Made by a program: the position numbers and the translations under genes. A DNA stretch of 42,845 nucleotides, from the NCBI GenBank assembly GCA_013152325.1, contig JAADGN010000019.1:1-42845 (forward strand). The letters are read 5' to 3'. Below, one piece after another: positions 1-42,845 of this stretch. The notes beneath the pieces are model-generated. The model was not told the DNA's origin. It searched no databases and saw nothing but the letters and a program-made list of their open reading frames with translations. How positions within the stretch are numbered: the first letter of the stretch is position 1; each line of letters starts with the position of its first letter. The DNA comes from Chloroflexota bacterium (GTDB lineage: Bacteria > Chloroflexota > Anaerolineae > Anaerolineales > Villigracilaceae).

Positions 1-6
1 AACCTG

Positions 7-80
7 TCCGAAAAATGCGTAGTAGCGACTTTTAGTCGCTGCTTGACGGCTGAAGCCGTTACTACAAAAGAATTTTCGGA
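7..80. repeat. Nested palindromic intergenic element (REP/MITE-like): outer arms TCCGAAAA/TTTTCGGA, then GTAGTA/TACTAC, enclosing two hairpins AGCGACttttaGTCGCT-like and ACGGCTgaAGCCGT
   Basis: Inverted repeats read directly in the sequence; non-coding position upstream of truB. Confidence 0.75.
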
Positions 81-213
81 TAGATACTAAATGCAATGAG
101 AACAGTATTGTCGTAACCTCTGCAAGGTTCTCGCCCCATGAAATGTCAGGGTTGTGAAACGAAATTTTTGCAAAAAAGTTGTAGGATTGTAATAGAAGGA
201 GGAAACCTCTCTA

Positions 214-1128
214 ATGAATAGTCAAGATACCAAGAACGCGATTTCCGGCGTCCTGGTTGTGGACAAACCTGTCGGCATGACTTCACATGATGTTGTGCAG
301 ATTGTCCGTCGGGGGACAGGCATCCGCCGCGCTGGACACACCGGCACCCTCGATCCGCGCGCTTCGGGCGTGCTGGTCATTCTGGTCGGTCCGGCAGTGC
401 GACTGAGCGAGTACGTTTCGGCTTCTGACAAGCGCTACCAGGCCATTATCCGTCTGGGCAGCGCCACCGATACTTACGATGCCGAAGGCCAATTTACTCG
501 TTCCGAGATTCCGATTGACATCACCGAAGAACAGTTCGAGCGAGAACTCAAGAAATTCGAAGGTGAGATTGAGCAAGTCCCGCCGCCTTATTCGGCTGTC
601 AAGGTTAAGGGACGCCGGGCGTATGAAATGGCTCGCAAGGGCGAAGAGGTAAAGCTGGAGCCGCGCAAGATCCAGGTGCACCACCTGGAAGTGCTCGAAT
701 GGGCGTCCCCCGAAGTGGTTGTGGACGTGCATTGTTCCTCGGGCACGTACGTGCGCTCGCTGGCAAATGATTTGGGCGAGGTGCTCGGCTGTGGGGCCTA
801 TTTGGTCGGGCTGCGGCGCACGAAGAATGGCCGCTTCTCCCTGCGCGATGCGGTTCCTTTGCGGAAGCTGAAAGAGGCTTTCGAGGTTGGCAACTGGTAC
901 CAATACTTGATCCCGGCCGCCGAATCGCTGGCAGATTGGCCCTCGGTCGAACTCGACCCGGACGAGGTGGAAGAAGTCCGGCATGGACACCGCGTCAAGG
1001 CCGATCCCGACAGCAAACCGGGACTGGTACGCGGCATCAGCATGGCCGGGGAGCTGGTCGCGCTGCTCGATCTGGTCGAGGGCGAAGACGGTTTGGAGTG
1101 GCAGCCGAAGAAGGTTTTCTTCTCGTAA
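214..1128 (+). CDS. truB: tRNA pseudouridine(55) synthase TruB
   Basis: GVLVVDKPVGMTSHDVV...GHTGTLDPRASGVLV hallmark motif; SD gaaggagg upstream; followed by ribF. Confidence 0.97.
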   Translation: MNSQDTKNAISGVLVVDKPVGMTSHDVVQIVRRGTGIRRAGHTGTLDPRASGVLVILVGPAVRLSEYVSASDKRYQAIIRLGSATDTYDAEGQFTRSEIPIDITEEQFERELKKFEGEIEQVPPPYSAVKVKGRRAYEMARKGEEVKLEPRKIQVHHLEVLEWASPEVVVDVHCSSGTYVRSLANDLGEVLGCGAYLVGLRRTKNGRFSLRDAVPLRKLKEAFEVGNWYQYLIPAAESLADWPSVELDPDEVEEVRHGHRVKADPDSKPGLVRGISMAGELVALLDLVEGEDGLEWQPKKVFFS

Positions 1129-1137
1129 AAATCTCTG

Positions 1138-2091
1138 ATGCTTCATGCACATTCGCTGGAAGACGTTTCGTTACAACGATCCTGGCTGGCTATCGGCGTC
1201 TTTGACGGCGTTCATCGCGGCCACCAGGAAATCCTTGCTCATCTCACGGCAGGCGCGCATGCAGTTGGCGCGTCTGCCGTTGTGCTCACCTTTTATCCGC
1301 ATCCTGCTGCGGTGTTGGGGAAACGGAACGGGCTGAAATATCTCACGTTGCCCGATGAAAAAGCGGCCCTGCTGGGCGACTTGGGCGTGGACGTGGTTGT
1401 CACGCACCCTTTTGACCATGACGTGGCCGCGCTGTCTGCCGAGGCGTTCATGACGCGCGTACAGGCACACTTGAATGCCGAGAAGTTGCTCATCGGCTAC
1501 GATTTTGCCCTTGGCCGTGAGCGGGAGGGTGATGCGGTTCGTTTGGCCGAGTTGGGGAAGAAGCTTGGGTTTACTCTCCAATCTTGTGCCCCGGTGACGT
1601 ATGGCGGCGAGATCGTTTCCTCCAGCCATATCCGCGCCTACTTGTCCGCGGGACGGGTGGCCGAGGCCGGGCAGGCGTTGGGACGTTACTATGCGCTGTG
1701 CGGCCCGGTCGTTCACGGCGATGGACGCGGCCGCAAGATCGACATCCCGACGGCGAATATCGATGTGCCCGCCGGGAAAGCTATCCCGGCCAATGGAGTC
1801 TATGCTTGTTGGGCTTATGTGGGGGACGAAAAGCACCTCGCGGTGACGAATGTCGGCGTCCGTCCGACGTTTACGCCGGATGAAGAGATTCCCGGCGTCG
1901 AAGCCCACCTGCTCGATTTTCGGCGCGATCTGTACGACCAGAATCTGAAACTGGAGTTTGTCACCCGTTTGCGTGATGAACAGAAATTCTCGTCGGTGGA
2001 GGCGTTGTTGGCGCAGATCCACAAAGATATTGCAAGGACGCGCGAAATATTGCGCGACCGCGCAGGTGTGAAGGCCGCCAAGAAGAAATAA
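1138..2091 (+). CDS. ribF: Bifunctional riboflavin kinase / FAD synthetase
   Basis: GVFDGVHRGHQEIL, GRKIDIPTANI, NVGVRPTF motifs; truB-ribF neighbourhood. Confidence 0.96.
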   Translation: MLHAHSLEDVSLQRSWLAIGVFDGVHRGHQEILAHLTAGAHAVGASAVVLTFYPHPAAVLGKRNGLKYLTLPDEKAALLGDLGVDVVVTHPFDHDVAALSAEAFMTRVQAHLNAEKLLIGYDFALGREREGDAVRLAELGKKLGFTLQSCAPVTYGGEIVSSSHIRAYLSAGRVAEAGQALGRYYALCGPVVHGDGRGRKIDIPTANIDVPAGKAIPANGVYACWAYVGDEKHLAVTNVGVRPTFTPDEEIPGVEAHLLDFRRDLYDQNLKLEFVTRLRDEQKFSSVEALLAQIHKDIARTREILRDRAGVKAAKKK

Positions 2092-2146
2092 GTCTTTGCG
2101 CCCTGGCGGCGCGAGAATTTTTATGTGTTTGCTTCCCTGGACTTGT

Positions 2147-2171
2147 GCCCCGTTGACGAACGGGGCTTTTT
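2147..2171 (+). terminator. Intrinsic terminator after ribF
   Basis: GCCCCGTTgacgAACGGGGC followed by TTTTTC. Confidence 0.88.
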
Positions 2172-2211
2172 CGTCTATAGTACCCAAAACACACCGAAAG
2201 GGGACTCCTCC

Positions 2212-2736
2212 ATGGATGAAAACACTTCCAATGCCAGGCAGGTTGAAGCGCTCATGGCCCTGGCGCAGCTCAAGCGGCAGGCCAAATCCGGCGCGAACAA
2301 TTTTTACTGGATCGCGGCGCTCTCGGTGGTCAATTCGTTGATTGCCCTTTTCGGCGGCGGGGTCAGCTTTGTGATCGGGTTGGGACTGACGCAAGTCATT
2401 GACGGCTTTGCTTTTCTGCTGGCGCAAGACCTCCCGGACGCGACCGTGCTCATCAAAGGCATTGGGCTGGCTTTGAGCATTGGCATCTCGGCCCTGTTCG
2501 CCTTGTTCGGTTATCTCTCCGGGAAGGGACAGCGCTGGGCTTTCATCGCGGGCATGGTCTTGTATGCGGGTGATGCGCTGCTTTTGCTCTTCTTCCAGGA
2601 TTGGTGGGGGGTTGGCTTTCACCTGTTCTTACTGTTCGGCCTTTTTGGGGGTCTGCAAGCGTTGCGGAAACTGCAGTCCATGCTGCCGCAAGTTTCCGCT
2701 GATATTCCTTTTTCGAAGGATGTCGGATACAACTGA
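2212..2736 (+). CDS. Multi-spanning membrane protein of unknown function
   Basis: In-frame ATG at 2212 within the listed ORF 2125-2736; several hydrophobic segments. Confidence 0.75.
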   Translation: MDENTSNARQVEALMALAQLKRQAKSGANNFYWIAALSVVNSLIALFGGGVSFVIGLGLTQVIDGFAFLLAQDLPDATVLIKGIGLALSIGISALFALFGYLSGKGQRWAFIAGMVLYAGDALLLLFFQDWWGVGFHLFLLFGLFGGLQALRKLQSMLPQVSADIPFSKDVGYN

Positions 2737-4149
2737 TGCCCAAACGTCAAGTCTATCTGCTTTCCCCCAAGGAACTTAGTCCGGAGACCATCGCAGTCGC
2801 CTTTGCCAAGACCTCCCGTTCGCCGCTCTCCTTCCGCGAGATCGCGGAGGAACTGAGCGACGAATCCAGCGCCCAATTCCACGAGAAGTGGGTCGTCGGT
2901 TACGGACACGCCTCGGTCGCGGAACACGCCGTGCTGCATCTCGCCATCGAGAATGTCTCGCGCGATTGAGTGTATTGAATCCAACCGCCTGGCCTCCTAC
3001 ACCGAGAAATCGACCCGCTACCAAAAATGGGACGCGGATGCCTTTGTCGTCCCGCCCGAACTGGAAGGCCACGCCCTGCGCGCCGACTACGAGCGCGCCG
3101 TCCGCGATCTCTTCCAGACTTATGCCGATTCGCTCGCCCCGACGCGCGCGCTCGTCGCCCGGCAGGCGCCGCGCCGCGGGAACGAATCCGACGCGGCCTG
3201 GGACCGCCGCATCCGCTCGCGCTATGTGGACGCCTGCCGTTTCCTGCTGCCCGCGGCCTCGCTGGCAAACGTCGGCGTGACGGCCAACGCGCGCGTGCTG
3301 GAGAACGCCATTCGCAAAATGCGCTCGCACCCGCTGGAGGAAGTGCGTCTTGTCGGGGAGCAGGTCAAGCAGGTCGCCCAGGGCGAGACGCCCACGCTGG
3401 TCAAATATGCTGAGGCCGTGCCGTACCTGGTGGAGACGAGCGATGAGCTTGCTCGCAGGAGCGGACGAACATCCGCCTCGACGAAAAACGACTGGTGCCG
3501 ATTGATGGATTACGACACAGACGGCGAGACGAAAATCCTGGCGGCGGCGTTGTATCGTTTCGGCGGGACGCCCTATGCCACGGCTCTGCAGAAGGTGCGT
3601 GCGGCCTCCGAAGCGGAGCGTGTTCAACTGGCCGAATCCTTGCTTGGACGTTTGTCCCGGCACGACATTCCCCTGCGCGAACTGGAATACGCGACCTATA
3701 CTTTCGACCTGGTCATGGATCAGGGCGCGTACTTCGAATTCAAGCGTCACCGCATGATGACGCAGACGCCGCAGGCGCTGACGACGCGGCTGGGGTATGC
3801 CGTGCCGCGGCTGATAACGGAAGCAGGCTTCGGGTCCCGGTATCGAGCCGCCATGGAGTCTGCTGCCGAGACCTACGAAAAATTGGCGGGGTTCAATCCG
3901 CATGTGGCGGCGTACGTCGTCCCCAACGGTTTCAACCGCCGCGTGCTGTGCACGTTCAACTTGCGCGAGGCCTATCATTTCTGCCAGTTGCGGGCCGCCG
4001 CCAACGCCCATTTTTCGATCCGCCGTGTGGCGTTCAAAATGTATGAAGAGATCGCCCGCGTGCATCCGCTGCTTTCGGCGTACATGCGCCTGCCGGAGGG
4101 GGAGACCTGGCGGGGGATCGAAGAAAAATATTTTGCGGCGGTAAGTTGA
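2736..4149 (+). pseudogene. ThyX-like (flavin-dependent thymidylate synthase family) tandem-domain protein, split into ORFs 2736-2969 and 2953-4149 by a +1 frame change
   Basis: ORF1 ends ...HASVAEHAVLHLAIENVSRD*; ORF2 begins MSRAIECIESNRLASYTEKSTRYQKW, the natural continuation of ThyX; ORF2 has a second ThyX-like half (FEFKRHRMMTQTPQALTTRLGY). Could be pseudogene, split gene or sequence error. Confidence 0.75.
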
Positions 4150-4162
4150 TATAATCGCGCCC

Positions 4163-5113
4163 ATGACGCGTACATCTTTTCTCTGGATGCTGACCGGGAT
4201 TCTGCTGCTGGCGGCTTGCTCCGCGGATGCGGCGCCGGATCGGACTCCGCCCCCGGCCGGTGATTTACAGCCCTATCAGACTCGCACCCCCAGCCCGACG
4301 CTGCCCCCGCCGACGGCTGTCCTGGCGGAGACGCCCATCCCCACGCCGACGCCGTTCGCCTACACGGTTGCCGCGGGCGACACCATGCTGGGCATTGCGC
4401 TCAGGTTTGGCGTCACCCTGGAAGAGCTGATGGCTGCCAATCCGGAGGTGTCGCCTTCGGCCATGGCGGTGGGACAGGATTTGCGCATTCCCAGCGACCC
4501 GCAGAACATCTCCGGCGAGCCGACGCCCACGCCCGTCCCGTTGACCGTGTCGCAGGCGCGCTGTTATGCGACCGTTGAGCGGGGCATGTGGTGTCTGGCG
4601 CTGGTGCGCAACGACTATCCCGATATGCTCGAAAATATCTCCGCGCAGATCACCCTGCTCGATGCGAGCGGCCAGTCTCTGGCCAGCCAGACCGTGTTCA
4701 CGCTGCTCGATATTTTGCCGCCGGGGGAGGCTTTGCCGTTGGCGGCTTTCTTCCCGCCCGGCGTCCCCGTGGACGCGCAGCCGCGCGTCCAGATGTTGAC
4801 GGCCATCCGGCTGCTGCCGGGCGACGCGCGTTACCTGCCGGCCATTTTGCAGAACACGCTCACGCTCGTGGACTGGTCGGGCCGCACGGCCCAGGTCAGC
4901 GGGGAGGTGCGGTTGCCCGCGGGGAGCGAGGCTGCCAGTCAGGTTTGGGTGGCGGCGACGGCTTACGACGCGGATGGAAATGTGGTTGGCGTGCGGCGCT
5001 GGGATGCAGGCGGCGGGCTGGAGCCTGGGAGCAGGATGAAGTTTGGCCTAACGGTGGCAAGCCTGGGGCCTGCGATCGAACGGGTTGAGTTGGTCGTCGA
5101 GGCAAGGCCGTGA
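4163..5113 (+). CDS. LysM-domain lipoprotein
   Basis: Lipobox LLLAAC; Thr/Pro-rich linker; YTVAAGDTMLGIALRFGVTLEELMAANPEVSPSAMAVGQDLRIP is a LysM repeat. Confidence 0.88.
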   Translation: MTRTSFLWMLTGILLLAACSADAAPDRTPPPAGDLQPYQTRTPSPTLPPPTAVLAETPIPTPTPFAYTVAAGDTMLGIALRFGVTLEELMAANPEVSPSAMAVGQDLRIPSDPQNISGEPTPTPVPLTVSQARCYATVERGMWCLALVRNDYPDMLENISAQITLLDASGQSLASQTVFTLLDILPPGEALPLAAFFPPGVPVDAQPRVQMLTAIRLLPGDARYLPAILQNTLTLVDWSGRTAQVSGEVRLPAGSEAASQVWVAATAYDADGNVVGVRRWDAGGGLEPGSRMKFGLTVASLGPAIERVELVVEARP

Positions 5114-5121
5114 TGAAATAG

Positions 5122-5160
5122 ACCTCCCGCAGGTTCCAAGCCAGAGGGAGGTCATTGTTT
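5122..5160 (+). terminator. Intrinsic terminator-like hairpin
   Basis: GACCTCCC...GGGAGGTC followed by a T-rich tract (attgtttt). Confidence 0.65.
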
Positions 5161-5196
5161 TGCGAAGGTCAAAGGCCTTTGCAAGATGAATGAGAA

Positions 5197-7320
5197 TTAT
5201 TCTCCCCAATCCAGCCACAAATAGCGTTCCAGGGGGATGTCGATCGGTGTCCACACATACCCTTTCACATACGGCTTGACCAGCACGTACGAAAGATTGT
5301 GCACGGTGAAGAGCACCGGCGCGTCGTCCACGATGATCTGCTCGGCCTGTTGGTAGAGGGCGATGCGCTTGCTTACGTCCTGCTCGACGCGCGCCTGTTC
5401 GAGCAGCGCGTCGAGGGCCGGGTTGCTGTAATTGCCGTTGTTCTGCGGCGAGCCGGTGTGGAACAGGATATCGGCGAAATTTTCCGGGTCGGGATAGTCG
5501 GCGCACCAGCCGGTCTTGAAGAGCTGGCCGTGGTGACCGGCATAGATCTCGTCTATGTAACGGTCGGGCTCGATGTTCTCGATGGTGATGGACACGCCCA
5601 GGTTTTGCTCCCACATCTGCGCCATCGCCGCGACGCTGTGCCCGGCGTCGTTGCCGATGCCCGCGTCGGTGTAGACGATGGGCGGCAGGCCGTCCGGGCC
5701 GCCGTATTTCGATTCCGCCAAAAGCTGGCGGGCGCGCTCGGGGTCGTAGGGCAGGCCCTGAAGGTCGATGTTGAATCCAGGCAGGCCGGGGGGATAAAGG
5801 CCGTGCGCGGGCAGCGCGTTGCCGCTCAGCACCACGTCGATATAGCGCTGACGGTCGAAGGCCATGCTGAAGGCCTGCCGGACTTTCACATCGTCGAAAG
5901 GCGGCTGGGTCACGTCGAAGACCACGTAGCCGGTGCACAGATTGACGCCGGTGTGCAGGTCGTTGTGCAGCGGTTCTTCGGGGTCGCTGACGCGCGGCAC
6001 GGCGTAGGAGTAGACGGCGGTCATGTCGATTTCCCCGGATTCGTACAGGCGCAGGCCCACGCCGGAGAACAACTGCACGATAATGGTCGGGATGGCGGGC
6101 GGGCCGAGATAGAAATCCTCGTTGCGCTCGTAGACCATGACCTCGAAGCGTTTCCATTCGGTCAGCTTGTAGGGGCCGGTGCCGTTGGGCGTGCGATACC
6201 ACTCCGGGCCGGATTCGACATTGGCCTGGTCTACCACGAAAGCGGTCGGGTAGGTCAGTTTGAGCAGGAAGTAGGGCTTGGGCGCGTCGATGGTGACTTG
6301 CAGGGTGTGCTCGTCGAGGGCTTTGAGACCCGCGATATGTTCGGCCTGGCCGGCATTCATCTCCCGAACGCCGAGGATGTCGCCCAGGTAGGTCAGGACG
6401 GTGTCGGACTGGATCCCGGGGCTGGCGGCGCGTTCCCAGGAGTAGACCACGTCTTGGGCGGTGACCGGTTTCCCGTCGTGGAAGCGGGCGTTCTGCCGTA
6501 AATGGAAGGTGTAGACCGTGCCGTCGGCGCTGATTTCCCACGATTCGGCCAGTTCCGGGACGAGGTTCAACTGCGGGTCGAAAGAGACCAGTCCGCTGAA
6601 GGCCAGTTTGTCGCCGGAGCTGTGGGTCGTGGCCGGGTCGTAGCTGCGCGGGTTGGTGCTTTCGCCGCCCAGCAGGATCAGGGCCTGGTCGCGCGGGGTG
6701 TTCGCGATCTTGGGCGTCTCGAATTGCATCGAGCGGACGACGAGCGACAGGGCGGTGTCGGCCTGGTCGTAAAACTCCGGTTCGCCGAAGGCCAGGACGA
6801 CAAAGGCATGCCCGCCGTGGATGGCAGTCGTCAGGCTGATCTTGAGCAGCAGATCGTCGTCGCTGCGATGGCCTGTGGCGAGGGTTTGCCAGGCCTGCTG
6901 GCCGCTGTCGAGTTGGATGGCCTCGTCGCTCAGGACATCGACATTCGACAGATCGCTGAATGTTTGCTCTTTGAGTTCAGCAGCCAGCGATTCAAGCGTG
7001 TCGCCCGGATCCAGCGGTACGGTATACAGCACGGCGTAAACGTCATAATCCGGGTTGACGAACCAGGTCAGGCCGCCGTCGCTGCTGGCGTCTTCCGTTT
7101 TCCAGTCGAGCGGATAATAGACCTGCACGCCATAATCAGGGTTGTTGTAGGTGTTGGCGTCCGGCCGCGCTGTGGCGGTTGGGGTTTCCGTGATGAGCAG
7201 CGCATCGGGAGCAACGGGCGTATCCGGGATGGTCGTCGTGTCGGGCAGTCCCGCTGTCAACTGGCAGGCCAGCAGGAAGGGCAGCAGCAGAAAGATGAGT
7301 TTGCGTGGGAGAGTGGTCAT
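5197..7320 (-). CDS. ABC-type oligopeptide/dipeptide solute-binding lipoprotein (SBP_bac_5 family) with an extra N-terminal domain
   Basis: Lipobox FLLAC; LVPELAESWEISADGTVYTFHLRQNARFHDGKPVTAQDVVYSWER is the family signature. Confidence 0.93.
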   Translation of the reverse strand: MTTLPRKLIFLLLPFLLACQLTAGLPDTTTIPDTPVAPDALLITETPTATARPDANTYNNPDYGVQVYYPLDWKTEDASSDGGLTWFVNPDYDVYAVLYTVPLDPGDTLESLAAELKEQTFSDLSNVDVLSDEAIQLDSGQQAWQTLATGHRSDDDLLLKISLTTAIHGGHAFVVLAFGEPEFYDQADTALSLVVRSMQFETPKIANTPRDQALILLGGESTNPRSYDPATTHSSGDKLAFSGLVSFDPQLNLVPELAESWEISADGTVYTFHLRQNARFHDGKPVTAQDVVYSWERAASPGIQSDTVLTYLGDILGVREMNAGQAEHIAGLKALDEHTLQVTIDAPKPYFLLKLTYPTAFVVDQANVESGPEWYRTPNGTGPYKLTEWKRFEVMVYERNEDFYLGPPAIPTIIVQLFSGVGLRLYESGEIDMTAVYSYAVPRVSDPEEPLHNDLHTGVNLCTGYVVFDVTQPPFDDVKVRQAFSMAFDRQRYIDVVLSGNALPAHGLYPPGLPGFNIDLQGLPYDPERARQLLAESKYGGPDGLPPIVYTDAGIGNDAGHSVAAMAQMWEQNLGVSITIENIEPDRYIDEIYAGHHGQLFKTGWCADYPDPENFADILFHTGSPQNNGNYSNPALDALLEQARVEQDVSKRIALYQQAEQIIVDDAPVLFTVHNLSYVLVKPYVKGYVWTPIDIPLERYLWLDWGE

Positions 7321-8687
7321 TTGTCCGCATTCCTTCGACGGTAGAAGAGAAAGGCTCCGGAGATGCTGAGAAGCATGACGAGGCAGCAGGCCGAGATCCA
7401 GATGGCGGCTGGTATGGAAGCAGGCGCGGCGTCCGTCTCTGTTTGGGCGGTAACGGCAGCGGGCGTCTCGTCCACGAGGGGGAGCGGGGTGGGCGTGACG
7501 ACCAGCGGCGCGCCGGAGATGGGCACGATGGTCGGGACGGGCGTGGGCTGCGGCGTGGCAGTCGGATTCGGGGCAATGGCGCGCGGTTGTGCGCCGATAT
7601 TTTCCCGCCAGGCGTCCTCCAGGCCGTCCACGTTGAAGCCGTAGGTCTGGGTCAGGGCCTCGTCGATGACCGCGCCGTCGCGCAGGGCCAGCAGCAGGGC
7701 GGTCATTTTGTCGCGCCCGTATTGCTCGATCAGGAATTTGACGATGCTGTAGGATTCGCTGTACGAAAGGTCGGCCCGGTCGGGTATTTCGGAGAAGCCG
7801 CCGCTCAGGGAGCGTACCGAAAAAAGCTTGTCGTCGGCGATGGCGTCATCCAATTGTTTGCGGGAATACGCTTCGAGTTCGCCCTCGCTGTAGACGGCCA
7901 GCCCCTCGTTGAGCCAGGTCGGGACGTCGCCCAGACAGGAGAAGGTCAGGTGGCCGACCAGGACGTGGGTCAGTTCGTGGACGATCGTGTCTTTGCCCCA
8001 GTCCAGGTCGGATGGGGCGATGCCGATGATGACGATGCTGTGGCCGGGGAAGGCCATGCCGCCGGTCCAGGACGGCTCGTACAGGATGGCGTCCCGCATG
8101 TCTGTGGTGTTGGCGTAGATGTACAGGTCGACCGGCTGCTCGGTGACCAGTCCCGCGTCCTGTTCCAGGCGGGCCAGCCCTTGCACGGCGGCGGTGTGCA
8201 ATTCCTGCCCGAAAGCCCGACCGCTGTCGTACCAGTGCAGGCGGATATTGCCGCCGCTGATGGTCTGCCAGTCGTGCTGCTCGTCCAGCCAGGTGATGGT
8301 TTGCGGAGCGGTCACGATCTCGCGGCCAGATTCATCCATCACCCGCCAGCGCCACCAAATCTGTGTGCCGGGCGGCAGCGACCCGGACTGCTTCATCTCC
8401 CACGTCCATTCGGCGGAGATGGATTTGCCGGGCGTGAACTGCGGAAAGGCCATTGCGACGACCGTACCGCAGGTCAACTGTTCGGAGCCGTATTCCAGCA
8501 CGACCGAAGTGATGACCGCCTCGCTTCGAAGGTCGGCGCTGAAGGTGATACTGTCGGGGAAGTTGAGCGCAGCCCGGTCGTCCGTGACGCTGATATCCGC
8601 CAGCCGGCTGGCTCCCGCCGTGGAGATGGGCAGCAGGGTCAGCACAAGGGCCAGCGCCAGGCTGAAGATGATGGGTTTGGTTCTCAT
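7317..8687 (-). CDS. Secreted/membrane-anchored zinc metallopeptidase (peptidase MA-like gluzincin)
   Basis: VHELTHVLVGHL...PTWLNEGLAVYSEG (HExxH + NEG); signal peptide from MRTKPIIF; C-terminal TM helix. Stop overlaps the next start (ATGA). Confidence 0.85.
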   Translation of the reverse strand: MRTKPIIFSLALALVLTLLPISTAGASRLADISVTDDRAALNFPDSITFSADLRSEAVITSVVLEYGSEQLTCGTVVAMAFPQFTPGKSISAEWTWEMKQSGSLPPGTQIWWRWRVMDESGREIVTAPQTITWLDEQHDWQTISGGNIRLHWYDSGRAFGQELHTAAVQGLARLEQDAGLVTEQPVDLYIYANTTDMRDAILYEPSWTGGMAFPGHSIVIIGIAPSDLDWGKDTIVHELTHVLVGHLTFSCLGDVPTWLNEGLAVYSEGELEAYSRKQLDDAIADDKLFSVRSLSGGFSEIPDRADLSYSESYSIVKFLIEQYGRDKMTALLLALRDGAVIDEALTQTYGFNVDGLEDAWRENIGAQPRAIAPNPTATPQPTPVPTIVPISGAPLVVTPTPLPLVDETPAAVTAQTETDAAPASIPAAIWISACCLVMLLSISGAFLFYRRRNADK

Positions 8688-8857
8688 AAGCGTCCTTTTC
8701 TCGGCTTTTGGTAGAGTGTAGCACAGGATGGTGGAATGCACAAAAAGGCAGGGCAGCAACTGTGGAGACGGCTGGCAAGGTCAAGGTGAGCAGCGGCGGC
8801 TGGGATTGATTGACGGGCGTCTTATCGGCTACCTTTCAATTGTGAAAACCGGCCTAT

Positions 8858-8886
8858 TTGACGCATCACGGCCTTGCATGTATAAT
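8858..8886 (+). promoter_or_regulatory. Near-consensus sigma70 promoter: TTGACG - 17 nt - TATAAT
   Basis: -35 at 8858-8863, -10 at 8881-8886; about 50 nt upstream of the first gene of the signalling operon. Confidence 0.85.
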
Positions 8887-8936
8887 CTTTTCAATTCTTT
8901 TGCTCCCCTGATGGGGGGCATTTCTTGAGGCCTGCT

Positions 8937-9752
8937 ATGGCATTGCGCGGCAACCTGCGCGACTTTACGATTACCCAACTGCTTAACCTGATCAACCTGG
9001 CGCACAAGACGGGGACGCTCATAGTGGATGGTCCCAATGAGACGGCCCAGGTCGCTTTCCGCGAGGGGAAGCTGGCTTATGCCGCGATAGGGCAGGAAGA
9101 TAACAGCCTGGCGACCATTTTGCACAAAGGCAGCAAGTTGACTGCCAACCAGTACCTCGCGATCAAGCAGCGTTCTGACCATGTGTCGGACAAGGAACTT
9201 GGGTTGTTGTTGATCAACGCTGGCTATGTCTCGCAAGAAGATATCCTTGCCAGTTTGCAGCAGTATTTTATAGACATCACCCGGCGGCTTTTCACCTGGG
9301 TGGAAGGCTTCTTCCGCTTTGAGAACGACATGTTGCCGCCGGAAGACCGCATCAATATCCGACTTGACCTGGAAAATCTGATCATCGAAGGCTCGCGCCA
9401 ACTGCGTGAGTGGGAACAGTTGCAGGATGAGATTCCCAGCCTGGAGATGGCGCTCAAATTTACGGACCGACCGGGCGCGAATCTGCGCAATATCAATTTG
9501 AGCGTGGAGGAGTGGCGGGTCGTTTCTTATATCACGCCCAAGAATACCATCAGTCAGATCGCCAAAGCGACGAAAATGAACGAGTTGGAGATCCGCCGAA
9601 TTGTGTACGGCTTGCTGCAGGCGGGGTTGGTGGAGATCGTTCGGCCAGAAGGCGCTCCGCTTCCGATGACCTCGAATATGTTCCCAACACAGGACAAAGA
9701 AGAACAGAAATCCTTGGTCAATCGCTTGATCAAACGCATTCGTTCAATGTAG
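8937..9752 (+). CDS. DUF4388 (PATAN-type) domain protein with C-terminal winged-helix-like segment
   Basis: MALRGNLRDFTITQLLNLINLAHKTGTLIVDG...VAFREGKLAYA; ATG at 8937 preferred over TTG at 8925. Confidence 0.87.
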   Translation: MALRGNLRDFTITQLLNLINLAHKTGTLIVDGPNETAQVAFREGKLAYAAIGQEDNSLATILHKGSKLTANQYLAIKQRSDHVSDKELGLLLINAGYVSQEDILASLQQYFIDITRRLFTWVEGFFRFENDMLPPEDRINIRLDLENLIIEGSRQLREWEQLQDEIPSLEMALKFTDRPGANLRNINLSVEEWRVVSYITPKNTISQIAKATKMNELEIRRIVYGLLQAGLVEIVRPEGAPLPMTSNMFPTQDKEEQKSLVNRLIKRIRSM

Positions 9753-9787
9753 CGCATTCAAATCTTTTTAATTCAAGGATAGACATT

Positions 9788-10327
9788 ATGCAAACGGTCA
9801 AAATGGTGGTGACAGGCCCCTTCAGCGCCGGAAAAACAGAGTTCATTCAATCGGTGAGCGAAATTGACGTTGTCTCGACCGAACGAAAGATTTCTTCCGA
9901 TGGCGAAAAGATGGTCAAGGAAGCGACCACAGTTGCGATGGACTTTGGCCGTATCACTGTGGACGAAGACTTGGTGCTGTACCTTTTTGGCACGCCGGGC
10001 CAGAAGCGTTTCGACTTTATGTGGGAAATTCTCTCCGAAGGTATGTTGGGTTTCATTGTTATGGTGGACAGCGCTCGTCCGGAGACCTTCCGCGAGGCGC
10101 GTGGTATTCTGCAAACTTTCCGCGCTTACGCGCCTACGCCCTACGTCGTGGCTGCCAACAAGCAGGATGCAGAAGATGCCTGGGAAGTCGATGATATGCG
10201 TCACGCGCTGCGGCTGGATTCAAAGATCAAGCTGCTGCCCTGCGTCGCTACCAACCGCAAATCTGTCAAGACAGTCCTGCTGGAATTGCTGTACAGCATC
10301 TTGGCTGAGATGGAGTCCGGAGGGTAG
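9788..10327 (+). CDS. Small Ras/Arf-like GTPase of the MglA/CvnD type
   Basis: G1 GPFSAGKT, TTVAMDFGRI, G3-like FGTPGQKRFDFMWE, G4 NKQD; ATG at 9788 within ORF 9512-10327. Confidence 0.9.
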   Translation: MQTVKMVVTGPFSAGKTEFIQSVSEIDVVSTERKISSDGEKMVKEATTVAMDFGRITVDEDLVLYLFGTPGQKRFDFMWEILSEGMLGFIVMVDSARPETFREARGILQTFRAYAPTPYVVAANKQDAEDAWEVDDMRHALRLDSKIKLLPCVATNRKSVKTVLLELLYSILAEMESGG

Positions 10328-10348
10328 GGCTCCGGTTTTTGGATCGCC

Positions 10349-11149
10349 GTGTCCTCAATTACCACTGATCAAGGCATAGTTCATTACGAAGTTTATGGAC
10401 GTGGGCGTCCAGTCATCTTGTTGCATGGGTGGCTGGGTTCGTGGGGGTTATGGCAGGAAACCATGGCCTATTTGGGCCGTTATTATCGCACTTATGCATT
10501 GGATTTCTGGGGGTTTGGCGAATCGGGCAAGAAGCGCGAGACTTACGCCGTACAGGATTTTGTCAGTCTGGTTGACCAATTCATGGAAAGGTTGGGCATC
10601 GTCCGCGCGCCGCTGGTCGGGCACAGCATGGGCGGCACGGTCAGCCTTTCGGTTGCCATCCAGTATCCGGAGCGGGTCAGCAAAGTCGTGGTCATCGGCT
10701 CTCCGATCGTCGGTTCGTCGCTGGCCTGGCCGCTGAAATTGTCTGGCTACCGGGCGGTCGCCTTTATGCTTTTCAATGTCATGTGGGGCTTTCGCCTGGG
10801 GATGCGCATCGCTTCGCCGTTCATCAGCCGGGATCCGCGTTTCCCCGAGATGATGGATCGCGACCTTTCCCGCACCACCCTGGAATCCTTCCTGTTGAGC
10901 ATTGCCTCCCTGCGCCGCACGGACCTGAGTCCGATGTTGCCGCAGATCAAAGTCCCGGCGCTGGGCATGTTTGGCGCCCTGGACAACATCGTCAATCCCG
11001 GCCAATGGCAGCCGATGCAGGCCGGTATCCCTCGCGTGCAGATCGAACGATTCCCCGATGCCGGCCATTTCATCATGCTGGACGAGCCGGACGAGTTCAT
11101 GCGGAAGTTGAAAACATTCCTGGACGAAGAGCAGCCGCCGAATGAGTGA
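10349..11149 (+). CDS. Alpha/beta-fold hydrolase (GHSMGG nucleophile elbow)
   Basis: LLHGWLGSWGLW, DFWGFGESGK, LVGHSMGGTVSL, DAGHFIMLDEP. Confidence 0.92.
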   Translation: MSSITTDQGIVHYEVYGRGRPVILLHGWLGSWGLWQETMAYLGRYYRTYALDFWGFGESGKKRETYAVQDFVSLVDQFMERLGIVRAPLVGHSMGGTVSLSVAIQYPERVSKVVVIGSPIVGSSLAWPLKLSGYRAVAFMLFNVMWGFRLGMRIASPFISRDPRFPEMMDRDLSRTTLESFLLSIASLRRTDLSPMLPQIKVPALGMFGALDNIVNPGQWQPMQAGIPRVQIERFPDAGHFIMLDEPDEFMRKLKTFLDEEQPPNE

Positions 11150-11771
11150 TTCCATGCCAGCGTATTATTATCCTAACCGCATGGGGAGGATCATTCTGCT
11201 GGCAATGGAGGAGATCATCGGGCAGAACGGCGTCAATGCCGTCTTGAATCTGGCTTCGCTCTCGTCGATGATCGATCGTTACCCTCCCCGTAACCGGGAT
11301 TTACAAATCCCTTTTGAGACCATCAGTAGTATCCAGTCAACGCTGGAGCAGATTTACGGGCCGCATGGTGGACGCGGACTGGCCCTGCGCACCGGACGCG
11401 CCTGTTTCAAATACGGGATGCGTGAATTTGGTCCCCAACTGGGGTTGACGGACATGGCTTTCCGCCTGCTGCCGTTATCGACGAAATTGCGTCTCGGCAG
11501 CCGGGTGTTTGCGTCTCTTTTCAACCGGCACACCGATCAACGCGTCCGGCTGGAGGAACAGCCCGGGCAGATCCACTGGCACATCGAGCGCTGCCCCTTG
11601 TGCTGGGGCCGCCACACCGACGAACCGGTCTGTCACCTGGCCGTAGGACTGTTGCAGGAGTCCCTTTACTGGGTGAGTGGTGGTAAGATATTTAACGTTG
11701 AAGAAACTCACTGTATTGCACGCGGTGATCCGGCCTGCACGATTGTCATTGACCGCATCCCCATAACCTGA
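11142..11771 (+). CDS. V4R (4-vinyl reductase) domain protein
   Basis: C-terminal CPLCWG..PVCHLAVGLLQESLYW...EETHCIARGDPACTIVI matches the V4R Cys pattern; overlaps the upstream gene by 8 nt. Confidence 0.82.
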   Translation: MSDSMPAYYYPNRMGRIILLAMEEIIGQNGVNAVLNLASLSSMIDRYPPRNRDLQIPFETISSIQSTLEQIYGPHGGRGLALRTGRACFKYGMREFGPQLGLTDMAFRLLPLSTKLRLGSRVFASLFNRHTDQRVRLEEQPGQIHWHIERCPLCWGRHTDEPVCHLAVGLLQESLYWVSGGKIFNVEETHCIARGDPACTIVIDRIPIT

Positions 11772-11775
11772 ACTC

Positions 11776-13053
11776 ATGCTGAAGATCATCCTCCAAGCCC
11801 CTCGACCACTTCCGCCGTTCAATGAGCCGGCGCGGGATTTGCGCATTCAGAATCAGCCGTTGTGGCTGCTCCAGCGCAACCTGCTGGCCCCGTATACGAC
11901 GCGTGAACTGGAATTGAAGCCCGGCCAGCGCCTCCCGCAGACGCGCGAGGAGATGCTGGTCTACCGCGACAATCTGTTTTTCGATCAGGGCTACATTCGC
12001 GCTTTCCTGGCAACTGCCAGAAAACGCGGCCGCGCCAGCCGGGCGGCTTTTTCATCTGAAGACCCGGCCTTCCGTGAACACGCGCTGCCGCTTTCCACAT
12101 CGTACACACCGGCCGGGAATCTGTATTTGGCCGATCTGTGGTATTACCCGCGCGGCCCGGTCGCGGATGCACGTCCGCTGGTGGTCGACATGCAAGCGCG
12201 CGAGGTGGGGTACTACCATGTTCCCACCTACATGGCTGACGAGAGCGGCGACTTGGTCTTCCAGGTGCCATTGCGCGCGCTGTTGGCAATCGATTCGTGG
12301 GTGCATATTTTCATCGCGGACGTGGTCTTTGGCATGTTCGCACGCGGGGCGCGTTTTGAAAAACGCCTGAACGAAGACCTGTTGTACAAATTGAAGATAT
12401 TGAGCACGGCGCTTTATGAGGGCCGGCAAATATTGGAATGTTCAGAGTTGGTCAAGGTGGGCAAGAACTGTATTATCGACCCGCGTGCCGTCATTCACGG
12501 CCCGACGACGATTGGCGATAACGTCACCGTCGGTGCGGGCGCAGTCATCGAGAATTGCATCATCGGGGATAATGTCAATATTTCTCAGGATGTGCAGCTC
12601 ATGCTCTCGGTCGTCGGGGACGGCACGTTTTTGCCCTTCCGGGCGGCGTTGTTCATGACCACGATTATGGACAACAGCATGGTTGCTCAAAATACTTGTT
12701 TGCAGATGTGCGTGGTGGGGCGCAACACCTTTATCGGCGCGGGGTCCACGTTTACGGACTATAACCTGATTCCGGCTCCCATTCGCGCCCTGGATGGTAA
12801 CGACGAGCTGAAGATCTCAAACCGTCCTGTCATGGGCAGTTGTGTGGGACATAACTGCCGCCTCGGCTCCGGATTGGTCATTTATCCGGCGCGGACGATT
12901 GAATCGGACGTGGTGCTGGCTGCCTCCAAAGAGCGGCGCGTGATCATGAAAGACATCCGTTACGAAGACAGCGACCATCATCACTTGCGTTTGGGGTATT
13001 TGCATCGCTCCCCGTATCATCAATCAGGCGAATCAGAGGTGGAATCTTGGTAA
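11776..13053 (+). CDS. Left-handed beta-helix (hexapeptide repeat) protein, GlmU/acyltransferase-like
   Basis: VGKNCIIDPRAVIHGPTTIGDNVTVGAGAVIENCIIGDNVNI hexapeptide repeats; unassigned N-terminal about 200 aa. Confidence 0.8.
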   Translation: MLKIILQAPRPLPPFNEPARDLRIQNQPLWLLQRNLLAPYTTRELELKPGQRLPQTREEMLVYRDNLFFDQGYIRAFLATARKRGRASRAAFSSEDPAFREHALPLSTSYTPAGNLYLADLWYYPRGPVADARPLVVDMQAREVGYYHVPTYMADESGDLVFQVPLRALLAIDSWVHIFIADVVFGMFARGARFEKRLNEDLLYKLKILSTALYEGRQILECSELVKVGKNCIIDPRAVIHGPTTIGDNVTVGAGAVIENCIIGDNVNISQDVQLMLSVVGDGTFLPFRAALFMTTIMDNSMVAQNTCLQMCVVGRNTFIGAGSTFTDYNLIPAPIRALDGNDELKISNRPVMGSCVGHNCRLGSGLVIYPARTIESDVVLAASKERRVIMKDIRYEDSDHHHLRLGYLHRSPYHQSGESEVESW

Positions 13054-13056
13054 GCA

Positions 13057-14148
13057 ATGGATAGTTTTGCCTTTATCATTCATCCGATTGACCCTAAACG
13101 GGATGTCAGCCGAAAGTACCCTTTTCTGGGGCGTGTGCTCAGTGAACGTCAAATTGATTTTTTCTCGACATTTTTCCCTCCGGTCTACATTTCCGAGATC
13201 GAGGGAATTACGTCCGAGGCCACCGGCAAGCAGATCAAAGGCTGGTTCATAGCGTGCCCGTTCACGCCGCGACGCATGCTGGCGTTGCCAGAAAAGACAG
13301 TTTATCGTAAGATTATTCAGACCGGACGTTTATCCGAGCGTCTGGGTGCGGATATTCTTGGCCTGGGCGCATTCACGTCCGTGGTCGGAGACGCCGGGAT
13401 TACTATCGCGAAGGCGCTGGATGTACCGGTCACGACGGGTGATTCGTACACCGTGGCGATTGCTGTGCAAGCCATTCGCAAGGCGGCGGAGTTGATGGGG
13501 ATTTCACTGCGCAACGCGACCGCGGCGGTGGTCGGCGCGGGCGGAGCGATTGGCCGGGTCTGCGCTGAATTGCTGGCTGATGATGTCGCCCGTTTATATC
13601 TGATCGGCCGCCATATGGGGCCGCTGGAGGAAGTCCAGACTGCGTTACAGCCCTCGGCGCGGGCGGAACTGGTCGCCAGCACGGACATGTCTGTCCTTTC
13701 GGATGCCCGGTTGATCTTGACGGTGACCAGCGCGGTACATCAGGAAGTCATCCGCCCGGAGCATCTTCAACCGGGCAGCGTGGTTTGCGACGTGGCGCGG
13801 CCTCGCGATGTTTCTGTAATGGTAGCCGCGGCAAGAGATGATATATTAGTAATAGACGGCGGTATGGTGGATGTTCCAGGCCCCGTTGACTTTCACTTTA
13901 ATTTTGGTTTTCCACCTGGCAAAGCTTATGCCTGCATGGCTGAGACGATGGCGCTGGTATTGGAAGGTCGTTTGGAAGATTACACATTGGGCAAGCATAT
14001 CACGCGCAGCCGTGTGGACGAAATTACGATGATCGCGGAGAAACATGGTTTCCGTCTGAGCGGTTTTCGCTCTTTTGAAAAAGAAGTAACGCCGGAACAA
14101 ATCGAAGCTGTACGCCAGAGCGCCCGCAGGGCGCAGCGGCGCAACTAG
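13057..14148 (+). CDS. NAD(P)-dependent reductase resembling long-chain acyl-ACP reductase (AAR) / shikimate-dehydrogenase-like Rossmann protein
   Basis: LGAFTSVVGDAGITIAKALDVPVTTGDSYTVA, Rossmann VVGAGGAIGRVCAELL, conserved-looking YACMAETM. Confidence 0.7.
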   Translation: MDSFAFIIHPIDPKRDVSRKYPFLGRVLSERQIDFFSTFFPPVYISEIEGITSEATGKQIKGWFIACPFTPRRMLALPEKTVYRKIIQTGRLSERLGADILGLGAFTSVVGDAGITIAKALDVPVTTGDSYTVAIAVQAIRKAAELMGISLRNATAAVVGAGGAIGRVCAELLADDVARLYLIGRHMGPLEEVQTALQPSARAELVASTDMSVLSDARLILTVTSAVHQEVIRPEHLQPGSVVCDVARPRDVSVMVAAARDDILVIDGGMVDVPGPVDFHFNFGFPPGKAYACMAETMALVLEGRLEDYTLGKHITRSRVDEITMIAEKHGFRLSGFRSFEKEVTPEQIEAVRQSARRAQRRN

Positions 14149-14167
14149 ACGTTGTTGGGAGGCTCGT

Positions 14168-15073
14168 ATGGGAAAAGCCCGCCTTTTGGTCGTCGAAGAC
14201 GACGCTGATATTGCCAATATGCTGAAGATCTACTTTGGCGGCTTGGATTTTGATGTGGACATCGCGCCGCGCGGATCGGTTGCATTGGAGAAAACGCGGC
14301 AAGTATTGCCTCATTTGATCATTCTGGACATCATGCTGCCGGATATTGACGGCTACGAGGTCTGCCGTACACTGCGTACCAGCACGCGTACCAGCCATAT
14401 CCCGGTCATCTTCCTGACGCAGAAGGATGAGCGCAGCGATAAGCTCCAGGGGCTGGAATTGGGCGCGGATGACTACATCACCAAGCCATTCGACATCGAA
14501 GAGCTTAAGTTGCGCGTCCAGGGAGCCATTCGTCGCGCTGAGCGCGAGAGCCTGACCGATCCTCGCTCTGGACTTCCGGCCGGGCATCTGATCGAGGAGC
14601 AGCTACGCCGCATCATCCGTGAGGAGAGTTGGGCGTTGATGGATGTGCGTCTCAACCACTTCGATTCATTCAAGGATGTCTACGGTTTTGTGGCTGGCGA
14701 TGACGTATTGCGCTTCACGGCCATGTTGTTGGGCGAAGTCGTGGACGAACTGGGCACTGCGGATGATTTCATCGGCCACGCGGGTGGCGACAATTTCATA
14801 ATCATCACCACTGAAGATGCTGCCCGAACGATCAAGCAGCGCCTGAAAGACCGTTTTGTGGAAGAGGTGCAAGCCCACTACAACTTTATGGATCGTCAGC
14901 AAGGCTTTGTGCAAACAGCCAATTCAGACGGGGAGATGGAGAAGGCGCCGTTGATGACACTGGCCGTCGGGATCATTACACCCAAACAGCATACTTTTGC
15001 AGATATCCGCGAGATTACAGAGATGGCGGCCGAGGTGCGCCGGCAGGATACCACAAGCGTTTCCAGGGGCTGA
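14168..15073 (+). CDS. Response regulator with degenerate GGDEF output domain
   Basis: Receiver VVEDDADIANML...IILDIMLPDIDGYEV...GADDYITKPF; GGDEF-like domain with GGDNF. Confidence 0.88.
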   Translation: MGKARLLVVEDDADIANMLKIYFGGLDFDVDIAPRGSVALEKTRQVLPHLIILDIMLPDIDGYEVCRTLRTSTRTSHIPVIFLTQKDERSDKLQGLELGADDYITKPFDIEELKLRVQGAIRRAERESLTDPRSGLPAGHLIEEQLRRIIREESWALMDVRLNHFDSFKDVYGFVAGDDVLRFTAMLLGEVVDELGTADDFIGHAGGDNFIIITTEDAARTIKQRLKDRFVEEVQAHYNFMDRQQGFVQTANSDGEMEKAPLMTLAVGIITPKQHTFADIREITEMAAEVRRQDTTSVSRG

Positions 15074-15084
15074 GGTTCCATTCT

Positions 15085-18000
15085 GTGATTTTGCAAGGGC
15101 TGGGCCTGGGCATCGAACTCCTATTGCTCGGACTGGTATTGATCGTACTGGTCTGGGTTTTATCGCGTTTGGTTACCCGACTTCAGCCCACTTTCCAATC
15201 TGCAATCCAACCATCATCTGTTGATATTCCTGAACATACGGATGCCGTACTGGTGATCCAACCCGGCGGACGGGTTGAGTATGTCAACGCGATTGCACGA
15301 CAGTGGTTTAATCTGAACGAGAATGAACAGCCAGACCTGGAACGGCTGGCGCGGCGCGCCCGTCCCAGCGACGACTTTCTGCGCCTGTGCACCGCGGAGG
15401 GCCAGACGCGCTTTTCAATCGGCGGGCGGTTGGTGGAAGGCGTCTCCTATCAGGTGCCTGGGCCGTATCCGGTCATGCTGCTCTCGCTGCGTCAACCGGA
15501 AATTGCGTCGGGGCTGGCGGAGGCCGGCGATGTGTCCGGTTCGGTTCTTCGCATCATCACGGACTTCGGTCAGGCGATTGCTGCCAACTTGAATTTGGAC
15601 GCCACCCTGTGGGCTGTCCTGGAGAATATCGAGCGACTGATCCCCGCGGATGTTTTGGAAATCAAGATATGGGATCAGGCGAGTCAAAGGCTCGTTCCCT
15701 ATCGCTTCAGCAGCCTGAATGGCACGACTCGTCAATTGGAGAGAAGCACCGAGACGCGCTTCGGGGCGTATTCCGAATACCTGGTTGCCAAAAAACAGCC
15801 GCTATTTGTCCCCGATACGCAAGCTTTTACCGAGGTGCGTTTTACAGAAGGAACTGGGCAGTATCCGATCCGCTCCTATATCGGCATTCCGCTTCAGGCC
15901 GGGGGCGAGTTGGTCGGCATATTGGAGGCGGGTCAGATCGCTGTCGATGCCTATGCGCGCGAAGACCTGGACATTATCCAACTGATCGCCGGGCAGGCCG
16001 CGACAGCCATTCGCAACGCGTTGCTGTACGAGAATGAACAGCGGCGCGCAGCCGAACTTTCGGGGTTGGCAAATCTGGCTCAGTCGGTTGGCTCCTTGCA
16101 GGACGCGCAGGACTTCTTTGGCCGTCTGGTAAAGAGTATCGTTTCCCTGTTCGACGTAAAAATCCTGGGCTTTTTGCTCTACGACGAGAATCGGCGAATG
16201 CTGGAGGGGCAAGTGCCCTTTGAAGGAATTCCAGCGCACGTGGTCGAGATCTATCACGCCGTCGTGCCCGCTGGAAGCCCGGCTGCGAAGATCATCTCGG
16301 CGCGCGAAACTCTGCTGACGGAGGAAGCCACGGAAGATGAGCGGTGGCGCGATCTGAACTTGCATGACGTGGCTCAAGCGGCCAGCTTGCATGAATCGGC
16401 GCTGGTGCCCTTGGTGTCTGGCGGACGTTTTCTGGGTTACCTGCAACTTTCCAATCATCGTCAGGGCAAGACAGCTTTCTCTCAAGACGAATTGCGTTTG
16501 ATGGAGATCGTCGCCAACCAGGCTGCGACGATCATCGACAATGCAGCCCTTATGCAGCAGACCCGCCGACGCGCCCAACGCTCGGAAGCCTTGCGCAGGA
16601 TTGCCAGTTTGGCTGCCTCCTCGGCGACGATGGATGAGATCCTCCGTTTTTCTTTGCGGGAATTGGCGCAACTTCTTCAAGCCGATTCGGCTGTGATCTT
16701 TCTCCTGGATGAACGCCAGGGTACCTTGAATGCCCATCTGGATTCACTTTGGGGGGTCTCAGAGGAGAGCCTGAAATTATTCTCGCAGTTGTATGTGGAC
16801 GACCCACAATATCGCTTCACGGTCACGGGCAGTCAGCGTGCCTTTATTTCAGGGCATTTGAGCCGGGACAGGCGTGTTTTGCAGCTCTATCGTCCGATGG
16901 TGGAGACCTCGCAGATGGAATCGGCAGTTGTCGTTCCTCTGGTCGTTCGAGAGCGCAGCATTGGCGAGTTGATGATCACCAGCCGGAAAACGGACTTTTT
17001 CAACGATTACGATCTCCAGGTCGTTGCGACGGTCGCCGGTCAACTGGCCGTTGCGATCGAAGAATCCAGCCGATCTGCGCAAACGGACGAAAGCCTGCGG
17101 ACGCGCGTCGACCAGTTGGTTGCCCTTTCACGCGTCAGCCGTGAACTGAACACGACCCTGGATTTGGATCAACTGCTCCAGGTCGTATACGATGAAGGTC
17201 TGCGTACCACGCGGGCTGATTGCGGCACGATTACGCTCTTTGACCTGAACGGAGCGCAGGACGACCCGCGCGTGAGCCTGTCCCTGGGTTGTTTGCATGA
17301 CGATCAACTTACGGATCTCGAGCGTGCCGCGGTCCAGAACGGCAGGCCGATCCTCGTCGCCGATTCCAAGAACGGGGAGTATCCTGCCAGTCATGACGGC
17401 GTTCGCTCTGCACTGGTGGCGCCCATTGCCCATCAGGGAAAGACCGCTGGTCTGATCCATCTGCATTCCGATGCCCCGAATCATTTCGATGACGCATCGT
17501 TGGACTTTATCCAAACGCTGGCCGTCCAGGCGGCGATTGCTTTGGGAAATGTTCATCGTTATCACGAACAGATGCGTCATGGTGAATTGCTCCGCCGCCG
17601 TGCGGAAACCCTTTCCAAGCTGCTTGAGACCACGTACACCCTTGACCCGGATCAGCCGCTGGAAAGCGCTCTGGAGGCGATAGCCCGCGGCATTCACGAG
17701 TCGACGCCCTTCCAGGTGGTCCTGGTCAGCGTCTATGAGCCGGATACAGGCATGTTGCGTCGCGTGACCGGCGTCGGCATCCCGCCTGAGACGTTGAACG
17801 AGTTGAAAGCCCGCAAGCAGCCCCTGACGAGCATCCAGCAATTGCTCAAGCCCGAATTCCAAATCGGACGCGCGTACTACATCCCGGCGGATGAGACCCC
17901 GGTCGTGCCGACGGATGTGCACATGGTCACCCTGCCGTCTGCGGGGATGGATGAAAAGCCGAATGCCTGGAATCCGAACGACTTCCTGCTTTTCCTGCTC

Positions 18001-21000
18001 GAAGACCAAACCGGGAACCCGCTGGGGTTGATCAGTTTGGACCAGCCGAGCGACGGCATGCGTCCGGACCATGCCACGATTGAGTCGATCGAGATTTTTG
18101 CTGCCCAAGCATCGCTGGTCATCAGCAGTCAATACCGCCTGAATGATTTCAAGGGACGCATTGAAGCGCTCTCTTCCGGGATGGAACGCCAGCAGCGCTT
18201 GTTGAGCGTCAGCCAGAATGATCTGCCGATCTTGCTGCACAAGGACCTGGAGCAGACGATAACCGTCCAAAACCTGGAGCGGCGCACGCAGCGTATCCGC
18301 GCCGGGTTAAAGATCACCGAGACGGTCAGCCGCCAATTGGACGCTTCATCTGCCTTGCTGGCGCTGGGCCGTGAGATCCTTACCCACCTCGGCATGTCGG
18401 TCGCGCTGGTTGCCGAAGATACGCCCGAAGGCCCGCACCTTTTGCATGTTTTGGGCAACGTGCCGCGCGCCACCAATCCCGAAGCATTGTTCGGCCAGCG
18501 CAACCCTCTGCGAACTTGCCTGCAAACGGGCGAGACTTTGGTGGTCATGAACCTGGACGAGAACGATGAGTGGCGCGAGACGCCGTTGCTCAGCGCGCTG
18601 CATGCCAAGGGCTTCTTGAGTTTGCCCGTCAAGGTGGACGGTAAGACCGTGGCTGCGGTGCTGGCGATCAGTCTGGAGCCGATGCCGGCCCTGGCAGAGG
18701 AAGATCAACAGGTCTACTTCCAGATCGCCCGGCAGGCTTCCGTTATTCTCCAGAATATCGACCTGCTCAACGAGACCCGCCGCCGCTTGCAGGAAGTTAA
18801 CCTGTTACTGGACTTCAGCCGCCGTTTGAGCGGACTTGACCCGGTCAGCATTGTCAAGGCGTTGTTGGAGAGCGCTTTGCGTGTGATCTCGGCTGCGCAT
18901 GCCGGGGTGGTGCTGCTTTGGGACGACCGGCGGGAGCAGTTGGTCCCGAGGGCTGTTCTGAATTACGCGGATAACGACAGCATGATGGAAATTACCTATC
19001 ATGCAGGGGAGGCGCTCCCCGGCACTGTCTTCGCGGAGCGGCGGCCTCGCAACGTGGACGAAGTTAACTTCGCCCGGGATTACACCCTCTCGGCGACACA
19101 TCTTTTGTATTATCGTCAGGCGACCGGCGGTCGCTTGCCCGTTTCCAGTTTGCTGATCCCGATCCAGATGGGCGATCATTGCCTGGGCGTGCTGGTTCTG
19201 GACAATTTCAACAAAGCGTCCGCGTTCCAGGCTGAAGATGAAGCCCTGCTGCTCTCGCTGTCACAGCAGGTTGCGCTTTCCCTGGAAAACGTACGCCTGG
19301 TGAAAGCGACCGAAGAACGCGCCGGCCAATTGCAGGCGCTGACGGGCGTCGCGGCGACGATCACTTCCAGTTTGCAAAGCGGTGAACTGGTCGCTTTGTT
19401 GCTCGATCAGTTGGGAGCGGTCATCCCCTTTGATACGGCCACTCTCTGGCTGCACGATCAGGATCACCTGTCGGTTGCCGCGGCGCGCGGCTTCCCGGAC
19501 AGTGAAGAGCGCATTGGCCTGACTGTGGCCGTCGAAGACAGCGCTTTGTTCAACGAAATGATCCGCACCGGTCAGGGCATCGCGATCTCGGACGTGCGTG
19601 AAGACCCGCGTTTCCCGGCCTTGGTTGAAGCCGAGCGGTTGTCCTGGCTGGGCATTCCGCTGATTTCAAAAGGCGAGGTGACCGGCGCTATTGCCCTCGA
19701 AAAAGAGGATGCGAATTTTTACACGCCGACTCATATCCAGGTTGCGAAGACGTTCGCCGGGCAGGCGGCTGTGGCGCTGGAGAACGCCCGTCTGTACGAG
19801 GACAGCCTGGGACGAGCGGCGGAACTCGACCAGCGTTCACAACGTTTGGCGTTGCTCAACCGCTTCTCGGCGGAGTTGAGCGGCTCGCTGAATGCCGACC
19901 AGGTGCTCTGGCTGACAGCAGAAGAGTTGCTGCGGGCGTTGAATGCCAGCCAGGTTTCCGTGATCGTCTTCGAACGCGGACAGGCTCTTTTGAAGGATAT
20001 TTTGCCGGAGACCAAACGCGCTCGACCGGAGGATTTGCCCCAGCCTTTGCCCGAAACGCCCCTCTTCGAGCGTTTGCGCGAGTCGCTGGGGGTGTTCACC
20101 ACGGACGATGTGCAGGCCGAGGCCGAACTTGATGAGTTGGCAGATCTCCTGGGCGAGACCAGGGCTTTGATGGCGTTGCCCCTTTCCAGCGGCGAAGCGA
20201 TGCACGCCTTGCTGTTCATCCAGATGGAGGGTGATTTCCGCTTCAGCCCAAACGAGATCGAGTTGGCGCGCACGATTGGCAACCAGGCTTCTATCGCGCT
20301 GGAAAATGCCCGCCTGTATCAGTCCACGCTTTCGACGGCTGAACGACTGGCGATCATCAACCAGGTCAGCGCTGAGATCAGCGCCAGCCTGGACCCGGAA
20401 AAGATTTACGTCGCGGTTCACGAAGCGGCCAAACGCCTGATGCCGGTCGAATCCTTTGTGATCGCCTTGTTGAACGAGAAAGAACAGGTGATTGACGGCG
20501 TTTATCTGGTGGACCATGATGAACGTTCGCAAACCATGAGCCTGCCGCTCGACCAGGGGCTGAGCGGACAGGTGATCGCTACCGGCGAACCATTATTGAT
20601 CCACGGCTCTGACCTGGTGGATGAGATGGGCGGCGTCACAGGCGGGGATTTGGGTACGCCGCGCTCCATCCTGGCTGTGCCGATGCAGATAGGCGAGCAG
20701 GTCGTCGGGATGCTCTCGGCGCAGAGTTACCAGGTCAACGTTTATACGGAGGATGACCAGCAGATTCTGAGTACGCTGGCGAACCAGGCCATCATCGCCA
20801 TTCAAAATGGACGCCTGTTTGCCGAAACCCAGCGCCTGGCGGAAGAACTCGAACAGCGCGTCATCGAACGTACCGCACAATTGGAACGGGAGCAGAAGAA
20901 TACAGAGACGCTGCTGAACATTCTTACCGAAGTCTCCGCCAGCCTCGACCTCGACCGGGCGCTCAATCGCACCCTGGCTTTGCTTAATGATGCCACCGGT

Positions 21001-22527
21001 GCGGAACAGGGCACGATCATGCTCCTGCATCCGGACGACAATCAGCTCCATTATCGCGCCGGGTATGGCTATTTGACCAACGCGAAGGCGGAACAAAAGG
21101 AATTTGCCTTGAGAGTCGGTGAAGGTCTGGCGGGCTGGGTGGTTCAGAATCAGGATGCCATTTTGGTTGACGACTTGAATCAAGACCCGCGCTGGGTGAA
21201 GATCAAGTCCAAAGTGCAGAAACACCGCAGCGCGATCTCGGCTCCGCTGATTGTCGGCGAGGATGTGATCGGCGTGTTGATGGTCTTCCATCGCAAGAAG
21301 AAGTTTTTCGATCCGGAGCAGCTCAATCTCGTCAAGGCCATTGCCAGTCAGGTTGCCGTCGCGATCAACAATGCCAATCTGTATGAGTTGATCCGCGATC
21401 AGGCTGAACGCCTGGGCAATATGCTTCGCAAGGAGAAGGAAGACGCCAGCCGGTCGCAGGCCATCCTGGAGGCCGTCGCTGACGGTGTGCTGGTGACGGA
21501 CGCGGAGAACAAGATCAGCTTCCTCAATAATTCGGCGCAGCGCATCCTTAATCTGGATGCCTCGCATGTGGTCGAGCAGACGCTGGATGATTTCGGCGGT
21601 CTGTTTGGCAAGGCGGCCAGCGCCTGGAAACAAACCGTCCGCGAGTGGTCGGAAGATCCGTCTTCGTATGTGCCGGGCGACACATACGCCGAGCAACTGG
21701 AACTGGAAGATGGTCGTGTGGTGCTGGTCCACCTGGCGCCTGTCATGCTTCCGAACGACTTCCTGGGTACGGTCTCTATTTTCCGTGACATCACGCACGA
21801 AGTCGAGGTTGACCGCTTGAAGTCCGAGTTTGTGGCGACGGTCAGCCACGAATTGCGCACGCCGATGACCTCCATCCGCGGCTACGTGGACATCCTGTTG
21901 ATGGGCGCGGCCGGAGCGATGAACGAGAATCAGACCCATTTCCTGGAAATCATCCGCAACAATACCGAACGGCTGAATATCCTGGTCAACGATCTGCTCG
22001 ATATCTCGCGCATCGAGTCCGGGCGTGTTACACTCGCCCCACAGCCGCTTGACCTGCGGGATGTGGCCGAGGATGTGATCTCCGAAGTGCTGCGCCGCTC
22101 TCAGGAGGAAAACAAACCCATGGGGCTTTCGCTCGAAGCAGCCTCCAGTTTGCCCCGCGTCTATGGCGACTCTGAGCGTGTGCGTCAGATCATTGCCAAC
22201 CTGGTGGAAAATGCCTATCGCTACACCCCTGAGAACGGCAAGATAATCGTCCGCCTGCAGGTCGTGAATGGCGGCGACGAGGTGCGGGTGGATGTGAGCG
22301 ATAATGGCGTTGGCATTGCCCCGGAAGACCAGGAACAAGTCTTCGAGCGTTTCTACCGTGGCGAGAATCCGTTGGTGCTGGCTACGCCTGGAACAGGCTT
22401 GGGCCTGCCCATTGTCAAGCAGTTGGTCGAGATGCATAAAGGCCGCATCTGGATGGAAAGTACTGGAAAACCCGGGAAAGGGAGCACGTTCTCCTTCACG
22501 CTTCCTGTACATCAGACTGGTAAGTGA
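15085..22527 (+). CDS. Giant hybrid-sensor-type histidine kinase: 1 TM, PAS-like, about 11 GAF-like units, PAS, HisKA, HATPase_c
   Basis: GTG start; FVATVSHELRTPMTSIRGY H-box; QIIANLVENAYRYTP N-box; DNGVGI and GTGLGLPIVKQLV; repeated GAF-terminal motif (A/N)QAAxAIxNAxLY. Confidence 0.95.
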   Translation: MILQGLGLGIELLLLGLVLIVLVWVLSRLVTRLQPTFQSAIQPSSVDIPEHTDAVLVIQPGGRVEYVNAIARQWFNLNENEQPDLERLARRARPSDDFLRLCTAEGQTRFSIGGRLVEGVSYQVPGPYPVMLLSLRQPEIASGLAEAGDVSGSVLRIITDFGQAIAANLNLDATLWAVLENIERLIPADVLEIKIWDQASQRLVPYRFSSLNGTTRQLERSTETRFGAYSEYLVAKKQPLFVPDTQAFTEVRFTEGTGQYPIRSYIGIPLQAGGELVGILEAGQIAVDAYAREDLDIIQLIAGQAATAIRNALLYENEQRRAAELSGLANLAQSVGSLQDAQDFFGRLVKSIVSLFDVKILGFLLYDENRRMLEGQVPFEGIPAHVVEIYHAVVPAGSPAAKIISARETLLTEEATEDERWRDLNLHDVAQAASLHESALVPLVSGGRFLGYLQLSNHRQGKTAFSQDELRLMEIVANQAATIIDNAALMQQTRRRAQRSEALRRIASLAASSATMDEILRFSLRELAQLLQADSAVIFLLDERQGTLNAHLDSLWGVSEESLKLFSQLYVDDPQYRFTVTGSQRAFISGHLSRDRRVLQLYRPMVETSQMESAVVVPLVVRERSIGELMITSRKTDFFNDYDLQVVATVAGQLAVAIEESSRSAQTDESLRTRVDQLVALSRVSRELNTTLDLDQLLQVVYDEGLRTTRADCGTITLFDLNGAQDDPRVSLSLGCLHDDQLTDLERAAVQNGRPILVADSKNGEYPASHDGVRSALVAPIAHQGKTAGLIHLHSDAPNHFDDASLDFIQTLAVQAAIALGNVHRYHEQMRHGELLRRRAETLSKLLETTYTLDPDQPLESALEAIARGIHESTPFQVVLVSVYEPDTGMLRRVTGVGIPPETLNELKARKQPLTSIQQLLKPEFQIGRAYYIPADETPVVPTDVHMVTLPSAGMDEKPNAWNPNDFLLFLLEDQTGNPLGLISLDQPSDGMRPDHATIESIEIFAAQASLVISSQYRLNDFKGRIEALSSGMERQQRLLSVSQNDLPILLHKDLEQTITVQNLERRTQRIRAGLKITETVSRQLDASSALLALGREILTHLGMSVALVAEDTPEGPHLLHVLGNVPRATNPEALFGQRNPLRTCLQTGETLVVMNLDENDEWRETPLLSALHAKGFLSLPVKVDGKTVAAVLAISLEPMPALAEEDQQVYFQIARQASVILQNIDLLNETRRRLQEVNLLLDFSRRLSGLDPVSIVKALLESALRVISAAHAGVVLLWDDRREQLVPRAVLNYADNDSMMEITYHAGEALPGTVFAERRPRNVDEVNFARDYTLSATHLLYYRQATGGRLPVSSLLIPIQMGDHCLGVLVLDNFNKASAFQAEDEALLLSLSQQVALSLENVRLVKATEERAGQLQALTGVAATITSSLQSGELVALLLDQLGAVIPFDTATLWLHDQDHLSVAAARGFPDSEERIGLTVAVEDSALFNEMIRTGQGIAISDVREDPRFPALVEAERLSWLGIPLISKGEVTGAIALEKEDANFYTPTHIQVAKTFAGQAAVALENARLYEDSLGRAAELDQRSQRLALLNRFSAELSGSLNADQVLWLTAEELLRALNASQVSVIVFERGQALLKDILPETKRARPEDLPQPLPETPLFERLRESLGVFTTDDVQAEAELDELADLLGETRALMALPLSSGEAMHALLFIQMEGDFRFSPNEIELARTIGNQASIALENARLYQSTLSTAERLAIINQVSAEISASLDPEKIYVAVHEAAKRLMPVESFVIALLNEKEQVIDGVYLVDHDERSQTMSLPLDQGLSGQVIATGEPLLIHGSDLVDEMGGVTGGDLGTPRSILAVPMQIGEQVVGMLSAQSYQVNVYTEDDQQILSTLANQAIIAIQNGRLFAETQRLAEELEQRVIERTAQLEREQKNTETLLNILTEVSASLDLDRALNRTLALLNDATGAEQGTIMLLHPDDNQLHYRAGYGYLTNAKAEQKEFALRVGEGLAGWVVQNQDAILVDDLNQDPRWVKIKSKVQKHRSAISAPLIVGEDVIGVLMVFHRKKKFFDPEQLNLVKAIASQVAVAINNANLYELIRDQAERLGNMLRKEKEDASRSQAILEAVADGVLVTDAENKISFLNNSAQRILNLDASHVVEQTLDDFGGLFGKAASAWKQTVREWSEDPSSYVPGDTYAEQLELEDGRVVLVHLAPVMLPNDFLGTVSIFRDITHEVEVDRLKSEFVATVSHELRTPMTSIRGYVDILLMGAAGAMNENQTHFLEIIRNNTERLNILVNDLLDISRIESGRVTLAPQPLDLRDVAEDVISEVLRRSQEENKPMGLSLEAASSLPRVYGDSERVRQIIANLVENAYRYTPENGKIIVRLQVVNGGDEVRVDVSDNGVGIAPEDQEQVFERFYRGENPLVLATPGTGLGLPIVKQLVEMHKGRIWMESTGKPGKGSTFSFTLPVHQTGK

Positions 22528-22534
22528 GGCGTCA

Positions 22535-22909
22535 ATGACGAAAATATTGATAGCAGAAGACGAACGCGATATTCGGGACTTGATCGCTTTTACGCTGCGT
22601 TTTGCGGGATATGAAGTTGTGACCGCTGCGAACGGAGAAGAAGCGGTCGAATCGGCAGCACAAGAAACCCCGGACTTGATCTTGCTGGACGTACGCATGC
22701 CGCGCATGACCGGATACGATGCTTGCAAGCTCATCAAATCTGATCCGGCGTTGGTGGATATACCGGTGGTTTTTCTTTCTGCCAAAGGCCAGGAATCGGA
22801 GATCCAGACTGGCCTGGAGGCCGGCGCGGAGGAATATTTGCTCAAGCCCTTCGCCCCGGACGAGTTGACGGCGCGCGTGCGCGCCATTCTGTCAAAATTC
22901 GGGAAGTGA
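22535..22909 (+). CDS. Single-domain response regulator
   Basis: MTKILIAEDERDIRDLI...LILLDVRMPRMTGYDA...EYLLKPF; ATG at 22535 within ORF 22304-22909. Confidence 0.94.
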   Translation: MTKILIAEDERDIRDLIAFTLRFAGYEVVTAANGEEAVESAAQETPDLILLDVRMPRMTGYDACKLIKSDPALVDIPVVFLSAKGQESEIQTGLEAGAEEYLLKPFAPDELTARVRAILSKFGK

Positions 22910-22942
22910 GCATCCGCGTTTTTGTGAGAGCGAAGATATAAG

Positions 22943-23731
22943 ATGAGCGTGGTTCTGGTTGACGAGGCGATTGTGCATTACGAGGTGTTGGGACGGGGAC
23001 GCCCCATCATCTTTCTGCACGGCTGGGTCGGCTCATGGCGATACTGGATATCGTCCATGCAAGTTGCCTCGACCTCGTTCCGCGCCTACGCGCTCGATTT
23101 GTGGGGCTTTGGGGATTCGGCGCGTGAAGCTGGCCGCTACACACTGGATCAGCAGGTCGATCTGTTGGATCACTTCCTCGAGCAGTTGGGTATCGGCAAG
23201 ATCGCATTGGTCGGGCATGGACTGGGCGCGTTGGTCGCGCTGGCTTTCACGGCGCGCTCATCGCAGAGCGTGGATCGCCTGATGGTTGTCAACTGTCCGA
23301 TAGACGTTAAGGCCGTCCACAACCGCTTGCGTACCGCGCCGCTCACTGATCTGGTGGACTGGCTTTCCGGCCGTACGCCGGATGCGCAGACTGCGCTGAC
23401 GGACGCCATCAAGGCAGACCCCGCAGCGATCTCAGCCTCGATGAATGGCATTCGCCTGGAAGAAGTTTTCGAGCAGGTAAAACAGCAGCGCACGCCTTGT
23501 TTGCTGGTACACGGACAAAGCGACCCCGCGGTGGCGATGCCGAGTATGGAGCAGGTCATGGCGTTGCCGCATTTCATGCACCACATCGTGCTGGAAGGCT
23601 CTGCTCATTTCCCGATGATCGATGAGACCGCCAAATTCAACCGTTTGCTGACCGACTTTCTGGCGCTGGATTCAGGGCTCAGCCCGCGTGAGTTGCAGTT
23701 GAAAGAGGAGTGGAAACGGCGCGTGCGATAA
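22943..23731 (+). CDS. Alpha/beta-hydrolase-fold protein lacking the nucleophile Ser (GHGLG), paralogue of 10349-11149
   Basis: FLHGWVGSWRYW, DLWGFGDSA, LVGHGLGALVAL (Ser replaced by Gly93), retains GQSDPAV and GSAHFPMIDE. Confidence 0.9.
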   Translation: MSVVLVDEAIVHYEVLGRGRPIIFLHGWVGSWRYWISSMQVASTSFRAYALDLWGFGDSAREAGRYTLDQQVDLLDHFLEQLGIGKIALVGHGLGALVALAFTARSSQSVDRLMVVNCPIDVKAVHNRLRTAPLTDLVDWLSGRTPDAQTALTDAIKADPAAISASMNGIRLEEVFEQVKQQRTPCLLVHGQSDPAVAMPSMEQVMALPHFMHHIVLEGSAHFPMIDETAKFNRLLTDFLALDSGLSPRELQLKEEWKRRVR

Positions 23732-23792
23732 AAGTCATAGTTGACAGGTTGAAGATTGCAGGGTATTAATTGATTTGAGAATTTGCCAATTG

Positions 23793-23878
23793 AACGGGGA
23801 GCCTGTGGCACAGGCTGAGAGGAGCGTATGACGCTCGACCCGCAATACCTGATCCGGATCATGCCGGCGGAGGGAACA
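23793..23878 (+). ncRNA. TPP (THI-box) riboswitch
   Basis: ggggagcc...ggctgagagg...gacccgcaatacctgatccggatcatgccggcggagggaac matches the THI-box consensus; directly upstream of thiN-thiBPQ. Confidence 0.96.
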
Positions 23879-23893
23879 TAGCACCTGACAACG

Positions 23894-23928
23894 ACCATCC
23901 TCCAATGGCGAGGATGGTTTTATTTTAT
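23894..23928 (+). terminator. Intrinsic terminator (riboswitch expression platform)
   Basis: ACCATCCTC caatggc GAGGATGGT followed by TTTATTTTAT. Confidence 0.9.
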
Positions 23929-23932
23929 CGCC

Positions 23933-24589
23933 ATGCCCAGATGCCTTGTTTTTGTCAATGGACACCTGCCCGATCGCGAGGCCGCCCGCTCGTTGCTGCG
24001 TCCGGATGATTTCATCATTGCTGCCGACGGCGGGACGCGTCACATCTTGACCCTCGGCCTGCTCCCGCAAATTGTCATCGGCGACCTGGATTCACTGGCC
24101 GAATCAGACCGCCGCCGTTTGGAGCAGGCGGGTGTGTTGCTGCGGCGGTATCCTGCCGACAAGGACGAAACGGATCTCGAACTGGCCCTGAAGTACGCGG
24201 TGGAGGCAAATTATCGCCCGATCATCATCGTCGCCGCGTTGGGCGGACGGCTCGACCAAACGCTCGGCAATTTGTCCATGCTGGCTGACCCCGCTTTGGC
24301 AGGGCTTGACGTGCGGCTGGATGATGGGGTGGAGCAGGCTTTTTTCGTCCGGCGGCAGGCCCAAATCCGGGGGCGTCTCGGGGACGTCGTCTCGCTCATC
24401 CCGTGGGGCGTCCCGGCCGTTGGCGTCACGACCGAGGGGCTGCGCTGGCCGTTGTCCGGCGAAACCTTGTCCCCGCACAAAACGCGCGGCATCAGCAATG
24501 AGCTTTTAAGTGATACAGCAACGATCAGGATCGAAGAAGGACTGCTGTTGTGTGTACACCGGCGAGAAGGTTGCCGGAAAGTGGAATAG
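23933..24589 (+). CDS. thiN: Thiamine pyrophosphokinase
   Basis: FVNGHLPD...IIAADGGTRHILTLGLLPQIVIGDLDS...YPADKDETDLELALKYA. Confidence 0.93.
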   Translation: MPRCLVFVNGHLPDREAARSLLRPDDFIIAADGGTRHILTLGLLPQIVIGDLDSLAESDRRRLEQAGVLLRRYPADKDETDLELALKYAVEANYRPIIIVAALGGRLDQTLGNLSMLADPALAGLDVRLDDGVEQAFFVRRQAQIRGRLGDVVSLIPWGVPAVGVTTEGLRWPLSGETLSPHKTRGISNELLSDTATIRIEEGLLLCVHRREGCRKVE

Positions 24590-24655
24590 GATCCGCCGCT
24601 TTCCATGACAACTCGCCTTCAATCCCCATTTCTATTCCCTACCCAGGAGGTTCCC

Positions 24656-25732
24656 ATGAAACGAATTTTCTTGCTCACGATGCTGGCTGCACTGCTGCTC
24701 GCAGCCTGCGCTCCCCCGGCAGCGCCCGTACCCGGCGAACCGGCCGACAATGACATCGACAATGACGCGCTGGTGGTGATGACGCACGACTCGTTTGCCG
24801 TCAGCGAGAATGTCGTTGCCGCTTTCGAAGCTGAAAATGATGTCGATGTGGTTTTCATTTCCAGCGGAGACACCGGCGCGGCGCTCAACAAGGCCATCCT
24901 CTCGAAGGACGCGCCGTTGGCCGACCTTTTCTTTGGCGTGGACAACACCTTCCTTTCGCGCGCCCTGGACGCCGGTATCTTCGAGCCGTACGACTCGCCC
25001 ATGCTGGGCGTCATCCCTGACGAGTTCAAGCTTGATCCCGAAAACCGCGCCCTGCCGGTGGACTACGGCGACGTGTGCATCAACTACGACAAGGCCTATT
25101 TTATCGAGAACGACCTGCCCGTCCCGCAGACGCTCGAAGACCTGACCCAGCCGGGATATGCTGAACTGCTGGTGGTCGAAAATCCGGCCACATCCTCGCC
25201 CGGCCTGGCCTTTTTGCTTGCGACGGTCGCTCACTTTGGCCCGGATGGCTACCTGGATTTCTGGGCGATGATGGAAGATGATGGCGTGTCCGTGACGGAC
25301 GGCTGGGAGACGGCCTATTACACCAATTTCAGCGCCTCGTCGGGACGCGGCCCGCAGGCGATGGTGGTCTCGTATGCCACCAGCCCGGCGGCGGAAGTGA
25401 TCTTCGCCGACACACCGCTTGACGATGCTCCGACCGGTTCGATTCTTGGCCCCGACACCTGTTTCCGTCAAATTGAATTTGTCGGCATCCTGAAGGGGAC
25501 TCAACACCGCGCCCTGGCAGAAAAGTTTGTGGACTTCATGTTGAGCACCCAATTCCAGGAGGATATGCCCCTGCAGATGTTTGTCTACCCGGTCAATCCC
25601 GAGGCGCAGTTGCCGGAAGCGTTCCTGAAATATGCCCAGGTTCCGACCCAGCCCGCCAGCCTCGCGCCGGAGGATATCGCGGCGCATCGCGACGAATGGA
25701 TCCAAGCCTGGACAGAGACCGTGCTGAAGTAA
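24656..25732 (+). CDS. thiB: Thiamine ABC transporter substrate-binding lipoprotein (ThiB-like)
   Basis: Lipobox LLLAAC; VVMTHDSFAVSENVVAAFEAEN...DLFFGVDNTFLSRAL; TPP-riboswitch operon. Confidence 0.9.
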   Translation: MKRIFLLTMLAALLLAACAPPAAPVPGEPADNDIDNDALVVMTHDSFAVSENVVAAFEAENDVDVVFISSGDTGAALNKAILSKDAPLADLFFGVDNTFLSRALDAGIFEPYDSPMLGVIPDEFKLDPENRALPVDYGDVCINYDKAYFIENDLPVPQTLEDLTQPGYAELLVVENPATSSPGLAFLLATVAHFGPDGYLDFWAMMEDDGVSVTDGWETAYYTNFSASSGRGPQAMVVSYATSPAAEVIFADTPLDDAPTGSILGPDTCFRQIEFVGILKGTQHRALAEKFVDFMLSTQFQEDMPLQMFVYPVNPEAQLPEAFLKYAQVPTQPASLAPEDIAAHRDEWIQAWTETVLK

Positions 25733-25847
25733 TTGGCGTTTGCAGGTTTGCAAGTGTGAAAATGGGCAAGTTTGCAGGTGTACAGGTTCAACCGATTGCT
25801 TGTAACCTGCAGCTTGCCCGCTTGTAACTTACAACGTATCAACTCTC

Positions 25848-27515
25848 ATGCGTCGTTTTTTCTCCTGGCTGCCCGCACTGCTCTTTTTGGGGCTGTTCTT
25901 TTTCTATCCCCTCGCCAAGATTTTGGCTGTGGGGGTGGGTTCGTCCCTGTTCATTGCCCCGGAATCCCTGCAGATTGGATTTCGGGCTTTACGTTTTACG
26001 CTTTACCAGGCCGCCCTTTCGATGCTGCTCACGCTGTTGGTCGGTCTGCCTGCCGCGTATCTCTTCGCCCGCTATGGTTTCCGCGGCAAGTCTCTGCTGC
26101 GTGCACTGACCGCCGTCCCGTTCATGCTGCCGACGGTGGTGGTCGCGGCTGGTTTCAATGCGCTGCTCGGCCCGCGCGGTTGGGTTAACCTGGCGCTGAT
26201 GAACTTTTTCGAGTTGCAGTCGCCGCCGGTCACGATCCTGCATACGCTGGGGGCCATTTTGCTGGCGCATGTTTTCTACAATACGACCATTGTCATCCGT
26301 GTCGTGGGGAATGCGCTTGTCCATCTCGACCCGCGGCTGGAACACGCGGCGCGCCTGCTCGGAGCCACACCGGCGCGGGCTTTCCGCGAGGTCACGCTGC
26401 CGCTGCTGCGCCCGTCCATTTTGGCCGCCTCGTTGCTGGTCTTCCTGTTCGATTTCACCAGTTTTGGCGTTGTCCTTTTGCTGGGCGGCCCGACCTTCGC
26501 TACGCTGGAGGTCGAGATTTACATCCAGGCGCTGCACATGCTCAACATGCCGGTCGCGGCGCTGCTTTCGCTGATCCAGTTGCTGTGTACGCTGGCGTTT
26601 TCTGTGCTTTACAGTCGCTCGGTCACGCGGACGGTCGTACAGGTGGCGCAGCGTCCCGCCGAGACAGTTGTGCGGCAGGCCAAACGCTGGCGTGAACGTC
26701 TCTTCGTGGGCAGCATGGTCGCCTTGCTGTTTGCGCTCTTTATTCTGCCGATGGCCGCGCTGCCGCTGCGCTCGGTCAGCCGCCTGGAAGCGGCGCGCGG
26801 CGAACGGGCGATCGTCCAGACCGGCCTGACGGGCGACTATTACCGGGAGTTGTTCGTCAACCGGCGCGGCTCCCGATTCTACGTGCCGCCGATCCGCGCG
26901 GCCTATAATTCGCTGGAATATGCGGCTATCACGGTGGTGCTGTCGTTGCTGCTGGGCTTCCCCGTGGCCTCGGCGCTGGCACGTCCGAAGCGGCTTGACC
27001 GCCTGCTCGACCCGCTGCTGATGCTGCCGTTGGGGGCCTCGGCGGTCACGCTGGGATTGGGCTTTATCGTCGCGTTCAACCGTCCGCCGCTCGCCCTGCT
27101 GGGCTCGCCCTGGCTGGTTCCGCTGGCGCATACGATGGTGGCGCTGCCTTTCGCCATCCGCAGTTTGCAGCCCGCACTGGCGGCCATCCCGGAGCGTTAC
27201 CGTCAGGCGGCGGCCATGCTCGGCGCGTCGCCCCTGCGGACGTGGTTCGCAGTGGATTGGCCGATCGTTTCCCGGGCAACGCTGGCCGCGGCCACATTCG
27301 CCTTTACCGTCTCGTTGGGCGAGTTCGGCGCGACCTCGCTGCTGGCGCGCCCGGAGTACCCGACCATCCCGACGGCGATATACCGTTTTTTGTCCCAGCC
27401 GGGCGGATTGAATTACGGGCAGGCTATGGCCATGGCGACGTTATTGATGTTCCTGACCACGGCGGGCATTTTCCTGATCGAAAAATTGCGTTTGCCGGGC
27501 GCAGGAGAATTTTGA
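25848..27515 (+). CDS. thiP: Thiamine ABC transporter permease, fused two-module type (ThiP-like)
   Basis: Two binding-protein-dependent permease modules, each with an EAA-like loop (EHAARLLGATPARAFREVTLPLLRPS; YRQAAAMLGASPLRTWFAVDWPIV). Confidence 0.9.
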   Translation: MRRFFSWLPALLFLGLFFFYPLAKILAVGVGSSLFIAPESLQIGFRALRFTLYQAALSMLLTLLVGLPAAYLFARYGFRGKSLLRALTAVPFMLPTVVVAAGFNALLGPRGWVNLALMNFFELQSPPVTILHTLGAILLAHVFYNTTIVIRVVGNALVHLDPRLEHAARLLGATPARAFREVTLPLLRPSILAASLLVFLFDFTSFGVVLLLGGPTFATLEVEIYIQALHMLNMPVAALLSLIQLLCTLAFSVLYSRSVTRTVVQVAQRPAETVVRQAKRWRERLFVGSMVALLFALFILPMAALPLRSVSRLEAARGERAIVQTGLTGDYYRELFVNRRGSRFYVPPIRAAYNSLEYAAITVVLSLLLGFPVASALARPKRLDRLLDPLLMLPLGASAVTLGLGFIVAFNRPPLALLGSPWLVPLAHTMVALPFAIRSLQPALAAIPERYRQAAAMLGASPLRTWFAVDWPIVSRATLAAATFAFTVSLGEFGATSLLARPEYPTIPTAIYRFLSQPGGLNYGQAMAMATLLMFLTTAGIFLIEKLRLPGAGEF

Positions 27516-27517
27516 GA

Positions 27518-28558
27518 ATGAGCGGCGAGCGGCACAAGATGCTTGAAGTCGACGGGATTTACAAGACCTATGAGGGCGCGCCGTTGTTGCGCGGCGTCTC
27601 ATTCGACGTTGCGGCGGGTGAGACGGTTTGCCTGCTGGGGCCGTCGGGCAGCGGCAAGTCCACCTTGCTGCGCATTATCGCCGGGCTGGAGGGATCTGGA
27701 TCGGGTCAAGTACGTTGGGATGGGGCAGACCTGGCGTCCGTGCCCGCTCATCGGCGCAACTTTGGCCTGGTGTTCCAGGATTACGCCCTTTTCCCGCATC
27801 TCGACGTGGCCGAGAACGTGGCTTTTGGCCTGAAGATGCAGGGCTTGGGCCGGGCCGAGATAGACCGGCGTGTAGCCGAAGCATTGGCGCAGGTCAATCT
27901 CAAGGGGTTTGAGCGCCGCCGCGTGACCGACCTTTCGGGCGGAGAGCAGCAGCGCGTGGCGCTGGCCCGTGCGCTGGCCCCCCGTCCGCGGTTGTTGATG
28001 TTCGATGAGCCGCTGGGCGCGCTCGACCGCACACTGCGCGAGCGTTTGCTGGATGAACTGCGCTCCATTTTGCACGCCAGCGGGGTTCCGGCCATCTACG
28101 TTACGCACGATCAGGAGGAAGCCTTTGCCCTCGCGGATCGAGTGATGCTGCTGCACGAGGGCAGGATCGTCCAGAGCGGCGCGCCGGCGGAGGTGTATGC
28201 ACGTCCCGTCTCGGCCTGGGTGGCGCGCTTTTTGGGACTGGGAAATATTATTGAGGGGAAAGTGGCTGGCGCTGGGCGCGTGGAAACCAAGGTTGGCGTG
28301 TTGAAAGTTGCCTGCGCTCATGAGCACGCGCGGGGGGAGTCCGTTGCGCTGTTGATCCGCCCGGGCAGGAGAAACGTTGGGGACGGCGAAAACAGCCTGG
28401 AGGGCCGCGTGACCGATGTCGTCTTTCGTCAAAATGATTTTCGCGTCACGCTGGACAATGACCTGTATTTCTATTTGCCGGATGCGCCGAAAGTCGGCGA
28501 GAGGATCGTTTTACAGATACCGCTGACGGCGGTGCAATGCCTGAGCGCGAAGGAATGA
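27518..28558 (+). CDS. thiQ: ABC transporter ATPase (ThiQ/PotA-like)
   Basis: Walker A GPSGSGKST, LSGGEQQRVALARAL, Walker B LLMFDEPLGALD, TOBE-like C-terminus; ATG at 27518. Confidence 0.9.
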   Translation: MSGERHKMLEVDGIYKTYEGAPLLRGVSFDVAAGETVCLLGPSGSGKSTLLRIIAGLEGSGSGQVRWDGADLASVPAHRRNFGLVFQDYALFPHLDVAENVAFGLKMQGLGRAEIDRRVAEALAQVNLKGFERRRVTDLSGGEQQRVALARALAPRPRLLMFDEPLGALDRTLRERLLDELRSILHASGVPAIYVTHDQEEAFALADRVMLLHEGRIVQSGAPAEVYARPVSAWVARFLGLGNIIEGKVAGAGRVETKVGVLKVACAHEHARGESVALLIRPGRRNVGDGENSLEGRVTDVVFRQNDFRVTLDNDLYFYLPDAPKVGERIVLQIPLTAVQCLSAKE

Positions 28559-28562
28559 CATC

Positions 28563-29021
28563 GTGGAACCAATTACGGTGCTCAAACGTAATTTGCAAGG
28601 CGAAGTGACCTGGCAGTATAGCGGCCGTGTCCTGCGCCGCGGGCCGAATTTGATCGTGCTGGAGGCCCGCTTCAACCGGCCGGGTGTATCCTTTATGGGC
28701 GTTTTGCTCAAAGAGGGCGACCGGTTCGTGGAGACCTTCTATGCCGACCGCTGGTACAACATTTTCGAGATCCACGATCGCGATGACGACCATCTTAAAG
28801 GCTGGTATTGCAACGTGGGCGAACCGGCGATATTGGATGACGCCACGGTTTCGTACGTGGACTTGGCGCTCGATTTGTGGGTGGCGGCGGATGGGACGCA
28901 AACCGTGCTGGACGAGGACGAGTTCGAAGCGTTGAACCTGGACGCGGAGATGCGCACCCGCGCCCTGGCCGCGCTGGAAGAGCTAAAAGGTGTCTTTAAC
29001 GCAAAAAGGCCTCCGCGATAA
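28563..29021 (+). CDS. DUF402 domain protein
   Basis: RWYNIFEIHDRDDDHLKGWYCNVGEPAILDDATVSYVDLALDLWV; GTG start. Confidence 0.85.
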   Translation: MEPITVLKRNLQGEVTWQYSGRVLRRGPNLIVLEARFNRPGVSFMGVLLKEGDRFVETFYADRWYNIFEIHDRDDDHLKGWYCNVGEPAILDDATVSYVDLALDLWVAADGTQTVLDEDEFEALNLDAEMRTRALAALEELKGVFNAKRPPR

Positions 29022-29039
29022 GGCGGGAGGCCTTTTTTT
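29003..29039. terminator. Bidirectional intrinsic terminator overlapping the 3' end of the DUF402 gene
   Basis: AAAAAGGCCTCCGCgataagGCGGGAGGCCTTTTTTT between convergent genes. Confidence 0.9.
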
Positions 29040-29051
29040 GTTGGGCCGGGT

Positions 29052-29249
29052 TTAGAGGACAAAGGGGACAATGGATTTGGCGAGGCCGAACAGCGCGTCG
29101 CCGTTGTTCCACAGCCACCAGCCAGCGCCGGCCACGACGACACAGCAGCAAAGCAAAACGATGGCGACGACAGCAATGATCAGGCCGACGTTCTTCTTCT
29201 TTGGTTCCTCGTAGGAAGGGGGGATGGGGGAGCCTATATTTTCGTTCAT
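29052..29249 (-). CDS. Small single-TM protein
   Basis: 65 aa; VGLIIAVVAIVLLCCCVVVAGAGWWLW hydrophobic helix. Confidence 0.6.
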   Translation of the reverse strand: MNENIGSPIPPSYEEPKKKNVGLIIAVVAIVLLCCCVVVAGAGWWLWNNGDALFGLAKSIVPFVL

Positions 29250-29281
29250 TTGTGCCTCCAGAAATTAAGTTGTAAGGTTGA

Positions 29282-29851
29282 TCAGGCTTGCTGACGGGCG
29301 TTGGCTCGTCTCCATAACCACCAGATGACGGTTGTGGTGATCAATATCAGAATGACGCCGACCAAAATTGGAATGATGATCGCCAGGATCGACAGGATCG
29401 TAGAGATCACGTCTTCCATAAAACTGACTGGCGCGTTGCCCGCGCCGCCGGTCGTGGCTGTGACCGCCGGGCGGACGGCAACGGATTTTACGGCGTGTAC
29501 GCTCCCGGCGACCAGCAGCCCGAGGGATAGCGAGAGCATGGGATGCACGTCGGTGATGACTTTGGCGCTGGCGGCAAAGGCAATGGCGCCCGCAGCTGGA
29601 CGTACGAAAGATTGGATCGCGTCGTTGATGTGGTTGACAGCCGGGACTTTGTCGGCGAAGAATTCGATTGCGCCCAGAACGACCAGCAAGCCGATGATCC
29701 ACCAACTGGTCAGCGTATCCCAGGGCGGATTGAGCTTGATCAGGTCTGTGAAGCGCGCCAGCAGCGCGACGACCAGCAGGGGGATGTAGGCGTTCAGTCC
29801 GGCGCTGGCGGAAAGCCCGAAGGCGGAGAAGATACCGGTCAGTATTTCCAT
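29282..29851 (-). CDS. DUF4126 family membrane protein
   Basis: FSAFGLSASAGLNAYIPLLVVALLARF; start overlaps upstream stop (TGATG). Confidence 0.85.
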   Translation of the reverse strand: MEILTGIFSAFGLSASAGLNAYIPLLVVALLARFTDLIKLNPPWDTLTSWWIIGLLVVLGAIEFFADKVPAVNHINDAIQSFVRPAAGAIAFAASAKVITDVHPMLSLSLGLLVAGSVHAVKSVAVRPAVTATTGGAGNAPVSFMEDVISTILSILAIIIPILVGVILILITTTVIWWLWRRANARQQA

Positions 29852-30693
29852 CAATAACCTCCTGCTTGTCCCATGGGGAAGCCGCCCCAGGTTCCGGTCG
29901 CCCAGAAGCGGAACAGGTCGATGCCCAGGATCATGATTAAGGCCATTGTGAATCCGGCGGTCAGCGGCAGCCATAGTTGGCGCAGCGTGTCGAAGGCGTT
30001 CTCCTGACGCATGATCATTACCCAGACCATGCTGTAGATAAGCGTCAGCAGTGCGAGCACGCCGAGCGGGCTGATGATGGCAATGGGGTAGAGCACCATG
30101 GGGCTTTCGGTCAGGATGCCCAGGTCGATCACGAGCATGGCGCCGACCAGCAGGCCCAGGTCGCGCCAACTGCCCAGGGCCGGGCGGGGATCGATCTTCT
30201 GCCAGACGGTTTGATTGAAAGCTGGGTACAACATGGCGGACATAGCCAGTCCCATGCCGCTGCCGGTCAGCAGGCGCAGGGTGTTGTTCGGGATGTAGAT
30301 GTTGGGGATTTGGTCGAACGAGCCGGGATAGGTTTGTTTCATCAGGTACAGGTACGAGTTGCTGCCGTCCACAAACCAGATCAGGGCAAACAGGGCCAGC
30401 GGGATGATGAGTTTCCTGGGCGGCATGCCGCTCCGCTTGCGGCTGACAAGAGCCATGAAGAGCAATCCGACCGCCGCGCCGGTGAAGGTGCCGGTGTCAC
30501 GCGCACACAACGGCAGTTGCCGCTCGCCGATGTGGAAGGAACGTTCGCTGATGCGGTGACAGACGGCGTAGCCGATTGAGTCCGCTTTGCCGAGAATGCC
30601 CGGCGGCGCAACGTACAGCCATCCGGCAAGCACAGTGATGGCCGCCAGCGGAACGAGCCATTTGGTCAACTTACCGATAAATGTTTTCTGCAT
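29851..30693 (-). CDS. DUF2085 family membrane protein
   Basis: CHRISERSFHIGERQLPLCARDTGTFTG signature. Confidence 0.87.
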   Translation of the reverse strand: MQKTFIGKLTKWLVPLAAITVLAGWLYVAPPGILGKADSIGYAVCHRISERSFHIGERQLPLCARDTGTFTGAAVGLLFMALVSRKRSGMPPRKLIIPLALFALIWFVDGSNSYLYLMKQTYPGSFDQIPNIYIPNNTLRLLTGSGMGLAMSAMLYPAFNQTVWQKIDPRPALGSWRDLGLLVGAMLVIDLGILTESPMVLYPIAIISPLGVLALLTLIYSMVWVMIMRQENAFDTLRQLWLPLTAGFTMALIMILGIDLFRFWATGTWGGFPMGQAGGY

Positions 30694-30834
30694 TGTGTCA
30701 TCATTATATGGGCATTACCTTCGAAACGCAAGCAGGCAGGAAAATTCCAACCACGGCGAAGCGATTCTCTTCTGGTAAGATAGAAACCGTCCCTGGAGCC
30801 TGTCGGCCATTGATCGCCGACTACTGACTACCCT

Positions 30835-32118
30835 ATGAAGAAAATCTCCTTCCCTCGCATGTTCGCGCTCAACGCCTATTGGCTTGGCGTCTCGTTTATG
30901 TGGAGTGCGCTGCATCCGCTTATCTTGCCGGCGGTGCTGCTCAACTATGTGCCGGAGACGCAGAAAAATACCTACCTTGGTTTGTTGACGTTCGTCGGTT
31001 TGGTGATCGCGATGATTATCCAGCCGCTTTCGGGCGCGTTGAGCGACAGCTGGGTCTCGCGCTGGGGACGGCGCAGGCCGCTCATCGTTATCGGGACGCT
31101 GTTCGACTTCGTCTTTCTGTCCGTTTTGGCCTGGGGCGGCGGATTCGTCTGGTTGATTGTCGGCTACATCGGCCTGCAATTCAGTTCGAATATCGCGCAC
31201 GGCCCGGCGCAGGGACTGCTGCCCGACCGCGTCCCGCTGGGGCAGATGGGCGCGGCCAGCGGCTTGAAGACTTTCCTGGACATGACCGCGCTGATCATCG
31301 CCTCGCTCGCGGCAGGACGCCTGCTCGATCCCGAAGGGAAGAATCCGACCCTTGTCATGCTGGTGGTGATGGGGGTGCTGGCGGCGGGGCTGGCGGTCAC
31401 TGTCTTTGGGACGCCCGAAGAGCCGACGCACGGCAGACCCAAAACAGATTGGCGCGGCCTGCGGGACTCGTTCCGCATTGACTTGCGCGCCAATACCGCT
31501 TATTGGTGGTTGATCGGCCAGCGCTTTCTCTTCTTGATCGGCATCTATGGCTTGCAGGCCTTTGCCCAGTATTATATGCGCGACGTGCTGCGCGTGGAAA
31601 ACCCGGTCAAGCAGACCGGCGATCTGCTGGCCGGGCTGACGTTGGGACTCGTCGTCCTGGCGCTGGCTGGCGGCTGGTTGAGCGACCGCTTCGGCGCCAA
31701 ACGCGTCCTGTCCATCGCCGGGTGGCTGGCCGCAGTTGGATTCATCCTGTTGATGCTGGCCCGCACGCCGGAGACGCTGGTTGCCTATGGCGTGGTCATC
31801 GGCGCGGGGATCGGTCTCTTCCTGACCGCGAACTGGGCGCTGGCCAGCCGCCTGGCCCCGGCGGGTGAAGCGGGCAAGTTTCTTGGCCTGACCAACCTGG
31901 CTACGGCCGGTTCGGGTGCGCTGGCGCGTCTCGAAGGCCCGCTGGTGGATATGCTCAATCATGCTTTCCCCGGTGTCTGGGCGGGGTACAAGTTCCTGTT
32001 CATCTTTGGAGCGCTCTGCGCATTGGGGAGTGTGCTGCTGTTGAAGCGCGTGGTTTTGCCGGATGCTGACCCAGATGTAACGGTTGTTTTTGTGGAGTAC
32101 CCTGCGGAGACGGAGTGA
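30835..32118 (+). CDS. MFS transporter (SLC45/sugar-type)
   Basis: LSGALSDSWVSRWGRRRPLIVIG; about 12 TM segments. Confidence 0.88.
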   Translation: MKKISFPRMFALNAYWLGVSFMWSALHPLILPAVLLNYVPETQKNTYLGLLTFVGLVIAMIIQPLSGALSDSWVSRWGRRRPLIVIGTLFDFVFLSVLAWGGGFVWLIVGYIGLQFSSNIAHGPAQGLLPDRVPLGQMGAASGLKTFLDMTALIIASLAAGRLLDPEGKNPTLVMLVVMGVLAAGLAVTVFGTPEEPTHGRPKTDWRGLRDSFRIDLRANTAYWWLIGQRFLFLIGIYGLQAFAQYYMRDVLRVENPVKQTGDLLAGLTLGLVVLALAGGWLSDRFGAKRVLSIAGWLAAVGFILLMLARTPETLVAYGVVIGAGIGLFLTANWALASRLAPAGEAGKFLGLTNLATAGSGALARLEGPLVDMLNHAFPGVWAGYKFLFIFGALCALGSVLLLKRVVLPDADPDVTVVFVEYPAETE

Positions 32119-32130
32119 CGTTCATACAGT

Positions 32131-32157
32131 GCAACCCATCCGGTTATCTTGCGTATA
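32131..32157 (+). promoter_or_regulatory. Candidate ECF-sigma-type promoter: GCAACC - 15 nt - CGTATA
   Basis: AAC core in the -35 and CGT in the -10, 26 nt upstream of the ECF sigma start codon. Confidence 0.5.
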
Positions 32158-32183
32158 TGGATTAGAACGAATTAGGAGAACCC

Positions 32184-32783
32184 GTGGAAGACGAAAAGGT
32201 CTGGATACTCCAGGCCCAACAGGGCAGTGACGAGACTTTTACATATTTGGTCGAGGCGTACCAGAAGCCGGTCTACAACCTTTGTTACCGGATGCTGGGT
32301 GGGTCGGAGGCGGCTGAGGATGCGGCTCAGGAGACCTTTCTGCGAGCCTATCAAAACCTGGCGCGCTATGATATCAGGCGTTCCTTCGGCACCTGGCTGC
32401 TTTCCATCGCGGCGCATTACTGCATCGACCGCTTGCGTCGTAAACGACTGCCCACTTTTTCGATCCATGACGACGAAGGCGCGCCCATCGAAGTCCCCGA
32501 CGTTTCAGCCGCGAACCCGGAGAAGGAGACAATGCGAGGCGAGCAACGTGAACGCTTGCAAAACCTGCTTCAATCGCTGAACGAGACCGATCGCGCCGCC
32601 ATCATCCTGCGTTATTGGCACGAGTATTCCGAAGCCGAAATCGCCGAGGCGCTCTCGCTGACGGTCAGCGCCGTCAAGAGCCGTTTGCACCGGGCGCGCC
32701 GTCGCCTGGGGCATCTCTGGCAGGAAGAATCGCAGCAGACACCAAGTGTGGAAAGGATCCCTTATGAATCACCAGCCTTTTGA
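32184..32783 (+). CDS. ECF-type RNA polymerase sigma factor
   Basis: YQKPVYNLCYRMLGGSEAAEDAAQETFLRAY; YSEAEIAEALSLTVSAVKSRLHRARRRL; GTG start. Confidence 0.94.
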   Translation: MEDEKVWILQAQQGSDETFTYLVEAYQKPVYNLCYRMLGGSEAAEDAAQETFLRAYQNLARYDIRRSFGTWLLSIAAHYCIDRLRRKRLPTFSIHDDEGAPIEVPDVSAANPEKETMRGEQRERLQNLLQSLNETDRAAIILRYWHEYSEAEIAEALSLTVSAVKSRLHRARRRLGHLWQEESQQTPSVERIPYESPAF

Positions 32784-33279
32784 ATCTTGGCTGCTCGCAG
32801 ACGAGCTGCTGACATCTGAACAGCGACAGGCCCTCCAGGTCCACGTCCGCAAGTGCGCCGACTGCGCCGCGCTGATGGAAACCAACCTGGCCTTGCGTTC
32901 TGTTCGGGCGGCCGCGCCCGCTCCGGGGTTTGCCGACCGGTTCCGGGTCCGGTTGGAGGCGAGGCGGAAGGCCCAGCGTAAACGGCATCTGTTGGGAGGG
33001 CTGATCCTCGTCATCGGCGGGCTGAGCCTGTTGTCCTGGTTCGTGTGGCCGGTTGCCGCTCGTTCGCCGTCCGAGGTGATCGTCATCTGGGCCACCTCGC
33101 TGGTGTCCATTTTGACCTCGCTGCAAACGTTTGGCGAGATCGGCTCGGTGTTGCTGCGCGTGGCAACGGGTTTTATCCCCGCTTACGCGTGGGCGCTGGC
33201 CGGGACGCTGTTCAGCGGGTTGAGCCTGTTATGGGTCTTCTCCATCCGGAAATTTACTCGCACCCCGCAAGGGGTCTGA
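32764..33279 (+). CDS. Anti-sigma factor (zinc-finger-type N-terminus, TM)
   Basis: LQVHVRKCADCAALM (HxxxCxxC) then TM segments; overlaps sigma gene. Confidence 0.85.
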   Translation: MNHQPFESWLLADELLTSEQRQALQVHVRKCADCAALMETNLALRSVRAAAPAPGFADRFRVRLEARRKAQRKRHLLGGLILVIGGLSLLSWFVWPVAARSPSEVIVIWATSLVSILTSLQTFGEIGSVLLRVATGFIPAYAWALAGTLFSGLSLLWVFSIRKFTRTPQGV

Positions 33280-33298
33280 GGGCATCAAGGAGTGTGTC

Positions 33299-34297
33299 AT
33301 GAAAGTTACAGGAAAACTTCTCTCCGGTTTCCTTGTGTTATTCCTCCTGCTCGTACCGGCGCAGTCTGCGGCGGCGAAGGGACTGTTTGACGGGCCGGTG
33401 ATATTCGGCGGTTCGTATGTTTTGCAAAGCGGCGAAACGCTGGATGGCGATGTTGTGATCTTTGGCGGCGTAGCGACCATCGAGGAAGGTGCGCGGGTCA
33501 ATGGTGATGTGGTTTTGATGGGGGGCAGCCTGCTCCTGGACGGTGAAGTCAATGGCAATGTAGTGGTGGTCGGCGGGGTGGTATCGCTGGGCGAGCACTC
33601 GCTTGTGCGCGGCGACTTGGCTACGATCGGAGCTTCGCTTCAACGGGCGGATGGCTCGCGTGTGGAAGGCAACATTATCTACAACGCGACCGGCTTCAGA
33701 TCGGACGAAAAGCCCTTTGTGCCGCCCGTTCCCGCAATCCCGCGCGTGGTCGTGAATGCCAATCCCATCTGGCCGATCTTGGGTGTGTTGGGACGCGCCC
33801 TGGTGCTGGGCCTGGTGGCGATGCTGGTGGTGATGTTCCTGCCTGAACCGACGCGGCGTGTGGCGCAGGCTGCCGTCGATCAACCGGTGGTGGCCGGGGG
33901 TCTCGGCCTGTTGACCATCGTTATCCTGCCGCTGGCAATCGTTGTCCTGGCGCTGACGATTATCCTGAGTCCGGTGGCGTTGATCACCGTCTTGGTGCTT
34001 GTTGTGGCGATCCTGTATGGCTGGATCGGGCTGGGGCTGGAGGTTGGGGAGCGCTTCACAAAGATGCTCGACCAGGAATGGCCGCTGCCGCTCACGGCCG
34101 GGTTTGGCACGCTGTTATTGACCCTGGTCTCTGACGGGATTGGCCTGATCCCTTGCATTGGCTGGCTGGCGCCTTTTATCATCGCGATGTTGGCGATAGG
34201 CGGCGTGATCATGACCCGTTTTGGGTCACAGGTCGTTTTGCCGCCCGCGATGGTCGTCCCCGCCCCTCCCGCGGGGCCGGACGCGGCGACCGAATAG
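33299..34297 (+). CDS. Polymer-forming (bactofilin-like) domain membrane protein with signal peptide
   Basis: GDVVIFGGVATIEEGARVNGDVVLMGGSLLLDGEVNGNVVVVGG beta-repeat followed by TM helices. Confidence 0.82.
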   Translation: MKVTGKLLSGFLVLFLLLVPAQSAAAKGLFDGPVIFGGSYVLQSGETLDGDVVIFGGVATIEEGARVNGDVVLMGGSLLLDGEVNGNVVVVGGVVSLGEHSLVRGDLATIGASLQRADGSRVEGNIIYNATGFRSDEKPFVPPVPAIPRVVVNANPIWPILGVLGRALVLGLVAMLVVMFLPEPTRRVAQAAVDQPVVAGGLGLLTIVILPLAIVVLALTIILSPVALITVLVLVVAILYGWIGLGLEVGERFTKMLDQEWPLPLTAGFGTLLLTLVSDGIGLIPCIGWLAPFIIAMLAIGGVIMTRFGSQVVLPPAMVVPAPPAGPDAATE

Positions 34298-34317
34298 CAG
34301 GAACTGCTTCCAATAAT

Positions 34318-34351
34318 GCATCCCCGTCTCTTCGCGAGGCGGGGATGTTTT
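34318..34351 (+). terminator. Intrinsic terminator
   Basis: CATCCCCGtctcttcgcgaggCGGGGATG followed by TTTT. Confidence 0.85.
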
Positions 34352-34452
34352 GTTGCCCAAGTTGATCCCGTTCGTGCTTTGGAAATCCGCCCAGTCAGCG
34401 TTCCATTTTCAGTCCGATTTTCAAACTGCCGGGCGGGTAGATGCAGCTCGGG

Positions 34453-35649
34453 TTACATAATGGGTTGGGCAGGGATGGCCTCGACAGGAGTCTCCTTGAG
34501 CGTGCCTGTGACAAGCGCTGCAGTCAGCGCGAGTCCGGCGGTCATCAGGAAGACGTGCGGAAAGCCCCAGACGTCGGCCAACAGGCCGCTGACGAGCATA
34601 CCCAGCGCGCCGGCCGCGAATTTGAAGCCGAGCACCAACCCGGAGGCCAAAGCCCGTCCGCCGCGGATGGTCTGCTGGGCGAGCACGACCAGGATGGGGT
34701 GCACGGATCCGTTCAGCGCGCCGGCCAGCGGCACGATGAGATACAGCCACGGAGACCAGCCCAACCGGGAGACAATGTAGAGCGGAATGCTGGCGAGGGC
34801 CAGGGCCGTCATCGCGACGCGCCGCTTGCCGAATTTGTCTGCCAGGGTGCCGCCGAGTACGTTGCCCAATGCCGCGCCGCCCATGTACAGACCGGTGATC
34901 ACCCCGTATATGGTGGCGGTTTGGCCGAGATCGCTTAAGTACTTGGGGATGAAGGTGTTCATCGTTTGCTGCACCCAGGCTTGCAGGGCGGTGGCCGATG
35001 CCAGGGCAATGAGAAAAGCTTTGCTGGCCGTCAGCCGGGACGGGGCGGTTTTCGCGGCTTTGGATTTGACGGTCTGCTTGACCTTCGTGACCAGGAAGCG
35101 CAGCCGGAAGGACGTGTTGATCCCGACGGGCAAGGCGGCCACGGACAACAGCAGCAGGCCGGGCATGCCGAAACGGTCGAGCAGGGGGCCGCCGAGCATT
35201 GGGCCGATGGCGTAGGCGGTTTGGCCAAACAGGAAAAAATATGATGCGGCGGTCGTCGCGTGTCCGGCGAAGAGCGTTTCTCCCAACCTTGCGGCTTCGG
35301 CCACGCCGGCGGGATGGAACGCCGCTGAACCCAGGCTGGCAAGGATGAGTGCTGCCAGGGCATAATAACCGGGCAAAACCAGCGCCAGGGAGAAGAGCGT
35401 GCCCATCCACAAAACGCCGCCCGTGGCTAGCCAGCGTGCGCCGTGATGGTCGCTCAGCCAGCCAAAAAGGGGCTGCGTGAGTGATGCAGTCCAGACATAG
35501 GCCAGGGTCACCGCGCCCAGCGCGGTGTTGCTCAGGCCAAGTTGGTCGCCAATGTACGTGAACAGAATGGAGCGTTGTGCGCCCAGGATATCTACGAGCA
35601 GGTGTCCGAGGGCAATCGACGAGAAGACGGAATCGAACAGAAGGGACAT
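34453..35649 (-). CDS. MFS transporter (Fsr-like)
   Basis: GHLLVDILGAQRSILFTYIGDQLGLSNTALG...GSAAFHPAGVAEAARL. Confidence 0.85.
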   Translation of the reverse strand: MSLLFDSVFSSIALGHLLVDILGAQRSILFTYIGDQLGLSNTALGAVTLAYVWTASLTQPLFGWLSDHHGARWLATGGVLWMGTLFSLALVLPGYYALAALILASLGSAAFHPAGVAEAARLGETLFAGHATTAASYFFLFGQTAYAIGPMLGGPLLDRFGMPGLLLLSVAALPVGINTSFRLRFLVTKVKQTVKSKAAKTAPSRLTASKAFLIALASATALQAWVQQTMNTFIPKYLSDLGQTATIYGVITGLYMGGAALGNVLGGTLADKFGKRRVAMTALALASIPLYIVSRLGWSPWLYLIVPLAGALNGSVHPILVVLAQQTIRGGRALASGLVLGFKFAAGALGMLVSGLLADVWGFPHVFLMTAGLALTAALVTGTLKETPVEAIPAQPIM

Positions 35650-35693
35650 GGGTAGTTACCTGTCATCAGCGAACAGCAATCAGCGAACGGTAA

Positions 35694-36302
35694 TTACTGA
35701 CGGTAGATGCGGCTTTCCTGAATGTAAGCGTATACGTCTGGGGGAAGATAATAACGGATGGGCAGCCCTGCGGCGGCGCGGCGGCGGATCTCGCGGGACG
35801 AGATTTCCAGCAGGGGGGTGTCCACGAAGCGGATCTTTGACGTGATGCCGGGCAGCGCGGCCTCCAGCGCGGTCAGGTCGATGGAGTCGCCGGGGCGGCG
35901 CATCACGCCGATTTCGTGGCAGGCAGACACAATGTCCGCGGGGTGATGCCAGGTTGCCAGGTTGTGGAGCGAGTCCCCGCCCATCAGGTAGATGATCTCC
36001 GCTTTGGGATGCTCATCCCGGATCAATTGGACGGTGTCTACCGAATAGTGCGGGCCGCTGCGGTCGATCTCCACGCGCGAGAGTTCAAAGCAGGGATCGC
36101 CCTGGATGGCGAGACGGAGCATCTTCAGCCGGTGGGCCAGCGGGGTGATGAGGTAGTCGAGTTTATGCGGCGGGAGGGGAGTGAGCACCCACAGCAAGCG
36201 CGTCAGTTCGAGTTGCGCCTGGGCTTCGCTGGCCAGGATCAGGTGGCCGAGATGGGGCGGGTCGAATGTCCCTCCGAAGATGCCGATGCGTTCAGTTGAC
36301 AT
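35694..36302 (-). CDS. nadD: Nicotinate-nucleotide adenylyltransferase
   Basis: IGIFGGTFDPPHLGHLILASEA; start at 36302 within ORF 35694-36512. Confidence 0.95.
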   Translation of the reverse strand: MSTERIGIFGGTFDPPHLGHLILASEAQAQLELTRLLWVLTPLPPHKLDYLITPLAHRLKMLRLAIQGDPCFELSRVEIDRSGPHYSVDTVQLIRDEHPKAEIIYLMGGDSLHNLATWHHPADIVSACHEIGVMRRPGDSIDLTALEAALPGITSKIRFVDTPLLEISSREIRRRAAAGLPIRYYLPPDVYAYIQESRIYRQ

Positions 36303-36544
36303 GGAGTGTAGTATATCGCATTTGAGGGTAAATTGTTGCCTCCTGACAATTTTGTAACGCAAAATCTTTTCTGTCTTTGCAGGGAGAACTCTGTTCGACG
36401 ATCGCGTGGCGCACCCGCCGTGCTGCACGTTCGCGCTGACATGCGCCGTATTTTTGGTCGCCCCTGTATTTTCAGCCGTAAAAATGTCGGTTACAATTAT
36501 CGGCACAGCCACAATAACGTTTCAAATTTCTCAGAGAGAAGGCC

Positions 36545-37840
36545 ATGCGTACTGTAGACATCATTACGAAAAAACGCGACAAAGGCGAGCTAAGCCGTGC
36601 AGAGATCGAATTTTTTGTGCAGGGATTCGCCAATGGTGAGATTCCCGACTACCAGGCCTCGGCCTGGGCGATGGCGGTGCTGCTCAACGGCATGACGCCG
36701 CGCGAAACGACTGACCTGACGCTGGCCATGGCGCGTTCCGGCGAGACACTCGATCTCTCCGACGTAGTGGACATCGCTGTGGACAAGCACTCTTCCGGCG
36801 GGGTGGGCGACAAGACCACGCTGGTCGTCTTGCCGGCGGTGGCGGCTTGCGGATTGCCGGTGGGCAAGATGTCCGGCCGCGGGCTGGGCTTCAGCGGCGG
36901 AACGCTGGACAAGATGGAATCCATCCCCGGCTACCGCGTGGATTTGACCACCGAGGAGTTCAAACGGCAGTTGAGCGAGATCGGCATTGTCCTGACCGGT
37001 CAGAGCGCAGACCTGGCTCCCGCGGACGGCAAACTCTACGCCCTGCGGGATGTGACCGGCACCGTGCCGTCGATTCCGTTGATTGCCTCCTCGATCATGA
37101 GCAAGAAAATCGCAGCGGGCGCGCAGGCCATTGTGCTGGACGTGAAACTCGGCCTGGGCGCGTTCATGCAGACGCTCGACGATGCCCGCGAACTGGCCTC
37201 GCTGATGGTTTCGATCGGTGAACTGGCCGGACGTAAAGTTGTCGCGCTGCTCTCGGACATGAATCAGCCCCTCGGTCATGCCGTCGGCAACGCGCTCGAA
37301 GTGCGCGAGGCGATTGACACGCTGCGCGGCGGCGGGCCGGCGGATTTCCGTGAACACTGTCTGCACGTCAGCGCACATATGCTGGTGTTGGGCAAACGCG
37401 CCGCAGACCTGGACTCCGCTCGCCAGATGGCAGAAGCCGCGCTCGCGGATGGCCGCGCGCTGGCCAAGTTCCGTGACCTGGTCGCGGCGCAAGGCGGGGA
37501 TGCGACCTACGTGGACGACCCTGACAAATTCCCGCAGGCGAAACTGATAGAGACCGTGGCTGCCCCTCGAAGCGGCAGCCTGCAGCGGGTCCACGCGCGC
37601 ATCGTGGGGGAGGCGGCGGTCGTTTTGGGCGCGGGACGCGCCCGGAAGGGCGATCCGGTGGATCACGCGGTCGGATTCCTTATCCACCACAAAGTTGGCG
37701 ATCATATCGAAGCGGGCGAGCCGCTTTTCACCATCTATGCGGATGACGCCGAGCGTCTGGCGCAAGTACGTAAAGACGTTTTGGATGCCCATGTTTTCAG
37801 CGATGAAACGGTGGACCCATTGCCGCTGTTTTATGAGTAA
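36545..37840 (+). CDS. pdp: Pyrimidine-nucleoside (thymidine) phosphorylase
   Basis: DKHSSGGVGDKTTLVVLP; KMSGRGLGFSGGTLDKMESIPGYR. Confidence 0.95.
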   Translation: MRTVDIITKKRDKGELSRAEIEFFVQGFANGEIPDYQASAWAMAVLLNGMTPRETTDLTLAMARSGETLDLSDVVDIAVDKHSSGGVGDKTTLVVLPAVAACGLPVGKMSGRGLGFSGGTLDKMESIPGYRVDLTTEEFKRQLSEIGIVLTGQSADLAPADGKLYALRDVTGTVPSIPLIASSIMSKKIAAGAQAIVLDVKLGLGAFMQTLDDARELASLMVSIGELAGRKVVALLSDMNQPLGHAVGNALEVREAIDTLRGGGPADFREHCLHVSAHMLVLGKRAADLDSARQMAEAALADGRALAKFRDLVAAQGGDATYVDDPDKFPQAKLIETVAAPRSGSLQRVHARIVGEAAVVLGAGRARKGDPVDHAVGFLIHHKVGDHIEAGEPLFTIYADDAERLAQVRKDVLDAHVFSDETVDPLPLFYE

Positions 37841-37896
37841 AAAATGCTTGCGTAAATTGCTGGAATAGTGCATACTAGGGACAGGAGCGTGCGTCC

Positions 37897-40458
37897 ATGG
37901 CGAAAGTATCTCTGCGTATCTACAATCGAGAAATCGAAAGTATGGTTGAGCAAGGGCGTATCGAAGAGGCTGTTGCGCACTGCAACCATATTTTGAAAAT
38001 CTTTCCCAAGCATCTTGAAACATACCGGTTGTTGGGGAAGGCTTATCTGGAGGCCAAGCGCTATAACGATGCCGCCGACATTTTCCAGCGCGTGTTGATG
38101 GCCGTGCCGGATGATTTCGTTTCTCATGTGGGTATGAGCCTGATCCGTGACGAGAATGGCAGCCTGGACGAGGCCATCTGGCACATGGAACGCGCTTTCG
38201 AGGCGCAGCCTTCGAATGCGGCTGTGCAGGGCGAATTGCAGCGTTTGTATGGCCGCCGTGATGGCGTCCAGCCGCCCAAGATCCGCATGACGCGCGGCGC
38301 GCTGGCGCACATGTACGTTCAAGGCGAACTGTATCCGCAGGCCATTGGCGAGATTCAGGGCGTGCTGGCCGAAGACCCCGGACGTGTGGACATGCAGGTC
38401 TTGCTGGCGCAGGCGTATTTCCGCTCCGGGCAGAGGGTCGAGTCGTCGGAGATTTGCTCCACGCTGCTCAAAAAATACCCCTATTGCCTGGACGCCAACC
38501 GCATTCTGGTCGAGATACTTCCGGAGACCAGCCGCGCGGAAAGCACCCAGGTTTATCGTCACCGCGTCAACGCGCTTGATCCGTATGCAGCTTTCGCGAA
38601 AGATTCCATTTTCCTGTCCGCCGAAGTGCCGGATGCGGCTGTCAATTTGGAGCGTCTGGAATGGAAGCCCGGCCAGGATGTGGGACTGGGGACGGACTGG
38701 GGCAGTACGTTGGGCATCAAATTGGACAAGGAATCTGAACCGCAGCCGGACTGGTTGGTATCCGACGCATCGGAACCGGAACCCGAACCTGCTGCGCCGC
38801 AAGAAGCAATTCCCGCCGCCGAAGATATCCCGGAGTGGATGCGTGCTGCCGGTTGGAGCGAATCGGACGGCGCGGCGCAGGAAGGGCCGGTCGATTTTTC
38901 TGCGGACACTGAAGAAGCCGCTGAGGAGATTGCACGGGCCGACATCCCTGATTGGGTCAAGTCCATGGCTCCGACGGGCGCTGCGCTGGAGGCGGGATCT
39001 CCTGCCGACCCGGCAGGAACAGGAGAATCAATGCCAGATCAAACATCCCCTGCAGAAGAAACCCCCGACTGGCTGGACGATTTGCGGCAGGAGCAGGATG
39101 AGGGAGCAGAGCAGCCGCAGGAGACTCCGGTTCCGGAAAGTGCGCCGGATGAGGCCGCAGCTTCGATCGGTGACTTGGGCACGCAGCCGGAAGACCAGGA
39201 TGCGGCCATGAATTGGCTGGAGGGTCTGGCTGCCAAGCAGGGCGCAAAGGCCGAAGAATTGATCACGAAACCCGAAGACCGCACCGAGAGTGCGCCGGAG
39301 TGGGTGGAACAGGCCAAGGACGCCGCTTCTGGCGAAGCGCCTGCTCCATCAGATGAAACGCCGTCAGATGAAGCGCCGACCACTGCTGAACCGGCGCTCC
39401 CGGCGGAGTCCGTGATCGGTGACTTGGGCACGCAGCCGGAAGACCAGGATGCGGCCATGAATTGGCTGGAGAATTTGGCGGCCAAGCAGGGCGCCAAGGC
39501 CGAGGAATTGATCACGAAACCCGAAGATCGCACCGAAAGCGCGCCGGAATGGGTGCAGAAAGCCCAGACGATGGCTGATGACGCGCTTGCCCCTGCGGAA
39601 GAGCCGGTCGTGGCGGAAAGTGAAACCCCTGCATCTGCCCCTGCGGACGAGACGCCTGTAGCGGATGAAGACGGTTTGCAGGATTGGGGCGCAAGCGACG
39701 ACGTCGAAGCGCCCGTGCCGGATTCTGCTGTTCCCCAGCAATCCGAACCTGAAGCGGAACCCGCAGTCCCGGCTGCTGAAACCTCCCCTGAGGCCGAGGC
39801 GCAAACTGACGAGGAAAGCCTGGTTCCCAGTTGGCTTAAAGATTTGGAAGCGTCTTCGGATGAACCGGAGCAGGCCGCCCCGGTCGAAGAAACGCCGGCT
39901 CCTGTTGATGAGACGGGCGAACTCCCGACATGGCTGCATGACTTGGCGGCGCCTTCTGACGAGGTAAAACCGGGCTCGGTCGAAGACGAATTGCCTGCCT
40001 GGCTGCAAGAAGAAGAGACGATGCCGCCTGAACCCCAGCCGACGCAGCCGTCCGAGTGGCAGCCGCTGGACGAGGTCGAAAAGACAGAACCTACGGAACC
40101 CACCCCCGAGGAACAACCTGCGGCGGGAGCGGAGCCTGTCAGCGAGCCGCCAGCACCTCCCCGACCGACCAAAGTGAGATCGATGCGAATGGCTACGTCC
40201 GTGCTCAGGGATTTGACTCTTTCCGACGCGCAGACGGCTTTGCAAGAAGGAGATATCCCCGCGGCTTTGCAGGAATACGGCAAGCTGATCAAGAAAGCCC
40301 GTTTGCTGGAGGAAACGATCCACGATTTGCGCGAGGCGCTGTACCGGTACCCGGTGGACATATCCATTTGGCAGGCATTGGGCGACGCATATATGCGTGC
40401 CAACCGGCTGCAAGATGCGCTGGATGCCTATACCAAGGCGGAAGAATTACTGCGATAA
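37897..40458 (+). CDS. TPR protein with long acidic repetitive linker carrying Trp-containing motifs
   Basis: N-terminal TPRs (VAHCNHILKIFPKHLETYRLLGKAYLEAKRYNDAADIFQRVL) and C-terminal TPR-like end; middle Glu/Pro/Ala-rich. Confidence 0.88.
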   Translation: MAKVSLRIYNREIESMVEQGRIEEAVAHCNHILKIFPKHLETYRLLGKAYLEAKRYNDAADIFQRVLMAVPDDFVSHVGMSLIRDENGSLDEAIWHMERAFEAQPSNAAVQGELQRLYGRRDGVQPPKIRMTRGALAHMYVQGELYPQAIGEIQGVLAEDPGRVDMQVLLAQAYFRSGQRVESSEICSTLLKKYPYCLDANRILVEILPETSRAESTQVYRHRVNALDPYAAFAKDSIFLSAEVPDAAVNLERLEWKPGQDVGLGTDWGSTLGIKLDKESEPQPDWLVSDASEPEPEPAAPQEAIPAAEDIPEWMRAAGWSESDGAAQEGPVDFSADTEEAAEEIARADIPDWVKSMAPTGAALEAGSPADPAGTGESMPDQTSPAEETPDWLDDLRQEQDEGAEQPQETPVPESAPDEAAASIGDLGTQPEDQDAAMNWLEGLAAKQGAKAEELITKPEDRTESAPEWVEQAKDAASGEAPAPSDETPSDEAPTTAEPALPAESVIGDLGTQPEDQDAAMNWLENLAAKQGAKAEELITKPEDRTESAPEWVQKAQTMADDALAPAEEPVVAESETPASAPADETPVADEDGLQDWGASDDVEAPVPDSAVPQQSEPEAEPAVPAAETSPEAEAQTDEESLVPSWLKDLEASSDEPEQAAPVEETPAPVDETGELPTWLHDLAAPSDEVKPGSVEDELPAWLQEEETMPPEPQPTQPSEWQPLDEVEKTEPTEPTPEEQPAAGAEPVSEPPAPPRPTKVRSMRMATSVLRDLTLSDAQTALQEGDIPAALQEYGKLIKKARLLEETIHDLREALYRYPVDISIWQALGDAYMRANRLQDALDAYTKAEELLR
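39166..39564 (+). repeat. Two near-identical 50-codon direct repeats (39166-39315 and 39415-39564) inside the TPR gene
   Basis: IGDLGTQPEDQDAAMNWLE(G/N)LAAKQGAKAEELITKPEDRTESAPEWV repeated; offset 249 nt. Confidence 0.92.
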
Positions 40459-40464
40459 CAAAAA

Positions 40465-40493
40465 TCTTGCGAAGGTTCAAAACCTTCGCAAGA
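40465..40493. repeat. Perfect 13-bp inverted repeat TCTTGCGAAGGTT-CAA-AACCTTCGCAAGA
   Basis: Read directly; a related imperfect copy is at 5161-5186. Confidence 0.9.
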
Positions 40494-40517
40494 CTAATTT
40501 AACTTCTGGAGGAAAAC

Positions 40518-40967
40518 GTGGAACGTACGTTAGTGCTTGTGAAACCGGATGGCGTTCAGCGCGGTTTGGTCGGTGAGATTCTGTCCCGCCTGGAGCGCCG
40601 CGGGCTGCGGCTGGTAGCCGCCAAGTTTATGGCTGTCAGCCAGGAGTTGGCTGAAACCCATTATGCCATTCACAAGGGAAAACCTTTTTACGATGGTTTG
40701 ATCAATTATATTACCTCTGCGCCGGTCATGGCCATGGTCTGGGAGGGCCCGAACGCGATTGCGGCTGTCCGCCAGACGATGGGGGCTACGCGTCCGACCG
40801 AGGCCGCGCCTGGCTCGGTCCGTCATGATTTCGGCCTCGAGGTGGGCCGCAACCTGACCCACGCGTCTGATAGTGTGGAGAACGGTGAAAAAGAGATCGC
40901 GCTGTGGTTCAAGCCCGAAGAATTGGTGGCGTGGCGGCGCGACGTGGATCGTTGGATTTTCGAATAG
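40518..40967 (+). CDS. ndk: Nucleoside diphosphate kinase
   Basis: ERTLVLVKPDGVQRGLVGEI; GATRPTEAAPGSVRHDFG; NLTHASDSVENGEKEI. Confidence 0.97.
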   Translation: MERTLVLVKPDGVQRGLVGEILSRLERRGLRLVAAKFMAVSQELAETHYAIHKGKPFYDGLINYITSAPVMAMVWEGPNAIAAVRQTMGATRPTEAAPGSVRHDFGLEVGRNLTHASDSVENGEKEIALWFKPEELVAWRRDVDRWIFE

Positions 40968-40986
40968 TTCGAAAGAAAGCAAGCAA

Positions 40987-41019
40987 CAAAAAACGGCGTG
41001 TCGCACACGCCGTTTTTTG
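40987..41019. terminator. Bidirectional intrinsic terminator
   Basis: AAAAAACGGCGTGtcgcaCACGCCGTTTTTT between convergent ndk and rsfS. Confidence 0.93.
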
Positions 41020-41038
41020 TTGTCGCTGAATTTTTGCG

Positions 41039-41383
41039 TTACTGTATGTGGAGCAGGGTTTTACCCTCCTGCCACAGTTCTTCAAGACGGTAATAGTCTC
41101 TCTGGTCGGGGGAGAAAAGGTGCACGACGATGTCGCCATAATCGACCAGCAACCAGCCGTCCCGCGAGACCCCTTCCAACCGTCCCTTTTTTTTGTGTGT
41201 TTTGCGTACATCCCGTCTGACTACATCGGCCAGGGCATCCAACATGCGGTCGCTGGTTCCGGTGCAAATGACGAAATAATCGGTGAAAGATGCGATTCCC
41301 TGGAGGTCGAGCAGGATGATATTCTCTCCCTTTTTCTCTTCCAGCGAATTAACGATTGTGTGTGTGATATCTTGTGTGCTCAT
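41039..41383 (-). CDS. rsfS: Ribosome silencing factor (RsfS/Iojap)
   Basis: NIILLDLQGIASFTDYFVICTGTSDRMLDALAD; WLLVDYGDIVVHLFSPDQRDYYRLEELW. Confidence 0.95.
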   Translation of the reverse strand: MSTQDITHTIVNSLEEKKGENIILLDLQGIASFTDYFVICTGTSDRMLDALADVVRRDVRKTHKKKGRLEGVSRDGWLLVDYGDIVVHLFSPDQRDYYRLEELWQEGKTLLHIQ

Positions 41384-41386
41384 ATT

Positions 41387-41974
41387 TTAAGTGTTTTGTC
41401 CCAGATGAGCCTCATAGAGGCGAGTATAGACTGCTCCGGATGGTTTCAGGTCACTGCGGAAGATGTAAACGGCGTCCACCTTCACGGTTCCCAGGGATGG
41501 GATTTGTGTATCTTCGATGGCCGTGCGAACACGCTGAAGCTCTGCGCCGGGGGCACGCTGGTTGACGCGCCCAATGGTCAGGTGAGCGGAGAATGGACGG
41601 CTCTCGGCTTCGTATCCGATGCGGGCTGCGGCCGATTCGATGCTGTGCTGCAAGGATGTCAACGTTTCAGGAGCTTCGATGCCGATCCAGATCACGCGCG
41701 GACGACGGGGGCTGGGGAAGACGCCCAATCCGCCTACCTGGATCGTGAAGGGTTGGTGCAGCGATGCTTCGGTGATCAGCATCCGGTCCAGCGTCTCCAG
41801 GTTGGCGGCCGAGACGTTCCCCAGGAATTTTAACGTCATGTGGATATTCTGTACGGGCACCCAGCGCACAAGCGACCGGTCCAGCGTTTGACGCAAACCG
41901 GCAGTGTTTTGATGGATGGCGTTCTGAATTTCAGAAGGGATTTCGATTGCGATGAAAGTGCGCAATAGACTCAT
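41387..41974 (-). CDS. thpR: RNA 2',3'-cyclic phosphodiesterase (LigT/ThpR family)
   Basis: RTFIAIEIP; two HxT motifs NIHMTLKFLG and SAHLTIGRV. Confidence 0.93.
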   Translation of the reverse strand: MSLLRTFIAIEIPSEIQNAIHQNTAGLRQTLDRSLVRWVPVQNIHMTLKFLGNVSAANLETLDRMLITEASLHQPFTIQVGGLGVFPSPRRPRVIWIGIEAPETLTSLQHSIESAAARIGYEAESRPFSAHLTIGRVNQRAPGAELQRVRTAIEDTQIPSLGTVKVDAVYIFRSDLKPSGAVYTRLYEAHLGQNT

Positions 41975-42375
41975 AATTGTCCCGGCAGTTTGTCCCCCAG
42001 AGGCGCGACGACTTGTTCGACAGCTTGTTTCAGGTCAATGAACCCAACTGGTTTGGTCAGGTACAGGGACGCGCCTGCGTCCAGCCCGGTTTTGATATCC
42101 GAAGGCATGCTTTTGGCGGAAACCACGATCACAGGGATACCCGTCAATTCTGGTTCGCGGCGCATGAAGCGCAACACTTCCAGCCCGGAGACGTCGGGCA
42201 TCATCACGTCCAGAATGACCACGTCGGGTTTCTCGTTGGCGATCATCGCAATGGCCGGTGTACTGCTGTATGTTTTCAGTACGCGGTAACCGCTGACGCG
42301 CATCATCTCCGCGAACATCTCGGCGGCATCCGGCTCATCTTCGACGACGATCACTGTTCTTTGCGCAGGCGCCAT
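41971..42375 (-). CDS. Single-domain response regulator
   Basis: VIVVEDEPDAAEMF...VVILDVMMPDVSGLEV...LYLTKPVGF; ATGA overlap with thpR. Confidence 0.93.
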   Translation of the reverse strand: MAPAQRTVIVVEDEPDAAEMFAEMMRVSGYRVLKTYSSTPAIAMIANEKPDVVILDVMMPDVSGLEVLRFMRREPELTGIPVIVVSAKSMPSDIKTGLDAGASLYLTKPVGFIDLKQAVEQVVAPLGDKLPGQL

Positions 42376-42750
42376 GAAAAGGGTGTCCTCCTGGGCTTGA
42401 TGGCTTGAAAAGCTTACCCTGTAAAAATAGCATAAGATAAGGGAAATGACAAGAGGAATTCGTAGAATTTTGGCGGCGATGCTGTTCCCTGCAGGCCTAT
42501 TCCTGCCTTGGAAGGTTTTGCCTTCAGGTAGATGGTCGGAATGCGGATTTGACCTTTTATCGGATGAACACGATTCCCGCCTGCCTTTTGCGGGTGCGTT
42601 GGCGGACGCTGAAACGCATCCCGCGGGATGTCATCCGGACCCGGAACAGCCGCCGGCGGAGGATCGGATCAAGGTTCCCGTCCGCGCCGGGGAGAAAATT
42701 TCCGAGGTAAGTTGCAGGGAAAAATGCGGGGGTGTGTGATATTGCAGCCC

Positions 42751-42845
42751 TTATGCAGCCTTGTTTTCCAATACACGTAACAGGGCTTCGAATTCTTCAC
42801 GACAGTCGGGGCACATGTCCAGGTGGTGTTTTACCAGGGGCATGA
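42751..42845 (-). CDS. C-terminal fragment of a zinc-finger (zf-HC2-like) anti-sigma-type protein, running off the window
   Basis: Reverse-strand reading ...MPLVKHHLDMCPDCREEFEALLRVLENKAA* with HxxxCxxC. Confidence 0.6.
   Translation of the reverse strand, partial: MPLVKHHLDMCPDCREEFEALLRVLENKAA

Follow-up and report, generated by a model that had tools for sequence, protein, structure and literature searches.

What is known of Ras-like GTPases in bacteria comes mostly from gliding and conservon systems, and their inputs are poorly understood. The locus described here raised the question of what such a GTPase does in a block of ten genes shared with a very large histidine kinase, and whether the block is one signalling operon of conservon type, as an earlier note on this DNA had proposed. 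The window analysed was a whole contig of 42,845 nt, part of a 2.95-Mb genome that was 92% complete. All ten genes lay on the + strand, from 8937 to 23731, with the following features:

8858–8886, +, sigma-70-type promoter, TTGACG-N17-TATAAT
8901–8920, +, short leader hairpin immediately 5' of the ribosome-binding site, present in many homologues, not all
8937–9752, +, DUF4388 (PATAN) protein, 271 aa (PF14332, 1.8e-25)
9782–10327, +, small Ras-like (MglA/CvnD-type) GTPase, 181 aa, with GPFSAGKT, FGTPGQKRF and ANKQD intact
10349–11149, +, alpha/beta hydrolase 1, nucleophile elbow GHSMGG
11142–11771, +, V4R-domain protein (V4R match, five conserved Cys), predicted hydrophobic-ligand sensor
11776–13053, +, nucleotidyltransferase-like N-terminal domain without the GGxGTR loop, followed by a left-handed beta-helix (LbH protein)
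13057–14148, +, PigE/AAR-type thioester (acyl-ACP/CoA) reductase
14168–15073, +, receiver with a degenerate GGDEF domain, GGDNF (REC-GGDEF)
15085–22527, +, membrane-anchored histidine kinase, 2480 aa, with ten GAF, PAS, HisKA and HATPase domains
22535–22909, +, single-domain receiver (REC2), phosphoacceptor Asp kept
22943–23731, +, alpha/beta hydrolase-fold protein 2, GHGLGA, nucleophile Ser replaced, probable pseudo-hydrolase
23893–23919, +, terminator-like stem of 10 pairs with a T-rich tail, downstream of the final gene

From the DUF4388 gene to hydrolase 2 the successive gaps were 29 and 21 nt, an overlap, then 4, 3, 19, 11, 7 and 33 nt, the last being the largest, and the close same-strand spacing described earlier was thus confirmed. 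The promoter, also named in that description, was conserved in both position and sequence upstream of the DUF4388 gene: at least 11 of the 12 consensus bases matched in 83 of the 89 homologous loci, a score reached by 0.06% of shuffles. The likeliest start of the DUF4388 gene was the ATG at 8937, which coincided with the aligned homologue start and was usually preceded by a GAGG motif. The leader hairpin, flanked by the promoter and a UUGAGG-type ribosome-binding site, varied in sequence among homologues. It was rejected as a conserved RNA element, several leaders being without it and the mean energy being only ~1 SD below that of shuffles. At the GTPase/hydrolase 1 junction (10311–10335), a terminator-like stem with a T run was seen, a possible internal attenuator. 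Judged by its layout, the ten-gene block would be transcribed as a single mRNA.

Searches covered 301 Chloroflexota genomes, and gene order was mapped on 20-kb regions. The GTPase was present in 60/60 genomes of the source family, the reductase in 54 and the LbH protein in 53 of the 301. The order DUF4388-GTPase-hydrolase-V4R-LbH-reductase-REC-GGDEF-kinase-REC-hydrolase was found in most sampled family genomes, covering about 20–25 genera. A second sample comprised 80 independently fetched loci, all Anaerolineae or Chloroflexi by title, with Bellilinea caldifistulae and a Villigracilaceae MAG among them. Counting only loci with enough flank, the kinase (70/70), REC-GGDEF (71/72) and the reductase (68/74) were found downstream of the LbH gene, and the GTPase (63/71), DUF4388 (55/62) and V4R (60/78) upstream of it. 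Intergenic gaps were short in the homologous loci and loosest at the V4R/LbH junction. Because the order is kept across genera and the promoter exceeds shuffles, neither was due to chance. Within the family the orthologues were syntenic and not scattered, which bore out the proposal of one conserved signalling operon. In the same genus as the source, genome G338 (L065) had no more of the block at the corresponding place than DUF4388-GTPase-hydrolase.

The GTPase matched ATP_bind_1 and Ras domains as well as MglA structures, and its G1, G3 and G4 motifs (GPFSAGKT, FGTPGQ[KR]RF and NKQD) were conserved in about 108 homologues. The CvnD-like pattern noted earlier held as MglA/CvnD-like motifs, and the protein is assigned to the MglA family. 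Immediately upstream, as claimed, was the DUF4388 gene, whose product scored 89.8 bits on PF14332 (cut-off 25) and had a winged-helix-like C-terminal part (~184–234, weak match). PATAN genes near MglA are already known (PMC4316618), and the pairing of a GTPase with PATAN/DUF4388 is shared with MglA-MglB systems of MglA groups 1 and 5 (Wuichet 2014, PMC4316618).

A conservon consists of CvnA, CvnB, CvnC and CvnD (PMC8510531, PMC4316618). The block resembled Streptomyces conservons in having a histidine kinase and a Ras-like MglA-family GTPase in one operon and a small HTH-like protein near the GTPase, with a related Roadblock protein encoded in its genome. Unlike them, it had DUF4388 in place of DUF742 and its Roadblock in trans, and it added V4R, REC-GGDEF, REC, LbH, reductase and hydrolase genes, which conservons lack. 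The kinase differed from CvnA in its ten GAF domains and HisKA; its ATPase domain ended at residue 2476 of 2480, the tail being SFTLPVHQTGK, with no LPxR. No match to DUF742 (PF05331) was obtained in the 92%-complete source genome, in a search whose controls gave sub-cut-off matches only and whose sensitivity was little tested. With DUF742 undetected and a kinase that stopped after its ATPase domain without LPxR, a conservon proper was unsupported: of the "conservon-like" label the MglA-family GTPase and the kinase stood, and a cis-encoded Roadblock, DUF742 and the LPxR tail did not. A true conservon acquired from Actinobacteria by transfer, with cvnB and cvnC subsequently lost, would account for the CvnD-like motifs and for a source-genome Roadblock related to CvnB5. 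We regard it as very improbable, given a DUF742 search without a match, a kinase architecture and C-terminus that differ from the conservon definition (PMC4316618, PMC8510531), and a spread over several Chloroflexota classes that suggests old vertical descent. The operon was also considered as an anti-phage defence system, and PADLOC gave no meaningful match.

Roadblock proteins are the usual regulators of Ras-like GTPases. None was encoded within the window, for which the earlier remark that neither a Roadblock nor a DUF742 gene is visible holds good; two Roadblock genes were found elsewhere in the source genome. One heads an operon, Roadblock-V4R-REC-GGDEF-family-2 glycosyltransferase (L184:2490-5138, contig C9), that is paralogous to part of the window, its V4R and REC-GGDEF proteins being 50% and 45% identical to the window counterparts; it was preceded by a different, TTGACA-type promoter. 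In the family the Roadblock-V4R pair was intact in 15/15 fetched loci of this companion operon, REC-GGDEF being missing or broken in two of them and the glycosyltransferase undetected in two. The other Roadblock gene lay immediately upstream of pyrG, encoding CTP synthase (L185:3678-5813, contig C107), as it did in L202-L206, L232 and L234. Roadblock genes of these kinds were present in 41/41 family genomes, and the source-genome Roadblock matched solved Roadblock structures, including CvnB5 and MglB.

Among the 301 genomes, 56 had both the GTPase and a Roadblock of this type, none the GTPase alone, one the Roadblock alone and 244 neither, a statistic that shared ancestry inflates. In deep Chloroflexota lineages (L228, L229, L230 and L233) the two genes were linked in cis, within four genes of each other, as in MglA-MglB systems. 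DUF4388, GTPase and Roadblock were adjacent in L230, one short ORF separated GTPase and Roadblock in L229 and L233, and L228:6839-12699 held a single cluster, DUF4388-GTPase-Roadblock-V4R-LbH-hydrolase-Roadblock. (Next to the L228 cluster lie a gene for guanylate kinase and a pair encoding a LuxR-type regulator and a kinase.) Because of the near-perfect co-occurrence and the common cluster in deep lineages, we infer that in Anaerolineales the GTPase is partnered by Roadblocks encoded in trans. The Anaerolineales system would then differ from MglA-MglB in keeping its Roadblock in a second operon and in its fixed link to V4R and the giant kinase.

The H-box of the kinase and the phosphoacceptor Asp of both receivers were intact. 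Two receiver proteins had been announced, and both were found, one of them being a REC-GGDEF protein rather than a plain receiver. Its active site read GGDNF, not GG(D/E)EF, in nearly all homologues, and on this motif the domain looks dead as a diguanylate cyclase.

The V4R protein scored 38.6 bits on PF02830 (cut-off 31). Its predicted model (pLDDT 92) matched the folds of H-NOX, the phenol sensors MopR and PoxR, and Bet3/TRAPPC3. Cys 151, 154, 164, 191 and 199 were conserved among homologues, a cluster like that of Zn-binding V4R proteins; it fits a putative Zn site by analogy with those described for PoxR and Thor-TRAPPC3 (PMC10933270). Dependence of V4R on the reductase was rejected, no cis dependence being found: L068, L130, L136 and L161 had an ordinary V4R and no reductase. 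In one reductase-less clade (L094, L095, L166 and L175) V4R was strongly diverged and had lost its Cys ligands, and at ten loci the reductase was kept and V4R was undetectable.

The protein described as an AAR-like reductase had a Rossmann reductase domain and is better described as a thioester reductase of PigE/AAR type, not AAR proper, the PigE domain being nearer (NF053554, 4.6e-62; AAR model TIGR04058, 4.3e-35). On TIGR04058 it scored 121.6 bits, far below the curated cut-off of 449.7. It was homologous to the PigE/TamH thioester-reductase domain and to cyanobacterial AAR over nearly the full length, sharing the catalytic Cys and GxGxxG, and in the alignment with solved AAR Cys294 of SeAAR corresponded to Cys293 here. 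Cys293 and GxGxxG were invariant in 13/13 sequences and about 101 loci. Unlike PigE, this reductase had no aminotransferase partner and was surrounded by signalling genes.

The hexapeptide-repeat protein of the earlier note did contain a beta-helix, to which a nucleotidyltransferase-like N-terminal domain without its catalytic loop can now be added. That domain gave no sequence match in Pfam or PDB, and the GGxGTR loop was absent from residues 1–40 in 14/14 sequences. In the predicted model, which was moderately reliable (mean pLDDT 66, with most of the N-terminal part at ~90), the fold resembled GMPPA/GMPPB, ST0452 and RmlA (Foldseek 1e-4), and domain order as well as predicted fold were shared with GMPPA/GMPPB and GlmU-type proteins, which differ from it in possessing GGxGTR. 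The LbH protein is probably a degenerate sugar-nucleotidyltransferase-like protein, judged from this model, and the missing loop makes nucleotidyltransferase activity improbable. In hydrolase 1 the elbow and its Ser nucleophile were kept in 97/100 homologues. In hydrolase 2 the nucleophile Ser was replaced in most homologues, suggesting a probable conserved pseudo-hydrolase.

These enzymes could mean that the operon serves the biosynthesis of a metabolite derived from lipid, of aldehyde or wax type, under pathway-specific regulators of its own, the GTPase being secondary. Reductases of this family are reported to convert acyl thioesters to aldehydes (PMC8341465, PMC9594044), and the invariant catalytic residues and one active-looking hydrolase agree with such a role. 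We nevertheless consider a biosynthetic operon improbable: the block has no gene for a carrier protein, for a ligase or for an enzyme acting further on the aldehyde, neither the nucleotidyltransferase loop of the LbH protein nor the nucleophile of hydrolase 2 is present, and minimal versions of the block consist of signalling genes only. At L231, DUF4388-GTPase-V4R-REC-GGDEF-kinase-REC stood alone, without LbH, reductase or hydrolases, and L212 was likewise minimal. The L231 set indicates that the signalling genes are the core and that the LbH, reductase and hydrolase genes are accessory.

Outside the source family the block fell into DUF4388-GTPase, V4R-LbH-REC-GGDEF-kinase, and the reductase at another site. 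L091 had a nearly complete block, L094 and L095 lacked the reductase, and L089, L090 and L092 had DUF4388-GTPase-hydrolase-LbH-reductase without the kinase. L096 and L097 carried V4R-LbH-REC-GGDEF-kinase-hydrolase, and L100 was alike from its start but without V4R; the reductase, where present, was encoded elsewhere, fused to an extra N-terminal region in proteins of ~690 residues. In the fusions at L099:9033-11087 and L101:8794-10869 this conserved region of ~340 residues had no Pfam match. Other classes had a DUF1385 gene immediately 5' of DUF4388-GTPase, at L208:3146-5531 and L209:4182-6531. Genome G302 retained, at L079:15450-16235, only a 41-residue LbH fragment adjoining V4R, a trace of downstream-half loss.

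This breakup bears on a further possibility, that GTPase/DUF4388 and V4R-LbH-REC-GGDEF-kinase are two independent modules in one operon without cross-talk. The block was split at the V4R/LbH junction, where the gaps are loosest, in genome G055 (L071, L072) and about eight related loci, and the halves were unlinked in other classes. In the lineages with the largest genomes the GTPase-DUF4388 pair occupied a different locus from the V4R-LbH-REC-GGDEF-kinase block, so that coupling of the two would be conjectural there. G150 had the latter block and neither a GTPase nor a Roadblock closely resembling those described here, which counts against a one-system reading, as does the lack of cis dependence between V4R and the reductase. 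However, V4R and REC-GGDEF also adjoin a Roadblock in the companion operon, and in L231 the GTPase, V4R, REC-GGDEF and kinase genes are contiguous without LbH or reductase; through these two arrangements the halves meet repeatedly. We hold independent modules to be a serious but minority possibility.

We favour, with moderate confidence, a split GTPase/Roadblock module joined to a two-component relay, a V4R sensor and an accessory thioester-reductase branch, a reading supported by synteny, short gaps, the promoter, motif integrity, the companion operon, co-occurrence and the L231 core. In this scheme the ten GAF domains would let the membrane-anchored kinase integrate small-molecule cues, and the kinase would pass phosphate to REC2 and REC-GGDEF. 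The V4R proteins would have a Zn-ordered pocket that binds a hydrophobic ligand, and the Roadblocks, with DUF4388 as a scaffold, would control whether the GTPase carries GTP or GDP. Hydrolase, degenerate nucleotidyltransferase/LbH protein and reductase may constitute an accessory branch for the synthesis or turnover of an acyl-derived aldehyde or a related compound. A lipid/aldehyde step may thereby be coupled to the GTPase switch, as first suggested, and candidate outputs are envelope, polarity or gene expression.

A more specific and rather doubtful extension is that the V4R (TRAPPC3-fold) proteins, of which one adjoins the GTPase and the other the Roadblock, translate a hydrophobic ligand, perhaps an acyl-derived product of the reductase, into the GTP/GDP state of the Ras-like protein in a kinase-coupled manner. 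V4R could instead be a plain ligand sensor unconnected with the GTPase, which would argue against this coupling. The combination of small GTPase, Roadblock and V4R is shared with TRAPP and Asgard archaea, and an exchange-factor role for V4R would be conjectural.

A search of open-access papers turned up no account of the full operon or of its Roadblock-V4R companion, and nothing on the operon came from papers on V4R with Chloroflexi kinases, Chloroflexi acyl-ACP reductases or Anaerolineae MglA. For Anaerolinea thermolimosa the order DUF4388-GTPase-hydrolase-LbH is listed without comment in an appendix (PMC8756737). The block appears to be a genuine signalling system that is not yet characterised. 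It supplies defined and widely conserved candidate inputs to a Ras-like GTPase, namely a V4R ligand sensor, a giant GAF kinase and a thioester reductase, and a candidate Roadblock partner for the GTPase is now identified. In the Asgard archaeon MK-D1, GTPase genes generally lie outside operons with Roadblock or TRAPPC3 genes (PMC10933270), and this scatter makes GTPase partners hard to match. Since GTPase, Roadblock and V4R are operon-linked here, V4R-fold regulation of prokaryotic GTPases becomes directly testable; if true, the V4R-GTPase-Roadblock system would give bacteria an operon-linked equivalent of TRAPP's GTPase/Roadblock-longin/Bet3 combination.

Follow-up and report, generated by a model that had tools for sequence, protein, structure and literature searches.

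Inactive accessory proteins built on the alpha/beta-hydrolase fold are already known. DPP10 (Ser replaced by Gly) and DPP6 (Ser replaced by Asp) are inactive alpha/beta-hydrolase-fold S9B peptidases that modulate Kv4 channels, and the triad His and Asp of DPP10 still form a hydrogen bond (PMC4350108). Neuroligins are cholinesterase-like adhesion proteins without the catalytic Ser (PMC12931606). RsbQ needs an intact Ser96-Asp219-His247 triad and contacts the N-terminal PAS domain of RsbP; its gene lies immediately upstream of that of the RsbP-type PAS partner, whose output in some bacteria is a histidine kinase or a diguanylate cyclase (PMC3183031).

Here, we describe ABH2, an alpha/beta-hydrolase-fold protein of 262 amino acids (aa) that lacks the Ser nucleophile and is encoded at positions 22943 to 23731 of the window (i.e., the whole 42,845-nucleotide stretch of Chloroflexota DNA that was analyzed; all features given below are on the + strand). 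With moderate confidence, we read ABH2 as a pseudoenzyme partner of the adjacent histidine kinase and single-domain response regulator (RR2), with docking through its C-terminal tail and possible sensing by its pocket linked to the GAF array of the kinase. By analogy with the systems above, ABH2 would be a variant tied to a bacterial two-component system.

The replacements seen in DPP10 and DPP6 (Gly and Asp) are the two commonest among ABH2 proteins, and ABH2, like DPP10, keeps the triad His and Asp. DPP10 and DPP6 are accessory subunits of a signaling protein, which is the role that we propose for ABH2 on the basis of genomic linkage and tail conservation; however, they are eukaryotic membrane proteins with a beta-propeller, whereas ABH2 is a single-domain bacterial protein that is linked to a two-component system and has its own C-terminal motif. 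Neuroligins share with ABH2 an alpha/beta-hydrolase fold without a catalytic Ser and use this fold for protein-protein contacts, but they belong to a different subfamily and are large membrane adhesion proteins of eukaryotes. Judged by arrangement, RsbQ is the nearest bacterial analog, both being alpha/beta-hydrolase-fold proteins encoded beside a sensor protein. ABH2 differs from it in the absence of the Ser, in the downstream position of its gene, and in the GAF array of the kinase. Membership of the RsbQ-PAS module was rejected on two grounds: ABH2 has Gly at the equivalent of Ser96, and its gene is downstream of RR2, with the only PAS match of the kinase near the C terminus (about residues 2123 to 2240 of 2480). 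ABH2 resembles, by analogy, DPP6/DPP10 on potassium channels or an RsbQ-RsbP system free of catalysis, and it plausibly works like DPP6/DPP10, neuroligins, and RsbQ without being a member of the RsbQ module.

Organization of the ABH2 operon

On the basis of strand and spacing, we infer that ABH2 is the last gene of one operon, which starts with a gene for a DUF4388 (PATAN-type) protein (8937 to 9752) and continues with genes for a small Ras/MglA-like GTPase (9788 to 10327), the alpha/beta-hydrolase paralog ABH1 (10349 to 11149), a V4R-domain protein (11142 to 11771), a hexapeptide-repeat protein (11776 to 13053), an acyl-thioester (acyl-ACP) reductase-like protein (13057 to 14148), a response regulator with a partial GGDEF domain (RR/GGDEF; 14168 to 15073), a 2480-aa histidine kinase with about ten GAF domains and PAS, HisKA, and HATPase domains (15085 to 22527), and RR2 (22535 to 22909), which is directly upstream of ABH2. 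The two hydrolase-fold copies had been described in the initial annotation as bracketing the operon; ABH1 is its third gene, so the bracketing is not strict. A TPP riboswitch (23785 to 23893) marks the next, unrelated transcription unit; it precedes genes for thiamine pyrophosphokinase and a thiamine-type ABC transporter, and this neighbor is kept in many, but not all, relatives.

The reductase-like protein is related to long-chain acyl-ACP reductases (121.6 bits) and to the N-terminal part of PigE (210.5 bits), with both scores below the curated cut-offs. Its gene adjoins those of the V4R protein and the small GTPase, and its product is a possible source of an aldehyde or acyl signal for this operon. 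The GTPase encoded next to the DUF4388 protein (8937 to 10327) shows 72 to 85% identity in most relatives read, and this high conservation suggests a GTPase switch within the same signaling operon. No description of the operon was found in a literature search with limited coverage of subscription journals. Searches on MglA, GTPases, and histidine kinases of Chloroflexota yielded no more than general papers on GTPases and conservons, those on V4R proteins returned nothing on this operon, and a topic search on pseudoenzymes of the alpha/beta-hydrolase fold gave no result.

Fold and active site of ABH2

ABH2 belongs to the alpha/beta-hydrolase fold, scoring 82.4 bits against Pfam PF00561 (curated cut-off, 25.8). 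Both ABH2 and ABH1 match Pfam Abhydrolase_1, and they share 32% identity over 260 residues (E value, 2e-39), an alignment that includes the common motifs listed in the initial annotation. The AlphaFold2 model of ABH2 (mean pLDDT, 85.5; pTM, 0.87) had alpha/beta hydrolases as its PDB neighbors among the Foldseek matches listed. The best of these were meta-cleavage-product hydrolases (e.g., CumD, PDB 1iun), haloalkane dehalogenases, and the D14/DAD2 receptors, at about 20% identity and TM-scores of about 0.7 to 0.8. Engineered mutants aside, these catalytic families, unlike ABH2, have a nucleophile.

The nucleophile elbow of ABH2 (residues G91-H92-G93-L94-G95; 23213 to 23227) is encoded by ggg cat gga ctg ggc, with a Gly codon (gga) where Ser is expected, exactly as first noted. 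The two other members of the triad, which had also been described as kept, are both present: the acid D194 (23522 to 23524) lies in the segment GQSDPAV (residues 191 to 197), and H222 (23606 to 23608) lies in GSAHFPM (residues 219 to 225), with both assignments supported by the ortholog alignment. The oxyanion-loop motif HGWVGSWRYW (residues 26 to 35; 23018 to 23047) is nearly invariant among ABH2 proteins. The translation of ABH1 likewise bears out the GHSMG elbow attributed to it; its triad (Ser93-Asp212-His240) is intact, as it is in 31 of 31 relatives.

Variation at the nucleophile position

Among 205 nonredundant ABH2 proteins of Chloroflexota, residue 93 was Gly in 121, Asp in 31, Ala in 20, Ser in 19, Asn in 9, and Thr in 5. 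The predominance of Ser that would speak against the initial annotation was thus not seen, and that annotation, made from a single sequence, could not show the Asp, Asn, Ala, Ser, and Thr alternatives. Only Gly, Asp, or Asn occurred in the nearest orthologs, with no Ser among these 94 distinct sequences. The tree requires at least 29 changes of residue 93, and the flanking residues 91, 92, and 95 are nearly invariant. Asp93 is limited to one recent group, where it is mixed with Gly forms and near Asn forms, and the deeper branches carry Gly, Ala, Ser, or Thr. Because ABH1 and the wider superfamily carry Ser, the comparison suggests that Ser is ancestral at this position, although the tree is unrooted and the direction of change is unproved. 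A complete Ser-Asp-His triad was found in 18 of the 205 proteins, which could be enzymes. Taken together, loss of the nucleophile is supported as a long-standing trait of the ABH2 family. The conserved elbow nucleophile (Ser, Cys, or Asp) that marks catalytic alpha/beta hydrolases is lacking in ABH2, and the acid and His that go with it are present in the window protein. Sequencing error or decay in a single genome was ruled out by the same pattern in the 205 orthologs. No candidate for a shifted or substitute nucleophile stood out beside the elbow, and residue 117 is rarely acidic.

A strained elbow Asp has been described for the nucleophile elbow (PMC7538969). Applied to ABH2 by analogy, Gly, Asn, and Asp would be residues that tolerate the strained backbone of the elbow.

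Retention of the triad acid and His

The remaining triad residues are widely kept (D194, 185 of 205; H222, 198 of 205, with Tyr replacing His in six). Losses of the acid fall mainly where Asp occupies position 93. Asn, Thr, or Ser replaces the acid in 18 of the 31 proteins with Asp93, while 172 of the 174 proteins without Asp93 keep it, the two others being one replacement and one divergent member with the region missing. When mapped by parsimony, five of six acid losses fell on Asp93 branches, which make up 4.8% of the tree length (p about 1e-6, a value that depends on the ancestral reconstruction); an independent-pairs test was not significant, with too few informative pairs. This concentration of acid losses on Asp93 proteins is most simply read as the retention of a single carboxylate near His222, which either position 93 or position 194 can supply. 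The retained His and acid argue for a residual role of the pocket.

A conserved tail and a variable cap

ABH2 ends in a tail that is absent from ABH1 (residues 241 to 262; 23663 to 23728; core, LKEEWKRRVR) and that was not mentioned in the initial annotation. In the ortholog alignment, W257 and R259 are present in 205 of 205 proteins and R260 is present in 203, more than for either D194 or H222, and residues 254 to 262 (KEEWKRRVR) are the best-kept feature of ABH2 without a counterpart in ABH1. A loose version of the tail pattern matched only ABH2 in the loci read, apart from one chance open reading frame (ORF). Such a KEEWRRR tail is not known in meta-cleavage-product hydrolases, haloalkane dehalogenases, or D14/DAD2 receptors. 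The tail has low model confidence (pLDDT, 48 to 56 per block), which is what a flexible docking segment would give, and it is probably flexible. Other conserved ABH2-specific residues (R33, Y34, R234, and L235) lie in the first and last helices, which in the canonical alpha/beta-hydrolase fold share one side of the sheet.

The cap behaves differently in the two paralogs. Across the 26 loci that encode the two paralogs, cap sequences had a mean pairwise identity of 25% for ABH2 versus 45% for ABH1 (N-terminal core, 53% and 66%, respectively), and the cap averaged 65 residues in ABH2 versus 82 in ABH1. ABH1, with its longer and better conserved cap, looks like a constrained enzyme, and the roof of the ABH2 pocket looks relaxed. 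The poorly conserved cap argues against one conserved, specific ligand. One ABH2 ortholog (locus L165, 6926 to 8719) has a Pro/Ser/Thr/Ala-rich insert of ~330 residues in the cap, with the core motifs and tail kept.

Lineages in which the kinase has changed

Two genomes, G064 and G071 (loci L277 and L278), have a kinase ORF of about 800 to 850 aa, with no GAF domain above the Pfam cut-off. Their ABH2 proteins retain GSWRYW and the tail (KEFWKRRVR) but no longer have the acid and His of the triad or the HGW motif, so that the GAF array and the triad decayed together in this lineage; the two genomes are related and represent one evolutionary event. At certain other loci, the kinase ORF is likewise short but ABH2 has its triad. 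The GTPase of G064 and G071 has also diverged (40 to 44% identity).

These observations bear on two other readings of ABH2. We consider it unlikely that ABH2 is a purely structural adaptor that binds no ligand, with a fold that only displays the tail (and possibly also the face of helices A and F) to the kinase and a His-Asp pair that is a structural relic. This would fit a tail that is better conserved than the triad and that outlasts it in G064 and G071, as well as a cap variable enough to hold the L165 insert, but the acid (172 of 174 without Asp93) and the His (198 of 205) are kept more often than expected for a pure relic.

General-base catalysis by a His-Asp pair is described for cofactor-free dioxygenases of the alpha/beta-hydrolase fold. 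ABH2 might accordingly be an enzyme that needs no nucleophile, with His222-Asp194 as general base in the production or modification of a signal for the GAF domains, a reading that we hold to be more doubtful again. It would account for a His and an acid that persist after the loss of Ser, for a carboxylate that is seemingly resupplied at position 93 where D194 is lost, and for the nearly invariant oxyanion-loop motif. It is harder to reconcile with the poorly conserved cap, with the change of His to Tyr in six proteins, and with G064 and G071, where the ABH2 gene is still in place without acid and His.

Distribution and gene linkage

In the family to which the window belongs, 139 of 152 genomes had a match with an E value no higher than 1e-30, and most of these matches were full-length ABH2 proteins. 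Of 301 genomes from the order, 163 had orthologs at the same loose threshold. ABH2 also occurs across its class and in a second Chloroflexota class. Where a family genome has the RR/GGDEF gene without ABH2, a contig end cuts off the locus in most cases. The kinase-RR2-ABH2 order is kept throughout the locus panels. At 176 of 177 loci (from the family of the window to the second class, with some organisms represented in two collections), the gene directly upstream of ABH2 on the same strand encodes RR2 (171 loci) or the kinase (5 loci); the single exception begins at a contig end.

ABH1 and ABH2 are in the same operon across Anaerolineae, and ABH1 is away from the ABH2 locus in Chloroflexia. 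In G066 (L273), the RR/GGDEF gene leads straight to RR2, the kinase and ABH2 are both absent from the locus, and ABH1 remains. In G016, the DUF4388-GTPase-ABH1-V4R block survives without kinase or ABH2. Because of these two loci and those of G064 and G071, we conclude that ABH2 goes with the kinase and ABH1 with the GTPase. We therefore see little chance that ABH2 is a regulatory partner of catalytic ABH1 (i.e., an enzyme/pseudoenzyme pair): common ancestry and the shared operon in Anaerolineae favor such a pair, but ABH1 is located elsewhere in Chloroflexia and persists where ABH2 is missing, and it is RR2 or the kinase that ABH2 adjoins.

It is least probable of all, and scarcely credible, that the Asp93 proteins are active Asp-nucleophile enzymes of the epoxide hydrolase/haloalkane dehalogenase type with the Gly forms as recent losses, since, despite GHDLG-type elbows in 31 of 205 proteins and epoxide hydrolases and dehalogenases among the profile matches, Asp occurs within a single recent group, among Gly and near Asn forms, the deeper branches do not carry it, and 18 of the 31 lack the triad acid without having one at residue 117 in its stead, which makes Asp93 an unlikely nucleophile. 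Membership of ABH2 in these enzyme families was likewise rejected, with Gly in the window protein and frequent loss of the acid in its Asp93 relatives.

A proposed pseudoenzyme partner of a two-component system

The preferred reading, ABH2 as a non-enzymatic signaling partner of the kinase/RR2 pair, follows from the loss of the Ser, the near-unchanging tail, and the adjacent kinase and response regulator genes. The hydrolase core would serve as a scaffold, and docking on the kinase or RR2 would probably occur through the tail (K-E-E-W-K/R-R-R). The leftover cavity with its His-carboxylate pair may report a small molecule to the GAF array. The loss of Ser, the intact ABH1, the gene linkage, the kept tail, and the joint decay of GAF array and triad in one lineage are seen in the sequences themselves, whereas docking, ligand binding, and the direction of any effect on the kinase are inferred. 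Counting against this reading are the poor conservation of the cap (25%), the complete triad in 18 of the 205 proteins, and the single event behind G064 and G071.

The initial annotation had suggested a sensor/adaptor or ligand-binding pseudoenzyme. Its adaptor part is the best reading of the present data, with the nucleophile lost family-wide, ABH1 intact, and ABH2 tied to the kinase/response regulator pair. The ligand-binding part is divided, with cap identity (25% versus 45%) against it and the His-acid pair for it. More tentatively, ABH2 might be a phylum-wide, nucleophile-free subunit family of giant GAF histidine kinases, which would dock through a W-x-R-R tail and whose pocket would have turned to sensing, with one carboxylate beside the His selected whichever residue supplies it.

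Hydrolase-fold proteins are usually annotated as enzymes, and ABH2 represents a widespread bacterial group apparently converted to a signaling part. The intact ABH1 in the same operon provides a built-in control, and the Ser, Ala, Gly, Asp, Asn, and Thr forms offer natural intermediates of active-site dismantling. The invariant tail gives a testable handle on the putative contact of such a protein with a histidine kinase.
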